A program made the position numbers and the translations under genes. DNA of 64,000 nt from Elainella sp. Prado103. GTDB lineage: Bacteria; Cyanobacteriota; Cyanobacteriia; Elainellales; Elainellaceae. How positions within the stretch are numbered: the stretch's first letter is position 1; each line of letters begins with the position of its first letter. The notes beneath the pieces are model-generated. The model was not told where the DNA came from. It was given only the letters and a program-made list of their open reading frames with translations, and ran no database searches. Below are positions 1-64,000 of the stretch, one piece after another. The stretch is from assembly GCA_025454395.1 (NCBI GenBank), contig JALOOM010000030.1:1-64000 (forward strand). Direction: 5' to 3'.

Positions 1-749
1 CAAACCAGCGATCGGTGAATCAGCCAGCCAATCAATCAGCCAATCAATCAACCCAGCGATCAACCCAGCGATCAACAACCTCCACTCCAACCCACTCCTC
101 AGCCCGCCCACAGACTAACCCGCAAAACATCAATCAGGCAGTAGCTTCTGGCTCAACGTTGACAACCCGAACTGCGACCATGCCAGCATCCATCGAAATT
201 GCTGTACCACCACCAGAACAGCCCAATTCTGCTGCATTAGGGCAAGCGGTGATCAACGGAATGCAGCAGTTCTCCAATATTGTGGTTACAGCAGTGTCCA
301 GCCTGCCGCGACAGACATTTCCTGCCAACATCGCACCTCGCTTAAGTGGTACGCCCATTGCGATTCCCGTGCCACCGCCGGAACGCCGCCCGTCTTCTGC
401 TCCCGGAGCACCTCTTGCCAGTTCTCATAACGCCCAAATTCTGCCCGTGCCGAATGCAGAGATTCCGCTTGGTAATACTGGAGGGGTTGATCGGATCAGT
501 GTAGCCCAAGCCAACTCCACCGCAGCCTTGGCCCAACGGGTCAATTTGCAATATCGGGTGATTGTGCCAGCCACCGATCCAGCCACCCAAACTCAGGTAC
601 AGGCGATCGTTCCAGATGCTTTCTCCATGGTTTTGAACGGGCGATCGGTGATGCAGATTGGTGCGTTTAGCAACGAAGAGAACGCCCAGGAAGCTGTAGC
701 CATGTTGAGCCGCAATGGATTTCAGGGTATTATTCAGCCTATGAACTAA
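1..749 (+). CDS. SPOR-like domain envelope protein, 5' end outside window
   Basis: The reading frame is open to the first base of the window, so the N-terminus is probably missing; a GTG at position 15 is the first visible start but has no Shine-Dalgarno sequence. The visible N-terminal part is low-complexity (Gln/Ser/Thr/Asn-rich, with short QRST repeats), followed by a Pro-rich linker. The last ~75 residues (RVNLQYRVIVPA ... VMQIGAFSNEENAQEAV) look like a SPOR-type domain, the fold that binds septal peptidoglycan stripped of stem peptides. Cyanobacterial DUF1565 proteins often end in such a module, so the missing N-terminus may be DUF1565; that is inference. An envelope role fits the adjacent L,D-transpeptidase gene on the same strand, 64 bases downstream. 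Confidence 0.6.
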   Translation, partial: NQRSVNQPANQSANQSTQRSTQRSTTSTPTHSSARPQTNPQNINQAVASGSTLTTRTATMPASIEIAVPPPEQPNSAALGQAVINGMQQFSNIVVTAVSSLPRQTFPANIAPRLSGTPIAIPVPPPERRPSSAPGAPLASSHNAQILPVPNAEIPLGNTGGVDRISVAQANSTAALAQRVNLQYRVIVPATDPATQTQVQAIVPDAFSMVLNGRSVMQIGAFSNEENAQEAVAMLSRNGFQGIIQPMN

Positions 750-813
750 CCGATCCAAACAGCCGCATCAAGGGATAAAAAACGCCCTAACCGGCGTAGG
801 GTAACATCTATCC

Positions 814-1611
814 ATGATTCAGAGGCAGCAAAATCCGTTAGGCGGGAGTTTCATGTTCCTGTGTTTTTTGACGGCAGCTCTACTCATCGCAGTCCAGAGC
901 CGAGATTTGTTGACTCGATCGAAGGGCAGCTCGAAACTGGGATCGAACCCTGGGTCAGGTGCTGCCACTGCTTCTGGATCAACAGCTTCTGGATCGACTG
1001 AGCTTCCAGACTACTCATTGCCACCCGTTGGTTCAGCCTCCCTCTCTACCCAAATCCTGCCTGCTGAGGAAATCACGTCCCCTGCCAATGAGAGGATTGC
1101 TGGGTATTCTTCGAGTCATGCTGCCAATTCAGCCCGACAGAATCCAACTCCATCGGCCCAACCCCTAGAATCTGGACTGGCTGAAACCTTGACGGCTGCC
1201 TTGCATCCGGTGTCGTTGCTCTTGCAGCCAGAACTGGTGGTGGATTTGAGTGATCGCCGCGTTAGCCTCTATCAAAATGGGGTTTGGCAAGCCAGTTACG
1301 ACATTGCCGTTGGTAAGTCAGGTTGGGAGACCCCAACAGGCAACTTTAAGGTGCTGAGTATGCAGGAAAACCCCACCTGGCAACATCCTTTGACTGGCGA
1401 AACGATCGCCAACCCGGCCGAAAGCCCTTTGGGTTCTCGTTGGATTGCCTTTTGGACAGATGGCAAACATCTGATCGGGTTTCACGGCACTAATCAAACA
1501 GAACTGATCGGTCAGGCAGTTTCCCACGGTTGCATTCGGATGCGCGATCCTGAAATTCAAGCTCTGTTTACCCAGGTAGCGATCGGGACACCCGTGCGCG
1601 TCCAAGAGTAA
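814..1611 (+). CDS. L,D-transpeptidase (YkuD family), membrane-anchored
   Basis: 265 residues. One N-terminal membrane segment (about residues 14-28, FMFLCFLTAALLIAV) precedes a Ser/Gly-rich linker to residue ~135. The YkuD catalytic domain fills residues ~140-265, opening with VVDLSDRRVSLYQNG and carrying the catalytic signature HGT (His ~224) and SHGCIRM (His 238, Cys 240). The family makes 3-3 cross-links in peptidoglycan, or attaches proteins to it, in the periplasm. All catalytic residues are present. It follows the SPOR-like gene on the same strand, suggesting a small cell-wall cluster. Confidence 0.88.
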   Translation: MIQRQQNPLGGSFMFLCFLTAALLIAVQSRDLLTRSKGSSKLGSNPGSGAATASGSTASGSTELPDYSLPPVGSASLSTQILPAEEITSPANERIAGYSSSHAANSARQNPTPSAQPLESGLAETLTAALHPVSLLLQPELVVDLSDRRVSLYQNGVWQASYDIAVGKSGWETPTGNFKVLSMQENPTWQHPLTGETIANPAESPLGSRWIAFWTDGKHLIGFHGTNQTELIGQAVSHGCIRMRDPEIQALFTQVAIGTPVRVQE

Positions 1612-1928
1612 GTGTGCCTATAAAAAGCAACCAGCTCAGCAGGACGGCAGACCAGCCTCAACATTGCCTCAACATTACGGTTATCCCTCTTCCGCTCGGT
1701 TTTGCGGAATCAGGCAAAACGGTAAACTAGAAGAGTGAAAGCTTTGTAACGTTTGGTTAATCTTATTGGGCAACTCATTGCTTTTCCTGATTGATGCAGA
1801 GGCTACAGAAGATGCTGTAGAGGATGCTATGAATGCTGTCGATGCAGATTGTCCAGGTTAAGTTTTAAGTTGACCCAAACCCAGCCAAAGCCGGTCTCAT
1901 TTACATCAGCTTGGATAGGCGAGGGACT
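1612..1928. other. intergenic region, leader of DUF1517 gene
   Basis: A 317-base gap. I see no tRNA, no convincing small ORF and no strong terminator. The last part holds the Shine-Dalgarno GAGG at 1921-1924 of the downstream gene. The region probably holds that gene's promoter and a long untranslated leader, but no -35/-10 pair stands out. Confidence 0.35.
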
Positions 1929-2900
1929 ATGCTCCAAAAACTTTCGAACATAATTAAACCGTTTATTAAACCCCTGGTCGCAACCACCCTGGCGATCGTG
2001 TTAGTTTTCAGTCAAGCGCAGGGGGCTTGGGCTGCTGCCAGTGGAGGTCGCATTGGCGGTGGCAGTTTCAGAATGCCCAGCCGACCGATGGCTCCACCCA
2101 GTCGTACCTACACCTCTCCGGGTGGATATGGGGGCGGCTATGGAGGTGGCTACTATCCCGGTGGCGGATTTGGGTTCCCCTTCTTGGTGCCCATCTTTGG
2201 GGTTGGTGGCGGTTTCGGTGGGTTATTCACCATTTTGCTGTTTATGACAATCGCAGGCTTCCTGGTACGGAGTTTTCGATCGGCGACTCAATCTGACGAG
2301 GTCAGCAGCTATAGTTCTCCCACCATTTCGGTGACCAAACTGCAAGTTGGCTTGTTAGCAGAAGCCCGGAATTTGCAGGCTGATCTGAACCGCATTGCTG
2401 AGAAAGCCGATACCGGTTCCTCGGCAGGGCTAGCCCAAGTGTTGCAAGAGTCCACTCTAGCGTTATTACGACATCCAGAATATTGGGTTTATGCCGGAGG
2501 ACAAACGCAACTAACCAGCCTCACCAGTGCCGAGGCTCAGTTTAACCGCCTAGCTCTGGCAGAACGCAGCAAGTTTTCTGCTGAGACCCTGTCTAACTAC
2601 GACAACCTGCTTAAGCAGGCATCCGATCGAGCTGCTCTGGCTTCCGCCGGTGACCTGGCCACGTTAGACAAGGATCCGGGGGAATACATTGTCGTGACGA
2701 TGTTGGTTGCTACCCAAGGAAAACAGCAACTGCCACCGATCAACAGCTCTCAAGATTTACGGCAAGCGATCTCCCAATTGGGATCGGTTTCTAGCGATCA
2801 ACTCTTGGCGTTAGAAGTGCTATGGACTCCTCAAGCAGAGGGCGATACCTTGTCTGCGGATGATGTGATTGCCCAATATCCGGAGCTGAAGCTGGTCTAA
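1929..2900 (+). CDS. DUF1517 thylakoid/membrane protein (FLAP1-like)
   Basis: 323 residues from the ATG at 1929, chosen because GAGG lies 5-8 bases upstream; a longer reading from 1911 adds six residues. A hydrophobic N-terminus ending in QAQGAWAAA looks like a cleavable signal peptide. Next come a Gly/Tyr-rich stretch (GGYGGGYGGGYYPGG), a hydrophobic segment (FLVPIFGVGGGFGGLFTILLFMTIAGFLVRSFR) and a ~200-residue globular C-terminal part (SVTKLQVGLLAEARNLQADL ...). This order is typical of DUF1517, conserved in oxygenic phototrophs; the plant relative FLAP1 affects proton homeostasis and quenching in fluctuating light (recalled literature). A rho-independent terminator follows at 2954-2988, so the gene is probably monocistronic. 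Confidence 0.8.
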   Translation: MLQKLSNIIKPFIKPLVATTLAIVLVFSQAQGAWAAASGGRIGGGSFRMPSRPMAPPSRTYTSPGGYGGGYGGGYYPGGGFGFPFLVPIFGVGGGFGGLFTILLFMTIAGFLVRSFRSATQSDEVSSYSSPTISVTKLQVGLLAEARNLQADLNRIAEKADTGSSAGLAQVLQESTLALLRHPEYWVYAGGQTQLTSLTSAEAQFNRLALAERSKFSAETLSNYDNLLKQASDRAALASAGDLATLDKDPGEYIVVTMLVATQGKQQLPPINSSQDLRQAISQLGSVSSDQLLALEVLWTPQAEGDTLSADDVIAQYPELKLV

Positions 2901-2953
2901 TCTCTGTTGCAGGGGCGATCGTTTCAACTTATCACTGAATCCTCATCTTTCTG

Positions 2954-2988
2954 AAATCGGAGTAGCCGCTCGTTCACTCCGATTTTTT
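2954..2988 (+). terminator. rho-independent terminator of DUF1517 gene
   Basis: Stem AAATCGGAGT (2954-2963) pairs with ACTCCGATTT (2976-2985), with a 12-base loop, and ends in a run of six T (2983-2988). Confidence 0.85.
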
Positions 2989-3126
2989 GTGCCCAGTTGA
3001 TGGCAAGGCAAGAGATGGCAAGGCAAGAGACGCAAGGCAAGAGGCAGCAAGTTGCATGAAAACAATGCAATAGACTTTCTGCTTTATTTCATCGCCCCCA
3101 CTTTATCTGCATCATCTCAATCTGCA

Positions 3127-4596
3127 TCATCTCAACTTCCCAGCTCCGCGATACCACCGAGCAATTCGATCGGGTGACAATCCCAGAAAGTAGGCGGCAA
3201 TCACCAGTTGATTGATCCAGGTCGTTCGCCAAATCCCCACCTGTTGCCAGCGTCGTCCAGAGGTGAGCACCGGAGCAGGCGCGATCCCAATTTTGCCCAA
3301 GTGGCGTAGCCGTCGCACCCACTCAAAATCTTCCATAATCGGCAGATCAGGAAAGCCACCAGTCTGCTGAAAAATTTCTGCTGGTACGAAAATCGCCTGA
3401 TCGCCATAGGGCAACTGCAACAGCCGAGATCGCCATTTCACTCCCCATTCCACCCAGCGTAGTCCCGGTTGCACTCCATCAATTTTCAACTCAAAGGCCC
3501 CAGCCACGGTGCCAGGCTGCATCAAAATCTGCTGTATCCAGATCAGGAAATCAGATGGCAATTGGGTATCTGCATGAAGAAAGAGCAAGACCTTACCAGC
3601 CGCAGCGTTAGCCCCCGCATTCATTTGAAGAGATCGTCCCAGCGCAGTTTGTAAAACCGTTACTCCCAACTCCATTGCCCGATCCACGGTTCGATCGTCA
3701 CTCCCACCATCAACCACAATAATTTCTATAAGCGCTGTTTGCCGAATGGATTGCACCACCGGGTTGATGCGGTTTTCTTCATTAAAGGCTGGAACCACCA
3801 CCGACAACCAAGGCTGAGCCTGCTCTATAGCCTGCCAGACAGGGAGGTCAGCCGCCCGATCGACATCAGACAATGGTTCCAGATAGGCCACCGTGAGTCC
3901 CAGACGCTCCGCGATCTCAACAGTCTGCTGCAAGACCGTTGCGGTACTCCAGGCGATCCCGGCAAACAGATCCGGGACAAATTGCCGTAACCCAATCAAA
4001 TAATAGCCCCCATCAAGCGCTGGCCCGAGTACCAGATCAGCCTGGTCAAGCGCCGTAAAAGCTTGTCGCATTCGGGTGGCATTCAGCCCAGGACAGTCCG
4101 TGCCGATCGTCACCACCCGCTGCATTCCGGTGGCAAAAGCGGCTTGGATCGCCTGAATTAGCCGATCGCCCAAATTCCCTTCAGGCTGAGCCCGGTAATG
4201 CCACTGGGAGCCCAGCCATGCTTGCATTTGCTGTTGATCGCTAGCTTCACTACTATCAGATTGGCTATCAGATCGGCTATCAGATCGGCTATCAGATCGG
4301 CTATCAGATTGGCTGTCAGATCGAGCAAACCAAATCTCAGTTTTACCACCAGTTCGTTGCCTCGTTTCTGGATCGATCCCAGCCTGCCAGATCCAGGCTT
4401 GCCGCAAGGTATGCTCAGTCATTTTTCGCTGTAATTGTGCAGCGGCTTCAGCTCCGATCGCGGGAATCAGTCTGGTTTTGGCTTTTCCCGGCAAAGGGTA
4501 GCGCGTAAAAATAATTAAGCAATCGGTGATCGAACGATCGATCAACGGTATGGCATTCTGCAAAGCAAAAACCCTCAACGCAGCCGTTCCCATCAT
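3127..4596 (-). CDS. fused glycosyltransferase-fold protein (TIGR04282-like + TIGR04283-like)
   Basis: 489 residues with two glycosyltransferase-A-fold domains. Residues ~25-255 match the DUF2064/TIGR04282 type (CLIIFTRYPLPGKAKTRLIP, then TIGTDCPGL and GPALDGGYYLIGL). Residues ~262-480 match a family 2 glycosyltransferase of the TIGR04283 type (LSVVVPAFNEE, VVDGGSDDRT, LFLHADTQLP). The two are separate neighbouring genes in many bacteria and occur fused in cyanobacteria; the substrate is unknown. A 12-base tandem repeat adds an (SD[RQ]S)n stretch inside the first domain near residues 95-115. Whether that loop is tolerated or harmful cannot be judged from sequence. Confidence 0.8.
   Translation of the reverse strand: MMGTAALRVFALQNAIPLIDRSITDCLIIFTRYPLPGKAKTRLIPAIGAEAAAQLQRKMTEHTLRQAWIWQAGIDPETRQRTGGKTEIWFARSDSQSDSRSDSRSDSRSDSQSDSSEASDQQQMQAWLGSQWHYRAQPEGNLGDRLIQAIQAAFATGMQRVVTIGTDCPGLNATRMRQAFTALDQADLVLGPALDGGYYLIGLRQFVPDLFAGIAWSTATVLQQTVEIAERLGLTVAYLEPLSDVDRAADLPVWQAIEQAQPWLSVVVPAFNEENRINPVVQSIRQTALIEIIVVDGGSDDRTVDRAMELGVTVLQTALGRSLQMNAGANAAAGKVLLFLHADTQLPSDFLIWIQQILMQPGTVAGAFELKIDGVQPGLRWVEWGVKWRSRLLQLPYGDQAIFVPAEIFQQTGGFPDLPIMEDFEWVRRLRHLGKIGIAPAPVLTSGRRWQQVGIWRTTWINQLVIAAYFLGLSPDRIARWYRGAGKLR
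4252..4322. repeat. 12-bp tandem repeat inside the glycosyltransferase fusion
   Basis: About six in-frame copies of a 12-base unit (consensus GGCTATCAGATC) lie head to tail. They encode an alternating Ser-Asp-Arg/Gln-Ser stretch on the minus strand. The unit is a multiple of three, so copy-number change keeps the frame open. Confidence 0.85.
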
Positions 4597-4671
4597 TTCA
4601 CGACTCTTGAAATCTGAGATGAAGATGAACTGAGAGGCTGGCTTGAAATAGATGAGAGACTGGGAAATGCT

Positions 4672-4727
4672 GCGCCCTGATTACTGCGCCCTGATTACTG
4701 CGCTTGATTACTGCGCCCTGATTACTG
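4672..4727. repeat. 14-bp tandem repeat at the 3' end of the transglutaminase-like gene
   Basis: Four copies of a 14-base unit (GCGCCCTGATTACT, one copy shortened to GCGCTTGATTACT). The array overlaps the last codons and the stop codon (4708) of the minus-strand gene, so slippage here would change that protein's C-terminus. Confidence 0.8.
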
Positions 4728-5361
4728 AACTTCCGTCACTCAATGCAACCGTTGCCTCCGGATCCCAATCGGGAGGATGGCGCAGCACAGCTTGCCAAGC
4801 TTGGCTGGTTTGCAGTTTTTCGATCACGATCGGCAAAGGCTCTGACCAGATCTGAGGAAAATCAATTTCACCAGGTAGCTGCACAGCATAAGCAAGTTGC
4901 TCGATCGGTGGGGTAAATTGGGCACCAATGCCGATCCGATTGCCTCTGGCATCTATGCGATACCAACCGACTTCTGGCAAATATACCGCATTAAAACCAT
5001 GCAACGAATAAGGTTCGCCTTGATCATCCAGGCTTAAACGCTGATAGCAAAATCCAGTTGGAATCTGGTTGGCTCGCAATAAAGCTGCCAACAAATGACT
5101 TTTGGCAAAGCAGAACCCCGTTTTATATTTCAGGACATCAGAAGCCCGCCAAGTAACCGGATTCATCTGATGATCAACACTGTGGCAAATCTGATCCCGT
5201 ACCCATTCAAAGCAGGTTTGCGCAATCACCGTTTGCGTGACCCGTCTCTCCTGGCTAGCCTGTCTCATTGCTTGAGCTCGAAGTTGCTGGGCGAGCTGCA
5301 ATAAGGTGGGATGTTGCCAATCCACCACCTCACTGGCTTGTAAATACGCCTCCCAGTTCAT
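4708..5361 (-). CDS. transglutaminase-like cysteine protease-fold protein
   Basis: 217 residues. The transglutaminase-like triad is visible: Cys84 in KTGFCFAKSHLL, His121 in SLHGFNAVYL, Asp137 in YRIDARGNR. Family members act as cysteine proteases, peptidases or transglutaminases; the substrate cannot be told here. No signal peptide is seen, so it is likely cytoplasmic. The C-terminal residues come from a 14-bp tandem repeat that also supplies the stop codon. It is on the same strand as the exonuclease gene ending at 5416, 54 bases upstream, possibly a common transcript. Confidence 0.8.
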   Translation of the reverse strand: MNWEAYLQASEVVDWQHPTLLQLAQQLRAQAMRQASQERRVTQTVIAQTCFEWVRDQICHSVDHQMNPVTWRASDVLKYKTGFCFAKSHLLAALLRANQIPTGFCYQRLSLDDQGEPYSLHGFNAVYLPEVGWYRIDARGNRIGIGAQFTPPIEQLAYAVQLPGEIDFPQIWSEPLPIVIEKLQTSQAWQAVLRHPPDWDPEATVALSDGSSVIRAQ

Positions 5362-5415
5362 TTGAGTCTTCTGAGTCTCCGTCTGATTGATCCTCTGATA
5401 AGCTGAATCAAAAGA

Positions 5416-6222
5416 TTACTTGACTGAAAAATTACTTGATTGATTTGCAGGCTCGCAACTCCCTGCTTGTTCTGCCAACTGCTCCACATCGCCTCGACGA
5501 TACATCCAGGTTCCACTGCGACCCTGCCCAACAAATTTAGTCGCAACTCCGGCTGCTTCTAAGCGCGATCGGGCCTGAACTTGTGAGCAATTCAAGAGTT
5601 GAGCAGCCAACTTCAGCGGAATTCGTTGTCGAGCAAACCGCGCCAGCAAGATAGGGTCAGCCGTTTCCAGCAATTCGAGCAATAAAGTTTTTGCCAGTAA
5701 CCAGCAAGCCAGTGTGTCTGCTTCAGCTCGATGGGATGTCCCTACAGGAAATTGAAAATACTTGACCAATTCAGGCAAACTGCGGGATCGCAGATCAGGC
5801 AACATCAACCGCGCCAATTGCACAGTACAAAGTTGCTCCGACTCCGATCGGGCAAACTGAATGCCCAGCCGAGCATATTCAGTCTGTAAAAAAGGATAGT
5901 CGAATGCTACATTGTGCGCTGTCAAAACACCTTGATTCAGCAATGGCAGATAGTTTGGGAACACCTCCTCCCCGGCTGGGGCAGCTTCCACCATGGCTTG
6001 CGTAATGCCAGTAAACTGGACAATTTTGAGAGGAATGCGAGTTTGCGGATTGACTAAATCGGTGCGTTGCTGCTGGATGCCATCCGCGAGAGTCGCTTGC
6101 AAAACCGAGATTTCAGTAATCCGATCACTCCAAGCATAACGCCCAGTCGTTTCCACATCCACAACGGTCAATAGCCCCTGACTCAGGTTCCGGTAATAAT
6201 TCAGTAATTCGGTCGATCGCAT
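5416..6222 (-). CDS. DEDDh 3'-5' exonuclease (DnaQ-like), stand-alone
   Basis: 268 residues from the ATG at 6222; the frame extends upstream only to a TTG at 6243. The DEDDh exonuclease residues are all present: Asp22 and Glu24 in VVDVETTG, Asp108 in NVAFDYPFL, His164 and Asp169 in SHRAEADT. A C-terminal ~60-residue module (IPLKLAAQLLNCSQVQARSRL ... GTWMYRRGDVEQL) looks like a small helix-turn-helix-type domain and may bind nucleic acid. No polymerase is fused, so it is probably a repair or DNA/RNA-trimming nuclease rather than the replicative epsilon subunit. Confidence 0.82.
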   Translation of the reverse strand: MRSTELLNYYRNLSQGLLTVVDVETTGRYAWSDRITEISVLQATLADGIQQQRTDLVNPQTRIPLKIVQFTGITQAMVEAAPAGEEVFPNYLPLLNQGVLTAHNVAFDYPFLQTEYARLGIQFARSESEQLCTVQLARLMLPDLRSRSLPELVKYFQFPVGTSHRAEADTLACWLLAKTLLLELLETADPILLARFARQRIPLKLAAQLLNCSQVQARSRLEAAGVATKFVGQGRSGTWMYRRGDVEQLAEQAGSCEPANQSSNFSVK

Positions 6223-6442
6223 AATTGAGGTCAAACGCGGCAAGATGAACGACGAACTCGAAACCCTCCCATAAAAATAGAGGTGTGTGGATTAGAAAAT
6301 CACATACACCTCCCAGTAGTTTAGCTTGCGGCTTCGGCACAATTGCCAGTCCACAATTGCCAGGCTACAAGCGCCCGCATGGAGCTGAAGCTCAAGCTTG
6401 ATTAATAGTCAGGCTTGATCAATAGTCAATAGCCAATGGTCA

Positions 6443-7888
6443 TCACTGCTGGCTAGAAACAGGAGCCTGAGAGCGCTTCACCGGACGGGTTTTCCGGACT
6501 GCATTTTGCCCGTTGTGCCCGTGATGTTGTCCTCGCGATCTAGACGGGTTTTCCGGGGCAGGATCATCACCATAGCCTTGGTCAACCCGCATCCAGCTCG
6601 GACGAGTTTGGTCATAAGCCATCTGGAGAGCAGCAGCAGCGATCGTATGAGGTTCAAACTCTTCGCTCAACTGAGCCACGATCGGCAAGAAGGAAGCAAT
6701 TCGTTCACCAGCTAGAGTTTCACAAAGTTGCTTTTGCAATTTCTCAAGATGGCGTGCCTCAATTTGAGCCCGAGTTGGGATCGTGCCCATTTCCAAACGT
6801 TGACGAATATGCCGTTCAATATCCCGCAGTTTGCGCTTGTCGAGAGGATGGATGAGCGAGATCGCTGTTCCTTCCTTACCAGCCCGGCCGGTTCGCCCAA
6901 TCCGGTGTACATAACTTTCCACACTATCAGGCAAATCGTAGTTAATCACATGGGTGAGATCGTCCACATGCAGACCACGAGCCGCAATATCGGTTGCTAC
7001 AACCCAACGCACTTGTCGCTGGCGAAACCGCAGCAATAAACGCTCCCGTTGAGACTGGCTCAGATCCCCATGGTATTCATCCACACTGTGACCAGCCGCT
7101 TGCAATTGGCGTGTTAACTCTGCCGCCGCTTTCCGGGTGCGGACGAAAATCAAGGCTGATTCTGGATCTTCCATTTCCAGGATCGGTTGCAAAGCTCTGG
7201 CCTTTGTCCAGCCGCGTGGCACCATGTAGAAAACTTGATTGATCCGAGCCGGGGCTGCTTTGGGTTGTTCCACATTCACCGTCACGGGCGAGTGGAGAAA
7301 CTTAGCCGACAATTCTCGAATGGAAGGATCCATCGTAGCTGAGAAGAAAGCGGTCTGACGTTCAGCCGGTGCCTGAGCCAGAATTTTCTCCACATCTTGA
7401 ATGAAGCCCATGTTGAGCATTTCATCCGCTTCATCCAGGACAATCCAGCTTAATTTGTTTAGCTTGAGGTCGCCTCGTCCAAGCAGATCGAGTACACGGC
7501 CTGGGGTACCCACCACCACTTGCGCTCCACGCTGGAGGCGGCGAATTTGGATATCGATCGATTGTCCACCGTAAATCGGTAAAACCTGTAGGCGACGATC
7601 GTCACTTAATGTTCGAATGGATTGGTAAACCTGAACCGCCAGCTCGCGAGTGGGGGTCAAAATCAAAGCCTGAACTGCGTGAACATTCAGGTCAATTCGT
7701 TCTAGCATCGGCAACGAGAAAGCTGCCGTTTTGCCAGTTCCAGTTTGAGCCAATCCCACCACATCTCGACCTGAAAGCAAATGGGGGATCGCCTGCGCTT
7801 GAATTGGAGTAGGACTTGCAAAGCCGGCCTTTTCCAAATGGCGCACACGCGCTTCAGACAGACCGAGACTGTGAAATGAGAGAGTCAT
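6443..7888 (-). CDS. crhR: DEAD-box RNA helicase CrhR
   Basis: 481 residues with all helicase motifs in order: Q motif PTPIQ (26-30), AQTGTGKT (47-54), PTRELAVQ, DEAD (152-155), SAT (183-185), RGLHVDD and HRIGRTGR (328-335). A C-terminal extension of ~110 residues ends in a basic tail. It starts nine bases after the rimO stop codon. The rimO-crhR pair is a known conserved cyanobacterial operon; in Synechocystis CrhR is a cold- and redox-responsive RNA helicase that unwinds and anneals RNA. The name rests on motifs plus that gene order. Regulation by cold is inferred from the family, not visible here. Confidence 0.9.
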   Translation of the reverse strand: MTLSFHSLGLSEARVRHLEKAGFASPTPIQAQAIPHLLSGRDVVGLAQTGTGKTAAFSLPMLERIDLNVHAVQALILTPTRELAVQVYQSIRTLSDDRRLQVLPIYGGQSIDIQIRRLQRGAQVVVGTPGRVLDLLGRGDLKLNKLSWIVLDEADEMLNMGFIQDVEKILAQAPAERQTAFFSATMDPSIRELSAKFLHSPVTVNVEQPKAAPARINQVFYMVPRGWTKARALQPILEMEDPESALIFVRTRKAAAELTRQLQAAGHSVDEYHGDLSQSQRERLLLRFRQRQVRWVVATDIAARGLHVDDLTHVINYDLPDSVESYVHRIGRTGRAGKEGTAISLIHPLDKRKLRDIERHIRQRLEMGTIPTRAQIEARHLEKLQKQLCETLAGERIASFLPIVAQLSEEFEPHTIAAAALQMAYDQTRPSWMRVDQGYGDDPAPENPSRSRGQHHGHNGQNAVRKTRPVKRSQAPVSSQQ

Positions 7889-7897
7889 TGAGGCTCC

Positions 7898-9259
7898 TTA
7901 AACGTGAATAGCAGCGCGAAGAGCGCCTTTTAGCTGGGTTGTAGAATCGGCAATGCGGCCATAGAGGTCATAAACATCGGCATCGAGGATTTCCACAGGG
8001 ACAATTGCGCCCAGCCGAGCATCGCCTTGAACATAAACTAAGCCATCAACCTCTGGAGCAAACCGCGCCGAACGGCCAACCAGCTCCCCGGTTTCAGGAT
8101 TTTCCTGTTCGATTAAAACATCAACAACTTTGCCAATTTCTGCCTGATTATGGCGCAGTGAAATCGGTTGCTGTAATGTCATCAGCGCATCCCGACGCGC
8201 TTCCATCACTTCTTGTGGCACCGGATTGGGCAGCGTGTACGCAGCAGTACCCTCCTCAGGAGAGAAGGTAAACACGCCCACATGATCGAACTCATGGCGT
8301 TGGACAAACTGCATCAGATGTTCAAAATGCTCGTCTGTTTCGCCCGGAAATCCAACGATGAACGTGGTTCGCAGCACTGCATTCGGGATTGCTGCTTTGA
8401 TCCGCTCAATAATGCCATCGTTAACCCGCCCCTGCCAGGGCCGATTCATGGCTCGCAGCACCTCCGGATGGGAATGCTGAAGCGGCAAGTCGAGATAAGG
8501 CAAGAGATTGGGAACTTCCTGCATTGCCTCGATGACTTTGGGAGTCAACCCGGTCGGATAGGCGTAGTGCATCCGAATCCAGGGAACCTCTACTTCACCC
8601 AAAGCTCGCAATAGTTCAGCCAGCTTGGGTTCGCCATAGAGATCCAGCCCATAATTAGTTGTGATTTGCGAAATCAAAATGATTTCCTGCACCCCTTCAG
8701 CAGCGAGTTGCTTCGCTTCCGCCACGATCGATTCAATCGATCGGGATCGCTGATTACCACGCAAATGGGGAATAATGCAAAACGCACAGCGATAATCACA
8801 GCCTTCGGCCACTCGCAAGTAGGCGACCCCTTCCGTCGTAGTTCGATAGCGCGGGGTGGTCTCATCTGCAATATAGACTGGTTCAGATGAAATTTCCTGG
8901 ACTCGCTCACCCGTTTGAGCCCGCTCAACCACATCTACTATCTTATGATAATCACCTGTGCCTACGACAGCGACTGCCTCTGGAATCGCATCCAACAGCT
9001 CTTGCTGAAAATGCTGCGCCATACAGCCAGTGATCACGATCTTTTTGTTCGCTTCGGCCAGCTCAACCAGAGTACGCACTGACTCTTCGCGGGCGGCTTG
9101 GATAAAACTACAGGTGTTGACAATAACGTAATCAGCTAACTCTTCATTAGAGTCTACAGAATAACCAGCTTGCACGAGCAAGCCTAGCATATGCTCTGTA
9201 TCAATTCGGTTCTTTTCGCAGCCTAAATGGGATATGGCAATCGTTGGTTTGTTGCCCAT
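7898..9259 (-). CDS. rimO: ribosomal protein S12 methylthiotransferase RimO
   Basis: 453 residues. The N-terminal UPF0004 domain has its three iron-sulfur cysteines (Cys14, Cys50, Cys79); the radical-SAM motif CDYRCAFC supplies Cys154, Cys158 and Cys161; a C-terminal TRAM domain (~residues 375-445) binds substrate. RimO adds a methylthio group to an aspartate of ribosomal protein S12 using two iron-sulfur clusters. The start [13 protein letters not shown] is diagnostic for RimO rather than the tRNA enzyme MiaB. It is the first gene of the rimO-crhR operon. Confidence 0.93.
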
Positions 9260-9651
9260 GCACTCAGAATCAGTAACAGCAAAGGAATTTAAGAGAAATA
9301 GCAGCCTAAAGTGCGAAATCGTGGCGATCGCGTCATCATCGCGTCATCAATGGGCTGAACTCTATCTCTCAACCCTTGTCAGCATAACGCCGAAAGGACA
9401 CCTTTAACTGCAATCGCATTGTTTAGAACAATTGATAATAATCTTAACACAGTAATCCCAGGAAAGATAATATATCTTCACGATTTCTTGTGATTTGGAT
9501 TCTTCGCGCGAGACGCTGGGGAGGGGCTAGATTGCTGTTAGAGTAAATCTAGAAGACAGGTTCTGTCCTGTTCTATTTTGTTGCTACTTTATTCTATTGG
9601 TGCTCTTACGCTCACTCCCGTACTGAGTCCGACCCATACTGTGATAGACCT
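9260..9651. other. divergent intergenic region between rimO and btpA
   Basis: A 392-base gap between divergent genes, so it must hold promoters for both the rimO-crhR operon (minus) and btpA (plus). The middle (about 9415-9480) is strikingly AT-rich and contains a palindrome-like AAGATAATATATCTT at 9464-9478. CGTCATC is repeated near 9330-9350. I cannot assign -35/-10 boxes with confidence. In Synechocystis crhR has a long 5' leader, so part of this gap may be transcribed leader. Confidence 0.45.
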
Positions 9652-10518
9652 GTGGACTTGAAACAAACCTTTAAAACTGCAAACCCGGTGATTGGTGTTG
9701 TCCATTTGCTGCCCCTGCCAACCTCGCCGCGATGGGGAGGCAGTCTGAGAACCGTGATCGACCGCGCTGAACAGGAAGCCGTAGCGCTGGCATCCGGTGG
9801 GGTTGACGGCATCATCGTCGAGAATTTTTTTGATGCGCCCTTTCCCAAAGACCAGGTGGATCCAGCGGTCGTCAGTGCCATTAGTTTAGTTGTGCATCGG
9901 CTCATGCATTTGGTGACCCTACCGATCGGGATCAATGTGCTCCGGAATGATGCCCACAGCGCCATGGCGATCGCGAGCTGCGTTCAGGCCCACTTCATTC
10001 GCGTCAATGTGCTCACCGGGGTGATGGCGACCGATCAGGGGTTGATCGAAGGTCAGGCCCATCAGCTATTACGCTATCGTCGCGAGTTGGGGAGCGATGT
10101 CAAGATCTTGGCCGATGTGCTCGTGAAACATGCGCGACCTTTAGGATCCCCCAATCTGACGACAGCCGTGCAGGAAACGATCGATCGTGGATTAGCCGAT
10201 GGCGTGATTTTGTCAGGATGGGCAACCGGCAGCCCACCCAGTTTAGAAGATTTAGAGTTGGCGACTGCGGCAGCGCATGATACGCCGGTGTTTATTGGCA
10301 GTGGAGCAAGCTGGGAGAATATTCCGCAACTGATCCAGTCCGCCGATGGGGTGATTGTCTCCAGCTCGTTGAAACGACGAGGACAAGTTGATCAGCCGAT
10401 CGACCCGATTCGCGTCAGCCAATTTGTAGAAGCCATGCGGCGCAGTTTATCTTTAAAAGAGCAAACCCAAAAAGAGCAAACCAACTCTATCGCTCCATCA
10501 GTAGCCGTGCCTTCCTGA
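9652..10518 (+). CDS. btpA: photosystem I biogenesis protein BtpA
   Basis: 288 residues from a GTG start at 9652 (the protein begins MDLKQTFKTANPVIGVVHLLPLP, as the family does). BtpA is an extrinsic thylakoid protein needed for stable accumulation of the PsaA/PsaB reaction-centre proteins in Synechocystis; the fold is a TIM-barrel-like enzyme of unknown reaction. Conserved stretches seen: GGVDGIIVENFFDAPF, LPIGINVLRNDA, DVKILADVLVKHA and VFIGSGA. The usual full length is present. The last ~25 residues (KEQTQKEQT) are a slightly repetitive, poorly conserved tail. Confidence 0.9.
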   Translation: MDLKQTFKTANPVIGVVHLLPLPTSPRWGGSLRTVIDRAEQEAVALASGGVDGIIVENFFDAPFPKDQVDPAVVSAISLVVHRLMHLVTLPIGINVLRNDAHSAMAIASCVQAHFIRVNVLTGVMATDQGLIEGQAHQLLRYRRELGSDVKILADVLVKHARPLGSPNLTTAVQETIDRGLADGVILSGWATGSPPSLEDLELATAAAHDTPVFIGSGASWENIPQLIQSADGVIVSSSLKRRGQVDQPIDPIRVSQFVEAMRRSLSLKEQTQKEQTNSIAPSVAVPS

Positions 10519-10521
10519 AGG

Positions 10522-10683
10522 CTAGAGCAGAATCTGATCTCGGAGTATGCTGCCACGGGGTAGATGAGGCAAAGGCAAGGGAAAATTACATTCATCAAGA
10601 CCAATTTTCAGATCAACCTCAGGATCAAGGGTTTGAACGATCCACCGGAACAATTCATAATCCAGCTTGACTGCTTCGGTCAC
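10522..10683 (-). CDS. possible small conserved protein (53 aa)
   Basis: A 53-residue reading frame convergent with btpA, starting at a GTG at 10683 (the longer frame to 10746 runs back into tandem repeats and looks spurious). The protein (TEAVKLDYELFRWIVQTLDP ... PLPLPHLPRGSILRDQILL) has the amphipathic, non-repetitive composition of real protein and ends just after btpA. No Shine-Dalgarno sequence is seen. I do not recognise the family. It could be a true small gene or the remnant of a longer one. Confidence 0.35.
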   Translation of the reverse strand: MTEAVKLDYELFRWIVQTLDPEVDLKIGLDECNFPLPLPHLPRGSILRDQILL

Positions 10684-10813
10684 TTTTTTGAGTTTGAGGC
10701 AAATTTTTGAGTTTGAGGCAAAATAGCTATTCAGGAAAGCTAACATCTCAGGAAAGCTAACATCTCAGGAAAGCTGACATCATTTTGATCGATGCCCTGA
10801 ATCGATGCCCTGA
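10684..10813. repeat. cluster of short tandem repeats
   Basis: Three different short tandem arrays stand side by side in the gap upstream of the VKOR gene: two copies of a ~19-base unit ending GAGTTTGAGGCAAA (10684-10722); three copies of a 17-base unit TCAGGAAAGCTAACATC (10731-10781, the last with one change); two copies of a 13-base unit ATCGATGCCCTGA (~10788-10813). Confidence 0.8.
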
Positions 10814-10897
10814 ATCAATGTACTGGAACAACTGGAATCATCTCCCTTAACTGCCGAGCAAAAGCCTATGAGTAGCCGCACAACACCGAGGAACCGT

Positions 10898-11839
10898 ATG
10901 AGTAGCCGCCGTAAACCTACCCCCTGGATTCACCGCTGGTCGCGTCCTCTCATTGGTGGGATCGCAGCCTTGGGAATGCTGAACACTGGATATCTGACCG
11001 CAACGAAGCTCTTTGGCGGCGAAGCTGCCTGTCCGACCAGTGGTTGTGAGCAAGTTCTATCAAGTTCTTATGCTGAGATTTTTGGATTGCCGTTGGCTCT
11101 CTTCGGCTTCCTAGCCTATGCAGCAATGTTCACCTTCGCGCTAGTCCCTTTAGCGATCAGCCCTGACCAGAACAAACCCCTGCGTAATGAGTTAGAAAAC
11201 TGGACTTGGCTGTTCCTGTTTCTAGGCGCAACCGCCATGCTGGTGTTCAGTACCTACTTGATGTTTATTATGGCCACCCAGTTCGTGGCAGTCTACGGGG
11301 CTGGGGGATTGTGCTATTACTGCATTGCCTCTGCTTTGTTTGCTCTGACTTTGTTTGTGCTCACAATCCTGGGAAGAGCCTGGGAAGATGTTGGACAACT
11401 GTTATTCAGCGGCTTGATCGTGGCAATGGTAACGATCGTAGGGACATTAGCAGTTTACAACCTTGGTAATCCCTCAACTGCCCGATCCAGCAGCGGCGAT
11501 CCAACTGTCTTTGTACCCACAACACCCTCCGGGCCAGCGGAAATTGCCTTAGCCCAGCATTTAACCCAGGTTGGAGCCAAAATGTACGGGGCTTACTGGT
11601 GCTCTCACTGCCAAGACCAGAAAAATCTATTTGGCAAGGAAGCAGCCGCTCAAGTTCCCTATGTGGAGTGTGATCCCGGTGCCACCAAGTCCCAAGCCGG
11701 AGCCTGCCAAGTTGAGAAGATTGAAGGCTATCCCACCTGGATTATCAATGGGCAGCGTTACTCAGGCACTCAAAGTCTGCAACAGTTAGCCGACTACTCT
11801 GGCTATCAAGGATCTCGTGATTTTCTGCCTGCTTCTTAA
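10898..11839 (+). CDS. VKOR-thioredoxin fusion, disulfide-bond forming enzyme
   Basis: 313 residues from the ATG at 10898, chosen because GAGGA (10888-10892) lies five bases before it; an upstream ATG at 10868 adds ten residues that nearly duplicate the start (MSSR...MSSR). The membrane part has four to five helices with the VKOR cysteine pairs: loop Cys45/Cys50 (ACPTSGC) and active-site Cys139/Cys142 (CYYC). The periplasmic/lumenal C-terminal domain is thioredoxin-like with CSHC (Cys235/Cys238) and the cis-proline region GYPTW. Such cyanobacterial fusions oxidise proteins, with electrons passing thioredoxin domain to VKOR to quinone. All redox cysteines are present. Confidence 0.93.
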   Translation: MSSRRKPTPWIHRWSRPLIGGIAALGMLNTGYLTATKLFGGEAACPTSGCEQVLSSSYAEIFGLPLALFGFLAYAAMFTFALVPLAISPDQNKPLRNELENWTWLFLFLGATAMLVFSTYLMFIMATQFVAVYGAGGLCYYCIASALFALTLFVLTILGRAWEDVGQLLFSGLIVAMVTIVGTLAVYNLGNPSTARSSSGDPTVFVPTTPSGPAEIALAQHLTQVGAKMYGAYWCSHCQDQKNLFGKEAAAQVPYVECDPGATKSQAGACQVEKIEGYPTWIINGQRYSGTQSLQQLADYSGYQGSRDFLPAS

Positions 11840-11976
11840 GACTCTCAACGTCTTCGACTAAAGTCCCAGCTTAAAATCCTCAATTCAGGCAGTAACCCCG
11901 CTCTCATTCACCACTTGCAGCGGGTACTCCTGCCTATCCTGTGCTCAAATTTGCCCTGATTTCAGCATCATCATTA

Positions 11977-12010
11977 CCCGATCGCCCTGCTTCGATCGGG
12001 TTTGTTTTTG
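11977..12010 (+). terminator. rho-independent terminator of VKOR gene
   Basis: Stem CCCGATCG (11977-11984) pairs with CGATCGGG (11993-12000), with an 8-base loop, followed by TTTGTTTTTG. It lies between convergent genes; the T-run is on the plus strand and so serves the VKOR gene. Confidence 0.85.
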
Positions 12011-12018
12011 CCGAAGAA

Positions 12019-14166
12019 TTATTTTTCAGAAATCGGAAACCGTGGCAGACAAACCAGCACGATCGCCTCCGTTAGCACCAGCCCGATCGCCGGAGTCACA
12101 CCCGGTAACCAACCTTGGTTGGCAAAAACGATCCACACTGTTGCTCCCAAGCCAACCAGCAGCCCGATCGTGCCCAGACTCAAGCCAATCGGATGGCGCA
12201 CAAACCAAACCAGTCCACCCCCCATCAGCACCCATCCACTCATCCACAGCCATTCCAGATGATCAGCCCACCACCAGCGCAAAGGCTGCTGATCCAGCAC
12301 CGCACTGAGAACTTGACTCACCATTTGGGCATGAATTACCACCCCTGGCATCAGATATTGTCCACGACTACCACTACTAAAGGGGGTGTAAAACAAATCC
12401 TTACCACTGGGGGCGGTTGTACCAATCAATACCACTTTGTCTTTCACCTGATCGGGAGCAATCCGGTTTTGCAACACCTCCAAAAACGAAACTTGCTGGG
12501 CAGGCTGACGCGGCGATCGGTAATTCAGCAAAATTTGGTAGCCTGCGGCATCAACCCGTTGATAGCCCCCTGAATTTTGCTCTAAAGGCATAAAAATAGT
12601 CTGATCCAGTTGCATTACCCCAGGATAGGACTCACTTTCAAGCGGCTTGATCTGATCGGCCGCCAGATATTTTGTCGCCAGTCGTAAACCAAACGACATA
12701 AAAGTTTGCTCTGCCAGGGTGCCATACAGCAGGTTTCGCCGCACTACCCCATCGGGATCGATCGGAAAATCGTTAAACCCCAGTCGCTCAGGTGGCACTC
12801 CTTTCGGCGGTGGAATATCAAACACCTGCTGTTCATTACCCAACTTCATGATTGCCACCACATTCTCAGCTTGCAATTGCTGCAGCAGTGCTTGATGCCC
12901 CGGCTCTTGAGGCAAGTCGCGATGCAAATCCAGCCCAATCACCCGTGGTTGATGTTGTTGCAATGTGCGGATCACTTGAGCCACATCTTGATCCGAGGGC
13001 GTACCCCGCTGTAATGCTTGCAAATCTGCCTCAGTAATTTCCACCACCAATAGCCTGGGATCAACGCCTCGATCGGGTTGTAACCGAGTCAGTTGGTCAT
13101 ATAAAGCCAACTCCGGGGCTTGCAGCCAGCCAACCTGCCGCGCTGCGGTTAAAAGTCCAGTCACAGCCACCACAATACAGCCGATCTGCCAGAGTCTTCG
13201 GCGTTGATGCACTCGCAATCGCTGTGGCGGTTCCGCTGCCTGAGGCGGATCAACCGGCGAATCAACCAGGCTTTGATCCCCGATCGGATGATGCAACAAT
13301 GAGGGCGGCACCACTAAGGCAGAAGGTAGGATCGTTGATTCTAGGGTGTGATCATGCAGGTGATCAAGCGCTTGCAGTACCTCTTGGGCCGATTGATAAC
13401 GCTGCGAAAAGTGATAACGCACCATATTGTCTAGAACTCGCTTGAACCCCAGCCCCACCGCCGCATGGGTATGCCAGACCAACTCTCCCGTGTCTGGATC
13501 GACCGGCAGTTGAGTCGGCCCGATCCCTGTAATCGCTTGAATGACCGTGACACCTAAGGCATAGAGATCACTGCAATAACGAGGGCGACCGGCCAACTGT
13601 TCGCTGGGAGTATAACCCTGAGTGCCAATGCCCACCGTAAATTTCTGTTCGGCTTCACTAAAAAGCTGGGTGCCAATTTCCTTAACTGCCCCAAAATCGA
13701 TCAGGACAATCCGCCCATCTGTGTGCCGACGCAGCAAGTTACTCGGTTTAATATCTCGGTGGATTACCTGTTGGGCATGCACGAAGGTCAAAATGCCCAA
13801 AACATCCTGAAGTAAATCAATTGCACCGGCTTCACTCAAGCGTCGATCGGGTAAGAATTCCTGGGTGAGGGGATGCCCATCGATCAACTCTTGCACCAAA
13901 TAAAACTCACCTGCCTCTTCAAAAAAATCGAGGAAGCTGGGAATTTGCGGATGCTGTCCTAACTGCACCAATGCTTTAACTTCCGTATCAAACAACCGCC
14001 GAGCAATCAGCAAAAATTGATCGTCCGTTTTGGCGGGCTTCAACTGCTTGACGACACAGTTCTGATCGTGATTAACCCGATCGATTGCCAGGTACGTTTG
14101 CCCAAATCCACCGGTTCCCAACAGCGAAACTAATTTGTAGCGCTCCTTGAGCAGTGAATCTAGCAT
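12019..14166 (-). CDS. Ser/Thr protein kinase with CHASE2 sensor domain
   Basis: 715 residues from the ATG at 14166 (GGAG about seven bases upstream; a longer frame to 14214 is less likely). The N-terminal kinase domain shows the Gly-rich loop GTGGFGQTY (17-25), Lys40, HRDIKPSN (136-143) and DFG (157-159). A membrane segment near residue ~320 leads to a CHASE2 domain (~335-620; ALYDQLTRLQPDRG, VVEITEADL, GFNDFPIDPDGVVRR, VLIGTTAPS), and three membrane helices close the protein. This is the standard cyanobacterial CHASE2-kinase order: an extracytoplasmic sensor controlling a cytoplasmic kinase. Ligand and targets are unknown. The PP2C phosphatase at 17.7 kb could oppose it, but nothing in the sequence shows this. 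Confidence 0.92.
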   Translation of the reverse strand: MLDSLLKERYKLVSLLGTGGFGQTYLAIDRVNHDQNCVVKQLKPAKTDDQFLLIARRLFDTEVKALVQLGQHPQIPSFLDFFEEAGEFYLVQELIDGHPLTQEFLPDRRLSEAGAIDLLQDVLGILTFVHAQQVIHRDIKPSNLLRRHTDGRIVLIDFGAVKEIGTQLFSEAEQKFTVGIGTQGYTPSEQLAGRPRYCSDLYALGVTVIQAITGIGPTQLPVDPDTGELVWHTHAAVGLGFKRVLDNMVRYHFSQRYQSAQEVLQALDHLHDHTLESTILPSALVVPPSLLHHPIGDQSLVDSPVDPPQAAEPPQRLRVHQRRRLWQIGCIVVAVTGLLTAARQVGWLQAPELALYDQLTRLQPDRGVDPRLLVVEITEADLQALQRGTPSDQDVAQVIRTLQQHQPRVIGLDLHRDLPQEPGHQALLQQLQAENVVAIMKLGNEQQVFDIPPPKGVPPERLGFNDFPIDPDGVVRRNLLYGTLAEQTFMSFGLRLATKYLAADQIKPLESESYPGVMQLDQTIFMPLEQNSGGYQRVDAAGYQILLNYRSPRQPAQQVSFLEVLQNRIAPDQVKDKVVLIGTTAPSGKDLFYTPFSSGSRGQYLMPGVVIHAQMVSQVLSAVLDQQPLRWWWADHLEWLWMSGWVLMGGGLVWFVRHPIGLSLGTIGLLVGLGATVWIVFANQGWLPGVTPAIGLVLTEAIVLVCLPRFPISEK

Positions 14167-14241
14167 TGGACTCCGGAGTCTGTTGATCGCCCATTGTGGC
14201 ACAGGCAAAGGCAAGCTGGGAGGGAGGAGCCAGCAGGAGGG

Positions 14242-14898
14242 TTAAGGAGAAGGAACCCAGGTTTCAGGCACCGTCTGAGGTTGATCATGAACTGGAGGAG
14301 ATTGATTCACAACCTCGATCGCCGATCGTACCCACAAAAACAACAAGATGATCAGCAATACAATCCACATATCGCGCGGTGTAAAGGTTGCGCGGGTCTC
14401 AGCATTAGAGTCCGCCTTAGGGTCAGGCTTAGCAGACTTGCAACTCGCTTCAACAGTTGTTTTTTCAAAGGGCAATTGGACAGGTTTGGGGGATGCCGTT
14501 TTAGCCGTTGGCGCTTTGGTTGCCGCAGATAGATCAGCTAGAAGCAGAGTGTTCGACCATTGGGGATCTTTGTCTAGAAAAACAACTTCCACCCCTTCAG
14601 TACGGATGTTTTCGGCGATCCGCTGCGCTTCTTGATATCGTGCTTCTGAGGTGGGGGCTAGCCCAATGATCAACAGTTTTGGCCGATTGAGGTGCTTTTG
14701 GTAAACAACCCCCTGCCCATGGGCTTGATAGATTGCACCCCGATTGAGATATTTCTTCACCTCAATCACCGTGTCAGATGTGACCAGATCAGCCCGAATT
14801 CCATTGCCACAGGAGACTTCTCGATCGACCGCGATCCCTTGCTGTTTTAGCAAAGTTTCAATATGAGTGCGAATATCTTCCTCACGGTTCAATTCCAT
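14242..14898 (-). CDS. PD-(D/E)XK nuclease-like protein with C-terminal membrane anchor
   Basis: 218 residues. The N-terminal ~100 residues look like a restriction-endonuclease fold: Asp37 in GIRADLVTSD, then Glu46 and Lys48 in VIEVKKYL, i.e. D-X(8)-E-V-K, after a helix EEDIRTHIETLLKQQG. A Lys/Ala/Pro/Ser-rich linker (~130-170) joins a single C-terminal membrane helix (~177-193, MWIVLLIILLFLWVRS). A nuclease fold tethered to the membrane by its tail is unusual; the family often serves in defence or DNA repair, but no defence genes stand nearby. It is 75 bases upstream of the CHASE2 kinase on the same strand and could be cotranscribed with it. Confidence 0.6.
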   Translation of the reverse strand: MELNREEDIRTHIETLLKQQGIAVDREVSCGNGIRADLVTSDTVIEVKKYLNRGAIYQAHGQGVVYQKHLNRPKLLIIGLAPTSEARYQEAQRIAENIRTEGVEVVFLDKDPQWSNTLLLADLSAATKAPTAKTASPKPVQLPFEKTTVEASCKSAKPDPKADSNAETRATFTPRDMWIVLLIILLFLWVRSAIEVVNQSPPVHDQPQTVPETWVPSP

Positions 14899-15152
14899 AG
14901 ATTGAGCTTGACCACTCCCCGGCGCGATCGATTATTTTGCCTGCAAATTATTTTCTCAACATTCTTCTCGAACTTCACTACACTAAATGTAGGGTAGCTA
15001 ATTGAGTCAGGCAATGAGTAGCAGACTGAATATAAAAGACTGATATAAAAGACTGATCAAATTACAAGACTGCTCAACGGGCTGATCAAAAAGGCTGATC
15101 AGATGAGTGACTCACAAGAGTCAAGGAAGTCAAGCAAGAAGGAAGACAAGCC

Positions 15153-15866
15153 ATGGGAATTTCGGTTGTCAGGCTATGGGTAGGAATCGTCGGTTCAGGG
15201 CTCGCAGTAGCTGGAGGCATCAGTTCTGTGGCTTGGCATAGTTTAACGAGTTTAACTGCACCTGCCGATCTATCTTTGCCCCTTACCACGGAATCACCCA
15301 ACGAGCAGCCCAGTCAAACCAACAGCCAAAATTTTTCGGAGAAACAAGCGGAGGCACCAGATTTAAGCCCTCGCACCGAAGCCGCAACCCATTACCTCCT
15401 CGATCTCTCCCAAGGACTCCAGACGGCAGAGCGCGATCGGCTCAACTCAACTCAAAAGCTAGCAATTGCCCAAAATATCCTCAGTTGGTTACGCGAAGGC
15501 GAAGACTATTGGGGCGTGCGATCCCGATTTGATGCCGCCTATAGTAGCCAGGTGGCTGGAGACTATGGCCATAACCGAGAGGTCTACATTCGCTTTACCA
15601 CCGAACGGTTCGCACCTGATCACCGAGCAACCCTGAAGCAGCCGAGGCAGGAACCACCGATCCAGATTGGTGCTGCACCTGAGGTTCCGATCGAGCCAGC
15701 CGAAACCTTCCAATCAGCAGAAAATTACGAACTGGTGGATTCGGATCCGCCGAGCCGGAACCCTTATATTCGGACAGGTGTCTACCCAGAGATGCGGTCA
15801 GGGTATCCATTTTATCCCCAACCTGGCTATCGTCCGAGGCGAGCCTACTCCCGTAGGGCTTTCTAG
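15153..15866 (+). CDS. hypothetical secreted or membrane-anchored protein
   Basis: 237 residues. The start MGISVVRLWVGIVGSGLAVAGGISSVAWHS is one hydrophobic segment, either a signal anchor or a signal peptide. The middle (NSTQKLAIAQNILSWLREGEDYWGVRSRFDAAYSS ...) is soluble and helical; the C-terminus is Pro/Arg/Tyr-rich. I do not recognise the family. The gene is preceded by short direct repeats (ATATAAAAGACTG and AGGCTGATCAG-like, ~15030-15110) and stands alone between minus-strand genes. Confidence 0.6.
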   Translation: MGISVVRLWVGIVGSGLAVAGGISSVAWHSLTSLTAPADLSLPLTTESPNEQPSQTNSQNFSEKQAEAPDLSPRTEAATHYLLDLSQGLQTAERDRLNSTQKLAIAQNILSWLREGEDYWGVRSRFDAAYSSQVAGDYGHNREVYIRFTTERFAPDHRATLKQPRQEPPIQIGAAPEVPIEPAETFQSAENYELVDSDPPSRNPYIRTGVYPEMRSGYPFYPQPGYRPRRAYSRRAF

Positions 15867-15905
15867 CAGCCTTCTTTTCTAGCAGCCTTCTTTTTAGCAC
15901 CACAA

Positions 15906-16664
15906 TTAGAAGTCCGGCTCAGCATAATCGATCGGTTTTGGGTAGGGCAACATCCAGGTAGTCGGATACATTCGATTTCCTAACCCCTGAGCCAAAATGC
16001 GGGCATAATTGCCTTGCAGTTCAACCACCTCCCAAATGGCCATCAGTTCGGCACGGGCAAGCTGGGGTTTAGCTTGTAAAATGACCCAGTCACCGACTCC
16101 AACCGTCGGCTGAGCATCCAGATTCAACGGCTCTTGCAGCATCAGATCAATTTCCTCCTGCTGATCCACCAAATCCAGAGCAGCCGTCTCCTCGATCGCC
16201 CGATTAGGCTCGGAGGATAGAGCGGTTCCATCAACCAAATGGGTCACGCCAAACAGAGGCTGAACTGGCTCAGGCAGGTTGACCCAAGGCTGGCTCCGGC
16301 TCGGTTGCTGCACAGGAGGCTGGGATAGTTGAGAGAATTGAGCAGTATCACCTGAATCATGCCCTGCCCGAATTTGCTTCAGGCGAACCCTCGTTTCAGG
16401 CGAAGTAGCTTGCCAAACTTGCCGTTTTTGAGTTGGGGTTAAAGTTTCCAACAGTTCCAGTTCTTCGAGCGAATCGATCACTTCCAGCATGGTTAAGACG
16501 GTATGCAGGCTAGACGGATCCAATAATTCCATATCCGGCTCCGACAGTCCCGTAGGTGTAACAGAGGATGATGTGGATGTCACTGGAGGAGAAGATGTCA
16601 CTGGAGGAGAAATGGCAGCACTCGTCGATCGAACAGCAGACGGAATTAAAGGTAGATCTGACAT
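15906..16664 (-). CDS. hypothetical protein with C-terminal SH3-like segment
   Basis: 252 residues from the ATG at 16664 (MSDLPLIPSAV); the frame continues ten residues further without a better start. The N-terminal third is Ser/Thr/Pro/Val-rich with short repeats (SPPVTSSPPVTS). A helical central part follows (LEVIDSLEELELLETLTPTQKRQVWQA). The last ~65 residues (VGDWVILQAKP ... GNYARILAQGLGNRMYPTTW) look like a small beta-barrel. I cannot name a family. Confidence 0.6.
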   Translation of the reverse strand: MSDLPLIPSAVRSTSAAISPPVTSSPPVTSTSSSVTPTGLSEPDMELLDPSSLHTVLTMLEVIDSLEELELLETLTPTQKRQVWQATSPETRVRLKQIRAGHDSGDTAQFSQLSQPPVQQPSRSQPWVNLPEPVQPLFGVTHLVDGTALSSEPNRAIEETAALDLVDQQEEIDLMLQEPLNLDAQPTVGVGDWVILQAKPQLARAELMAIWEVVELQGNYARILAQGLGNRMYPTTWMLPYPKPIDYAEPDF

Positions 16665-17002
16665 AGCCTCGTCAGAGTGAATAACATGGATCAAAAATTC
16701 AGTTCAGTTCAATTCAGTTCAATTCAGTTCAATTTCAAAGCAGGTCAGGGGAAACCCAAGGAGCGATCGAGTCCAAGCAATCTAGTCCTGAAAAATCTAG
16801 TACCGGGGGCGATCGGACTGAGATCACTGTCGTGAATAATCTTTGATTAAAGCGAAATCAAGGGAAAAAACAACAAAAACAGCCTTCTCTTCCATCTTGA
16901 CTGAAGAAAGCCAAAATGGGCAAAGAAAGCAGTACATTTGTATTTATTCTTGGTCAATCCTTGAAAGGAGGCTATGCGGACTGAGAATGCCAGCTTCCTC
17001 TG
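16665..17002. other. intergenic region with short repeats
   Basis: A 338-base gap between two minus-strand genes. Three to four tandem copies of a 10-base unit (TTCAGTTCAA) lie at about 16700-16735. The rest has no recognisable RNA or gene. It must contain the promoter of the 252-residue hypothetical protein and the end of the YdcF-like transcript; no clear terminator is seen. Confidence 0.4.
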
Positions 17003-17602
17003 CTATCGGAAACGACGAGCCAAGTTAGAACCAGTCTCACCCGTCGCAACCCAGAGCATGGCCCGAGCCGCATCCCGAACCACTTTGGCGATCGGTTCAG
17101 GCGATCGATCAGAGGGTACAGCCACCGGATGAAAATCAATTCCGCGACTACCCAAGACAATTTCACCAATCACTTGAGCACGAGGCATATGATAATCCGA
17201 GGTAATCAGGTAAACACTGCGAATGCCATGGGCTCGGAAGTAGTCAGCTAGCGTTGTGAAGTTCGTCACCGTATCCACAGCCTGATAATCCAAGTGAACC
17301 CGGTTGGGATCAATGCCCGCTTCCAGAAAGACCCATTCGGCATATTCGGGGTTACTCCCAGACGAAACCCAAACAGGCAACCCAGGATGTTGTTTGGCAA
17401 ATTCTGCGGCGAAGCGCTCTCGTTCGACTGCCCCACCCAAAACTAGCACGGCTTCAGGGTTATACCAAAAGCCTTGAGCCTGTTTAAAGCCAAATCCGAA
17501 GAGTAATAGCAGAATCATTGCTGATGCCGCCCGACGAGTAGCACGCAGAATTCGACGCATCAGAGAACGGTGAGGAGAGGTGGCGGCTGGTTTCGATCGC
17601 AT
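17003..17602 (-). CDS. YdcF/ElyC-like (DUF218) membrane protein
   Basis: 199 residues from the ATG at 17602; a longer frame needs a TTG at 17659. A very Arg-rich N-terminus (SLMRRILRATRRAAS) is followed by one membrane helix (~MILLLLFGFGF). The DUF218 fold then shows AVLVLGG, VWVSSGSNPEYAEWV, DTVTNFTTLADYF and VYLITSDYHMPRA. Relatives (E. coli ElyC, SanA, YdcF) act in envelope integrity or lipid-carrier metabolism at the membrane. It lies downstream of the PP2C gene on the same strand. Confidence 0.82.
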   Translation of the reverse strand: MRSKPAATSPHRSLMRRILRATRRAASAMILLLLFGFGFKQAQGFWYNPEAVLVLGGAVERERFAAEFAKQHPGLPVWVSSGSNPEYAEWVFLEAGIDPNRVHLDYQAVDTVTNFTTLADYFRAHGIRSVYLITSDYHMPRAQVIGEIVLGSRGIDFHPVAVPSDRSPEPIAKVVRDAARAMLWVATGETGSNLARRFR

Positions 17603-17691
17603 GACTCGACAAGATCCAACAACAGCAGGGTTAAACGGCGTATGCAGAAGCAACAGCAATAGCTTACAGCACCCTTCCCCATTTCATCGCG

Positions 17692-18447
17692 CTATTCTTC
17701 ACAAGAATTTGGATCGCTATCGGAATCATCGAAAGCCACAATGACGACCGTAATATTGTCTCGCCCCCCGCGATCCTTCGCAGCATTCACTAAAGCCAAG
17801 GCAGCCCGATCGCAAGCCCGAATCGTTTTGAGATGAAAGGCAATTAGCTGGTCAGACAGTTCTTCTGTTAAGCCATCACTGCACAGCAAAAGGCGATCGT
17901 TCGGATGCAGATCAAACGGTTGCACATCCACCTGCCGCACATCTTCGCGCCCCAGACATTTGGATAAAATATGTCTCCAGGGATGACTGCGAGCCTGATC
18001 GGAGGTCAGTTCACCCAATTTCATGGCTCGCGCTACCCAGGTGTGATCTTCCGTAATTTGATGCAACTTGGCTCCGCGCAACCGATAAAGCCGCGAATCT
18101 CCAATGTGAGCACACCAGGGTTGATCGGCACGGAACATCACCGCGACGGCCGTTGTACCCATGTCAGCTCGTTCAGGATGCTTAGACTGGTCTTGTAAAA
18201 TTTCGTAATTCGCCTTCAAAAAGGCATTCTCTAGCAGCGATTCTGGTGATTCATCCGAATCCCAACGATCGTTGAGGTAGGTTTGAATGGCTTGAGTCGC
18301 GATCCGGCTGGCCTCTTGCCCACCTGCATGTCCACCCATCCCATCAGCAACTACAAAGAACCGGCCGACTGGATCAATGTAATAGTCATCTTGATTCACT
18401 GCACGCAGCAGTCCCGGATCCGTAAGACCCGTGAATAAACGTTTCAT
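17692..18447 (-). CDS. PP2C-family protein Ser/Thr phosphatase
   Basis: 251 residues, a stand-alone PPM/PP2C catalytic domain of normal bacterial length. Metal-binding aspartates are visible in NQDDYYI, VVADGMGGHAGG, GDSRLYRLRG, LLCSDGLTE and GGRDNITVVIV. It removes phosphate from Ser/Thr of proteins in the cytoplasm. It sits directly downstream of the ABC1-type kinase gene (41 bases) on the same strand, so the two may share a transcript; a functional link is inference. Confidence 0.92.
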   Translation of the reverse strand: MKRLFTGLTDPGLLRAVNQDDYYIDPVGRFFVVADGMGGHAGGQEASRIATQAIQTYLNDRWDSDESPESLLENAFLKANYEILQDQSKHPERADMGTTAVAVMFRADQPWCAHIGDSRLYRLRGAKLHQITEDHTWVARAMKLGELTSDQARSHPWRHILSKCLGREDVRQVDVQPFDLHPNDRLLLCSDGLTEELSDQLIAFHLKTIRACDRAALALVNAAKDRGGRDNITVVIVAFDDSDSDPNSCEE

Positions 18448-18488
18448 GGTGTGACCCTGGCATCGAAGAATCGCAAATTGGGATGATG

Positions 18489-20276
18489 TTAAAACATCCG
18501 ATCGGATCGATCAAGGCGAATCAGTAAGCGAATGAAAGCAACCGTTGGAATCACTGCTGCTATAGCCGCCAGTATAGCTAACCAGATGAGCTGATTCACC
18601 AGTAAAATCGTGGCGGATAGGGTGAATGCTCCAATTAAAAGGGTGTAATTCGTACCCATGTTGACATTGCCGATCCGTCTCAGGGCCCGATCGGTTTCGG
18701 TCGAGCGAACTCGCACCCGAATATCGCCCCTTTCCAACTTATCAAGCGTGTCTTCAATCCGGCGGGGCAACCCTAGGGCGGTTGTACTGACCTGGGCAGC
18801 TTGTCGTCCTAATTCACCGAGCAATCCTTCCGAAAACCCATTCCGGGAGCCATTTCCTTCTGTCATAAGCTGCATTGCAAACGGTTGTGCAACCTCCATA
18901 AAGTTAAACGCTGGATCGAGCCCTTTACCGACTCCTTCCAAAGTGGAAAAAGCTCGCATCACAAAGGTAAAGGTGGCTGGAAATCGAAAGGGCTGATCGT
19001 AAGCAATTTCATAGAGATCGTCACTAATTGCCGTAATCGATTGCTCTTCAAACGGCTTATCCATAAAGTGATCGAGCATATATTGAATCGATCGCCGCAC
19101 TGGCCCCATATCTTCAGCAGGTGCCAGGGCCCCCAAACTCACTAATGCATCAACAACCTGTTCAGAATCTTTCTGAGCAATTCCGAAAAACAGACCCATC
19201 AGCTTGTCCCGCGTGATTGGCTGCACTTGCCCCATCATGCCGAAATCATAGAAAATCAGGGCTCCATCTGAGCTGACAGCAATATTACCAGGATGCGGAT
19301 CGGCATGGAAAAATCCGTCATTGAGTAGTTGCTGTAAGTAGGCTTTGGCCCCCAAACGCGCTAACAGTTTGCGATCGAGCCCAGCCGCTTCCAAGGCTTC
19401 GTAGTGGCTGATTTTGATCCCCGGCAGATATTCTAAAGTTAAAGTTCGGTGAGAACTATAGCGCCAATAGACCCGAGGTACCTGTACCCAATCTTCTTGG
19501 CGGAAGTTGCGACGAAACGTATCAGCATTGCGGCCTTCATTGAGATACTCAATTTCTTCCCAGAGGATGCGACAACATTCCTCGTAGATCCCCATCCAGT
19601 CGCGCCCCCGCCCCCACTTGGGGTGATTTTGAAAATAGCGGGCTATGCCTTTGAGAATTTGTAGGTCGATCGTAAACAGCTTTTTGAGCCCAGGACGCTG
19701 CACCTTCACCACCACTTCTTCACCCGAATGCAGTTGGGCCCGATGCACTTGCCCTAAACTGGCGGCAGCGATCGGAATCGGATCAAAGTTGCGATACAGT
19801 TCCGGGACAGTTTTACCAAAATCAGCCGTAATAATTTTCTCGACCTGCTCATAGCCAAAGGCAGGCACCCGATCTTGCAGCTTCGACAGTTCTTCGACAT
19901 ATTCGATTGGAAACAAATCCGCTCGCGTCGAAAACAGTTGACCCACTTTAATGAAGGTAGGGCCGAGATCAAGACAGGTTTCGCGAATCCAGATAGCCAT
20001 CGATCGCCGCCGTTTTGCCTTGGCTTCATCGGTCATGCCGCCGGGATAGCTCCAAGCCTTGTGGTAAGCCCATTGGGCGGTCATCAACTTGAGCACGAAC
20101 GCCCAGATGTCAACATAACGCCGCTGACGTGAGTAGTTTTCACGGTTCCAGCGATAGGAGCGATCACCGTAAGAGCGGGACTGGCCATGATCCATAACGA
20201 TCGAGTCAGAAAGAGTCGAGGGCAAGGCAGGGAGTTCAGAACGAGCAGCAGGAGAACGATCGGAAGTTACAGACAC
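18489..20276 (-). CDS. ABC1/AarF/UbiB-family atypical kinase
   Basis: 595 residues from a GTG at 20276; an ATG at 20195 (MDHGQSRSYGDRS) is an alternative start. Family motifs: GPTFIKVGQLFSTR (the KxGQ motif), AAASLGQVHRA (Ala-rich nucleotide loop), VVKVQRPG, FHADPHPGN and YDFGMMGQ. Two C-terminal membrane helices are present (LLIGAFTLSATILLVNQLIWLAILAAIAAVIP). Members support quinone synthesis or lipid homeostasis; cyanobacteria and chloroplasts (ABC1K) have several, acting on plastoquinone and tocopherol pathways. Which paralogue this is cannot be told from sequence alone. Confidence 0.9.
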   Translation of the reverse strand: MSVTSDRSPAARSELPALPSTLSDSIVMDHGQSRSYGDRSYRWNRENYSRQRRYVDIWAFVLKLMTAQWAYHKAWSYPGGMTDEAKAKRRRSMAIWIRETCLDLGPTFIKVGQLFSTRADLFPIEYVEELSKLQDRVPAFGYEQVEKIITADFGKTVPELYRNFDPIPIAAASLGQVHRAQLHSGEEVVVKVQRPGLKKLFTIDLQILKGIARYFQNHPKWGRGRDWMGIYEECCRILWEEIEYLNEGRNADTFRRNFRQEDWVQVPRVYWRYSSHRTLTLEYLPGIKISHYEALEAAGLDRKLLARLGAKAYLQQLLNDGFFHADPHPGNIAVSSDGALIFYDFGMMGQVQPITRDKLMGLFFGIAQKDSEQVVDALVSLGALAPAEDMGPVRRSIQYMLDHFMDKPFEEQSITAISDDLYEIAYDQPFRFPATFTFVMRAFSTLEGVGKGLDPAFNFMEVAQPFAMQLMTEGNGSRNGFSEGLLGELGRQAAQVSTTALGLPRRIEDTLDKLERGDIRVRVRSTETDRALRRIGNVNMGTNYTLLIGAFTLSATILLVNQLIWLAILAAIAAVIPTVAFIRLLIRLDRSDRMF

Positions 20277-20333
20277 GGGCTGAAGGCGACTCTGCGCAGG
20301 AAACGGGACAAAAAATCTGAAGTTAGCGTACCC

Positions 20334-20660
20334 TTAGACCGATCGATTGCGATAACGCTGGAGTTCTGCCCGCAGTTGGGCAGTTTCGGCTCGCAGGTCA
20401 TCAATCATCGCTTGCAAATCCTCGGAGCCACCAGAGGCAGTGGATACAACGGTACCCGATCGACCTTGCATCGCAAGTTCTTCTTCTCGCTGTGCCCGCT
20501 CCATCACCACAGTTGTAAACTGCCGCAACCGCTCTCGTTGCTCCGCATCAAACTGACCGAGTTCACTGAGCCCATTTGTGACTAAATTTTCCACCTGTTC
20601 GCCGATCGCCTCAGCGAGTGCCCGACCGACAAAAAAGGCATGAACGAGAGGATTACTCAT
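20334..20660 (-). CDS. DUF6825-type small thylakoid-associated protein
   Basis: 108 residues from the ATG at 20660 (MSNPLVHAFFVGRALAE); the longer frame to 20696 has no better support. The protein has helical, Glu-rich segments, and its end (LQAMIDDLRAETAQLRAELQRY) is a coiled coil. This small protein is widely conserved in cyanobacteria and, I believe, falls in DUF6825; its function is unknown. It is the first gene before the ABC1 kinase on the same strand. Confidence 0.65.
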   Translation of the reverse strand: MSNPLVHAFFVGRALAEAIGEQVENLVTNGLSELGQFDAEQRERLRQFTTVVMERAQREEELAMQGRSGTVVSTASGGSEDLQAMIDDLRAETAQLRAELQRYRNRSV

Positions 20661-20696
20661 GCTTTTAATAAACAAATTTTTACAAGCTCCGCCCAA

Positions 20697-20896
20697 ATTA
20701 TAGCTTGCTTAGCTCAATCATGCGGATTGACCGGGATCGAGGGATCTATCTTCCGAGGCAGTCCCGCCTAGCCTTCGATACCGAACCTGAGATTTTGCCG
20801 GTTATGGTCAGACGCAGGATGGGTAGAGTAGAGTCAGAGAGTCTGGCGAAACAGGGTGGAACCTTCGTGCCTCTGAGGTTGGCTTCAGCGGCTTGA
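20697..20896. other. divergent intergenic region with several self-complementary segments
   Basis: A 200-base gap between divergent genes. On the plus strand CAGAC can pair with GTCTG across ~30 bases within about 20808-20855, and other G/C-rich segments could form hairpins just before the DUF58 start. It matches none of the classic RNA families I checked by eye (RNase P, tmRNA, SRP RNA, 6S, cobalamin or TPP riboswitches). Confidence 0.3.
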
Positions 20897-22090
20897 ATGC
20901 ATGTTATGAAATTCCTCAATCAGCTCAGAGATTGGCTAGAAACCCACTGGATATTTCCGGCTGCCAGCGGTTGGCTGATGGGGGGCTTGGCCCTCTTCTT
21001 TTTCGCGGCTGCAACCAACACCATGGCCGGCTGGCTCTACGTGATCAGCGGAGTCATGGTGGCAATCCTGGCATTAGGGAGTGTTTTACCCTGGTATACC
21101 TTACGAGGGCTCAAGCTACAGCAGTTGCCGATCGCACCTGTAACAGCCGGTGATCCCCTCCCGATCGAACTGGTGGTCGAAAACCTCACACCCCAGACCA
21201 AAACCTTAGTGCAATTGCAAACCCGTCTGCCTGCTCCCCTCCCCACAATTCGCACTGTAATCGAGCAAATTCCAGCGCACCATCAGGAAGCGTGGATGGC
21301 GATCGTGCCGACGATGCAACGCGGCATTTACCGCTGGCAATCCGTCGAACTACGAACGGCCGCTCCTCTAGGGCTGGTTTGGTGTCGGCGCAGTCAGCCC
21401 GTTCAGGCCAGAGCGATCGTCTATCCTCAAGTCCTTTCCCTCGCTCAATGCCCGATCGTGGATGAAATGGGGCAACAAGATCACCTCCATCTCAGCAGCC
21501 TGTACCGCAGCAAGCTGGCTACGGAAGGGCTATCGCGGGGGCTTCGTCCCTATCGCTGGGGAGATGCAACCCGGTTCATTCATTGGCGCAGTAGTGCTCG
21601 TTATGGTGAATTACGAGTCCGGGAATTGGAAACCTACCTGGGGGGACAAGAGCTAATCGTGGCCCTAGACGGCGCGGGTTGGCCAGTAGACTGGTTTGAA
21701 CAGGCAGTGATTGCGGCGGCATCCCTCTATTTTTATGCCCTACGCCGCCAAATGCGGGTCAGCCTCTGGACGGCGGCAACCGATCAGATTCAAGGCGAAC
21801 AGCGGATCCTCGAAACCCTGGCAGGCATTCAGCCGCAAACAACTTCAGTGACCATAAACCGACCGCAATCGGCAATCCTCTGGCTGACTTCATCCATACC
21901 CAGTTTGGCTGATTTGCCGACCGGCAGCCGTTGGTTACTCTGGAGTTCGCCAACCGAGCCGATCGATCAACCCATCGCCTCCATAGGGCTACAACTGTTT
22001 GCCGATCGATCGCTACCACTGCAACTACAACAACCTCCCACTCAAGTTCCTGCCACCAGCCCCCAACCCGGAGCACCCCTCCATGACTGA
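20897..22090 (+). CDS. DUF58 domain membrane protein
   Basis: 397 residues from the ATG at 20897 (a second in-frame ATG at 20906 is equally possible). Two N-terminal membrane helices span ~residues 20-65. A beta-rich region follows, then the DUF58 core: SRGLRPYRWGDATRFIHWRSSARYGELRVRE split over residues ~208-240. This motif (G-x-R-x-Y-x-x-G-D-x-x-x-x-I-H-W) is diagnostic. DUF58 proteins are von-Willebrand-like and often partner MoxR ATPases, but no moxR is seen here. Its end overlaps the next gene by eight bases, so the pair is translationally coupled. Confidence 0.88.
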   Translation: MHVMKFLNQLRDWLETHWIFPAASGWLMGGLALFFFAAATNTMAGWLYVISGVMVAILALGSVLPWYTLRGLKLQQLPIAPVTAGDPLPIELVVENLTPQTKTLVQLQTRLPAPLPTIRTVIEQIPAHHQEAWMAIVPTMQRGIYRWQSVELRTAAPLGLVWCRRSQPVQARAIVYPQVLSLAQCPIVDEMGQQDHLHLSSLYRSKLATEGLSRGLRPYRWGDATRFIHWRSSARYGELRVRELETYLGGQELIVALDGAGWPVDWFEQAVIAAASLYFYALRRQMRVSLWTAATDQIQGEQRILETLAGIQPQTTSVTINRPQSAILWLTSSIPSLADLPTGSRWLLWSSPTEPIDQPIASIGLQLFADRSLPLQLQQPPTQVPATSPQPGAPLHD

Positions 22091-22589
22091 ACATCCTCTA
22101 GAAGCAATGCCACCGGCATACTGGCAAGGCATTCAAGAATTCAATCAGCAGCAGTTCTATGCCTGTCATGACACCCTTGAAGCAATCTGGATGGAATCCC
22201 TAGAACCAGAAAAAACCTTCTATCAAGGGTTACTGCAAATTGCGGTCGCGCTTTACCACTTGGGCAATCACAACCTGCGAGGAGCAATTATTTTATTAGG
22301 AGAAGGCACAAATCGGCTGCGGCGCTATCCGGATGATTTCGGAGGGATCAACCTCGATCGCCTGCGACAAGAGGCTCGATCGCTGCAAAGTAGCTTACAG
22401 TCCCAATTCATCCAGGAACCCAAGTCGGAGGTTACCCATCCTACTGATCAGACGCACGATCAGCTCGCCTGGATTCTGCCCACCATCGAAGTATGGTCTG
22501 CTGAAGGATTGTCCGCTGAAGGATTGTCCGCTGAAGGATTGTCCGCTGAAGGATTGCCCGCAGCCGAGCAGCCGGAGCACCAGTCCTGA
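22083..22589 (+). CDS. DUF309 domain protein with repeat tail
   Basis: 168 residues from the ATG at 22083, which overlaps the DUF58 stop codon; a longer frame from 21999 is unlikely. DUF309 motif: FYACHDTLEAIWME ... FYQGLLQIAVALYHLGNHNLRGAIILL, a small helical protein with conserved His/Glu residues, probably metal-binding; function unknown. The C-terminus is a four-copy 15-base tandem repeat encoding (SAEGL)n, which is not part of the family and probably varies between strains. Confidence 0.85.
   Translation: MTEHPLEAMPPAYWQGIQEFNQQQFYACHDTLEAIWMESLEPEKTFYQGLLQIAVALYHLGNHNLRGAIILLGEGTNRLRRYPDDFGGINLDRLRQEARSLQSSLQSQFIQEPKSEVTHPTDQTHDQLAWILPTIEVWSAEGLSAEGLSAEGLSAEGLPAAEQPEHQS
22500..22559. 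repeat. 15-bp tandem repeat at the 3' end of the DUF309 gene
   Basis: Four in-frame copies of GCTGAAGGATTGTCC (the last with GCCC), encoding Ala-Glu-Gly-Leu-Ser/Pro repeats. Confidence 0.92.
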
Positions 22590-22923
22590 ACGGAGGCAAC
22601 CTCTCTACCAGGCTAAATGGACAGGTTCATCTACTCTATGGCAGGATAGAAGCTTAAATTTAGCGAATCAAATTCTAGCCTCAGACCTGTCTAGCCTCAG
22701 ACCTGTCTAGCCTCAGACCTGTATTCATTGTTCGATTCCTGGGTTTTCGATTCCTAGATTAACGGGCTGAGCAGTTCAAGTCGCTGTCTCTGGGTCAGAT
22801 GAATTCCTTCCACAGAAGGGGCAAATCAGTTCCCATCCCTCGCCTGAGCCCTAACCTGAGCCCTGACCTGAAACCCTGTTTTGAATCGTATCGTTTCAAC
22901 ACCTTTTTATTTCCACAATCCTT
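22590..22923. other. intergenic region with a 16-bp tandem repeat
   Basis: A 334-base gap. Three perfect copies of CTAGCCTCAGACCTGT stand at 22675-22722. A looser repeat (GAGCCCTAACCTGAGCCCTGACCTGA, written here as two 13-base halves: GAGCCCTAACCT and GAGCCCTGACCT) stands at about 22846-22872. It must hold the promoter of the LptA-like gene; no RNA gene is recognised. Confidence 0.6.
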
Positions 22924-23433
22924 ATGGTGTCTGGATCCCAATTTCTCTCTACTTGCTGCCGCCGCCTGAGCCCGATCGTGGTCACCGCAGTACTGGCCAG
23001 TCTAGCTAGTCCAACCGCCTCGAACTCTGCCTTGGCTCAAACCGCTGGTGCCGGGCAGTCTCTCACCCTGCGGGCAGATGTGCAAGAAGCCAACGCCATT
23101 ACGGGTGTAATCACTGCTCGCGGGAATGTGCAGATTAACTATCCAGCCCGGCAAATTCAAGCGACTTCTGTACAGGCGCAATATTACAGCCGAGAAAAGC
23201 GGATCGTCCTACAGGGCGATGTCTATGTGTTACAAGCGGGCAACAGTCTGCGGGGAGAAACGGTCACCTATTTGATCGATGAGGGGCGATTTGTGGCCTT
23301 GCCCAACGGGGGGCAGCAGGTGGAATCCATCTATCTAGTGCAGGATAATCCTCCCCCTTCAGGAACTACCCCCCCTGGAGAACCGCCTTTCAATCCCAAA
23401 CCAGAATTTAAAGCACCCCTTAGCGCTCCCTAG
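22924..23433 (+). CDS. LptA/OstA-like LPS-transport periplasmic protein
   Basis: 169 residues. A signal peptide (hydrophobic to ASPTASNSALAQ) precedes a single OstA/LptA beta-jellyroll: LTLRADVQEANAITGVITARGNVQIN, then IQATSVQAQYY and RIVLQGDVYVLQAGNSLRGE. A disordered Pro-rich tail follows. LptA forms the periplasmic bridge carrying lipopolysaccharide from the inner to the outer membrane. It stands 125 bases before lptB and 950 bases before the LptF/G-like gene, giving a local LPS-export set. Confidence 0.82.
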   Translation: MVSGSQFLSTCCRRLSPIVVTAVLASLASPTASNSALAQTAGAGQSLTLRADVQEANAITGVITARGNVQINYPARQIQATSVQAQYYSREKRIVLQGDVYVLQAGNSLRGETVTYLIDEGRFVALPNGGQQVESIYLVQDNPPPSGTTPPGEPPFNPKPEFKAPLSAP

Positions 23434-23558
23434 AGTCTCTTCAGCAGCCGTGTCAGCAGAAATCAACAGGTAGAAGTCAGCAGAAGGAGGCTGCTAGGGG
23501 AGGCGGCCTTTGATACAATCAAGACCATTCTTGCCTGCCACAAGCCCGGAGTAAGTCC

Positions 23559-24287
23559 TTGAAGATTGTGCTGGAAAATGTGCATAAGTCTTACGGAAAG
23601 CGCGTTGTGGTCAATCGCGTTCATTTGTCGATCGCCACAGGTGAGATTGTCGGGTTATTGGGCCCCAACGGAGCGGGAAAAACTACTACGTTTTATATCG
23701 CCACTGGGCTAGAGAAACCCGATCAGGGGCGAATTTGGCTCAACGATCGGGATATTACCGCCCTACCCATGTATGAGCGAGCCCGCTTAGGAGTTGGTTA
23801 TTTGGCTCAAGAACCCAGCATTTTCCGCAACTTGAGTGTGCGTGACAATATTCGCTTGGTTTTGCAACAGACCCAAGTCCCAACCAACTTACAATCAGAG
23901 CGATTAAGGCTGCTACTGAAAGAATTTCGGCTGGAGAAAGTCGCGAACACCCTCGGGATCCGGGTTTCGGGTGGAGAACGCCGTCGCACTGAAATTGCCC
24001 GGGCGCTGGCTGCCGGACTCACGGGCCCGGAGTTTTTGTTTCTAGATGAACCATTTGCGGGAATCGACCCGATCGCAGTTGCAGAAATTCAGCACATTAT
24101 TGGGGGGCTGCGGGAGCGGCAAATGGGCATCCTGATCACCGATCACAACGTCCGAGAAACCCTCGCTATTACCGATCGAGCCTACATCATGCGAGACGGC
24201 CAGATTTTAGCGTCTGGCAGCGCCGAAGAACTCTATGCCAACCCACTGGTGCGGCAATACTACCTAGGAGATAGTTTTCAGATTTAG
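23559..24287 (+). CDS. lptB: LPS export ABC transporter ATP-binding protein LptB
   Basis: 242 residues from a TTG start at 23559 (no ATG is available near the conserved start KIVLENVHKSYGKR). Walker A GPNGAGKTTT, Q-loop, signature VSGGERRRTEIARAL, Walker B FLFLDEPFAGIDP, and the H-loop DHNV are all present. The GGERRR signature and the DITALPMYERARLGVGYLAQEPSIF stretch (split here for reading) are typical of LptB. It powers LPS extraction together with LptF/LptG, encoded just downstream. Confidence 0.93.
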   Translation: MKIVLENVHKSYGKRVVVNRVHLSIATGEIVGLLGPNGAGKTTTFYIATGLEKPDQGRIWLNDRDITALPMYERARLGVGYLAQEPSIFRNLSVRDNIRLVLQQTQVPTNLQSERLRLLLKEFRLEKVANTLGIRVSGGERRRTEIARALAAGLTGPEFLFLDEPFAGIDPIAVAEIQHIIGGLRERQMGILITDHNVRETLAITDRAYIMRDGQILASGSAEELYANPLVRQYYLGDSFQI

Positions 24288-24382
24288 CCAGCCTCGCTCT
24301 TCCCACCGGATGCCACTTCAGCAAGATTTCACTGCATCTATGAATCTATTACTGTATTTCTCCTGACTCTGACTTGATACTT

Positions 24383-25567
24383 ATGGCAATTGGCTTTCCA
24401 AAATCACCTCGCCTCTCAATGCCGAACTGGAAGGGAATTCCGCAGTTGCCGGTGATGGATCGCTATATTGCTAGTGAGTTAATTCCGCCTTTTCTGTTTG
24501 GAGTCGGAGCGTTTTCTTCACTGGGGGTATCGATCGATGCCCTGTTTGAACTGATTCGACGGGTGACAGAATCGGGGCTGCCCATTTCGATCGCCATCCA
24601 AGTTCTACTGTTAAACCTACCTGAGTTCATCGCCTACTCCTTTCCGATGTCGATTCTGCTGGCGAATTTGATGACCTATAGTCGGCTGGCCAGTGATAGT
24701 GAATTGGTGGCGCTGAAAGCTTGTGGAGTCAGCATCTATCGCATGGTGGTGCCTGCTTTACTGGTTTCCCTCCTCGTGACTGCCCTCACATTTGCCTTTA
24801 ACGAGCTGATTGTACCTTCCGCCAATTATCAGGCCACCCAAACGCTGGCAGCCGCCCTGAATGATGAAGATCCATCCTTCCAGGAACGCAACATCCTTTA
24901 TCAAGAATTTAGAGCAGTCAAGCAGCCAAACGGCAAAAAAGAAGATGCCCTTTCCCGCATGTTTTACGCCAAAGAGTTTGATGGCAACCAGATGCGGGGG
25001 CTGACGATTCTGGATTTTTCCCAGGACGGCTTAGACCAGATTGTCAGTGCTAAAGCCGCCGAGTGGAATCCGCAAGAAAAAGCCTGGGATTTTTATGATG
25101 GAACCATTTATGTTGTTTCGGCCGATGGTTCGTTCCGCAACATCATCAAATTTGCCAATCAGCAGTTGAAACTGCCTCGTGGTCCTTTGGACTTGGCTTC
25201 CCAGCCCCGGGATTATAACGAAATGAATATTGCCCAGTCCTATGAATATCTCGCTCTACTGGAACAAAGCGGGGACGAAGACAAAATTCGTAAGCTGAAA
25301 GTACGCATCCAGCAAAAATATGCGCTTCCTTTCATTTGTGTCGCTTTTGGTTTAGTCGGAGCCACGCTAGGAGCTAGGCTGAATCGCGGCGGGCGATCGA
25401 CCAGCTTTGCCATTAGCCTGGTGATTATCTTCAGTTACTATCTGCTCGCGGTCATTTGTGGTTCGATCGCCCAACTCGGCATCATTCCGCCCGTTTTAGG
25501 AGCATGGTTACCCAATCTGTTTGGTCTAGCCGCCGCCGCCTGGCTCTTGATCCGGTCTTCCCGCTAG
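24383..25567 (+). CDS. LptF/LptG family (YjgP/YjgQ) LPS export permease
   Basis: 394 residues from the ATG at 24383 (a TTG at 24374 is the longer alternative). It begins with MDRYIASELIPPFLFGVGAF, the family's usual start. It has three membrane helices, a periplasmic beta-jellyroll (~residues 150-295), and three C-terminal helices. The domain order fits LptF/LptG, the permease pair of the LptB2FG extractor. Only one permease gene is present here; cyanobacteria often carry a single YjgP/YjgQ gene, so it may work as a homodimer (inference). Confidence 0.88.
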   Translation: MAIGFPKSPRLSMPNWKGIPQLPVMDRYIASELIPPFLFGVGAFSSLGVSIDALFELIRRVTESGLPISIAIQVLLLNLPEFIAYSFPMSILLANLMTYSRLASDSELVALKACGVSIYRMVVPALLVSLLVTALTFAFNELIVPSANYQATQTLAAALNDEDPSFQERNILYQEFRAVKQPNGKKEDALSRMFYAKEFDGNQMRGLTILDFSQDGLDQIVSAKAAEWNPQEKAWDFYDGTIYVVSADGSFRNIIKFANQQLKLPRGPLDLASQPRDYNEMNIAQSYEYLALLEQSGDEDKIRKLKVRIQQKYALPFICVAFGLVGATLGARLNRGGRSTSFAISLVIIFSYYLLAVICGSIAQLGIIPPVLGAWLPNLFGLAAAAWLLIRSSR

Positions 25568-25720
25568 TAACCCCAGGATAATTTCAGGACAATTCTAGGG
25601 CCATTCCTCCGATCCAGTTAATCAAGCTGGCAACCCTGCCATAAATCAGCATTTTCCACCCTTCACCTGCTGGGGATGCCAGTCTAAAATGGAGGCATTC
25701 AGCGCTTTCCGGAAGGCATC

Positions 25721-26854
25721 ATGGCGGATCGACAATCGTCGGCAGCAGCCCGAATTTTTAAAGCCAAGCTCCAACTCTTGAAACGCCCTATGGTATGGGG
25801 TGCGGGGCTAGTATTATTCTTACCGCTCCTCTTTTTGGCTGATTACTGGCTGCATCCAGAGCGATTTTTGAGCCGCCCGCTTAGCGCTAATCCTCCCGTC
25901 AATCCTGAACTAGAGGAAACCGCAACCGCAACGATCGGTGACCCGGATAGTGGCGAAGTGACCGATCCCAGTAGCCTGCTGGAAACCCCTAACCCAACCT
26001 TGGAACCAGAACCCGATAGCTTCTTGCTACAAACCGACTTACTCGATTCGCTGCTGGCGGTTCCCATTCTCGACAAAAATGCCAATCGATCGGCTCAAGC
26101 CAAATCTGAAGCGCAAGTGATAACTGGACAAGAAGTGACCGTAGATGCAGCAGTACCAGCACCCTCCAGTTTATTCTCCTCACCCTCCCTATTCTCATTA
26201 ACTCAACCCAGTGCCAGTGCCAGTCCACTACCAGGATCACCAGGCTCAGCGCTGAGTTCTTCAGCGACTCCTGCTTCTCAGCCCACTCGCTCAACCAATC
26301 CCTTGCAATCTGCCTTGGATCGATCTCGTCAAGGCCAAACTGCGGAACCCTCTTCATCGACTGCTACCCCGCCGACTGTCAATCCCACAGATTCCAATTT
26401 TACGGCAGCCAATTCTACCGATGCAAATTTGGCCAACCCCAACGCATCAAACGCTTCAGCCATTCCCAATTTATATGGGCAAGCCACTCCCCAGTCTGGC
26501 AATCCGCCTCAGAGCTTCACCGATCCCAGGCTCGGTTCATCGCGGCTGAACTATCCACTCTATGTACCCCGAACCTCCCCCAATCCTGGCACAACAGGCT
26601 ACACCCTGCCGCCAGCCCTGCGTTCACCCACCAATTCTGCTAACCCAGCCTTCACTCAGATCGCACCTGCCATTCAACCCCAGCCCTTACCAGGCTATCG
26701 CTCACCGACAACGAACTCGATCCAACCAAGCTATCCCTTGCCAGCCTACACCCTGCCTTCACCTCAGGTACAAGCCTCACCGTTTTCAGTTCCACGCATG
26801 CCTCCCGGTCAACATATTGGTGGAGGCGAAATCAATACGTTTTCAAATCCCTGA
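25721..26854 (+). CDS. hypothetical membrane-anchored Pro/Ser/Thr-rich protein
   Basis: 377 residues. A basic N-terminus and one membrane helix (~residues 26-44, WGAGLVLFLPLLFLADYW) are followed by ~330 residues of low-complexity Ser/Thr/Pro/Asn sequence with no globular domain visible. The long, open, repetitive reading frame with a normal start suggests a genuine, rapidly evolving periplasmic linker or wall-spanning protein. Function unknown. Confidence 0.55.
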   Translation: MADRQSSAAARIFKAKLQLLKRPMVWGAGLVLFLPLLFLADYWLHPERFLSRPLSANPPVNPELEETATATIGDPDSGEVTDPSSLLETPNPTLEPEPDSFLLQTDLLDSLLAVPILDKNANRSAQAKSEAQVITGQEVTVDAAVPAPSSLFSSPSLFSLTQPSASASPLPGSPGSALSSSATPASQPTRSTNPLQSALDRSRQGQTAEPSSSTATPPTVNPTDSNFTAANSTDANLANPNASNASAIPNLYGQATPQSGNPPQSFTDPRLGSSRLNYPLYVPRTSPNPGTTGYTLPPALRSPTNSANPAFTQIAPAIQPQPLPGYRSPTTNSIQPSYPLPAYTLPSPQVQASPFSVPRMPPGQHIGGGEINTFSNP

Positions 26855-27054
26855 ACCTGTTGATATCGCAATAGGCTAGCCAGCAAAATCGATCGAGAGA
26901 TCGACAGAGTAAAGTCTCTGACCCGAACACTCGATCGTGCCACTCTTGGCTGAATTGCGCCTTCTACAGCAACTGAAGCAGGAACCGAGGGCCTTCCTCC
27001 TGCCGCCCAGCAGGAACCAGAAGCCACCTCGGAATGACCTGGAATCCCAGAAAT

Positions 27055-28482
27055 TTAATCATCAAAATGCCGCACAATTGCTGCTGCAAACTCAGAACAC
27101 TTCAGGGGCGGTTCCACCGGCGGTTCCATCAGGCGGGCCAAATCATAGGTCACTTCTCGCTGCGAAATGGCGGCTCCGATCCCTCGCTTAATCAGATCGG
27201 CAGCCTCTTGCCAGCCTAAATACTCCAACATCATGACACCGGACAAGATCACCGAACCTGGATTGATGCGATCGAGTCCGGCATGTTTGGGAGCAGTCCC
27301 ATGGGTGGCCTCAAAAATAGCGCAGGAATCGCCAATATTCGCGCCTGGGCCCATCCCCAGTCCACCTACGATCGCTGCGGCCGCATCCGAAAGATAATCT
27401 CCATTCAGATTCATGGTTGCCAAAATGGAGTACTCATCTGGGCGGGTTTGGATTTGCTGGAAAATGCTATCGGCAATCCGATCATTCACCATCACTTTTT
27501 GCTTCCATTGCCCCTGCCCATGGGTTTCCCAAATCCCATCCAAAACCGCTTGCACTTCAGTACAAACCTGCTGTTTCTTCTCATCCGTGAGCGCATCATA
27601 ACCAGGTTCAATTTGGCGAGCATTATCTTCAATACTCAGATCCGGGTGACGCTCCCGATTACTCAAAATCCAGGATTCACGCTCCGTAATACACTCTGCA
27701 CGAAACTCACTCGTAGCCACCTCATAGCCCCAGTCTCGGAAAGCGCCTTCGGTGTACTTCATGATGTTGCCTTTATGCACCAGAGTAACCATTTGCTTAT
27801 GGGGTGGCAATCGTAGGGCATGACGAATGGCCCGCCGCACCAACCGTTGCGATCCGGTCTTGCTGATTGGTTTAATCCCGATACCCGCATCTAGAGGAAT
27901 TTGCTTTTTGCCATGTTCGGGCGTGGCAGGGATCAACTCCTCATTCAGGATTTTGATCAGGCGATCAGCAATTTCACTGCCCTGCTTCCATTCAATTCCG
28001 AGGTAAATATCTTCCGTATTTTCCCGATAGACAATCACATCGAGTTTTTCTGGACTGCGATGGGGAGATGGGGTGCCCGTGTAATACTTGCAGGGACGAA
28101 TACAGGCATAGAGATCAAAAATTTGTCGGAGGGCCACATTTAGCGATCGAATTCCCCCACCGATCGGAGTGGTCAATGGCCCTTTGATCGCCACACCATA
28201 CTCGCGGATCGCCGTCAGGGTATCTTCTGGCAAATACTGATAAGTGCCATACCGCTCACAAGCCTCATCGCCTGCATAAACTTTGCACCAAATGATTTTA
28301 CGCTTGCCTCCGTAGGCTTTTTCTACGGCTGCATCAAAGACATGCTGAGCAGCAGGCCAAATATCTACTCCCGTCCCATCTCCGCGAATAAAGGGAATAA
28401 TAGGGTCATCTGGAACCACTGGTTCGCCTTGATTAAAGGTGATGCGATGGCCTGTGGTGGGTGGAGTAATTTTGTCATACAT
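27055..28482 (-). CDS. icd: NADP-dependent isocitrate dehydrogenase
   Basis: 475 residues from the ATG at 28482 ([14 protein letters not shown]), with GGAG about ten bases upstream; the frame extends further to 28566 without support. The family's substrate-binding region ([18 protein letters not shown]), the [14 protein letters not shown] loop and the metal site region ([18 protein letters not shown]) are visible, as is the NADP region GTAPKHAG. It oxidises isocitrate to 2-oxoglutarate, the carbon skeleton for ammonium assimilation and the nitrogen signal in cyanobacteria. NtcA-type promoter sites were not evident upstream. Confidence 0.94.
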
Positions 28483-28742
28483 AGCGACGGCAGCTCCTGT
28501 GCAGCGCGATCGGTTCAGACAGTAGATTACCGGATCTGATGACCCAGAATGATCTATTTTGAACAATCTGCTGGGCAGCCCTCAGTCACTTAAAACTTGA
28601 AAACCTGTGATTTCATTTAAGTTAGCTGTTTTAGCTGATATTAAGTTCAGAATCTTGTCAAATTGTTATGCTGAAGAGTCGTGCTATCACGAAATAGGCA
28701 TGGAATGATTCCAGAAGCTGTATTGGGCTGTGCGAGAGAGGA

Positions 28743-29429
28743 ATGAAAAAGATTCTGATTGTTGATGACGACATTACCTTGAGAACTGCGCTGATCCGCT
28801 ACCTGCAAAACCGGGGCTACTCTGTGCAGGAAGCCACTTCAGGCATGGAAGCCCTTTCCCTATTTGAGCAAAATCCACCAGATGTGGTCGTCTCAGATGT
28901 GTTGATGCCAGAAATGGATGGCTTAGAGTTTTGCCGTCGGCTGCGAGCGACTCGATCGGGGCAATTGGTGCCGTTCATCTTTCTCTCTAGCCGCAAAGAA
29001 GTAGACGATCGGATTCAAGGTCACCAAATGGGGGCAGATGACTATTTGGTGAAGCCCTTTGATCCCAAGGAACTCGTTGCCAAAATTGAAGCCCAATTAG
29101 AGCGATCCCGCCGGATTCATGCCGAAATTATTCGTTTGATGCAGCAAACCAACCTGCCCAATCCCTCGCCCTCTGCCCCAAGTGAGGAAGTATCCGTGCC
29201 CCCTCAACCCTTGCCCCTGACCCCGGCCGAAGAAAAAGTGTTTCTAGAAGTGATCCAGGGTTTAACAAATAAGCAAATTGGCGATCGGCTCTTTGTCAGC
29301 CCGCGGACTGTCCAGACCCATCTCAGTAACATTTTGAGCAAACTCCAATTAGAAAGCCGATCCCAACTGATCCGCTATGCCTTTGAGCGTGGCTACCGCC
29401 CGCCGTCCGAGAAAAACGAAGACTCTTAA
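28743..29429 (+). CDS. NarL/LuxR-family response regulator
   Basis: 228 residues. Receiver domain at ~1-120: KKILIVDDD, phospho-acceptor Asp in VVVSDVLMPEMDG (~Asp52), and Lys in DYLVKPF. A Pro/Ser linker (~140-160) is followed by a LuxR-type helix-turn-helix (LTPAEEKVFLEVIQGLTNKQ, then SPRTVQTHLSNILSKLQ). It is probably a DNA-binding transcription regulator; no partner histidine kinase gene is adjacent. Confidence 0.92.
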   Translation: MKKILIVDDDITLRTALIRYLQNRGYSVQEATSGMEALSLFEQNPPDVVVSDVLMPEMDGLEFCRRLRATRSGQLVPFIFLSSRKEVDDRIQGHQMGADDYLVKPFDPKELVAKIEAQLERSRRIHAEIIRLMQQTNLPNPSPSAPSEEVSVPPQPLPLTPAEEKVFLEVIQGLTNKQIGDRLFVSPRTVQTHLSNILSKLQLESRSQLIRYAFERGYRPPSEKNEDS

Positions 29430-29638
29430 GCGCATGATGGACGAGACGGCTTCCCCTTACAATGGACAGTTGTGCCCTTGTGCGCCTGAACGATGCTGGT
29501 GCAGGTTTAGACTGTCCAATCTGGGTCTAGTCTGGGTCTAATCTGGATCTGGTCTGGATCTGGTCTGGAGCTAGTCTGGAGCTAGCCGGTCTGGATCATC
29601 ACCTGCTCTAGCCACACCAACTTTCTGTAGATTCGATC

Positions 29639-30391
29639 ATGCCTGACGCGCAGCCATCCCCGCTCACTTCTACCGAACTGCCTACTTCCGCTGGCTCTAA
29701 TGCTGAAGTTGCCACCTATATTGCGACATTCCTCGATCGCCTCAAGTCTGAGTCGCTGAAAAATCAATTTCAGTTAGTCAGTGAATTAGCTGATTCTGAA
29801 GCCGGTTTAGAGGTGCTCATGCGCTTCCTGAGCGATCGAACCCCCGCAACGATTGGTGTGATTGAAGGTAAGGTTTATCAAACCCTGATCCAAAGTGCCA
29901 ATCCAACCGTTACCACATTTCTGCAAACCCACTTCCCAACCGGCATTGTTCCTCTGCAATCTGAGTGCGATGTAGACTATGCCCCTCTACAAGCTTTGCT
30001 GGCTCAACAAAACTTTCAAGCCGCCGATCGGCTCACCTTAGAAAAAATGTGTGAACTGGCAGGCGACTTGGCAGTGCAGCGCAAATGGATCTACTTTACG
30101 GAAGTCAGCACCTTTCCGATGGTCGATCTGCAAACCATTAACCTGCTTTGGCTCGTCCATTCAGAGGGTAAATTTGGCTTCTCAGTGCAGCGCGAACTGT
30201 GGCTGGCAGCCGGGAAAAATTGGGAAAAGCTCTGGTACCAGATTGGCTGGAAAAACGGCAACGTCTGGACTCGCTATCCCCAAGAGTTTAACTGGAGCCT
30301 GGATGCCCCGCGTGGACATCTGCCGCTGTCAAATCAGCTCAGAGGAGTCCGGGTAATCGCAGCGCTTCTGACCCATCCGGCCTGGAGTTAA
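29639..30391 (+). CDS. gun4: GUN4, activator of magnesium chelatase
   Basis: 250 residues with the two-part Gun4 architecture: an N-terminal helical domain (~residues 20-95) and the GUN4 core (~100-240: YAPLQALLAQQNFQAADRLT, TFPMVDLQTINLLWLVHSEG, KFGFSVQRELW, GHLPL). Gun4 binds protoporphyrin IX and Mg-protoporphyrin and stimulates Mg-chelatase, the first committed step of chlorophyll synthesis. The N-terminal domain distinguishes true Gun4 from the many cyanobacterial proteins that carry only a GUN4-like module. Confidence 0.9.
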   Translation: MPDAQPSPLTSTELPTSAGSNAEVATYIATFLDRLKSESLKNQFQLVSELADSEAGLEVLMRFLSDRTPATIGVIEGKVYQTLIQSANPTVTTFLQTHFPTGIVPLQSECDVDYAPLQALLAQQNFQAADRLTLEKMCELAGDLAVQRKWIYFTEVSTFPMVDLQTINLLWLVHSEGKFGFSVQRELWLAAGKNWEKLWYQIGWKNGNVWTRYPQEFNWSLDAPRGHLPLSNQLRGVRVIAALLTHPAWS

Positions 30392-30420
30392 CTCGTTAAC
30401 TTTACTCATTGGGCTTGCTG

Positions 30421-30455
30421 ACTGGCATTCACTGGCATTCACTGGCATTCACTGG
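30421..30455. repeat. 10-bp tandem repeat
   Basis: Three and a half copies of ACTGGCATTC lie between the convergent gun4 and flavoprotein genes. Confidence 0.85.
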
Positions 30456-30464
30456 TTGCCCATC

Positions 30465-31739
30465 CTAAGAGCCATGACTTAAATCGCGACTTGCAGCGCA
30501 GGATTGGGCGATCGCTTGCCCTGCAATCCATCCCGTTGTCCAAGCACTCTGAAAGTTAAACCCGCCCGTCACGCCATCAATGTCGAGCACCTCGCCTGCC
30601 AAATAGAGATGGGGACAGACGCGGCTACCCATCGTTTTAAAATCCACCTGCTTCAGGTTCACGCCCCCACAGGTGACAAATTCCTCCTTAAACTGTCCTT
30701 TTCCCTGGATGGGATAACGCCCTTGGTGCAATTGCTGCAAGAGTTGTTGCATCTGCACTTTAGATAGCTCTGCCCAACGCTGCTCTGCCGAAATCTGGGA
30801 TCGCGCCGTCAGATATTGCCACAAGCGTCGAGGAAGTTCTGCCCACCCTTGAGTTGCGATCGATCGGTTGGGGTAGGTCTGCTTCATCTCCAGCAACCGT
30901 TGGTGACTTTGCGCTTGAGAAAACTGGGGAAGCCAGTTAATTTCTAGGGTGGCGCGATATTGGCAATCATGCAGCAATCGGGCTCCCCAAGCAGATAACT
31001 TCAGGATAGCTGGCCCACTGACTCCCCAATGGGTGATCAACAATGCCCCCGTTTGCTCCAGAGGTTTGTGATCGAGAAACCGCAAGCGAGCCTGTACCGA
31101 TTCCACCGCCACCCCAGCCAGCGATTGCAGCGCCGCATCCGCGATCCGTAAGGTAAACAGTGAGGGCACCGGGGGTTCAATTTGATGACCCAGACTCTGA
31201 GCTAATGCATATCCTGAAGGACTACTCCCCGTAGCTAGCAGCAATCGATCGGCGATCCACTGATCACCATTTTTCAGAGTTAGGTGAAAGCCGGTTGCAG
31301 TCGGTTGGACAGCGGTTAGTGACAGGCTGGTGTAAAGCTGCACACCTGCTTGCCTTGCCGTTTGGAGTAAGCAATCAACGATCGTGCCGGAATCATTGGT
31401 CACTGGAAACATCCGCCCATCCGCTTCTGTCTTGAGCATCACCCCATGCTGCCGAAACCAGTCGATCGTATCTTGCGGTTGAAACCGACTAAACGCCCCT
31501 CGTAACGCTTTTCCTCCACGGGGATAATGCTGGATCAACTGAGCTGGATCAAAACAAGCATGGGTGACATTGCACCGGCCGCCCCCAGAAATCCTCACCT
31601 TGCTTAAGGGTTGCCTGGATGCCTCCAGCAACTTAACCTCAGCCCCCGGACAGGCAGCCGCACAGGTAATGGCTGCAAAGAACCCAGCCGCGCCCCCACC
31701 CACAATGACAATCTGTTGACCTTGCCTGATCTCGTCCAT
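30465..31739 (-). CDS. HI0933/YhiN-family NAD(P)/FAD-dependent oxidoreductase
   Basis: 424 residues. N-terminal FAD-binding motif VIVGGGAAGFFAAI, then the family signature KVRISGGGRCNVTH, and C-terminal TCGGVNLKQVDFKTM and GEVLDIDGVTGGFNFQSAW. The family is a widespread flavoprotein group of poorly defined activity. It is convergent with gun4 and divergent from ebsA; no operon is seen. Confidence 0.88.
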   Translation of the reverse strand: MDEIRQGQQIVIVGGGAAGFFAAITCAAACPGAEVKLLEASRQPLSKVRISGGGRCNVTHACFDPAQLIQHYPRGGKALRGAFSRFQPQDTIDWFRQHGVMLKTEADGRMFPVTNDSGTIVDCLLQTARQAGVQLYTSLSLTAVQPTATGFHLTLKNGDQWIADRLLLATGSSPSGYALAQSLGHQIEPPVPSLFTLRIADAALQSLAGVAVESVQARLRFLDHKPLEQTGALLITHWGVSGPAILKLSAWGARLLHDCQYRATLEINWLPQFSQAQSHQRLLEMKQTYPNRSIATQGWAELPRRLWQYLTARSQISAEQRWAELSKVQMQQLLQQLHQGRYPIQGKGQFKEEFVTCGGVNLKQVDFKTMGSRVCPHLYLAGEVLDIDGVTGGFNFQSAWTTGWIAGQAIAQSCAASRDLSHGS

Positions 31740-31994
31740 TTCATCCTAAAAGCGTGCCAGTAGCTTCAGCGTCTCAATCTTATTAAAATTGCCATAAAGA
31801 TGCAGATTGTCATCATAACCACGGGAACACTAGCTGCTAGGGTGCTGAAGGATGCACTTGTGGTGGGATATCAGAATATCAATGCCCTATGGCGCAACGG
31901 CAGACCACCCACTGATCACGGGTCGGTAGTACCCTAAACCGGACTTGCAGATTTAATTATTTGACCTTTCGCAGAAATCCAGGAAGATTTGAGC

Positions 31995-32369
31995 ATGTCT
32001 CTAGAGAAACTCCAGCCTGCTAATCCGCGTGATGTGAGTGTTTATGCTCCCTACTACCAAGGACGGAAACGGAGTGCGTTACCGCTAGCCATCAGCCTTT
32101 ATCAGACGGGCAATTTGGAGGGTTCTCGCAAAATTGAGGGCGGTGAAAGCATCCCCTTTGTCGCCACCTGGAATATCTCCTCGATCCCAGCCGATCTGAC
32201 GCGCTGCCGTATGCAATTTGATGGCAATGCTGACCTCAGTTACGAGGTTACAATGGCGAACTTCGAGTTTGTTGATTTCTTGATCGAAGTGCTGTTTATC
32301 TTCAAAAGCAGCCGCGTTGCCGACTTCTCACAAGCCTTTTATCGCAAACTACTGCGGCTAGATGATTGA
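31995..32369 (+). CDS. ebsA: EbsA-like type IV pilus biogenesis protein
   Basis: 124 residues from the ATG at 31995, preceded by AGGAAGA at 31981-31987; the longer TTG frame adds two residues. The protein (LEKLQPANPRDVSVYAPYYQ ... EGGESIPFVATWNISSIPADLTRC) matches, as I recall it, the cyanobacterial EbsA family. EbsA forms a complex with the pilus ATPase PilB and Hfq and is needed for pilus assembly and natural competence in Synechococcus. The name rests on remembered similarity. The accessory island starts shortly after its stop codon. Confidence 0.7.
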   Translation: MSLEKLQPANPRDVSVYAPYYQGRKRSALPLAISLYQTGNLEGSRKIEGGESIPFVATWNISSIPADLTRCRMQFDGNADLSYEVTMANFEFVDFLIEVLFIFKSSRVADFSQAFYRKLLRLDD

Positions 32370-32513
32370 CCTCAATCCGCCCAGGCGATCGATCAGTGGG
32401 CAGTTCCCTGAAACACTCTACTGAACACTCTACTGAAACAAGCCCCTGAAACACTCCACCAAAACAGCTCACTGAAAAATGGGCAAAGCCTCCTAGAATG
32501 AATCCCCAATAAA

Positions 32514-32526
32514 GTTAGGGAGCAAA
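32514..32526 (+). repeat. candidate left attachment repeat, model A
   Basis: GTTAGGGAGCAAA, identical and in the same orientation to 41027-41039. A 13-base match between the 270-base gap after ebsA and the ~450 bases after the recombinase is expected by chance only about 0.002 times, although such matches are common when the whole window is searched. Confidence 0.4.
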
Positions 32527-32549
32527 ACGGCTGATTAGGAACTAAAGTA

Positions 32550-32594
32550 GGCAAGCTAAGAAATTTTTTTAGCTTGCCAAAAAGTCTGGCAAGT
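32550..32594. repeat. inverted repeats downstream of the virion-like operon
   Basis: GGCAAGCTAA (32550-32559) is a perfect inverted repeat of TTAGCTTGCC (32569-32578). CTTGCC (32573-32578) then pairs again with GGCAAG across AAAAAGTCT. On the minus strand the first hairpin could end the operon's transcript, but no T-run follows it. Alternatively these are recombinase arm sites around the CCAAAAAGTCT core shared with 43563-43573. Confidence 0.5.
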
Positions 32595-32636
32595 TCCACA
32601 GAACCCCAGGGGTTCCTAAGCAGCATTTAAACAGCC

Positions 32637-33527
32637 TTAGCAATAGTACAAACCTTGCAAGCCTAGATAGCTGCCATAAAAAGTGACATTGCCACCGCCA
32701 CTGACCCGTTCGCAGATCTGGACAAAATGAGAACCTGGTGAGCCAAAACCACGGGCTATTCTCGTGCTCAGTGTTAGATCACCAGGAAAACCAGCGTTGT
32801 AACCCTCTGATGGGGTTGGCGAGGCATCCCACCCCATACCGAATTCAGCAATAGTCCCTGTAGGAGCGTTAGCCCGACTAGAGAGCGTTAAATCGAGCAT
32901 GGTTGTTCCGAATCCATCAACGATGGTGATCCGGTTGGCGGCTGAGTTATTTTGATTACGCCAACTCGCACCGGAATATTGCCAGCTCGCAGTCGGATCA
33001 AAGCGTTGCACCCTACGTGCTAGCTGATTCCAGCCATTGAACAGCAAGCGCTGATTCAAGTCATCCTGCATCCTGGCACTACCAGTAGATCCAGTCGTTT
33101 GGATAGTTCCTAGATAGAGCCGGTAATCATCCCCGCCAAAGTCTAGAACCCAGATCCCATCTTTGCGGATCAGCGGTCTGAATCGTGCGGTTGCACTACT
33201 CCAGCCTTGAGTGGTGATGAAGAAGTCCGTAACTGAGCTGTCTATTCCAGCGTAAAGATCAAACAGTCCAGGATTGGCGTTGCCGATATTGTGAGGGACA
33301 CCAGCATCAGGAATCTGACGATAGACCCATCGATCCAGCTCTCGATCCCAGAGCGGAATGATAGAGCCTTCATAGGGAAGGTAGTAAACGATTTGAGCGT
33401 TGGTGATGTTGGAAATTACAGCCGTTGGTGATAGGCTGAGTCGGCCTTGAGGTTTGGTAATCGGGATAGGACTGCTAGAACGCAACAGATCCAGAGTGGA
33501 AGTGATCGGGTTATCAATGGGCATCAA
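32637..33527 (-). CDS. phage structural protein, tail-fibre/tip type
   Basis: 296 residues, last gene of the minus-strand operon; its ATG overlaps the upstream stop codon (ATGA). The sequence follows a recurrent phage-virion pattern I recognise from tailed-phage structural proteins: QIVYYLPYEGSIIPLWD near the N-terminus, DLYAGIDSS, YRLYLGTIQTTGSTG, LLFNGWNQLARRV and SWQYSGASWRNQNNSAANR. These end modules are beta-rich and usually sit at the host-facing tip. Family knowledge places it on the virion surface; here that is inference. It is the only member of the operon with a recognisable virion family. Confidence 0.6.
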   Translation of the reverse strand: MMPIDNPITSTLDLLRSSSPIPITKPQGRLSLSPTAVISNITNAQIVYYLPYEGSIIPLWDRELDRWVYRQIPDAGVPHNIGNANPGLFDLYAGIDSSVTDFFITTQGWSSATARFRPLIRKDGIWVLDFGGDDYRLYLGTIQTTGSTGSARMQDDLNQRLLFNGWNQLARRVQRFDPTASWQYSGASWRNQNNSAANRITIVDGFGTTMLDLTLSSRANAPTGTIAEFGMGWDASPTPSEGYNAGFPGDLTLSTRIARGFGSPGSHFVQICERVSGGGNVTFYGSYLGLQGLYYC

Positions 33528-35026
33528 CCGTTACCTGATAGAGCGGTTTTCACATCATCCCATTCATCCGGCTGCTGGGGAGTCCAGAGCCGGAAGCGGA
33601 TCAGGGACTCTTGCCACTTGTTACCCGATAGATCGGATCGCGATTGCGGATCAACGGTCGGCCGCCGCACCAAGTAGGTAGCATAGCAAGGGAACATGCG
33701 AGTCGAATCCTTGCGTAACGCTGGATTGCGGTCACGTTCTTCTGTTACTGACAGGGTTGAAATTTCAGCATCACAAAGTATCAGTAACTCTTTCAGCTTG
33801 TCCTGTGCTTCCGCTGGTGTTGCACCATAGACCGCCATTTGCCTACCGTTGGTTAGCTTTGCAGTTGCCCGGAACTTGCCCCATTGGTATGCCTTAGCGG
33901 CTCGCTTGATCTGTTCCCAGCTCAGCCCAGACTTAGGATCGGGGATTGAGTAAGTGGCTTCCCGTGGCCGCTTGCCTTGCCGATCACGCCAGGGCGGTTT
34001 TTCGATCGAGCGAAAGACAATCACTAACTTCCTCCGCAACGGAGTAGCTCTCAGGTATTCTTCAGCCGGTTGCCCTACTAACTGTCCTACATCGCGGTTG
34101 TAGATCAGCTTATGCTGAGCAAGGGTAGTTTGGACAATCGCCTTAGCTTGCCGCTCTGGTGCCACCATGGCGATCGCTTCACCTGGTACATCTTTATCAG
34201 GGATGAGCTTGAAGGCTTGATCCGGGCCATCCTGATTAGCGGCTTTGGCGTTAGCGAGCTGGGCATCTAGTTCATAGGCAAAAATGTAGCCTGCTTCAAT
34301 GAAGCTATCAAAAAACTCATCGGTGAAACCTTCTACAAAGGCACGCAACGCCGGACTTTTGATGTTTTCGATCCGCTCTTCAAACTTCTCAGCCAGTGTC
34401 CAACTTGGTGCCGAATCAGGGGGATTGATGCCAGCAAGTTTCCTTAGCGATCGATAGCCGCTGAGGAACAGGTTAGAGCCAATCACTGAGAGCGTGCCCC
34501 TAACGGTACTGGTTAGGGTGCCCTGAAACTCCTCAAGCGCCTCTAGAGACACTTTGCCAGCTATCAGCTTGGCTAGTTTGGCAGAGCCAATTACCGGACA
34601 GAACACCGTCAACCCATAGCCTAATGCAATCCCAGCGATCCAACCCACACCACTCCCTAGCGCTGAACCCCATAGGGCAGATAGAGCAATGTTATTTGCT
34701 TGGATCCGCTGCTGAATCTCCCCATCACCAGCATTCCAATCAAACGTAGAGATAAACTGAGTAGCCTGTATAAAAGTTGAGAATATAGCAGTAACCGATA
34801 GATTTATACCAGAGACAATAACTTTAGATAGAAAACCTATCAATCGCTTGCCGATATCTTTAAGAGTTCTAAATACACCAGCAAGACCGCTAGCGCTAGC
34901 ACTTCCATCACTTTGATTAGATTCAAGCTTACCGCCTAGATCCAGTTTTCTGGTTAGCGAGTTACCCGTAGTTGCAATCCTAATTGTGCGGCTCAGTAAT
35001 CCGCCGCGCTCGATAGAAATCGCCAT
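33524..35026 (-). CDS. unrecognised 500-residue protein with central hydrophobic segments
   Basis: The start codon overlaps the upstream stop (TAATG), so it is translationally coupled. The N-terminal ~50 residues are polar. Hydrophobic segments follow at ~65-95 (LIGFLSKVIVSGINLSVTAIF) and ~115-150 (ALSALWGSALGSGVGWIAGI). Next is a helical, charged middle (FEERIENIKSPALRAFVEGF, then QAKAIVQTTLAQHK). The C-terminal ~170 residues are soluble and mixed, with LSWEQIKRAAKAYQWGKFRA. I know no family. Hydrophobic segments inside a virion-like operon could mean a membrane-penetrating, pilot or tape-like protein, but nothing proves it. Confidence 0.7.
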   Translation of the reverse strand: MAISIERGGLLSRTIRIATTGNSLTRKLDLGGKLESNQSDGSASASGLAGVFRTLKDIGKRLIGFLSKVIVSGINLSVTAIFSTFIQATQFISTFDWNAGDGEIQQRIQANNIALSALWGSALGSGVGWIAGIALGYGLTVFCPVIGSAKLAKLIAGKVSLEALEEFQGTLTSTVRGTLSVIGSNLFLSGYRSLRKLAGINPPDSAPSWTLAEKFEERIENIKSPALRAFVEGFTDEFFDSFIEAGYIFAYELDAQLANAKAANQDGPDQAFKLIPDKDVPGEAIAMVAPERQAKAIVQTTLAQHKLIYNRDVGQLVGQPAEEYLRATPLRRKLVIVFRSIEKPPWRDRQGKRPREATYSIPDPKSGLSWEQIKRAAKAYQWGKFRATAKLTNGRQMAVYGATPAEAQDKLKELLILCDAEISTLSVTEERDRNPALRKDSTRMFPCYATYLVRRPTVDPQSRSDLSGNKWQESLIRFRLWTPQQPDEWDDVKTALSGNG

Positions 35027-36738
35027 TACCTCTCACCCAACTTATCAATTTCAGGTTTCACGGTTGATTCCCGATTGAAGTCACTATTGGGGTCATTCAT
35101 TTGTCTAACAAACTCATCCCAATTTCCTTCACTAGACTGATCGAAAAACTCCTTAAGTTCGCCCAACATGCGCTCTACATCGTTACGCTTGCGGAAGAAA
35201 ACCGATTTGATAATTCCAGCGGAAAACATCAACTTCTGGAAATAGTCAAACGCTGATTCACGATCCTGATTCTGCCAGCCTACATATTGCGAGTCGGCTT
35301 CAGACAGGATACCCGATAGACTACCGGGTTGATTGGGATTGAAGGCAAAGCGCACATTTCGCTTAACTGGGTTCCCTTTGTAGCCTAGAAAGCTAGCGTT
35401 AGCACTGGCATAGTCTTGAGTGATCAGTGTAGCAGTCTTGATAGCCATGGCTTCAGTGGCAAGCCGAATCAGGAAACTGGTGTGAACGTCCGAATCGATC
35501 GCAGTCTTGGCCGCTAGTCCATAGATTTCAGCGATCGACTCTGCCAGGTTGGGGAGGTTTACGGTTTTGGCTTGGTTACCGCTGGCGGTGGGATCTTCAT
35601 CGGCAATCTCTACCTTGACCGGGAATTCCCCGATCAGCGCGTCCATTTGGCGCACAAACCAAGCCTGAAACTGAGTCAGCGATTCAAGATTGACGCTGGC
35701 AGAGCCGCGATCTGATAGCAGTGTTTGGGGCACTTTCACCGGATAGTCATCCGTTCCCAAACGACGGGCGATCAGCCTCAGCAATGCCTCTAGCTCATCA
35801 TTTTGATTGGACTTACAACAACAACTCATAGGACAGCAGCGAGGGGGAGGGGGAGGGGGGGGAGGGGGAAGAATTTTTCGAGGAATACAGGATGAATTTG
35901 GAGAAGGTAAAACTCGCCAAATTTTAGGAGCTGGAACCAACCCAGGATCAGCCTCATAAATTGCTGGAATGGACATTTTCAGCTTACCTTGCAGATCCAG
36001 AGAGACTAAAACAACAGCCCAAAAAGGGCCAGTTTTGGTGATTTCTCCCTGCGCATTGCGTCGATATTTCGCTGTACTTGTCCAGACTCCGATCGGTGGG
36101 CCATTGACAGTTGCATCCATGCCCAACCCTAAACCCACAGGTTGAGTAGAAATCACTTCTTTCAAATCTGGGTTTAGTGGGTCAATCCTCCCAGGGTCAA
36201 AGACTTGCCATTGAACTTGCATCCCACACCCGTCACCAGGGAAGCGATCCGGATCATCGTAGGGATCCCAATCCCAGGGCCCAAAATCATCTTGGGGGTT
36301 AGGGGGCTCTGGCGGGGTTGGCTGTTGTTCCTCTGGCGGCCGGCATCCTTGCAGTTTCAATCGGTAGCACGCTTCATATAGGGGAAGCGAAATCCAGAAT
36401 AGCGATGGCTGGATCTCCAGACAGGTTTCACAGCCGCTGGTTCTACCCCAAAACTCAACGCTTACAGGTAATAACTGCAATAGATCGCCAATGTCCACAC
36501 CAGCACCGCCGCACCAGGGGGATTCTGGGTAACGAGCACAATCCTGTGGATCGGCTGGTGTGTTGGGAGTAACAAAAACTCCTGAGTCTCCTACTGGTTC
36601 CAGATAATCACCAATGAGGGGATCAGGCCGGTATTCCCGATCAGGGTTAGTGATTGCCTCCAATAGGTTAAGAATCGGGTTTGACCGATCGGGGTTGTAA
36701 GTGTCAAGTAGATCAGTGACAGTTTGCCCTAGATCCAT
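35026..36738 (-). CDS. unrecognised 570-residue protein with polyproline/cysteine hinge
   Basis: It overlaps both neighbours at start and stop. The N-terminal half (~1-285) is Pro/Asp/Cys-rich and beta-like (PESPWCGGAGVDIGDLLQLL, MQVQWQVFDPGRIDPLNPD). A nine-proline run followed by RCCPMSCCCK marks a hinge at ~residues 292-313; its DNA is a long G/C tract on the plus strand. The C-terminal half (~315-570) is helical and includes LLRLIARRLGTDDYPVKVPQ and ASFLGYKGNPVKRNVRFAF. The Cys cluster suggests metal binding or disulfides. I recognise no family. Size and position suggest a main structural or adaptor protein. Confidence 0.7.
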   Translation of the reverse strand: MDLGQTVTDLLDTYNPDRSNPILNLLEAITNPDREYRPDPLIGDYLEPVGDSGVFVTPNTPADPQDCARYPESPWCGGAGVDIGDLLQLLPVSVEFWGRTSGCETCLEIQPSLFWISLPLYEACYRLKLQGCRPPEEQQPTPPEPPNPQDDFGPWDWDPYDDPDRFPGDGCGMQVQWQVFDPGRIDPLNPDLKEVISTQPVGLGLGMDATVNGPPIGVWTSTAKYRRNAQGEITKTGPFWAVVLVSLDLQGKLKMSIPAIYEADPGLVPAPKIWRVLPSPNSSCIPRKILPPPPPPPPPRCCPMSCCCKSNQNDELEALLRLIARRLGTDDYPVKVPQTLLSDRGSASVNLESLTQFQAWFVRQMDALIGEFPVKVEIADEDPTASGNQAKTVNLPNLAESIAEIYGLAAKTAIDSDVHTSFLIRLATEAMAIKTATLITQDYASANASFLGYKGNPVKRNVRFAFNPNQPGSLSGILSEADSQYVGWQNQDRESAFDYFQKLMFSAGIIKSVFFRKRNDVERMLGELKEFFDQSSEGNWDEFVRQMNDPNSDFNRESTVKPEIDKLGER

Positions 36739-36926
36739 GGTTGCTGCAATTTGGGCTGAACAAAGTTGTAGCTCTCAGGCTTGCGATAGCTGGCTTGGGC
36801 AACCCGCTGTCGATGATACTCCCATCGGCTTTGCTGGTAGAGCGGCGGGGTGAGCACAGTAGGAAAGAGACGATCGGCATTTTCACGGCTAGGAGCGATC
36901 GGCTCAAAAGGTCGAATCATATACAC
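36729..36926 (-). CDS. small unknown protein in the virion-like operon
   Basis: 65 residues (MYMIRPFEPIAPSRENADRL ...), basic, Tyr/Pro/Arg-rich, with no membrane segment. It overlaps the upstream gene's end by ten bases and the downstream gene's start by ten bases, so it fits exactly into the chain of coupled genes; that is the main evidence it is real. An inner ATG at 36920 is an alternative start. Confidence 0.6.
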   Translation of the reverse strand: MYMIRPFEPIAPSRENADRLFPTVLTPPLYQQSRWEYHRQRVAQASYRKPESYNFVQPKLQQPWI

Positions 36927-37753
36927 TCCAGCCCGGTTAGGGTGGCGTTCGCACCATCAGCAATGGCGGTGATGATGCCCGCGTAGGGGTTAGTCTGGTT
37001 GATTTCGTAAGAGCCGCCACCCGGCATCAACGCAATGCCCTGCCCAACCTGAGCCTGAACCCCATAGTTCAGAAAAACCGTGGCCGCAGATGAGCGGTTC
37101 ACTAGCGTGAGTTGCAGCCGGTTAGGGTTGATGGGTAGGAGCTGGGTTGAGTTGGTGCCGACTGTCCAGCTATAGGGAGTACAGGATTGAATCGATCGCG
37201 GCTCGTTGGGAAGAACAGTTGCTTCTTCCTTAGCAGAGCCGAAAACTACCACTTCATCAGTGTTCTGTAGAAGTCCATACCCGGCATCGAGGAGCCTAGC
37301 CAGGATCCGACTGCCAGCAGCAATATTGATCAGCCCGTTGTCAGTAAAGTAGGGCATTAGGTTGACATGATAGTAAGGCAGCCGATTGACTAAAGACACA
37401 CTAGCAATGACCACAGCCGGATGAGATGGGGATTCTAGTAGCAACTCTAGCTCTTTACGGGGTGATTTCCATTCCATATCACGAACCGCTGTAATCCGCT
37501 CGGTACGGCTAGACTCGATCGACAGTTCAGGAAGCTGCTGTTCTGAGATTGAGCTGATATCAACCTTCATACGAAAGTCAGTGATAAACCCGTAATATCG
37601 GACGGTTGACACCCGATCCCAGGGAGTTACAACAGCCGGTTCATAGAGTGAAATCAATTGATTTCCTGATGCCGCTGTAAAGCGTCGCAAAATTTGAGCA
37701 GAGCGTGAATAAACTTGTAGTTCCACTGTTTCTGAAGCAATCAATTTCATCAT
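36917..37753 (-). CDS. unknown beta-rich protein with virion-like C-terminal module
   Basis: 278 residues. The N-terminal ~180 residues are beta-rich (TVELQVYSRSAQILRRFTAA, YYGFITDFRMKVDISS). The last ~75 residues (NPNRLQLTLVNRSSAATVFL, LMPGGGSYEINQTNPYAG) resemble a small beta-sandwich often seen in phage head or tail proteins, in which a numeric column of 'nodes' is decorated. I cannot name a family. ATGATG at 37748-37753 gives two possible starts. Confidence 0.65.
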   Translation of the reverse strand: MMKLIASETVELQVYSRSAQILRRFTAASGNQLISLYEPAVVTPWDRVSTVRYYGFITDFRMKVDISSISEQQLPELSIESSRTERITAVRDMEWKSPRKELELLLESPSHPAVVIASVSLVNRLPYYHVNLMPYFTDNGLINIAAGSRILARLLDAGYGLLQNTDEVVVFGSAKEEATVLPNEPRSIQSCTPYSWTVGTNSTQLLPINPNRLQLTLVNRSSAATVFLNYGVQAQVGQGIALMPGGGSYEINQTNPYAGIITAIADGANATLTGLECI

Positions 37754-37773
37754 TGTAGAGTTGATGAGGATTG

Positions 37774-37944
37774 CTAGTAGATTTCCAGCTTTCCAAGTAT
37801 GACTTGGATCTGTTCAGCAGTGAAGCTCAGCTTTAGATCAGCACTCACCCAGATTTCTATAGAGCCGTTCAATCTGGCACGTCCCAACGCTTGAAACAGA
37901 AGATACTCCATTAAAACCCGCTCGCTGGGGGAGAGGGAATGCAT
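37774..37944 (-). CDS. small unknown protein (56 aa) in the virion-like operon
   Basis: A 56-residue frame (MHSLSPSERVLMEYLLFQAL ... IQVILGKLEIY) filling the gap between its two neighbours. Its ATG starts one base after the upstream stop codon, and its own stop is 20 bases before the next start. The protein is amphipathic and helical, with no membrane segment. Position and spacing are the main support. Confidence 0.55.
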   Translation of the reverse strand: MHSLSPSERVLMEYLLFQALGRARLNGSIEIWVSADLKLSFTAEQIQVILGKLEIY

Positions 37945-37945
37945 T

Positions 37946-38293
37946 CTATTCCCTAGGTTGGTAGTCGCTGGTTTTGACTAGGAAGCGCTCGATCTGGTTC
38001 ACTCTAGCAGCTAAACGATCTGAATCGTTTTTAGTCCTAGCTCGCAAATGATTAACCAGCTCTTTATTGCCGTTCACCGCCAAAATCAACTTATCGTTTA
38101 GTGCCTCTAATTGAGTACTTCTGAGTTGAGATTGATGGGATAGTTGCCCAATTGCCTGATCCACTTCTCTAATTTGGACTTCTAAACGATCCTCTATTCC
38201 CTTAAGTAAGTTAAATAACTTCCAAAGTGCAGCAATTAAGGGAATAAGAAAAATGATGAATGCAAATATTTGAGATTGAATTTCTGGGTTCAT
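37946..38293 (-). CDS. small membrane protein with coiled coil
   Basis: 115 residues from the ATG at 38293, with AAGGA about ten bases upstream. One N-terminal membrane helix (~residues 8-25, IFAFIIFLIPLIAALWKL) is followed by a long heptad-type coiled coil (LLKGIEDRLEVQIREVDQAI, then LEALNDKLILAVNGNKELVN). In phage operons such proteins include holin-like and spanin-like proteins, but the match is only to this general shape. It is the sole clear membrane-anchored small protein of the operon and thus the best guess for a lysis or membrane-tethering role. Confidence 0.65.
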   Translation of the reverse strand: MNPEIQSQIFAFIIFLIPLIAALWKLFNLLKGIEDRLEVQIREVDQAIGQLSHQSQLRSTQLEALNDKLILAVNGNKELVNHLRARTKNDSDRLAARVNQIERFLVKTSDYQPRE

Positions 38294-38313
38294 TTTAGAT
38301 TCCTTGTAGCCTA

Positions 38314-38733
38314 TCAAGGACTAATATCAAGGCAATCAATATCATTACCGTTATACTGCCAGACTTCTATAAAAACTTCACGCTGCCATTTTGGAAAGCG
38401 TAAGTTTAAAGTGATAGGAGGATTAATTATTTTGGGAAAATCTATGAGTGTGTAACGCCCCAAGCTGCAAACTTTACGCCAAGCGTCGATTGATACCAGA
38501 GTAGAACTACCACTAACTGGAGACGGTACAAGCATGGAAGCGTAAGCACCCACAAACCAGCGTGAAAGAGCATATTCACTAGAAACCCCTACCAGTGCAA
38601 CGTGAGAATTGACTGTAAAGTTCTGTTGCTCAATCTGCCAGTAGCGTAAACCAGAAGGTTGACCGATCAGGGTAGCAGTTGATATCAGTTGCCACTCAGA
38701 CGGCAAATTCAGATCCGGTAAGCGCCTGGTCAT
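38314..38733 (-). CDS. unknown 139-residue protein in the virion-like operon
   Basis: It overlaps the upstream gene's 3' end by 38 bases. Beta-rich and hydrophilic (SEWQLISTATLIGQPSGLRY, then YALSRWFVGAYASMLVPSPV, and REVFIEVWQYNGNDID). The pattern recalls phage baseplate or tail-completion proteins in a general way only. No signal peptide or catalytic motif. Confidence 0.6.
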   Translation of the reverse strand: MTRRLPDLNLPSEWQLISTATLIGQPSGLRYWQIEQQNFTVNSHVALVGVSSEYALSRWFVGAYASMLVPSPVSGSSTLVSIDAWRKVCSLGRYTLIDFPKIINPPITLNLRFPKWQREVFIEVWQYNGNDIDCLDISP

Positions 38734-38992
38734 GCTCTAGATCGTTAAAGTCAAAAGCTTCTTCATCATCATCTATCGTTGCTAAACGTTCATCATACTC
38801 ACCACCTTCTAGATACTCATCTAGTTCGGCAAAGGAGCATGGTTCTAGCAAGCCAGACTCAGCCCGCACGATAAAGGCAAACTCCCCCCCCCACCTGGCG
38901 GCCTCTTGCTGCCAATTTGGGGGGGGAGTTGCCAGAGCCAAATTAAACTCTGGATCACCAGGCAAGATCAAATTACTCTTCTTCACCACCAA
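38696..38992 (-). CDS. small acidic protein in the virion-like operon
   Basis: 98 residues, strongly acidic in the C-terminal half (LDEYLEGGEYDERLATIDDD, then EEAFDFNDLEHDQ). It overlaps the upstream gene by 20 bases and the downstream gene by 38. A short acidic protein just after a basic structural-type protein could be a scaffold or chaperone for it; this is speculation from position and charge. Confidence 0.6.
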   Translation of the reverse strand: MVVKKSNLILPGDPEFNLALATPPPNWQQEAARWGGEFAFIVRAESGLLEPCSFAELDEYLEGGEYDERLATIDDDEEAFDFNDLEHDQALTGSEFAV

Positions 38993-39566
38993 CTAGGGCC
39001 CAACCGGCCGGAAGTTCAGCATCAGATCCAGCAAAGGTGCTGATCGTGGTTCCGTCAGCATTCCGCTTATAAGCCTTGGTAGGTTTAGGGTAGCCACCAA
39101 AAACCAGATCAAAATTATCATCTGTGGTAGCAATATCCCGAATCCCTAATCCAGTTCTAGCAGTACCGATCGCGGTGTAGGTGTCTAAGGGCATGTTCCA
39201 GGCATACTTGATGTTGACTGCGCCAACCCCGGATCCAGTTTCAAACAAGACGTAAACTGGCTTGGAAAATGCACCCGATCCTTTGCCGCGTGCCTTGGCT
39301 CGCTTGCTGATTCTCCAACCGGCTGCCAGCGCACTTGTGCGACTGCCAGCATCAACAAAACTTGAAACAGTGCGGCCGGTAGCTCTAACCTTGAAGGCAC
39401 GGGCAGGTTTTGGAGAGTTCACACCAAACATGACACCCGCAGCGAGCGCACCTACGATCGGGGTATGGCCCAATTGGGTGCGCTCATCGGAATCAACTTG
39501 AGTGATGAACCCATAGCTGAAATTGGAGCGAGCAGAAGCTTTAACCGATACGCGGGTTCCCGCCAT
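38973..39566 (-). CDS. unknown basic protein with internal duplication; possible main structural protein
   Basis: 197 residues, Ala/Gly/Lys/Arg-rich and beta-like. It contains two related ~35-residue segments: PKPARAFKVRATGRTVSSF with ALAAGW (residues ~52-85) and PKPTKAYKRNADGTTISTF with ELPAGW (~160-190), aligned as PKP..A.K....G.T.S.F.....A..AGW. Internal duplication, basic charge and position near the 5' end of the operon would suit a coat-like protein. No known family is recognised. Confidence 0.65.
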   Translation of the reverse strand: MAGTRVSVKASARSNFSYGFITQVDSDERTQLGHTPIVGALAAGVMFGVNSPKPARAFKVRATGRTVSSFVDAGSRTSALAAGWRISKRAKARGKGSGAFSKPVYVLFETGSGVGAVNIKYAWNMPLDTYTAIGTARTGLGIRDIATTDDNFDLVFGGYPKPTKAYKRNADGTTISTFAGSDAELPAGWALVGGEEE

Positions 39567-39593
39567 AATTTATGCCTGATATTTCACTAAAGT

Positions 39594-39953
39594 TTAGAGT
39601 GCTGGATCTGCAATTGCATCCACAAAATCGCGGTTGATGTTCATTCTCACTGAGAGTGTGTAGTTAAACACTGAATACCAAATGCCGGATGAATCACGAA
39701 CCGGAGCACCGGAGGATGGAGCTGGGTAAGAGCGCAAATCTTGAGCATTTGATGGGTTAGCGTTGTAGTCATCCTGAGCACGGTTAGCGGCTTCAAGCAA
39801 CTTTGAAAGTGCTTCGGCCACTTTTTGATCAGTCAGAGCAACAGTTGTCTCACCCATTACAGCCCTCAGTGAGATTGTCACATCACCCGATGCTGAAACG
39901 ATCGAGTTTGCTGGCAATCTAGACTGAAGCTGAGTAAACGTCAAATCTGGCAT
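39594..39953 (-). CDS. first gene of the virion-like operon, unknown 119-residue protein
   Basis: Start at the ATG at 39953 because GAGAGGGG lies seven bases upstream; the longer frame to 39986 lacks support. The protein is Ala/Ser-rich and helical in the middle (ALTDQKVAEALSKLLEAANR), with a beta-rich end (GIWYSVFNYTLSVRMNIN). It has no membrane segment or motif I know. As the first gene with the strongest ribosome-binding site it is likely well expressed. Confidence 0.62.
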   Translation of the reverse strand: MPDLTFTQLQSRLPANSIVSASGDVTISLRAVMGETTVALTDQKVAEALSKLLEAANRAQDDYNANPSNAQDLRSYPAPSSGAPVRDSSGIWYSVFNYTLSVRMNINRDFVDAIADPAL

Positions 39954-40147
39954 AAAAAACCCCTCTCTGAACCTTACAATACCCAATCTTTAATCAGCTC
40001 ACCACTGTCACTTTTAGGTAGAAGTGGCAGTAAGCTAAATTAAGGGAAAGCTTGTACTGCAAGGGTTTGAAAAACTGAGGAGATTTATAAAGATATCAGT
40101 CCTCTCAGTTTTGTGGAATAGAGTATCTAAATTGAGAGGTATTGAAA
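39954..40147. promoter_or_regulatory. divergent promoter region between virion-like operon and recombinase
   Basis: A 194-base gap that must drive both the minus-strand operon and the plus-strand recombinase. An imperfect hairpin (ACTGAGGA at ~40075 against TCCTCTCAGT ending at 40109) is followed by TTTT. GAGAGGT recurs at 40134-40140 as the recombinase Shine-Dalgarno. No clear -35/-10 pairs were assigned. Confidence 0.45.
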
Positions 40148-40741
40148 GTGAAAAATAATCGACATGGACAAGCGGCGATCATGACCGATCGTGATCGATC
40201 GCTCATCCGTCGTCAGCTAAACAATGATTCTCACAAGCTGTTTTTTGATATCGCCTGTTGGACTGGTGAACGATGGGGGGCAATTGCTCAATTACAGGTG
40301 GGTGATGTCTATGCCGATCCGGTTCTATCAGTACCGCATGAGCAAATTACATTTAGGCGAGCCACTCGTAAGGCTTCACCCAATGGTGAGAGGTTTACTC
40401 GCCAAGTGTGGATTCACCCACATCTGCAAGATAGTTTACTGGCTTACAACCCAACCCTCAAAGGGTCGGATTGGCTTTTCCCGTCGCCATTGGGCAATCG
40501 GCCGATCAGCTTTAGCGCTTGCGACAAATGGTTTAGAACGGCTGTTCTAGAAGCAGGGTTAGACCACAAAGGGTTTTCGACACACAGCACCCGTCGCACG
40601 CTGATTACTAAGCTGAGTGAGCAGGGAACTGACTGGAAGGTGATCCAGGCTATTACTGGACATCGCGATATCAAAACTTTGGCCCGATATATCGAAGTTG
40701 ACACCAAACGAGTGAGCGCTGCACTTTCCGCAGTTTCGTAA
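40148..40741 (+). CDS. tyrosine recombinase, catalytic domain only
   Basis: 197 residues from the GTG at 40148, seven bases after AGAGGT (a TTG at 40142 is too close to it). Catalytic residues: Arg42 (TGERWGAI), a Lys in the beta-hairpin (about residue 75, RRATRKAS), His146 and Arg149 (THSTRRTL), His172 (TGHRDI) and the nucleophile Tyr181 (LARYIEV). There is no N-terminal core-binding (SAM-like) domain, and no room for one before the promoter region. Full phage integrases are 300-400 residues; stand-alone catalytic domains of ~200 residues occur in Fim-type switches and on some cyanobacterial plasmids. It probably integrates, excises or inverts this element. Confidence 0.9.
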   Translation: MKNNRHGQAAIMTDRDRSLIRRQLNNDSHKLFFDIACWTGERWGAIAQLQVGDVYADPVLSVPHEQITFRRATRKASPNGERFTRQVWIHPHLQDSLLAYNPTLKGSDWLFPSPLGNRPISFSACDKWFRTAVLEAGLDHKGFSTHSTRRTLITKLSEQGTDWKVIQAITGHRDIKTLARYIEVDTKRVSAALSAVS

Positions 40742-40870
40742 ATGGTTTGTGAAGCAGGCCACCAGGCAGCGGGATCCAGCATCCCGATCTTCATCTTCTG
40801 TCCAACAATGAGCGAGGCAGCGAGCCATAAGAATAGAGGTAGATCTAATGTACTTCCTAGATCTAGCGTA

Positions 40871-41128
40871 CTATTCACATGATGGCGGATCTGATCCGCT
40901 GTCGGTAGCTTTGCCCAAATAGCGCGATCGAAGCTTGCCACCTTCCCGCCAACGTTGGTAAAGGTAGGGGCCACATAATTCCTTCCCGCGCTTGATATAC
41001 TTCGCCTCAACCCAGCTTCCCGGCATGTTAGGGAGCAAATTGGAGGATGCACCCTCTTTATTGCTCCCTAACATGGTGAACAAATCTAGCTGATTGCCAA
41101 CATAGGGATTTTCAAGTTTTTGGGGCAT
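40871..41128 (-). CDS. small accessory-element protein with WREGGKLRSRYLGK motif
   Basis: 85 residues. The second half (GPYLYQRWREGGKLRSRYLG) is a motif I recall from many small cyanobacterial plasmid and phage proteins of unknown function; it is strongly basic and could bind nucleic acid. The middle of the gene contains a perfect 15-base inverted repeat and one copy of the candidate attachment repeat, so a recombination junction may lie inside it; if model A is right this gene is a chimera of element and flank. Confidence 0.6.
   Translation of the reverse strand: MPQKLENPYVGNQLDLFTMLGSNKEGASSNLLPNMPGSWVEAKYIKRGKELCGPYLYQRWREGGKLRSRYLGKATDSGSDPPSCE
41024..41075. repeat. perfect 15-bp inverted repeat with 22-base spacer
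   Basis: CATGTTAGGGAGCAA (41024-41038) is an exact inverted repeat of TTGCTCCCTAACATG (41061-41075). Inside the spacer GAGG and CCTC can extend the hairpin. The left arm contains the 13-base repeat also found at 32514-32526. The whole structure lies in the coding sequence of the 85-residue gene. Confidence 0.9.
41027..41039 (+). repeat. candidate right attachment repeat, model A
   Basis: GTTAGGGAGCAAA, the direct copy of 32514-32526, 286 bases after the recombinase stop codon, the usual place for an attachment site. It is also the left arm of a 15-base inverted repeat, so an alternative explanation as a binding site of another protein remains. Confidence 0.4.
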
Positions 41129-41178
41129 GGTGACACCCTAGCCAAATCACAGGCATACCCTGAAACGGGTGTAAAGGT

Positions 41179-41330
41179 CTATGGTTCTTCATCGTTGCCG
41201 AGTTCATCAACAACGGATTGCTGCAACGCTTCTAGCTCTATCAGCCATTCATTCATTTGATTAAGAAGGTCGGTTTGGGCTGCAATCAAGTGTCGCAATC
41301 GCTCTACTTGATTGCCGATAATTCCCCCAT
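41179..41330 (-). other. open frame after the RHH gene; overlapping ORF or frameshifted C-terminus
   Basis: This frame encodes QVERLRHLIAAQTDLLNQMN followed by EWLIELEALQQSVVDELGND, a convincing coiled coil, but has no ATG or GTG at its natural start. It is in the -1 frame of the ribbon-helix-helix gene and begins just where that gene stops. A frameshift, real or programmed, would join them into one DNA-binding-plus-coiled-coil protein; otherwise a TTG (first Leu of LRHL) or an upstream ATG at 41505 must be used. Confidence 0.45.
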
Positions 41331-41492
41331 CACTGAACGATCCTCCCTTGCAAACCGCTCTACCACTTCTGACATGCTGATGCCCAAAGCTTGAGCTTTG
41401 GACTGTAGCAGCCGCTTTGCCGTTGGTGTCAGCAATGCCTTGACTTGCTCGGTTTTCCCTTCCCCATAAAGGTTGTCTCTGATTTTCGGCAT
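41304..41492 (-). CDS. ribbon-helix-helix type regulator
   Basis: 62 residues from the ATG at 41492 (MPKIRDNLYGEGKTEQV). The segment VKALLTPTAKRLLQSKAQAL, then GISMSEVVERFAR, fits a ribbon-helix-helix (MetJ/Arc/CopG) fold: a strand with LTPTA followed by two helices and the GxSxSEVxE turn. Such dimers bind tandem operators. Four AGGTGAATAAC-type sites lie in the promoter between it and the divergent small genes, so it probably represses itself and them. The reading frame may continue past its stop by a -1 shift into a coiled coil. Confidence 0.68.
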   Translation of the reverse strand: MPKIRDNLYGEGKTEQVKALLTPTAKRLLQSKAQALGISMSEVVERFAREDRSVMGELSAIK

Positions 41493-41507
41493 CTTGGTTA
41501 GGCATAT

Positions 41508-41590
41508 AGGTGAATAACTCCCTGATTTTAGGTGAATAACAGTTGCATCGTTCTTCACCTAACTGTATTTTAGATCCTAGTTATTCACCT
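41508..41590. promoter_or_regulatory. iterated operator in the divergent promoter of the RHH gene
   Basis: AGGTGAATAAC at 41508-41518 and 41530-41540 (22-base spacing), its exact inverted copy GTTATTCACCT at 41580-41590, and a shorter inverted copy TTCACCT at 41554-41560. The sites fill the 112-base gap between the divergent genes. Two 22 bases apart would lie on the same face of the helix, as expected for cooperative RHH dimers. Confidence 0.72.
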
Positions 41591-41604
41591 AACTACAGTA
41601 AATT

Positions 41605-41784
41605 ATGACTAACAAACCTTGGACAATTTTCACCACTGTTCCAAACTCGATCAGCCCTCAACCGATCGCTAGCTATACACAGCGGGCCTGTGCAGAGCAG
41701 GCTTGCTGTTCCATCCGCCGTAAACTACCTTCAACGATCAGCGTATTTGTGGCATGGAACACCGAGGGGAAAACCCATGATTGA
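41605..41784 (+). CDS. small unknown protein (59 aa), first gene right of the operator
   Basis: 59 residues (MTNKPWTIFTTVPNSISPQP ...) starting at 41605. Its stop overlaps the next gene's start: that gene's ATG (41777) lies inside its last codons. A pattern of this kind (aromatic start, then RACAEQACCSIRRKL, then a strand) is seen in small cyanobacterial phage and plasmid proteins. Function unknown. Confidence 0.55.
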   Translation: MTNKPWTIFTTVPNSISPQPIASYTQRACAEQACCSIRRKLPSTISVFVAWNTEGKTHD

Positions 41785-42016
41785 TCCATTAGCCTTGGAC
41801 TGGGAAAAAGACGCGGTTAAGGAACTTGCAGATATGCTGAACTTGCTGGCTCAGGGTGAATTCGAGTCACCAGAAGCATTCTGTAACCGGATGGATGCCA
41901 GCAAAATGATGATTCTTACGATGTGGGGAGTTGCAACCGAAAAAACAAGACAGGATCTATGGAGTGCCAAACTTGCCATAGAGTCTGCCTTTAATCCGCC
42001 TGACGAGCTAGCCTAA
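41777..42016 (+). CDS. small unknown helical protein (79 aa)
   Basis: 79 residues from the ATG at 41777 (MIDPLALDWEKDAVKELADM), overlapping the previous gene by eight bases, so coupled to it. Helical and acidic, with no motif I recognise. The frame extends upstream in the ORF to 41690, but that part overlaps the 59-residue gene and is probably not translated. The candidate structured RNA begins a few bases after its stop. Confidence 0.55.
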   Translation: MIDPLALDWEKDAVKELADMLNLLAQGEFESPEAFCNRMDASKMMILTMWGVATEKTRQDLWSAKLAIESAFNPPDELA

Positions 42017-42019
42017 CGC

Positions 42020-42225
42020 CCTAGCGAAACGGAGGGTTGCCCCTCCGTCGCGGTAGCGTTGCAACCTATCGCACGTTGATCGGCTACTGTTTAGCGCTTC
42101 CAGAATGAAGCAAGCTTCAAGCTTCTGTTTATTCCCAAGCGCGGCATTGTCCGATCAACAAACCCTTCCAAGCCTTCAGAGTGAAGTAGACGACTTTGGG
42201 TGATTCTTAGGCGGGAAGGGTCTTA
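42020..42225 (+). ncRNA. candidate IS110-type bridge RNA
   Basis: The 247-base gap before the IS110-like gene folds by eye as follows. A 5' hairpin: GCG (42024-42026), bulge AA, ACGGAGGG (42029-42036), loop TTGC, CCCTCCGT (42041-42048), CGC. Stem A: GTTGATCGG (42075-42083) with CCGATCAAC (42151-42159), enclosing an internal loop (CTACTGTTTA / GGCATTGT), then GCGCTT (42094-42099) with AAGCGC (42137-42142), then an apical hairpin TGAAG-CAAG-CTTCA. Stem B: ACCCTTCC (42162-42169) with GGAAGGGT (42214-42221), enclosing a 44-base loop. A 5' hairpin plus two stems with guide loops, in the non-coding end just upstream of the recombinase, is the bridge-RNA architecture of IS110-group elements. Function and exact ends are inference. 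Confidence 0.6.
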
Positions 42226-42263
42226 AATTGCAGTCGATCACCCGTACTACAAGAGAATAGCCT

Positions 42264-43508
42264 ATGACAGACCGCGTTCTAGGGGTTGATATTTGTCGCG
42301 GCCGTGTTGTCGCGTGCCTATTAACCGAACTGCCGATCGAACCTCATGAAACCTATCAAGATTATGAGTTTTTCGAGTTTCCACTAACCAGAGATGGTGT
42401 TCAAGCGCTACTAGACCTGGAACCCACCACTGTAGTGTATGAGCCAACCGGCGTAGCCTACAGCCGCGCTTGGGTAGCTCGGATTGAGGAATCAGGCATT
42501 GAAACAATGGCCGTAGACCATGCCAAGCTGAGAGCCTATCGCAAGGGGCTAGGATTGCCTGATAAAGACGATGAAGCTGATAGCCTGGCCCTGGCCTGCT
42601 ACCGGCTTGATCCAATGAAACAAGGGAGAGCAGCCTTTTTACGGAAAAAACCACCGATCGTTTTAGAAGTGCGTCGTCTTTCCCTCAGACTGCAACATCT
42701 CGATCGCCGTAAATCTCCTATCATCAATCGATTGAAACAGGATCTAGAAACTTGCTTTCCTGAGCAAGCAACCAAGGATTGTGATAAAGCACCTTTATTT
42801 TGGGGATGGCTAGCTGGTGAGCGCAAAAGTGCCAAGTATGACCGGCTACTAGAACAAACGATCGGGCTAGGGCTCTATCCTGAGATCCGAACTGAAGCCC
42901 AGGCACTTACCCAATGCCTACGGGAAGAAACCGAGATCGAACGTCGGCTAGAGCTGCTGATCAAAACCCATGATGAGTTTAGACCTTACCTGAGAGTGCT
43001 GAGCAGATGGGGATTTGGGCTAAGGCAGCAAGCCATCCTGATGACTCAGATTTTCCCACTAGAGGACTTTCTTAAAGATGGGAAGGTGGAAGTTAGGCAA
43101 CGCCGATCTCGCAAAACCGGCAAGAAAATTACCCAGCATCGTAGTTTAAGACGGTTTCAGAAAGCGATCGGGGTTGCCCCTACCCGTGAGGATTCTGGAG
43201 ATGTTCAAAAACGACGGCGATCAGGTTCCTCCCTGTGTCGCAAAACTTTGTGGCAGTGGCAATTTACCCGAATTGAGAACCTGTCGATCAAAACCAGGAA
43301 TGCAATCGTACTAGAGTTTAGAGAAATATTTCGAGAGGCATCAGCCCGATTTTCGATCGCAGATGTCAGCCACCTGGTAGACCGAACACAGTTGCAGAAC
43401 TCTACCAAGTTGAAGGGGGTCAGACTGAAACTGGCAAGAGCATACATACGTCGGAAGGTGTCAATCCGCCTATTTTATGATTTAGTGAATGAACTGAGGT
43501 CTGATTAG
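42264..43508 (+). CDS. IS110-family DEDD recombinase (transposase)
   Basis: 414 residues, close to the usual length. The N-terminal RuvC-like domain shows Asp9 (VLGVDICRG), Glu60 (VVYEPTGVA) and Asp102/103 with Asp106 (DKDDEADSLALA), spaced as in characterised IS110 enzymes. A helical coiled-coil middle is followed by the Transposase_20-type C-terminal domain (KAIGVAPTREDSGDVQKRRR), where Ser311 of the SG motif is the likely nucleophile. Usual conserved Gly residues after the serine (GRISKxG) are replaced by KRRRSGSSLCRK, so it is a diverged member. Family enzymes recombine DNA under guidance of a bridge RNA; a candidate lies directly upstream. No terminal inverted repeats are seen, as normal for the family. 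Confidence 0.85.
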   Translation: MTDRVLGVDICRGRVVACLLTELPIEPHETYQDYEFFEFPLTRDGVQALLDLEPTTVVYEPTGVAYSRAWVARIEESGIETMAVDHAKLRAYRKGLGLPDKDDEADSLALACYRLDPMKQGRAAFLRKKPPIVLEVRRLSLRLQHLDRRKSPIINRLKQDLETCFPEQATKDCDKAPLFWGWLAGERKSAKYDRLLEQTIGLGLYPEIRTEAQALTQCLREETEIERRLELLIKTHDEFRPYLRVLSRWGFGLRQQAILMTQIFPLEDFLKDGKVEVRQRRSRKTGKKITQHRSLRRFQKAIGVAPTREDSGDVQKRRRSGSSLCRKTLWQWQFTRIENLSIKTRNAIVLEFREIFREASARFSIADVSHLVDRTQLQNSTKLKGVRLKLARAYIRRKVSIRLFYDLVNELRSD

Positions 43509-43524
43509 GCTTTCTCAGGCAGGT

Positions 43525-43560
43525 AGGCGATGGCACTAGAGGTCATCGCCTTTGGTTTTT
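43525..43560 (+). terminator. rho-independent terminator of the IS110-like gene
   Basis: AGGCGATG (43525-43532) pairs with CATCGCCT (43544-43551); the stem is followed by TTGGTTTTT. It lies 17 bases after the stop codon. Confidence 0.88.
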
Positions 43561-43562
43561 CA

Positions 43563-43573
43563 CCAAAAAGTCT
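43563..43573 (+). repeat. candidate right attachment repeat, model B
   Basis: CCAAAAAGTCT, identical to 32577-32587. Here it is flanked by TTCAC and GTGAA arms, on the left by CTTGCC and GGCAAG arms; a shared core with different arms is the pattern of attL/attR. It lies 49 bases before the DRTGG gene start, i.e. right at the edge of the accessory DNA. The match is only 11 bases. Confidence 0.35.
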
Positions 43574-43621
43574 TAGAGTGAATAAACGCACCCCATTGTG
43601 TTGAATGTTAGGAGCAGGAAT

Positions 43622-44722
43622 GTGCCAAAGACCGCCAAATTTCTCTTGATTGGGTCTTCTGAAGCCTACAGCGGCAAATCCGCAATCGTGCTAGGCATGG
43701 CGCATCAACTGCAATTGCAAGGCCTCGACATCGCCTATGGAAAACCGATCGGCACTTGTCTGCAATCGAGTCAGGCTGAGCTGACTGAGGAGGATGTCCA
43801 ATTCATGGCCCAAACCCTGAACCTCCCCAACGAGCGGTTGCTCCCGATGTTACTTCCCCTTGATGAAACCACGATTACCCGCCGAATTCGAGGTGAAGAT
43901 ACCATCAACTACCAGCAGCGGCTGCAATCCTATCAGCAGTTTGTCTCCGGCGATCTGGTTTTGCTGGAAGGGGCGGGCACGCTGGATGAAGGTCGGCTCT
44001 TTGATCTGTGCCTACCCCAAATTGCTGAGCAACTAGATGCCGCCGTAATTCTGGTGGCTCGATTCCACTCCCCCTTGATTGTGGATAGTCTGATTGCAGC
44101 TCAACAGCAATTGGGGGAACGTCTGCTGGGCGTTGTGATCAATGACGTACAGCCCACTTGGCTGGAGCAGGTGCAATCGCAGGTGAAGCCCTTTCTGGAG
44201 CAGCACCAGATTGAAGTGTTAGGCATTCTCCCCCGCAACGATCTGCTGCGTAGCGTTAGTGTCAGGGAATTGGTACGGCAGTTGGATGCAGAGGTATTAT
44301 GCCGTCGCGATCGATTAGATCTGATGGTCGAAAGCCTCAAGATCGGGGCGATGAATGTCAACTCAGCGCTGGAATATTTCCGGAAAGCCCACAATATGGC
44401 GGTGGTGACCGGCGGAGATCGGGCCGACATTCAATTGGCCGCCCTAGAAACCTCAACCCAATGTTTGATTTTAACTGGGCATATTCCCCCTTCTGCCACG
44501 ATCCTCAGCCGCGCCGAAGATCTGGAAATTCCTATCCTGTCAGTTGATTTAGATACTCTTACAACCGTTGAGATTATCGATCGGGCCTTTGGCCAGGTGC
44601 GCCTGCATGAGCCGATCAAAGTGCAATCTGTGTTCCAAATGATGAACAAGCATGTGCAGATCGATCGACTCCTGAGCAAATTAGGATTGACCCCGGCAGA
44701 GGTGTCCTCCAGTCTTGCCTGA
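43622..44722 (+). CDS. DRTGG-domain / phosphotransacetylase-like P-loop protein
   Basis: 366 residues from a GTG at 43622, preceded by AGGAG (43610-43614); the upstream GTG at 43598 is less likely. The N-terminal half is a dethiobiotin-synthetase-like P-loop fold (KFLLIGSSEAYSGKSAIVLG) with DLVLLEGAGTLDEG. The C-terminal half is a DRTGG domain (~residues 220-320: VVTGGDRADIQLAALE, CLILTGHIPPS). In cyanobacteria it is annotated as a phosphotransacetylase-family protein, but the Pta catalytic domain is absent; its role is unknown. The accessory island ends just upstream. Confidence 0.82.
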   Translation: MPKTAKFLLIGSSEAYSGKSAIVLGMAHQLQLQGLDIAYGKPIGTCLQSSQAELTEEDVQFMAQTLNLPNERLLPMLLPLDETTITRRIRGEDTINYQQRLQSYQQFVSGDLVLLEGAGTLDEGRLFDLCLPQIAEQLDAAVILVARFHSPLIVDSLIAAQQQLGERLLGVVINDVQPTWLEQVQSQVKPFLEQHQIEVLGILPRNDLLRSVSVRELVRQLDAEVLCRRDRLDLMVESLKIGAMNVNSALEYFRKAHNMAVVTGGDRADIQLAALETSTQCLILTGHIPPSATILSRAEDLEIPILSVDLDTLTTVEIIDRAFGQVRLHEPIKVQSVFQMMNKHVQIDRLLSKLGLTPAEVSSSLA

Positions 44723-44762
44723 TGGCTACCCAGGGAGCATTCAGATCGAGGAGTCGCCTTAA

Positions 44763-46598
44763 TCACTGGTGATATTTAATCACTGGTGAATCAGCCGGTT
44801 CCGCTGCTTCCGTTGGTTGCTTGCCGGTAAAATAGGTTTCCAGCACCTGACGCACCATCGGGGCAGCCACTTTCCCACCCCCACCACCGGAGTTTTCGCC
44901 AAACGCCACCACCACAATTTCCGGTTGATCGATCGGGCCATACCCACCAAACCAACTGTGGGAAAGCCGAGGTGGATCTTCTGCTGTGCCAGTTTTACCC
45001 GCCACAGGAGGCAGGTTAGGAGCCGTACCAGCCTGTCCGGTACCTGTCGTTATCACCATGCGTAAGCCTTGCTGGAGGATTTTGAGGGTGGTTTCACTGA
45101 TATTCAGTGATTTACGCCAGTTTTGCGCATCTTGGTTGTCCAGCATCAAGTGGGGTTTCACCCGATAGCCTCCATTGGCCGGAACAGCAAACATGACAGC
45201 CACTTGCAGCGGTGAAGACTGCATATAGCCTTGCCCGATCGACATATTCACCGTGTCCCCAACATACCAGGGCTCTTTCAGCTCAGCCTGCTTCCAAGCT
45301 TCATCTGGCACCAACCCTGCCGATTCCTCTTTGGCAATCTCAATGCCCGATTTTTCACCGAAGCCGTAGCGCCTTGTCCATTGGATCAGATTTTTCTCAC
45401 CCATGCCGATCGCCGTCTGGTAGAAGAAAGTATCACTGCTCCAGGCCATGGCTCCCTGAAAGTCAAGCGGGCCAAATCCAGCCCGATTCCAGTCCCAAAA
45501 TTGAATGCCGCCCACTTCCAAAAATGGAAAAGTACTGAGCACTGTACCTGGTGCATATTTCCCAGACTCGATCGCCGCAGTCGTGGTAACAATTTTAAAC
45601 GTACTGGCCGGTGGATAACCCTGTAAAGCCCGATTCACGAAGGGAAATTCCTTGCTCTGCAACTGTTGCCACTGCGCATCGGTAATGTGGGTTGAGAACA
45701 GGTTAGGGTCAAAGGCAGGGCGGCTCACCATTGCCAACACCGCTCCATTGCGTGGATCGATCGCCACAATTGCCCCTTTACGTTCCCCTAGGGCTCGTTC
45801 GGCCGCTCGTTGCACATCCAGGTCAATCGTTAATTGCACATCATTGCCCGATCGAGCCGGTTTTTCTCCCAGCACCCGCAATACGCGACCTGCTCCATCC
45901 ACCTCAACCTGCTGTCCACCCCATTCTCCGCGCAACTGCTGCTCAAAGGCCGCCTCCACCCCCATCTGGCCAATAATATCGCCCAGCCGATACCCTTCAT
46001 CTTGACGGGCTTTGAGATCTTCATCACTCATCTCGCCGGTGTAACCCAAGACATGGGCTGCTAGATCGCCATAGGGATAGTTCCGAACCGCCTCCGCCTG
46101 CACCTGCACCCCTTTCAGCTCGTGGCTAAACTCCGCCAAAGCCGTCACTTGAGCCGGACTTAATCCCCTAGCAATCCGTACCAGCACTGGCGAGCTATAC
46201 CCGGCTTGGTTCAATCGATCGCTAATATTTTTTTCCGGAATATTCAAAAGCTTGGACAACCGAGGCACGATCGCTTCCCATTCCGCTTTGGAATTAGAAA
46301 TGGGCCAGAGAAATACGGCGTAGGACAGCCGGTTACCAGCCAAAATCCGTCCTTTGCGATCGAGGATATTGCCCCGTTCAGGCTGACGCGGAATCAGCCG
46401 AATTCGATTATTGTCTGCCAACTGCCGGTTGCGTTCGCCCTGAAAAAGCTGAAGATAAGCCAGACGAGTACCAATGCCTCCCAGCATGGCGATCGAGACA
46501 ATCAGCATCAACATTAAGGATTGATAACGCCGACCCACGGTACGAGCATTAGATTGTCGTGATTGCTGAGACAACGGTGAGTTCTGGGTGAGCGTCAT
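44763..46598 (-). CDS. mrdA: penicillin-binding protein 2 (peptidoglycan D,D-transpeptidase)
   Basis: 611 residues, class B PBP. One N-terminal membrane helix (~28-46), a pedestal/dimerisation domain (~55-230), then the transpeptidase domain with Ser332-x-x-Lys335 (PASTFKIV), SSD at ~386-388 (PBP2 proteins have SxD where others have SxN) and KTGTAE near 545. It cross-links peptidoglycan during cell elongation together with RodA. All catalytic motifs are intact. It is convergent with the DRTGG gene, 40 bases apart. Confidence 0.93.
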   Translation of the reverse strand: MTLTQNSPLSQQSRQSNARTVGRRYQSLMLMLIVSIAMLGGIGTRLAYLQLFQGERNRQLADNNRIRLIPRQPERGNILDRKGRILAGNRLSYAVFLWPISNSKAEWEAIVPRLSKLLNIPEKNISDRLNQAGYSSPVLVRIARGLSPAQVTALAEFSHELKGVQVQAEAVRNYPYGDLAAHVLGYTGEMSDEDLKARQDEGYRLGDIIGQMGVEAAFEQQLRGEWGGQQVEVDGAGRVLRVLGEKPARSGNDVQLTIDLDVQRAAERALGERKGAIVAIDPRNGAVLAMVSRPAFDPNLFSTHITDAQWQQLQSKEFPFVNRALQGYPPASTFKIVTTTAAIESGKYAPGTVLSTFPFLEVGGIQFWDWNRAGFGPLDFQGAMAWSSDTFFYQTAIGMGEKNLIQWTRRYGFGEKSGIEIAKEESAGLVPDEAWKQAELKEPWYVGDTVNMSIGQGYMQSSPLQVAVMFAVPANGGYRVKPHLMLDNQDAQNWRKSLNISETTLKILQQGLRMVITTGTGQAGTAPNLPPVAGKTGTAEDPPRLSHSWFGGYGPIDQPEIVVVAFGENSGGGGGKVAAPMVRQVLETYFTGKQPTEAAEPADSPVIKYHQ

Positions 46599-46978
46599 AG
46601 ATCGGCGCAGAATAGCTAAACTAAATGACTGAACTAAATGATTGAAGACAATCCAGGGAGCAAGTTTGACGATTCAGCTTTCTACTATAGGGTGGTTTGC
46701 ATCGAATTGCCCGTGATCAACTTTGCCATCTCCATTTGCCATCTCCATTTGCCATCTCCGCTGCAGAAAATGACTGGACATTTACGGGGTCTCAACGGGG
46801 TCTCAACGGGGTTCCAACTGAAATAATGACAACCCCCAGGATGAGAAATGCCATAGAAAACACCCTAGAAATTGTCAGCCGAATTCGATCGGGGTATGCT
46901 AAGGGACAAAACAGGCTACCCAACGCGCTGCCTTGATGTCGCTATTCTACCAACCGAGTCTCAGGGAATTTGCTGATT
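46599..46978. other. divergent intergenic region between mrdA and potA
   Basis: A 380-base gap. It holds tandem repeats (TTTGCCATCTCCA-type, three copies near 46727-46760; GGGGTCTCAAC, two to three copies near 46786-46813) and the putative potA promoter at 46872-46900. No RNA gene is recognised. Confidence 0.5.
46872..46900 (+). promoter_or_regulatory. putative sigma-70 promoter of potADBC
   Basis: TTGTCA (46872-46877) and TATGCT (46895-46900) are separated by exactly 17 bases, followed by the potA start 79 bases on. The boxes match four to five of six consensus positions each. Sequence-only assignment. Confidence 0.5.
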
Positions 46979-48121
46979 ATGTCTCAGACCGTTACTCAGC
47001 CGCGAAATGTTTCTGACACCGATACCAAGCTCGATGTTGAACTTCGGAAAGTCTTTAAGGTATTCAACGGGGAAACAGCCGTTCGCGGGATCGATCTAGA
47101 GATTCGTCAAGGCGAATTCTTTAGCATTCTGGGCCCCTCTGGCTGTGGCAAAACCACCACATTGCGCATGATCGCAGGCTTCGAAGAACCCACGGGTGGG
47201 GAAGTGCTGCTGCGAGGCAAGTCTATGTTGAACGTACCTCCCTATCGTCGTCCCGTTAATACTGTGTTTCAAAGCTATGCCCTGTTTGGTCATATGACCG
47301 TTTGGGACAACATTGCGTTTGGGCTGCGGTTGCAAAACTGCCATAAATCTGAACTTCAGCAGCGGGTTCGCGAAGCACTGCAACTCGTCAAAATGGAGGG
47401 ATTTGCGCGTCGTTATCCAGCCCAACTTTCGGGGGGGCAACAACAGCGAGTGGCGCTCGCTAGAGCATTGGTGAACCGTCCGACCGTGGTGCTTCTAGAT
47501 GAACCTTTAGGCGCGCTCGATCTGAAGCTCCGCAAAGAAATGCAGATGGAACTGTCTACCCTACATCGAGAACTGGGAGTAACCTTTGTGATGGTTACCC
47601 ATGACCAAGAGGAGGCCTTGAGTTTATCCGATCGCATCGCAGTCATGAATGGAGGGCGGATCGAGCAGATCGGTTCTCCCAGCGAAATCTATGAACATCC
47701 TCAGACCGCTTTTGTCGCTGATTTTATTGGCGACACCAATCTATTTCAAGGCCGGGTCGAATCATCGCAGCAGCCCCATCTTCAGATCACCACCCATCAT
47801 GGACTCAAGCTGTGGGTAAAGCCAAGCAGTTCTTGGATCGAGTCTCCCTCTACGGAGGTGGTGGTGAGCGTGCGGCCAGAAAAAATTCAAGTTGGCAGTC
47901 CAGCAGGAGATACTCCCCTCAACTGTTGTGATGGCATCCTCAAAAATGTCATGTATTTGGGCACCCATGTGCATTACGTTGTGGAGTTAAGCAGTGGCGA
48001 GACGGTAACCGTGATGCAGCCCAATCGATCAAGGGAGCTACCCAATCTCGACTCGTCAGTGCAGGTCTATTGGCAGGCGATCGATGGTTTAGCCCTTCCC
48101 GCTCGTAGCCCCGAAAAGTAG
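46979..48121 (+). CDS. potA: spermidine/putrescine ABC transporter ATPase PotA
   Basis: 380 residues from the ATG at 46979 (AGGGAA at 46963-46968). NBD with Walker A GPSGCGKTTT, signature LSGGQQQRVALARAL, Walker B VVLLDEPLGALD and H-loop THD; a C-terminal TOBE-type regulatory domain starts near residue 250 (NLFQGRVES, VVVSVRPEKI). First gene of potADBC, followed by potD (62 bases), potB and potC, all on the plus strand, so the importer is complete. Polyamine specificity is inferred from gene order and the PotD sequence. Confidence 0.92.
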   Translation: MSQTVTQPRNVSDTDTKLDVELRKVFKVFNGETAVRGIDLEIRQGEFFSILGPSGCGKTTTLRMIAGFEEPTGGEVLLRGKSMLNVPPYRRPVNTVFQSYALFGHMTVWDNIAFGLRLQNCHKSELQQRVREALQLVKMEGFARRYPAQLSGGQQQRVALARALVNRPTVVLLDEPLGALDLKLRKEMQMELSTLHRELGVTFVMVTHDQEEALSLSDRIAVMNGGRIEQIGSPSEIYEHPQTAFVADFIGDTNLFQGRVESSQQPHLQITTHHGLKLWVKPSSSWIESPSTEVVVSVRPEKIQVGSPAGDTPLNCCDGILKNVMYLGTHVHYVVELSSGETVTVMQPNRSRELPNLDSSVQVYWQAIDGLALPARSPEK

Positions 48122-48183
48122 TTGTCTGTCGCACCTTTCGCTATTCTGAAGGGTGTAGGTTATCCAGTAGGAGCTAGGAGCCA

Positions 48184-49344
48184 ATGCCTCCGACTAATCT
48201 GCGCAATTCCCGACTGCTGCATCGTGCGTCTTTAGGTTCTGCTACGAGCAGACGGCATTTTTTGCAATTTTCTGCGGCTGCCTTATCTGGGGTAGCCCTG
48301 TCAAACTGCGCCCGCAATCTTTCAAATGCTGGATCAAGCCCCGCGAGTTCACCCACCAATTCAACCGCGAACAAAACCCTACATATTTATACTTGGGCCA
48401 ACTATACCGACGATGAGTTGCTGCGAGGATTTCAAGATCGCACCGGCATTCAAGTCGTCGTCGATACTTTTGACTCCAACGAAACCATGCTCACCAAAAT
48501 GCAGGGGGGTGGAGGTAAAGCCTACAGCATCATCTATCCCTCTGACTACATGGTGGAAAAGATGATCGCTGATGAGATGGTAGCCCCACTTGATCAATCC
48601 CGCCTGCAAGGAACCGATCGATGGCTACCGCAGTGGCAAGATCCGGTTTATGACCCAGGCAATGCCCATAGTATGCCCGTAGTTTGGGGTACCACAGGCT
48701 TAATTTTTGATCCAGGGCGAGTCAGCGATCCCATTAAAGGTTGGGATTATATCTGGCAAAATGTCGATCAACTGTCTCGACGAATCACCTTGATTAATGA
48801 CGTGCGAGAGGTGATGGGAGCCACCCTCAAATATTTGGGATATTCCCTCAACTCCACCAAACCCGCCGAGATTGAGGCCGCCTACAACGAATTGCTGAAA
48901 CTGAAGCCTGCGATCGCTTCTTTTATCACCAATGGTTGGGAGGATCAGTTAGCGAGTGGAGATCTCACCGTGTCAATGGCCTATTCCCAAGATGCCATTT
49001 ATTTGATCGAGGAGAGCCCCAACCTGCAATATATTGTACCGGAAACCGGCTCATCCCTGTGGACGGATACCATGGTGATCCCCAAAACCGCCCCCAATGT
49101 CGATGCAGCCTATGAATGGCTCAACTACATGCTCGATCCAGAAAATTCTGCCAAGATGGTGGAACGCTTAAAGATTGCCACCCCCAATGAAGCTGCGTTT
49201 GAAAAACTGCCAACCAATTTACAGCAAGATCAAAATCTCTTCCCTTCCAAGGCCATCTTGGCCAAATCGGAAGGCATTGCCCCAGTTCCCCAGGCGATCA
49301 CCGATCTCTACGAGCGTTACTGGACTCAATTAACCAGTTCTTAA
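48184..49344 (+). CDS. potD: polyamine-binding periplasmic lipoprotein PotD
   Basis: 386 residues. The N-terminus combines a twin-arginine-like motif (TSRRHFLQF) with a lipobox-like end (VALSNC), so it may be exported folded and lipid-anchored. The mature part is a type-D solute-binding protein: LHIYTWANYTDDELLRGF at the start, YDLI-type hinge YSIIYPSDYMVEKM, PVVWGTTGL and MVIPKTAPNVDAAYEWLNYM. These are typical PotD/PotF features. It lies between potA and potB. Confidence 0.92.
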   Translation: MPPTNLRNSRLLHRASLGSATSRRHFLQFSAAALSGVALSNCARNLSNAGSSPASSPTNSTANKTLHIYTWANYTDDELLRGFQDRTGIQVVVDTFDSNETMLTKMQGGGGKAYSIIYPSDYMVEKMIADEMVAPLDQSRLQGTDRWLPQWQDPVYDPGNAHSMPVVWGTTGLIFDPGRVSDPIKGWDYIWQNVDQLSRRITLINDVREVMGATLKYLGYSLNSTKPAEIEAAYNELLKLKPAIASFITNGWEDQLASGDLTVSMAYSQDAIYLIEESPNLQYIVPETGSSLWTDTMVIPKTAPNVDAAYEWLNYMLDPENSAKMVERLKIATPNEAAFEKLPTNLQQDQNLFPSKAILAKSEGIAPVPQAITDLYERYWTQLTSS

Positions 49345-49429
49345 TCTTGCTATTCAATTCTAATAGGATGCGGATGTGTTCAGATGCAGCCGTTTCCCAT
49401 GCTAGGGTTTTCATCTCGTTTTTCATGCC

Positions 49430-50332
49430 ATGGCAATCAGTTCTTCTACCGTTGAGCCACCCGCTCCCGCTCACCCTGGCTGGCAACGCCATTTAACCAA
49501 GCTGCTCCAACCCTTCCTATTGCTGGCACCTTCCGGCCTATGGTTGGTGATGCTTTTGGTCGTTCCCACCGTGCTGATCCTGGAACTCAGCTTGATCCCA
49601 GGCTTTCGGTTGGGTCAGCCTGCGGGCGGCTACGGGCTCGGCAACTATTTGCAGATTTTCCAGATTGTCTATTTGCAAGTGGTGTTGCGATCACTCTATT
49701 TTGCCACCGGAGCCACGATCGCTTGTCTATTACTGGGGTTTCCAGTTGCTTATTGGATCGCTATCAAAGCCCCTAAACGGTGGCGGAACCTGCTGCTCGT
49801 TGGGTTCATCTTGCCACTTTGGACTTCTTCTCTATTACGGGCCTATGCCTGGATCACGATCCTGCGCCCCAGCGGGTTGCTCAATTCTCTTTTAGGGGCG
49901 ATCGGGCTACCGGGACAAGATTGGTTATACCGCAGCCCCGCCGTATTGATTGGCATGGCCTATAGCTTTCTACCCTACATGGTGCTGATTCTCTACGCCT
50001 CGTTGGAGAAGCTCGATCGGCGCTTATTAGAAGCCGCCGCCGATTTGGGAGCCACTCCTCAACAGGCATTTTGGAAAATTACAGTGCCACAGACTTTACC
50101 CGGAATTGCAGCAGGCGGGCTACTGGTTTTTATTGCTAGCCTGGGTGACTTTGTCGTACCCGATCTGCTCGGCCCACCCAGCATGACCCTATCTCGACTG
50201 ATTTACGATCAATTTCTCCGCTTTCGCAACTGGGGGTTTGGTTCCAGCCTCAGTCTAATTTTAATTTTTGCGGTCAGTGTTGCGATTGCCCTCCTGATTA
50301 AATATGGTGATCGCAATGCAGCCCAGTCCTAG
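49430..50332 (+). CDS. potB: polyamine ABC transporter permease PotB
   Basis: 300 residues with six membrane helices and the cytoplasmic EAA loop (LLEAAADLGATPQQAFWKIT, followed by LP) that docks to PotA. The signature LRAYAWITILRPSGLLN is typical of PotB. It starts 85 bases after potD and 54 bases before potC. Confidence 0.92.
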   Translation: MAISSSTVEPPAPAHPGWQRHLTKLLQPFLLLAPSGLWLVMLLVVPTVLILELSLIPGFRLGQPAGGYGLGNYLQIFQIVYLQVVLRSLYFATGATIACLLLGFPVAYWIAIKAPKRWRNLLLVGFILPLWTSSLLRAYAWITILRPSGLLNSLLGAIGLPGQDWLYRSPAVLIGMAYSFLPYMVLILYASLEKLDRRLLEAAADLGATPQQAFWKITVPQTLPGIAAGGLLVFIASLGDFVVPDLLGPPSMTLSRLIYDQFLRFRNWGFGSSLSLILIFAVSVAIALLIKYGDRNAAQS

Positions 50333-50386
50333 TTCCGCCCTCCGGATGTCTCAACTATTTGATATCCCAACACCTAAGGAGCACTT

Positions 50387-51199
50387 GTGAACATTGCCCC
50401 CTCTGCTGCAAAACCCAGCTTTTCCTGGCAGTTTGTGGTCACACTGCTAATGTATGGGTTTATGTATATTCCCATTTTGATCCTGGCGTTTTACAGCTTT
50501 AATGCGGAGCGATTTAGCGCCAATTGGGGTGGGTTTAGTCTGCGCTGGTATGTGAGTTTATTGAACGATAGTCGTATTCAATCTGCTCTGTTAGATAGTT
50601 TACGAGTTGCCTTCACTGCGGTGGCAGTTTCTGCCGTGCTAGGAACCATGATGGCAGTAGGATTAGCCAAATATCGCTTTCCAGGCAAAGGCTTATATCG
50701 AGGCATTTCCTATCTACCGTTAATTATTCCAGATATTGCGATCGCCGTTGCCACACTGGTATTTTTAGTTTCCATTGGGCTGTCCCTCAACATTTGGACG
50801 ATCATTGCTGCTCATATTGTTTTTTGTTTAGCCTACATTGCAGTCGTTGTTTCGACTCGTTTAACGGGACTGAATCCCCATTTAGAAGAAGCTGCTTTAG
50901 ACTTAGGCGCGACTCCGTTACAGGCTTTCATGAAAGTCCTCCTGCCCGAATTAATGCCCGCCATCTTCTCTGGCTGTTTGCTGGCGTTTGTCCTGAGCAT
51001 GGATGATTTGTTAATTGCTAGCTTTACCGCAGGTGACGGAGCCAACACTTTGCCGATGGAGATTTTCAGCCGTGTGAAAACGGGAGTTAAGCCAGATATT
51101 AATGCCTTGAGCGTCATTTTGATTTTGGTTTCAGGCTTTTTGGCGTTTCTGTCTGAATACATTCGGTTTCGTAGCGAGCGTCGCAGGTTCAGACAATAG
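50387..51199 (+). CDS. potC: polyamine ABC transporter permease PotC
   Basis: 270 residues from a GTG at 50387, seven bases after AAGGAGC. Six membrane helices; EAA loop EEAALDLGATPLQAFMKVLL; the family start YIPILILAFYSFN is visible, as is MDDLLIASFTAG. Last gene of potADBC; convergent with the NAGPA gene, with no clear terminator in the 21-base gap. Confidence 0.92.
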   Translation: MNIAPSAAKPSFSWQFVVTLLMYGFMYIPILILAFYSFNAERFSANWGGFSLRWYVSLLNDSRIQSALLDSLRVAFTAVAVSAVLGTMMAVGLAKYRFPGKGLYRGISYLPLIIPDIAIAVATLVFLVSIGLSLNIWTIIAAHIVFCLAYIAVVVSTRLTGLNPHLEEAALDLGATPLQAFMKVLLPELMPAIFSGCLLAFVLSMDDLLIASFTAGDGANTLPMEIFSRVKTGVKPDINALSVILILVSGFLAFLSEYIRFRSERRRFRQ

Positions 51200-51220
51200 A
51201 GAAGACTGCTTAAATTCACT

Positions 51221-52342
51221 TTAAATTCGCGGCTTCAGGAGTAGAACTGACTTGACAGGACGAACGATCGCATCTCTATCGCGATAACGTCCATAGATAG
51301 TTATGCCAGAGATAGCCGTGTCCACAGACAGTAACCTATCCGTAGACATATAATTCAATGTAATAGGATTCGCTCTCAGATAATCAGCAATCCACAGCGC
51401 CGAGGAACTTCCTCCATCAAGATTCATCGCTTTCACAGCCCCCTGTTGCCGTAGATAATCCGTTAACTCTAGCAACGTCATTCCAGACTCAGCTACCTCC
51501 GGCTGTTGTGCCACCATCACCCAGAGCAGATCTCCCGTCGCTGTAATCCCGATCGCAGTTCGAGCATTCGGTTGCTGACTGCCCAGAGCATCACGGACGA
51601 TCGTCCCAGTGTCATCCATCGCCAGAAATCCTTCCGTTTCAGCGGTGAATTCAGGCAGCAATTGAGGCCCAGCCCCTAGCGACTCCAACAATTCACAGCC
51701 ATCCGGAATTGCAGCTCGATGACGGGCAATGTCATAGCGGAGATTGGATCCACACTGATAGCGTCGAAACTCACTGCGATCGAGAATCCGATCCAAATAG
51801 GTCGCTAAATCCGGATTTTGCATTAAACGATCATTCTGAGCTGGATCGGCCACCAATTGCCCCTGCAACCGGATATAAGAAGTCGTCTGCTGATTGTGTG
51901 GATCAAAAAAGCCCCCATTCAGCACCGCCAGCACCTGAGGCATTTGGGCAAACACTTCGGGTAAAGCCGTGGTTTCCGACACCGCAGGCACCACCTCAAA
52001 CCGATCGATCGGAATCTGCAAGCGATGCACCTGACTACGAGATAACCGATCGACCCGATAGCGTAATTCAGGCTGGCTGGTCAGCGACGCAGCACTGTCC
52101 GCCGGAATGCTCGTCTCAACCCCACCCGCAGCCTCAGGAGCAGTCCTCACCTCGATCGATGGAGTCACAGCTTGATGCCGAAATGGTCTTAACGCTTGGA
52201 CAACAAGATAAACACTACCGATCGTCAAAAAGCTACCTAGAACGATCGATTTAATCATCGGTCTAACCACGATCCCACTCCTCCAGGTTGACTGGTCAAT
52301 CTTAGCGAGCCAAAGCCGCCAGGTTTCACGGCTAGGTTTCAC
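51221..52342 (-). CDS. NAGPA-type phosphodiester glycosidase family protein
   Basis: 373 residues. A membrane segment (~residues 30-48, SIVLGSFLTIGSVYLVVQAL) precedes a periplasmic domain with the family signature AMNLDGGSSSALWI, plus VLNGGFFDPHNQQTTSY and ARTAIGITATGDLLWVMV. NAGPA (DUF2233) proteins cleave phosphodiester-linked sugars; in bacteria the substrate is generally unknown. Its start lies directly beside the stop codon of the large exoprotein gene (52345), so the two are coupled and may act on the same cell-surface material. Confidence 0.85.
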   Translation of the reverse strand: MKPSRETWRLWLAKIDQSTWRSGIVVRPMIKSIVLGSFLTIGSVYLVVQALRPFRHQAVTPSIEVRTAPEAAGGVETSIPADSAASLTSQPELRYRVDRLSRSQVHRLQIPIDRFEVVPAVSETTALPEVFAQMPQVLAVLNGGFFDPHNQQTTSYIRLQGQLVADPAQNDRLMQNPDLATYLDRILDRSEFRRYQCGSNLRYDIARHRAAIPDGCELLESLGAGPQLLPEFTAETEGFLAMDDTGTIVRDALGSQQPNARTAIGITATGDLLWVMVAQQPEVAESGMTLLELTDYLRQQGAVKAMNLDGGSSSALWIADYLRANPITLNYMSTDRLLSVDTAISGITIYGRYRDRDAIVRPVKSVLLLKPRI

Positions 52343-52344
52343 AA

Positions 52345-55182
52345 TTAGGTTTCACAATCCGCCAGATTGACAGTAGGGGCATTCGGAACGGGATGCGCGG
52401 CTTGAGCCACCAGCATTATCCGACCCTGATCATCCTGAGTCCAACCTTGGGCTTCCACGATCGGTCGATCGAAGGTAGGCAAATGAGTGGCTGGTAAGGC
52501 TGATGTTGCCGGTAAGGTTGGCATCTCTGATGTGTCTGATATTTCTGGGCTCTCTGATATTCCTGATATTCCTGATGTCTCTGATGTGTCTGATATTTCT
52601 GGGCTCTCTGATATTCCTGATATTCCTGATGTCTCTGGTATCTCCGATATTTCTGGGCTCTCTGGCATGACTGATCCTAGTTGACTCGATCCCTCTGGTC
52701 GTTCTGATTGATCCGAAGGTGCTGTACCCGATCCAGCAGGCAGCCTTACCCAATCAGTAAACACCGGGGCATTACTGCGCAGATCAGCCGGTGTAGCAGG
52801 CAGTCCGCCTCGACCTGTGATCAAAAATTCGCCGAGATCATCAGCCGTCGCCATTTGACTACGAGCCCGACAGCCTTGCGCAATCAGCCGGGCTGCATCC
52901 ACGGGGGTACTGGGCAACTCGACAATACCCCGCGTGGGATCGATCGCTGGCGTACTGAGGCTAATTTCACCCGCCACCCCAAATCCCGATGTCGCAGTGA
53001 CATCACTGTTCGGAGTTCGCTGGTTGCGATCGGTAATTCCGATAATTCCTTGTGCAGCAATGTCAATACTGCCCCCGTCCCCTTGTCCAGCATCGGCATC
53101 AATATCGCTATTTTCGGCAGGAGCCACCAACATAAAACCCGTGTCAATCCGGATATTGCCCCCATCTCCTCCCCCTTGCAGTAACCCAGCCGAGGTTGAG
53201 ATTTTACTATTTCGCCGCAAGAACAAGAAGTCAACCTCTTGCAAATTAATTTCTGCTCGGTTGCCGGATTCCGTTTGTGCATTCAACGATCCTTGTTGAT
53301 CCAGCCAGACCCGATCGGCTTGAATCCGCATTGTACCGGCTCCCTGGCTTTCTGGATTTAAGCTATTGACTGCGATCACTCCCCCCGACTCCACCGTCAA
53401 AGCAGGGGTATGGATAGTTAAATCCCCCCCTCGCCCGGTTGCTTGCCGCGATCGACGGTTACTAAATTCTCGAATTCCACCCGATGTCGCTGCGATCCGG
53501 GCCGGAATCCTGCCCTGCTCCGATCGACCCTGCACCACAATGGAGTCACGGGCCCGAATTTCGATCTGTCCCGCATTTCCTGATCCATACGTCGTAGCCT
53601 GCAAAATTGCACCATCCCGAATTCTCAAGCGATCGGTTTCGATCGTCAACCGCCCCCCATTCCCCACTGAATCTAAATCGGTTCCTACAAACAATCCTCC
53701 GGATACGGGCAAGTCGTTGACTAACAACAACCGCCCATTGTTTAATACCAAACCGACCAAATCAATCTCCGTGGCTTGAATTTGCATATTGCCCGCATTT
53801 CCGCTGCCAAACGTGGTGGCACTAATTTGTCCGCCAGGCAGCACTTGCAGCCGCTCAGTGCGAATTTGCATATTGCCTGCGTTACCCTGCCCCAGAGATT
53901 GCGTGAAAAGTAAACTGAGGGGATCGCCGCGATCCTGAGAGATTCCACTGAGCGTAATCGATCGGGCAACCACGCGCACATCCCCCCCCCTACCCCGTTG
54001 GCTCCCCGTCGAAGAACCAATCCGTCCTCCATCTCGAATCACCAACCGATCCGTACGAATATTCACCTGACCTGCGGGTTGATTACTATCCGTGAGCGTT
54101 GCCAGGGTACTGCCATTCGCCACTTCCAGCGATTGGGTTGCTCGCACCGTCAGATCACTGCCAGGTTGGGACTGGGCGGAGGAGGTAATCGTGGAAAACC
54201 CATCTAACCCAATCTGCCCGCCTTGGAGCTGAATCTCGCCCCCCCGATCACCACTGGTGATAAGAAAGGCATTATTCAACCGGATCTTCCCAAACCGCCG
54301 TAGATCACCATAATCCACCTGCCACCCTGAATCCAGCGGGATCAGTTCAACTCGTCCTGCAGTTACACTACCAATCTCCAACCGATCGCCCACTGTTTCT
54401 AGCAGGCTATTGGTAAAATTGACCTCACCGCCAATCAAGGCCCAGGTTTCACCCCCCTGTACCGGATCTCGCGCCAGATCAGATCGGAGCAAACCCGTTC
54501 GCACCGTAATCTGCCCCCCAGTTCGGATCGAACGATCGCTAAACTGCAACCCACGCGGCACACTGACCGTCAACAACCCATGCAATTGGGGCTGCACTGC
54601 ACTGAAGCGCGTGCCATCAGCAAACTCTACCCGATCGGCTGTAGTCGCCATCAATGAGCCACCGAGTCGGAGCACCGCATTCCGGCCCAACCGGATTCCA
54701 TTGGGATTTAGCAAAAAAAAGTCGGCTCCACTGACTCGTTGGTTGACCCCCAACACCTCCAGTGTGCCGTTCAAACGGGAGATTTCTCGACCCGTCACCC
54801 GCACAAACACACGAGTTACCGAGTCATCCATCATTTGAAAACTGGCAGTTTCGCCAGACTGAATCGAAAACCGCCGTAGACTATGAAACAGGTTTCTTCC
54901 CCGTTGGGTGCCCCCCGTGATAGCAGTGCGATTACCCGATCGTCTGACCTGAGAAGACTGGGGTAAGGTGCGATCGGGCTGGATCTGGGCCCATGCGCCT
55001 TCCACCCATGGATCGCCAATCAGCACCGTACTGAGAACGGCGATGCCGATCGCCCCTGCCGCCATGCGCCACGCCGAAATGAGGCATAACACTGCCCATA
55101 GACTAGCCGAGCCCAATATTCGGCTGATGAATTGGGAATCACTCATCAAACTAAGCAACCGAGAGAAACCTTTCATCACCAT
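52345..55182 (-). CDS. two-partner-secretion exoprotein, filamentous haemagglutinin N-terminal domain
   Basis: 945 residues. A signal peptide region (~20-65) is followed by the TPS domain (~70-200: NLFHSLRRFSIQSGETASFQ, then FLLNPNGIRLGRNAVLRL), needed for export through a TpsB/Omp85 pore. Then comes a long beta-helix-like part with many GGxI and GNAGNMQI repeats, to ~residue 760. The C-terminus is Ser/Glu/Ile-rich with 18-residue repeats. The typical cyanobacterial 'S-layer family' surface protein. No TpsB transporter gene is in the window. It is probably a surface adhesin. Confidence 0.88.
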   Translation of the reverse strand: MVMKGFSRLLSLMSDSQFISRILGSASLWAVLCLISAWRMAAGAIGIAVLSTVLIGDPWVEGAWAQIQPDRTLPQSSQVRRSGNRTAITGGTQRGRNLFHSLRRFSIQSGETASFQMMDDSVTRVFVRVTGREISRLNGTLEVLGVNQRVSGADFFLLNPNGIRLGRNAVLRLGGSLMATTADRVEFADGTRFSAVQPQLHGLLTVSVPRGLQFSDRSIRTGGQITVRTGLLRSDLARDPVQGGETWALIGGEVNFTNSLLETVGDRLEIGSVTAGRVELIPLDSGWQVDYGDLRRFGKIRLNNAFLITSGDRGGEIQLQGGQIGLDGFSTITSSAQSQPGSDLTVRATQSLEVANGSTLATLTDSNQPAGQVNIRTDRLVIRDGGRIGSSTGSQRGRGGDVRVVARSITLSGISQDRGDPLSLLFTQSLGQGNAGNMQIRTERLQVLPGGQISATTFGSGNAGNMQIQATEIDLVGLVLNNGRLLLVNDLPVSGGLFVGTDLDSVGNGGRLTIETDRLRIRDGAILQATTYGSGNAGQIEIRARDSIVVQGRSEQGRIPARIAATSGGIREFSNRRSRQATGRGGDLTIHTPALTVESGGVIAVNSLNPESQGAGTMRIQADRVWLDQQGSLNAQTESGNRAEINLQEVDFLFLRRNSKISTSAGLLQGGGDGGNIRIDTGFMLVAPAENSDIDADAGQGDGGSIDIAAQGIIGITDRNQRTPNSDVTATSGFGVAGEISLSTPAIDPTRGIVELPSTPVDAARLIAQGCRARSQMATADDLGEFLITGRGGLPATPADLRSNAPVFTDWVRLPAGSGTAPSDQSERPEGSSQLGSVMPESPEISEIPETSGISGISESPEISDTSETSGISGISESPEISDTSEMPTLPATSALPATHLPTFDRPIVEAQGWTQDDQGRIMLVAQAAHPVPNAPTVNLADCET
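52529..52675. repeat. 54-bp in-frame repeat in the exoprotein C-terminus
   Basis: Units begin at 52529, 52583 and 52637 (period 54 bases; the third is diverged and cut short). Each encodes 18 residues of Ser/Glu/Ile/Pro type (e.g. SPEISDTSETSGISGISE). Period is a multiple of three. Confidence 0.9.
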
Positions 55183-55613
55183 TGTGGGTTAGTGGGAAGC
55201 GAATGGGGGCTAACGTCTTCCCATCTTCAGTCCCCAGTTCCCAGTCCCCAGTTCCCAGTCCCCAGTTCCCAGTTCCCAGTTCCCAGTCCCCAGTTCAGCT
55301 CTCAGCCCAGTTCCTCAACCGGGAGAAGGCTTCGCCAGAGGCTTACGCGCTCCACACTTGGAGCAAACTCGCCTCGATGCTGACAGGGACGAGCGGCAGC
55401 AGGTTTTCTTTGATTGTTTGCAGAATTATTCTGAGCAGATGGCATGACTCAACCCTATTTAATGATAAGTTTGTCTATCCCTAGTTAGACTGATGCACCC
55501 TAGTCTCGTCAGTACCCACATGGGTAATTTCATCCCGGTGGTGAGCAGGGTTTGAACTTCAAACCGACCTGTCCACCTGGCTGGCAAAAAATCTTCTGAT
55601 CGCTCAAACGCTC
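55183..55613. other. intergenic region with CCCAGTT-type short tandem repeats
   Basis: A 431-base gap between divergent genes. At about 55228-55295 stand roughly nine copies of CCCAGT(T/C)-type 7-8-base units, resembling the CCCCART short tandemly repeated repetitive (STRR) family known from filamentous cyanobacteria. Near 55551-55567 GGTTTGA-ACT-TCAAACC is a perfect 7-base hairpin of unknown role. No tRNA or other RNA gene was found. Confidence 0.7.
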
Positions 55614-56423
55614 ATGAAAATTGCAACCTGGAATGTCAATTCAATCCGCTCTCGCCTTGACCATGTGGTGCAATGGCTAGGGGCAAATCCGGTCGATGTG
55701 CTTTGTGTTCAGGAAACCAAAGTGACAGATCAGGAATTTCCGCGATCGGCGATTGAAGCGATCGGCTATCAAGTTTACTATTCAGGGCAAAAATCCTATA
55801 ACGGCGTAGCCCTGATTAGTCGCGCTCCTCTAGAAGAAGTACGCGCCGGATTTGCCCCTGTCGTGGGATCGATCGTTGGAGAAGCAGTCGTCGGAGAACT
55901 CGATGAACAAAAGCGAGTGATTAGCGGACGGTGGGACAATTTACAGATCGTGAATCTCTATGTCCCCAATGGATCAGAAGTCGGTAGTGAAAAGTATGCC
56001 TATAAGCTGCGATGGCTGTCAATGCTCCGTGATTATTTGCAAACCCTGCTGCTGCAATCACCCCATGTGCTGGTGTGTGGGGATTTTAACATTGCGCCTG
56101 AGGATCGCGATATCTACAATCCCACCGGGAAAGCGAATCACATTATGGCCTCGCCTGCGGAAAGAACCGCTTTACAACAAGCCATTTTGGAACTGGGATT
56201 TGTCGATACCTTTCGCCAATTTAGCGAAGAACCTGAACAATTTACCTGGTGGGATTACCGAGCGGCAGCTTTCCGGCGCAACATGGGCTGGCGGATCGAT
56301 CACCACTATCTATCCCCCCAGCTCAGTCCTGTCGCGATCGGCTGCGTAATCGATAAAACCCCCCGCACCTGGGAAAAGCCCAGCGATCATACACCAGTCA
56401 TCGTAGAGCTGAATTTGAGCTAA
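55614..56423 (+). CDS. xthA: exodeoxyribonuclease III (AP endonuclease)
   Basis: 269 residues. Standard EEP-family motifs: KIATWNVNSIRSRLDHVVQW, Glu in CVQETKV, GDFNIAPEDRDIYNP, and the end WRIDHHYLSP ... KPSDHTPVIVEL with the catalytic His. It cleaves DNA at abasic sites and trims 3' blocks in base-excision repair. The length is normal for the family. Confidence 0.94.
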   Translation: MKIATWNVNSIRSRLDHVVQWLGANPVDVLCVQETKVTDQEFPRSAIEAIGYQVYYSGQKSYNGVALISRAPLEEVRAGFAPVVGSIVGEAVVGELDEQKRVISGRWDNLQIVNLYVPNGSEVGSEKYAYKLRWLSMLRDYLQTLLLQSPHVLVCGDFNIAPEDRDIYNPTGKANHIMASPAERTALQQAILELGFVDTFRQFSEEPEQFTWWDYRAAAFRRNMGWRIDHHYLSPQLSPVAIGCVIDKTPRTWEKPSDHTPVIVELNLS

Positions 56424-56456
56424 TTTTCACCCAAGCCCTCAACCTCTAAAACCCTA

Positions 56457-57230
56457 CTAAAACTGATCTTTCATACCCCGTAATCGGGCAAAGGTTTGGA
56501 TCGGATCCATGCTTTTCACTCGATGTTGCAAAGTTGGTTGATCCCAACGCAAAAAAGGATTCGTTTGCTTTTCCTCTCCCAACAGCGAGGGCACTGTTGA
56601 TTCCGATCGCTGGCGCATCTGAGTCACCCGTTGATAACGCTGGTGCAACTGCGGGTTATCGGGATCAACACTCAGGGCAAATTGAAGATTTTTCAAAGTA
56701 TATTCATGCGCACACCAAACTCGCGTTTGATCAGGCAAGTTGCGCAGCTTAGTCAGGGAATCAACCATCTGATGCGGTGTGCCTTCAAATAAACGCCCAC
56801 AGCCACCTGCAAAGATAGTATCTCCACAGAACAGTTCTCCGGTTTCCGCTTCGCGATGGGGCGGGAAATAGTAGGCAATATGGGCGCGAGTATGCCCTGG
56901 GACAAAAAACACCTGAGCATGTCGATCGCCAAACTGGATTTGATCTCCTTCCTGTAAAAACACCTGCTGTCCTGGGATGCGCCCCCGATCAACCGCTCCC
57001 CCATGTACGATCGCCTCCGGAAAGTGATGCAGCAAACGAGCATTCCCTCCCACATGATCGCCATGATGATGCGTGTTGAAAATGGCAACCAATTGAGCAG
57101 ATAGCGCTTGGAGTTGAGTCAGCACAGGAGTGGCTTCTGCTGGATCCACGACAGCGGCAATCTGATGCCGGGGATCATGCAGGAGAAACACATAGTTATC
57201 TGACAGGGCTGGGAGGCGATGGATCTTCAT
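56457..57230 (-). CDS. gloB: hydroxyacylglutathione hydrolase (glyoxalase II)
   Basis: 257 residues. The metallo-beta-lactamase motif [11 protein letters not shown] is present, followed by [35 protein letters not shown] and [16 protein letters not shown]; the C-terminal glyoxalase II domain contains [15 protein letters not shown] and ends in LRGMKDQF. It hydrolyses S-D-lactoylglutathione from methylglyoxal detoxification. Convergent with xthA. Confidence 0.94.
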
Positions 57231-57531
57231 AGTCAGTCTTCATGCTCATGCTGGTTACTCCCTACTGATTATGATGGGTGCGGCTCAGGAATGCATCCTT
57301 CTGAAAGCCATTAAAAAATCCGGAAAATACGGAGAGCTGATCCGTATTTTTGGCATGGCGATCGAACTAAATTTTGCCTATGAGTCAGCCCAAGAATTTG
57401 CTGATTTTTCACAAAATTCATCATACTTCCTTCGTGGCAGCCAGGGCATATTGGACAACAACAGGAGATGAATGAGCGACGGCTAAATATAGCTGAACGA
57501 AATCATCCCGCAATATTTGGAGGGATACACT
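57231..57531. other. intergenic region upstream of a small conserved gene
   Basis: A 301-base gap between divergent genes. It includes a 66-residue open frame (57271-57471) that I do not consider a gene. A clear Shine-Dalgarno GGAGGG stands at 57519-57524. Promoters for gloB and the 68-residue gene must lie here; none could be assigned. Confidence 0.4.
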
Positions 57532-57738
57532 ATGGTATGGAAAATTGAAAATCACTCAGTCGCATCAATCCAATCTTTCATGCAGCAAATTTTGGCAACC
57601 GGGAAGTTAAGCCGTCGCGACTATATGCATCTGACAACTACTATTTTGGCTGACTATCACCTCTCCGATCGGGATCGCTGCCAAATTAACCGGGTACTGG
57701 ACTATGTGCAGATCGGTCGCCTCAAACTGGTCGATTAG
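57532..57738 (+). CDS. small conserved cyanobacterial protein (68 aa)
   Basis: 68 residues from the ATG at 57532, seven bases after GGAGGG (57519-57524). The sequence (VWKIENHSVASIQSFMQQIL, then KLSRRDYMHLTTTILAD, ending INRVLDYVQIGRLKLVD) fits a small, widely conserved cyanobacterial family I recall, of two or three helices and unknown function. It stands alone, with a strong ribosome-binding site. Confidence 0.75.
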   Translation: MVWKIENHSVASIQSFMQQILATGKLSRRDYMHLTTTILADYHLSDRDRCQINRVLDYVQIGRLKLVD

Positions 57739-57950
57739 AAACGGGAGATTAGATGAAACAGCAACTAGATTAAACACAACTAGATGAAGCAGCAACCGGC
57801 CAGGGTGCTGTTGCGCAACTCCAGGTTAGGGGAACTCTACAAATGCCCCTATTCAACCCATGACATGAAGAGAGAATATGGCATGGAAGTCGCCAGCAGG
57901 CAACCCAGGGGCGTTGATCACCCTTTATGAGCCAGTAACCATCTGAAGTT

Positions 57951-59183
57951 ATGAGTCTGTCATTATCCCTATCCTCCCAGCCCTTCGCTGGCCCGATCCC
58001 TGCTCCTAAAATTTCGATCCTGGTCAGCGATCTATCCAGTAGTGGGGCTGGGCGTTGGGGAGGGGCAGTCCGTCCGTTCCTATTAGCTCAGGCTTTACAG
58101 CAGATTGGCTACCCCGTCGAGCTGGTTGGATTTACCTGCGATGGCGCACCAGCCGTACAATCCACTCCAGAACTGCCGATCAAAACTGTAGTTGGCAGCA
58201 CCTACCCTTCCTTCGTTCAGTCCATTCAGCAACTACGCCAGCAGATTGACGGCGATATTCTCTATGCTTACAAACCCAAACCCAGCAGTTTCGGCGTGGG
58301 GTTACTCGATCGCTGGCACACCAAGCGTCCGCTATTACTGGATATCGATGACTGGGAGTTGAGCTGGCATGGGGGCGATCAATGGCGCTACCAACCGACT
58401 CCTAAGCAGTTATTCAGAGATCTCGGAAAAGCGAACGGGGCATTACGACAACCGGATCATCCCCTTTATTTAGGTTGGCTGGAGCGGTGGATCTGCCAGG
58501 CTGATGCCATCACCACCCACACCCAATTTCTCCAGAACCGCTTTGGGGGTGCCTACGTTCCCAACGGCAAAGATGTCTCCCTATTCGATCCGCAGCGGGT
58601 CACTGGTCGATCGATCAAGCAGCAATATGGTCTGTCTGACTACCGGATCCTGATGTTTCCGGGGGCTCCCCGTCCCTACAAAGGGGTTGAAGATGTCCTA
58701 ATGGCACTCGATCGATTGAATCAGCCTAACTTACGCCTCGTAATTGTGGGCGGTAGCCCCTACGATGATTATGACCAGCAGTTGCTCTCCCAATGGGGAC
58801 GCTGGATCGTAAAGCTGCCTAAAATTCCTCACCACCAAATGCCGGAAGTGATTGCCGCCGCAGATGTGATCGTAGTTCCTCAGCGCGATTCTGCCGCCGC
58901 TCAGGCCCAATTTCCGTTAAAACTCACGGATGGCATGGCCATGGCCAAACCCATTCTGGCCACCCGCGTTGGAGATATCCCCAAGATTCTGGCGGATACA
59001 GGCTATCTGGTCGATCCAGGCTCACCCGATCAACTGGCGACCACGATCGAACAGATCTTTGCTAACCCGACGGTTGCCACTCAACAAGGACAGCGAGCCC
59101 GACAGCGATGCATTGAGTATTGCAGCATTGAAACCATGGCAGCCAATCTCGCTCAAGTTTTAGCAACCGTGATCCCAACCTAG
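57951..59183 (+). CDS. family 4 glycosyltransferase
   Basis: 410 residues, GT-B fold. N-terminal domain with SSGAGRWGGAVRPFLLAQAL (a glycine-rich donor loop) and DIDDWELSWHGGDQW; C-terminal domain with LMFPGAPRPYKGVEDVLMAL, the GT4-type EX7E-like region (PQRDSAAAQAQFPLKLTDGM) and MAKPILATRVGDIPKIL. It transfers a sugar from a nucleotide sugar, probably to a cell-surface polysaccharide or glycolipid. It is followed on the same strand by an ABC exporter and a second GT4. Confidence 0.85.
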   Translation: MSLSLSLSSQPFAGPIPAPKISILVSDLSSSGAGRWGGAVRPFLLAQALQQIGYPVELVGFTCDGAPAVQSTPELPIKTVVGSTYPSFVQSIQQLRQQIDGDILYAYKPKPSSFGVGLLDRWHTKRPLLLDIDDWELSWHGGDQWRYQPTPKQLFRDLGKANGALRQPDHPLYLGWLERWICQADAITTHTQFLQNRFGGAYVPNGKDVSLFDPQRVTGRSIKQQYGLSDYRILMFPGAPRPYKGVEDVLMALDRLNQPNLRLVIVGGSPYDDYDQQLLSQWGRWIVKLPKIPHHQMPEVIAAADVIVVPQRDSAAAQAQFPLKLTDGMAMAKPILATRVGDIPKILADTGYLVDPGSPDQLATTIEQIFANPTVATQQGQRARQRCIEYCSIETMAANLAQVLATVIPT

Positions 59184-59347
59184 AGCGGTGTTACGGTTCA
59201 TCTTGCACCTAGAACTCGATCGCCCCTTTGGTGCAAGACTGGGGTTTTCGGGAATTCTACATCTGGAATGAATTGAGTTTTTTATCGATCGCGCTATCCT
59301 TCCCGCCGCCACTCTCCTATTTATCCTTGTTGTCTCGGAGCGCCCGC

Positions 59348-61414
59348 ATGTCTTCCCGTTATTTGCTGATTAACTTAGCTAAGCGGCATCCACGCCTTGT
59401 CATCCTCAACATTCTTTTTGGATTTTCTGGAGCATTATTTAATGGTATTAGCACTGCCCTGATTATTCCAGTCTTACTGAGTTTTCTAGGGCAGTCGATC
59501 GCCACCAAAGGGGCACCTCCTGTCATTCAAGCTCTCCTTAGCCCTTTCCAAAGTAGCTCTGGCGATTACAACCAACTGCTCATGACCGGAGCAATTTTGC
59601 TGATGATTGTCCTAAAGAATGCTGCCGCTTACAGCAATGCTCTCGTAGCAGGCATCCTCAAACGCGCTACGGCAAACGATCTCCGCAATCAGGGGCTGCG
59701 AATGTTGCTTGAAGTTGACATTGAATATTATGTCAACATGGGAATTGGGGATATTATCAATCGATTAAATAACGAAGTCTCACGGGCAGCCAGCGCAATT
59801 AGCACGATTACTCGCACAGTCACAATTGCGATTACAGCCCTGGTATTTATCGGCTTACTTCTCTCCATGAGTTGGCAGCTCACAATCCTGACGACCGGCT
59901 TGCTAGCAGTGGTTGCTTTCGTCAATCAATACAGCATTGCTCGCTCTAAACTCTTTGGTAAACAGCTCTCGGAAACCTCACGCCATTATTCCACTGCCGT
60001 TTTAGACTTGCTCTCAGGAATGCGCTTGGTGCGATCGACCGCCAATGAGCAAGCCGAATATGAAAAAATTCATCAGTATATTTTGAAACGGGAACAGGCT
60101 GAGTTTAGATCGCAAGCCACTTCCGCCCTGATCGAACCCGTCAGTGAAGTAACGGGCATTGTCGCCCTGCTGTGCATTGTGTTCATTAGCCGCCTATTCC
60201 TCAGCCAGCAGATTGAAGCCTTTTCCACCGTTTTACTAACTTATTTATTTGTCTTATTTAGAACCCTGCCCTTAATTGCCCAGCTCAATGGAGCCCGCAG
60301 CCAATTCGCCAACATTTCCCCCAGCCTGGAAATTGCCCGCGACTTCCTGCGCCGAGATAACAAATCCTTCATGGTCAACGGCACCGTGCCTTTCACCTCC
60401 CTACAAGAAGGGATCCACTTTCAGCAGCTCAGCTTCTCCTATCCAGGGCAGAAAAAACAGGTGCTGAAATCGATCGATCTTTACCTACCCCGCAACCAAA
60501 CCTTAGCGCTGGTGGGAGCTTCGGGGGCTGGAAAATCCACCCTGGCCGATCTGCTGCCCCGCTTTTACGACCCGACCGGCGGGCGAATTTTGATCGATGG
60601 GCAAGATCTACGCAGCTTAGACTTTCGGACATTGCGGCGATCGATGGGCATTGTCAGCCAGGATACCTTCTTATTTAATACTACCGTGCGAGAAAACATC
60701 GCCTACGGGTGTCCCACTGCCACCGACGATCAAATTATCACAGCCGCCAAACAGGCCAACGCCTACGACTTTATTATGCAGTTGCCACAAGGCTTCGAAA
60801 CCCAAATTGGCGATCGAGGGGTGATGCTTTCGGGCGGCCAACGGCAGCGACTGGCGATCGCGAGAGCCTTGGTGCAGAATCCAGAGATTCTCATTTTAGA
60901 CGAAGCCACCAGTGCATTGGATACGGTTTCCGAACGATTAGTGCAGGAAGCGATCGAGAATTTGAGTCGAAATCGCACCACATTGGTGATCGCCCATCGC
61001 CTCTCCACCGTCAAAAAAGCCGATCAAATCGCCGTCATGGATCAGGGTCGGGTGGTAGAACTGGGAACCCATGCCCAACTGATTGCCCAGAATGGTTACT
61101 ACACGCGGTTGTGTGAAATGCAACTGACGGATCTATCCCACTCGCGCACCGACTTGCAGCAACCCCAATTAGCCCGCGTTTCCTACGAAGTCCGCTCTCT
61201 GCTCAGCAGCCTGGTGGGTGCCCTCAGCTTATTAGTAAATGATGCTTTAGATGAACCCGAAGAAAAACAGGAATTCACTGAGGAAGCCTATACCTCAGCC
61301 CTCCATCTCTTGAAAACTCTGGAACTCCTGGAGAAAGAGTCGGTTACTCCTGTCGCTCCTACCCTGGAAGCCACCCAATCGACCCAGCCGATCGCCACCG
61401 TAGGATTGTTTTAA
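59348..61414 (+). CDS. MsbA-type ABC exporter with HisKA-like C-terminal tail
   Basis: 688 residues from the ATG at 59348 (GGAG eight bases upstream); a long upstream frame from 59228 is unlikely. Six membrane helices (~15-320) and one NBD (~370-595: Walker A GASGAGKST, signature LSGGQRQRLAIARAL, Walker B LILDEATSALD, H-loop AHRLSTVKKAD). The type exports lipid-linked molecules (MsbA/HepA class), probably the product of the flanking glycosyltransferases. The last ~80 residues are unusual: RVSYEVRSLLSSLVGALSLL and EEKQEFTEEAYTSALHLLKT resemble a histidine-kinase dimerisation helix pair, but Tyr stands where the phospho-His of MSHEIRT should be. Confidence 0.88.
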   Translation: MSSRYLLINLAKRHPRLVILNILFGFSGALFNGISTALIIPVLLSFLGQSIATKGAPPVIQALLSPFQSSSGDYNQLLMTGAILLMIVLKNAAAYSNALVAGILKRATANDLRNQGLRMLLEVDIEYYVNMGIGDIINRLNNEVSRAASAISTITRTVTIAITALVFIGLLLSMSWQLTILTTGLLAVVAFVNQYSIARSKLFGKQLSETSRHYSTAVLDLLSGMRLVRSTANEQAEYEKIHQYILKREQAEFRSQATSALIEPVSEVTGIVALLCIVFISRLFLSQQIEAFSTVLLTYLFVLFRTLPLIAQLNGARSQFANISPSLEIARDFLRRDNKSFMVNGTVPFTSLQEGIHFQQLSFSYPGQKKQVLKSIDLYLPRNQTLALVGASGAGKSTLADLLPRFYDPTGGRILIDGQDLRSLDFRTLRRSMGIVSQDTFLFNTTVRENIAYGCPTATDDQIITAAKQANAYDFIMQLPQGFETQIGDRGVMLSGGQRQRLAIARALVQNPEILILDEATSALDTVSERLVQEAIENLSRNRTTLVIAHRLSTVKKADQIAVMDQGRVVELGTHAQLIAQNGYYTRLCEMQLTDLSHSRTDLQQPQLARVSYEVRSLLSSLVGALSLLVNDALDEPEEKQEFTEEAYTSALHLLKTLELLEKESVTPVAPTLEATQSTQPIATVGLF

Positions 61415-61508
61415 GCCACCTGAGCCCTGCTGATTAGCCTTGTTGAGCAACCGTGAACCCCTGAAAATAGCATGACTTCTGAGCTACCGTGACTCTAATT
61501 TACCAACC

Positions 61509-62684
61509 ATGAAACACTATCTGTTCTTCACCCGCAATGCCCTGCCCCAACCACGAGCCGATCTAGTTCAAGTAGCAAACTGTGCCAATGCCGCCGCCAA
61601 TTTAGGGTATTCAGCCGTTCTAGGCTATTTGCGCCCCAATAGCCGCAATCCACTGGAGTGGTTACATCCATTTTGCCCCCAACCGCCAACCCCTGAACTG
61701 AAGCAATTTTATAATCTGCAAGATCGGCTCCAAGTAGCAGCACTGCCGATCCCCTGGTTGAGCGATCACCATAAAAATACCTTTACCCATCCTAGTACGA
61801 TTATTTCCAAATATTATTTTCCAGTTCATATTCGCAGAAATACTAAAATTGTTCACACTCGTGATTGGAATTTCGTTAAAGCCGCAGTTCGATCGGGCAT
61901 TCCCGCCATTTATGAACATCATCATCACGAAGCCAAGCCCTTTGAACCAGAGATCGTTCAGCATCCTCTGTTCCAAATCGCCATCACCGTTGTAGATACC
62001 GTGCGAGAGAGCATGATCCAACAGGGAATGCCCCCCGACAAAGTTGTCACCTTGCACAATGGGTTCAATCAAGCTTTTTTAACCCGTCATCCAGTTGCAG
62101 CCGAGGCTTGGCGTAACCAGTTATTAACCCAACATCAATATTTAGCCGTTTATTCAGGTGGATTATATTCTTTTAAGGGCGTAGATCTACTGATCGAAGC
62201 AGCCAAACTACTGCCCAGCGTCCAGTTTGTCTTTGCAGGAGGTAACGACACTCAAGTTGCAACCTATCGCCAGTTCGCGATCGATCATCAAGTCGAGAAT
62301 GTCCAATTTTTAGGTTACCTGCGCCACGATCAACTTGTGAGTTTGCTGCAAGCGGCTGATGTGCTAGTCCATCCTCATCGTTTGACGGAAGAAGCCACCT
62401 ACACCTCACCCCTGAAATTTTTTGAATATATGGCATCGGGAACTCCGATTGTGGCCACCAAAATTCCACCGTTGATGCCGTTCCAAGCCTCTGGTGTAAT
62501 CGCAGGCTGGTGTGAGCCGGATCAGCCGCTTCAACTTGCCCAAGGCATTCAACAAGTTTTAACGACCCATCCACGCCGCACCACAGGCTATACCGGGGGT
62601 ATGGAATTTGTGCAACAGTTTTCCTGGGAGAACCGGATTCGTAAGATTTTAAGCTACGTTGAAACCGCCTACCAACCCGTTTAG
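61509..62684 (+). CDS. family 4 glycosyltransferase
   Basis: 391 residues, GT-B fold. N-terminal domain FTRNALPQPRADLVQVANCA and KIVHTRDWNFVKAAVRSGIP; C-terminal domain LAVYSGGLYSFKGVDLLIEA, then VQFLGYLRHDQLVSLLQAAD, and the family loop EATYTSPLKFFEYMASGTPI with the conserved Glu. It is on the same strand as the ABC exporter, 94 bases downstream, and completes a GT4-ABC-GT4 glycoconjugate cluster. Donor and acceptor sugars are unknown. Confidence 0.85.
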   Translation: MKHYLFFTRNALPQPRADLVQVANCANAAANLGYSAVLGYLRPNSRNPLEWLHPFCPQPPTPELKQFYNLQDRLQVAALPIPWLSDHHKNTFTHPSTIISKYYFPVHIRRNTKIVHTRDWNFVKAAVRSGIPAIYEHHHHEAKPFEPEIVQHPLFQIAITVVDTVRESMIQQGMPPDKVVTLHNGFNQAFLTRHPVAAEAWRNQLLTQHQYLAVYSGGLYSFKGVDLLIEAAKLLPSVQFVFAGGNDTQVATYRQFAIDHQVENVQFLGYLRHDQLVSLLQAADVLVHPHRLTEEATYTSPLKFFEYMASGTPIVATKIPPLMPFQASGVIAGWCEPDQPLQLAQGIQQVLTTHPRRTTGYTGGMEFVQQFSWENRIRKILSYVETAYQPV

Positions 62685-62973
62685 AGGCAGACTTGGAACC
62701 GAGCTGCCAGCCAACTGCTAACCAACTACTAACCAACTGGCAGCAAATTTCTCCCGCAGCAACAAGGTTCAAAGCGCTGCCGAAATCGTTGAGGCACCGT
62801 CTGCCAGTCCTATACAGAATCGTAAATTCGCCAGTTATTGACTTTTTATGCTTCCGGTTCGGGAAGTGCGATATTTCAGGTATCCAAAACCGAACCTGTC
62901 GATCGCTCAGCTTCGCTATTCTAGTGAATGTAAGGGTCAATCGTTTCAAAAGCAATCAAAGGAGGTCATCGGT

Positions 62974-63414
62974 ATGGCACTCATGCGCTGGCAGCCCTTC
63001 CATGAAATTGATGCGCTTCAACGTGAAATGAACCGTTTGTTTGATGACGTGTTAGCGCCCAGCACCCGTCGCGAACCAGGTATGGCATTTGTCCCAGCCG
63101 CAGAAGTCAAAGAAACTGAAGAGGCGATCCATCTACGGTTAGAAGTGCCCGGACTGGAAGCCAAAGACCTAAATGTAGAAGTCACCAGTGATGCGGTTTC
63201 CATTAGCGGCGAGCGGCAATCCAAAACCAACGTTGAAGATGGTGGTGTGATGCGAAGTGAGTTCCGCTACGGTCGATTCCAACGAGTGATTCCCCTGTCT
63301 ACCCCGATCGACAACCAAAATGTCCAGGCTGAATACAAAGATGGTATTTTAGCACTCACATTGCCAAAACGGGAAGACGAACGCAAAAAAGTGGTAAAAG
63401 TGAATCTTAACTAG
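62974..63414 (+). CDS. Hsp20 family small heat-shock protein
   Basis: 146 residues from the ATG at 62974, with the strong Shine-Dalgarno AAAGGAGG at 62958-62965. Alpha-crystallin domain: FVPAAEVKETEEAIHLRLEV, GLEAKDLNVEVTSDAVSISG, and GRFQRVIPLSTPID; C-terminal LTLPKREDERKKVVKVNLN contains the conserved IxI-like end. It is an ATP-independent holdase that keeps unfolding proteins soluble and, in cyanobacteria, also stabilises thylakoid membranes. The frame extends to 62848 upstream but has no start with comparable support. Confidence 0.93.
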   Translation: MALMRWQPFHEIDALQREMNRLFDDVLAPSTRREPGMAFVPAAEVKETEEAIHLRLEVPGLEAKDLNVEVTSDAVSISGERQSKTNVEDGGVMRSEFRYGRFQRVIPLSTPIDNQNVQAEYKDGILALTLPKREDERKKVVKVNLN

Positions 63415-63552
63415 AACTAGAACTAGAACTAGAGCCAACTGACTCACCCCATAGCAAGCAGAGCGTTTAGTCATTGATCCAGTAATGAATCATTAGACTA
63501 CCGATTGACTTGCTCGATCGCCCACCATTGCTAAAAATATTGCGAAAAAATG

Positions 63553-63597
63553 AGGACAGGTAGAGCGGAAGTTAATCCCCTAGCCTGTCCTTTTTGT
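63553..63597 (+). terminator. rho-independent terminator of the hsp20 gene
   Basis: AGGACAGG (63553-63560) pairs with CCTGTCCT (63584-63591), with a 23-base loop, followed by TTTTTG. It separates hsp20 from the convergent pntB. Confidence 0.85.
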
Positions 63598-63643
63598 TTC
63601 TCTGCCTTGCTATCCTTCAAGGGTTAGCCGATGAGGAGTTACG

Positions 63644-64000
63644 TTAAAGCTCCTTAACACCACCCACCAGTTTCGCCACCATGTCTTTAGCACTACCGAA
63701 TAGCATGACCGTTTTATCCTGGTAGAATAACTCATTCTCCACCCCAGAAAATCCAGCATTCATACCACGTTTGATCACGATCGCATGTTTTGCCCGATCC
63801 ACTTCCAGAATCGGCATTCCATAAATAGGACTGCTGTGATCATGGCGAGCCGCAGGATTCACCACATCATTCGCACCAATCACCAGTGCCACATCAGTGC
63901 GTTCAAACTCCGGGTTGACATCTTCCATATCATACAGTTGGGTATAGGGCACATTCGCCTCAGCCAACAGCACATTCATGTGACCTGGCATTCGACCCGC
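63644..64000 (-). CDS. pntB: NAD(P) transhydrogenase subunit beta, 3' end only
   Basis: 118 residues are visible; the gene continues beyond the window. The domain III NADP-binding part is recognised by [58 protein letters not shown] and the end [16 protein letters not shown]. With PntA it forms the membrane proton-translocating transhydrogenase that makes NADPH from NADH. Its membrane domain lies outside the window. Confidence 0.94.

What the first reader, a model, noticed from the sequence alone, without database searches (positions are those of the whole stretch)
42020..42225. Candidate bridge RNA directly upstream of an IS110-family recombinase
The 247-base non-coding gap before the IS110-like gene folds, on paper, into a short 5' hairpin and two long stems each with an internal or large loop: stem A 42075-42083 with 42151-42159, inner stem 42094-42099 with 42137-42142, and stem B 42162-42169 with 42214-42221. 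All main stems are perfect complements of 6-9 bases. This is the layout of IS110-group bridge RNAs (5' stem-loop, then target- and donor-binding loops). Candidate guide strands in stem A are CTACTGTTTA (42084-42093) and GGCATTGT (42143-42150). The hexamer TTAGGC in the stem B loop (42207-42212) recurs at 43505-43510, and its complement is at 42011-42016, next to the likely ends; six bases is weak support. A programmable DNA recombinase in a cyanobacterial mobile element would be of real interest.
Basis: partly seen in the sequence, partly recalled or inferred. Interest (0 to 1): 0.85.

Follow-up and report, generated by a model that had tools for sequence, protein, structure and literature searches.

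The report
Self-cleaving ribozyme fused to bridge RNA
An 11-kb mobile element in a cyanobacterium carries an enzyme whose guide RNA matches the exact place where the element sits, and that guide RNA begins with a sequence that looks like a self-cutting (hammerhead) ribozyme, a pairing I did not find described before.

Summary
Folding (z -4.25), covariation in relatives and guide-target matches support it. The element is 11,080 bp, between GAA cores at 32500-32502 and 43580-43582. A same-genus genome carries the uninterrupted target (CTAGAATGAATAAA) at the same locus, once in 8.7 Mb. Across 43 relatives the right-target guide matches its own flank at 4.16 of 5 positions, against 1.53 when shuffled. 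The surprise is the 5' end: 41996-42060 has every sequence mark of a type-I hammerhead ribozyme (CUGANGA, GAAA, UH, three covarying stems, loop-II pseudoknot). It is present in 53 of 73 relatives, with H17 C or A and never G. Predicted cleavage after 42049 would free the bridge RNA from a transcript of the upstream gene. That fits the layout: the bridge RNA lies 9.5 kb from the left end, so the junction promoter of classical IS110 elements is far away. Transcription and cleavage are inferred, not shown.

The parts
32500..43582 (.). whole mobile element (11,080 bp plus one copy of the GAA core): left end GAATCCCCAATAAAG, right end TTAGAGTGAAT
   Evidence: left-end motif GAATCCCCA is the exact boundary shared by copies in another genome and recurs in others; the joined flanks align with the empty site of same-genus genome G001
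32493..32502 (+). left half of the target plus core, CTAGAAT-GAA
   Evidence: 9 of 10 to the left target guide
43574..43582 (+). right donor end plus core, TAGAGT-GAA
   Evidence: matches left donor guide AGAGTGAA; same kind of end in about 40 relatives
43580..43587 (+). core plus right half of the target, GAA-TAAAC
   Evidence: 8 of 8 to the right target guide
41996..42053 (+). type-I hammerhead ribozyme: stem I 41996-41999/42050-42053; CUGACGA 42000-42006; stem II 42007-42011/42021-42025; GAAA 42026-42029; stem III 42030-42036/42041-42047; U16.1-C17 42048-42049; predicted cleavage between 42049 and 42050
   Evidence: all core nucleotides present; covariation over 26 relatives; model R1 61 bits here
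42015..42060 (+). hammerhead pseudoknot: stem-II loop AACGC 42015-42019 with GCGTT 42056-42060
   Evidence: complementary in most relatives as GACTC/GAGTC, GACCC/GGGTC, GATCC/GGATC, GACGC/GCGTC, GACAC/GTGTC
42050..42250 (+). bridge RNA body after predicted cleavage (3' end not determined)
   Evidence: z -3.77; consensus fold of 19 relatives (hammerhead included) has 28 of 58 pairs changed on both sides in at least one
42075..42159 (+). target-binding stem-loop: outer stem 42075-42083/42151-42159, inner stem 42094-42099/42137-42142, apical hairpin 42112-42124
42100..42109 (+). left target guide CCAGAAT plus core GAA
   Evidence: matches left flank 32493-32502
42125..42134 (+). right target guide CTGTTTATTC (complement GAATAAACAG)
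   Evidence: matches right flank 43580-43587
42162..42221 (+). donor-binding stem-loop: left donor guide TCAGAGTGAA 42176-42185, right donor guide GGGTGATTC 42198-42206
   Evidence: nearly constant across relatives; matches right end TAGAGTGAA and, with one mismatch or bulge, left end GAATCCCC; in the two nearest relatives the donor guides match their own changed ends
42198..42243 (+). possible second pseudoknot: GGGTGAT 42198-42204 with ATCACCC 42237-42243 just before the recombinase start
   Evidence: conserved position; changes together in relatives as GGAGA/TCTCC, GGAGT/ACTCC, GGGGACT/AGTCCCC, GTGTGAC/GTCACAC
42264..43508 (+). IS110-family (NF051857 transpos_IS110_2) recombinase, 414 aa; D9, E60, D103, D106 and S311 present
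   Evidence: NCBIfam E 4.9e-121; these columns invariant in 18 relatives
41690..42016 (+). upstream ORF whose stop codon lies inside the hammerhead (..NPPDELA*)
   Evidence: an upstream ORF overlaps the hammerhead in 24 of 73 loci
43525..43551 (+). terminator-like hairpin after the recombinase gene
   Evidence: consensus match; the number found is near the chance expectation
40142..40741 (+). small tyrosine-recombinase-like gene, 199 aa, found in 11 of 16 related loci examined
   Evidence: Pfam PF00589 E 3.6e-18

Best explanation
This is the RNA-guided integration module of an 11-kb cyanobacterial mobile element. The IS110-family recombinase uses a bridge RNA encoded just upstream of its gene. 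One loop base-pairs with the chromosomal target (about 5 nt, GAA core, about 5 nt) and the other with the joined element ends (the donor), and recombination at the shared GAA core inserts the element without a scar. The bridge RNA is preceded by a type-I hammerhead ribozyme. Most likely the region is transcribed together with the upstream gene, the ribozyme cleaves after 42049, and this frees the 5' end of the bridge RNA (and of the recombinase mRNA). Shown by comparison: the guides, the ends, the empty site, and the hammerhead sequence and structure. Inferred: transcription, cleavage, protein binding, and the purpose of the cleavage.
For: Recombinase family and catalytic residues; profile match to solved ISCro4 and IS621 recombinases. 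Element ends from relatives. Empty site in a same-genus genome, unique in 8.7 Mb. Guide-flank matching: right half 4.16/5 against 1.53 sd 0.16 shuffled over 43 loci; left half 4.21/7 against 2.11 sd 0.32 over 14 sites. Donor guides match their own changed ends in the two nearest relatives. Hammerhead core in 53/73 loci by pattern, 38 under strict stems; H17 C or A, never G; covariation score 0.401 against 0.147 shuffled and at most 0.09 for slid pairings. A hammerhead model run over 116 genomes gives 10 hits, 9 with this recombinase family (one of them a fragment) directly downstream. Hammerhead present in the deepest branches of the recombinase tree.
Against: No expression or cleavage data. 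Free-energy folding of the isolated window hammerhead does not return the hammerhead fold, because the loop-II/pseudoknot pairing competes; a relative whose loop lacks that complement (L068) does fold as a hammerhead. Stem I is only 2-4 bp in many relatives. About a quarter of relatives lack the hammerhead and must get by with a plain 5' stem. No Rfam hammerhead family matches the window. The right donor guide pairs with the left end with one mismatch or bulge.
Confidence: 0.86

Rival explanations
1. The bridge RNA is real, but the hammerhead is inactive or purely structural: a fossil serving as the 5' stem-loop that other bridge RNAs have.
For: Some relatives lack the core and keep only a stem; IS621-type bridge RNAs have a 5' stem-loop (PMC11208160); MFE folding does not favour the hammerhead in the window.
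Against: The catalytic core, the H17 rule and the pseudoknot are kept across deep branches while stem sequences change freely; a structural stem would not need CUGANGA, GAAA and UH.
Confidence: 0.12
2. The ribozyme acts on the recombinase mRNA (stability or translation, perhaps with the pairing of the donor loop to the start region) and not on making the bridge RNA.
For: The cleaved RNA also carries the recombinase start; a co-changing pairing joins the donor loop to the stretch just before the start codon.
Against: The cleavage site is placed at the bridge RNA's 5' end, and an upstream ORF overlaps the ribozyme in 24 of 73 loci. The two roles do not exclude each other.
Confidence: 0.2
3. The element is integrated by its tyrosine recombinase (40142-40741); the IS110 gene is a passenger.
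For: The tyrosine-recombinase-like gene is in 11 of 16 related loci.
Against: Guides in the bridge RNA match the element's own flanks in dozens of loci. Zot-bearing elements L060/L061 have the same ends and matching guides, and no such gene among the ORFs listed for L060. The protein is only a catalytic domain of 199 aa.
Confidence: 0.04
4. The gap is an ordinary 5' leader or attenuator without guides, and the flank matches are chance.
For: Single-site matches of 8-9 bases are common in 64 kb.
Against: Own-versus-shuffled matching over 43 loci, the empty site, and donor guides that change with their donors.
Confidence: 0.01

Closest known systems
IS110-group bridge RNA systems (IS621, ISCro4; PMC11208160, PMC11208158)
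   Same: DEDD/Ser recombinase, bridge RNA 5' of the gene, a target loop then a donor loop, left and right guides around a short core, scarless insertion
   Different: Hammerhead ribozyme at the 5' end; core GAA (not CT); most of an 11-kb element lies between the left end and the bridge RNA, so the junction is 9.5 kb away; extra donor-loop/start-region pairing; very short right end, in some relatives overlapping the stop codon
Filamentous phages with an IS110-family transposase at one end (Neisseria Nf; Thermus phiOH16, Zuza8, Zuza27; PMC11437467)
   Same: IS110 gene at one end of a phage-size element, thought to integrate it; relatives L060/L061 carry Zot, the mark of filamentous phage
   Different: No bridge RNA or ribozyme was found mentioned there; the window element has no recognisable phage genes
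Pseudoknotted hammerhead ribozymes of bacteria, often near integrases and prophages (PMC3088659)
   Same: Core, stems, pseudoknot joining stems I and II, mobile-element setting
   Different: Here directly fused to the guide RNA of a recombinase; not matched by Rfam's hammerhead families in the window
VIPR guide-RNA arrays interspersed with hammerhead ribozymes (preprint PMC13142463)
   Same: Hammerheads next to guide RNAs
   Different: Unrelated interference protein and guide code; arrays, not bridge RNAs

Membership tests
IS110-group bridge RNA element | DEDD recombinase with C-terminal catalytic serine | tested here: met
   NF051857 E 4.9e-121; D9, E60, D103, D106, S311 invariant
IS110-group bridge RNA element | structured RNA upstream of the gene with two internal-loop stem-loops | tested here: met
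IS110-group bridge RNA element | target loop complementary to both halves of the insertion site | tested here: met
IS110-group bridge RNA element | donor loop complementary to the element ends | tested here: met
   left donor guide matches; right donor guide matches with one mismatch or bulge in the window, exactly in L056/L057
IS110-group bridge RNA element | bridge RNA lies within a short left non-coding end, driven by the RE-LE junction promoter | tested here: not met
   left end is 9.5 kb upstream; a layout feature, so it is filed as a variant
IS110-group bridge RNA element | RNA bound by the recombinase and required for recombination | not testable with these tools
   needs experiment
type-I hammerhead ribozyme | CUGANGA - stem II - GAAA - stem III - UH, open stem I | tested here: met
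   H17 C or A, never G
type-I hammerhead ribozyme | covarying stems and a loop II / stem I tertiary contact | tested here: met
   stems II and III 97-100% paired with changes on both sides; pseudoknot about 86%
type-I hammerhead ribozyme | match to a curated Rfam hammerhead family | tested here: not met
   none in the window up to E 10; one relative at 25.8 bits to RAGATH-1-hammerhead, below its cut-off. This is not a defining chemical feature; Rfam models are trained on other members
type-I hammerhead ribozyme | self-cleavage | not testable with these tools
   needs experiment
filamentous phage (Inoviridae) | Zot-like ATPase | tested here: not met
   no Pfam or PHROG match in the window element's larger proteins; met in relative L060

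The most novel reading that the evidence does not exclude
Hammerhead-bridge RNAs are a distinct, ancestral class of self-processing recombinase guides that let an IS110 recombinase serve phage-size elements, where the guide is cut out of an operon transcript; and the co-changing pairing of the donor loop with the recombinase start region couples the state of the guide to recombinase translation.
Probability: 0.45. Interest if true: 0.88.

Novelty: new variant of a known kind. Interest (0 to 1): 0.78.

Why it matters
It would join a self-cleaving ribozyme to the guide of a programmable DNA recombinase, show how a bridge RNA can be made without the junction promoter next to it, and show natural bridge-RNA recombinases carrying about 9-14 kb of cargo. 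It gives dozens of new, naturally retargeted systems with a GAA (or GAG) core and known targets that can be tested as DNA-insertion tools.

Tried and rejected
Rfam over the window and ten relatives: no family above its cut-off for this RNA. Ends next to the gap: rejected once same-genome copies shared 9-12 kb upstream. Viral and phage collections searched with the recombinase protein gave nothing, although a hammerhead pattern scan of viral contigs gave two phage-like contigs with a distant form of this recombinase. Identity of the window's cargo genes: no Pfam hit and no convincing PHROG hit, no phage relative of the 500-aa protein; a single-sequence AlphaFold model of 38973-39566 was useless (pLDDT 31). 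MFE folding of the bare hammerhead is uninformative because of the pseudoknot competitor. The first choice of pseudoknot columns on alignment A2 was off by one and was recounted.

Full report
What was claimed. The stems are exactly where stated, and the region folds far better than shuffles (z -4.25).

The recombinase. The 414-aa ORF 42264-43508 matches NCBIfam NF051857 'transpos_IS110_2' (E 4.9e-121), with weak Pfam DEDD_Tnp_IS110 and Transposase_20 matches. D9, E60, D103, D106 and S311 are present and invariant in 18 relatives. A profile reaches ISCro4 and IS621 chains in the PDB. The gene is single copy in its genome.

Relatives. I collected homologues from genomes of the same class and 70 loci from a genome scan, whose record titles name cyanobacteria. 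They give 73 distinct upstream regions.

The element is large. Copies within one genome share not only the gene and the gap but 9-12 kb upstream. The two copies in G197 share sequence from exactly GAATCCCCAGACAG onward, and a GAATCCCCA left end is found in other genomes. In the window it is at 32500. The right end, TAGAGTGAA, follows the gene (43574-43582) and in some relatives contains its stop codon. The element is thus 11,080 bp, between GAA at 32500-32502 and GAA at 43580-43582.

Empty site. The two chromosomal neighbours lie next to each other in several relatives. In same-genus genome G001 the junction reads CCACCTAGAATGAATAAATAC, against CCTCCTAGAATGAATAAACGC when the window's flanks are joined. 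CTAGAATGAATAAA occurs there once in 8.7 Mb, at this locus.

Guides. In most relatives two stem-loops have an outer stem, an internal loop and an apical hairpin. The first has variable loop strands, the second nearly constant ones. The window's first loop gives CCAGAAT-GAA and, from the complement of its 3' strand, GAA-TAAACAG. The flanks are CTAGAAT-GAA and GAA-TAAACGC. Over 43 loci with a confident right end, the first five right-target positions match the locus's own guide at 4.16 of 5 (27 perfect), against 1.53 sd 0.16 for shuffled guides. At 14 left-end sites the match is 4.21 of 7 against 2.11 sd 0.32. The second loop carries CAGAGTGAA, as at the right end, and the complement of GAATCACCC, close to the left end GAATCCCC. 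In the two nearest relatives (L056, L057) the left ends are GAGTCCCC and GAGTCGCC, and each donor guide matches its own. These are the marks of a bridge RNA as defined for IS621 (PMC11208160).

The hammerhead. Upstream of the first loop the window reads CCGC-CUGACGA-GCUAG..CUAGC-GAAA-CGGAGGG..CCCUCCG-UC|GCGG. This is a type-I hammerhead: open stem I, core CUGANGA and GAAA, U16.1 and H17, cleavage after 42049. A pattern finds it in 53 of 73 loci. With strict stems it is in 38, N7 being T, C or A and the cleavage-site base C (36) or A (2), never G. Over 26 aligned relatives, stems II and III are 97-100% paired with many changes on both sides; the covariation score is 0.401 against 0.147 for shuffles and at most 0.09 for slid pairings. 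The stem-II loop pairs with bases just 3' of stem I (window AACGC/GCGTT). Pseudoknots that hold stems I and II together are known in hammerheads and were shown to matter for activity (PMC3088659). Rfam does not list a hammerhead in the window.

Specificity. A covariance model of the hammerhead, run over 116 genomes of the class, gives 10 hits at E <= 0.001. Nine have this recombinase family (one a fragment) directly downstream. In the window's own genome the pattern occurs once, here. On the recombinase tree the hammerhead is in the deepest branches; its presence needs about 8 changes, at least 5 on well-supported branches, which reads best as ancestral with repeated loss.

Why a ribozyme here. 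In IS621 the promoter forms at the joined ends, directly upstream of the bridge RNA (PMC11208160). Here the left end is 9.5 kb away. In the window the upstream ORF ends inside the hammerhead, and in 24 of 73 loci an upstream ORF overlaps it. Co-transcription followed by self-cleavage is therefore the likeliest way to a defined 5' end. This step is inference.

A second pairing. The 3' strand of the donor loop (GGGTGAT) is complementary to ATCACCC, some 20 bases before the recombinase start. Where one side changes in relatives, so often does the other: GGAGA/TCTCC, GGAGT/ACTCC, GGGGACT/AGTCCCC. The mean longest match is 5.0 against 4.1 (sd 0.12) for shuffled leaders. Its role, structural or regulatory, is open.

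What the element is. Relative L060 carries a Zot gene, so that lineage is filamentous-phage-like. Two contigs from the viral collection (L165, L226) combine hammerhead and recombinase with a P22-type coat gene, weakly in L226. IS110 genes at the end of filamentous phages are known in Neisseria and Thermus (PMC11437467). The window element's cargo has no recognisable family, apart from a small tyrosine-recombinase-like gene shared by 11 of 16 related loci.

Prior knowledge. Searches of open papers for hammerhead with IS110 or bridge RNA gave nothing relevant. The nearest precedent is a preprint mentioning hammerhead-interspersed guide arrays in an unrelated system (PMC13142463). The library does not hold most subscription papers, so absence here is not proof of novelty.

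Verdict. Bridge RNA: established by comparison. Hammerhead: established as sequence and structure, activity untested. Filed as a new variant of the IS110 bridge RNA system.

Noticed in passing
L056 and L057 (genome G212), upstream of the IS110 gene: The bridge RNA has three loops: two target-like loops and one donor loop. In L056 the first loop spells the right junction of the integrated element (AAAGT-GAG-AATAG); the left guide of the second matches the left flank (ATGAT), while its right guide (GAACTAG) matches nothing found. L057 appears to be a tandem of two elements whose junction shows the donor directly.
   Followed up: partly
L165 and L226 (viral contigs): Contigs with a P22-type coat gene (weak in L226) carry a hammerhead followed by a distant IS110_2-like recombinase, so the pairing also occurs outside the elements collected from cyanobacterial genomes.
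   Followed up: partly
window 32637-39986 (minus strand): A block of about nine genes (up to 570 aa) with no Pfam or convincing PHROG family, some shared with related elements; they could be virion genes of an undescribed group.
   Followed up: partly
window 40142-40741: A 199-aa catalytic-domain-only tyrosine recombinase conserved in 11 of 16 related loci, role unknown.
   Followed up: no
L276 (genome G055): A hammerhead of the same model without the recombinase within 1.5 kb; perhaps a degraded element.
   Followed up: no
L019 1060-1286 (minus): A HEARO/OMEGA RNA (141.8 bits) lies about 80 bp beyond the right end of a related element.
   Followed up: no
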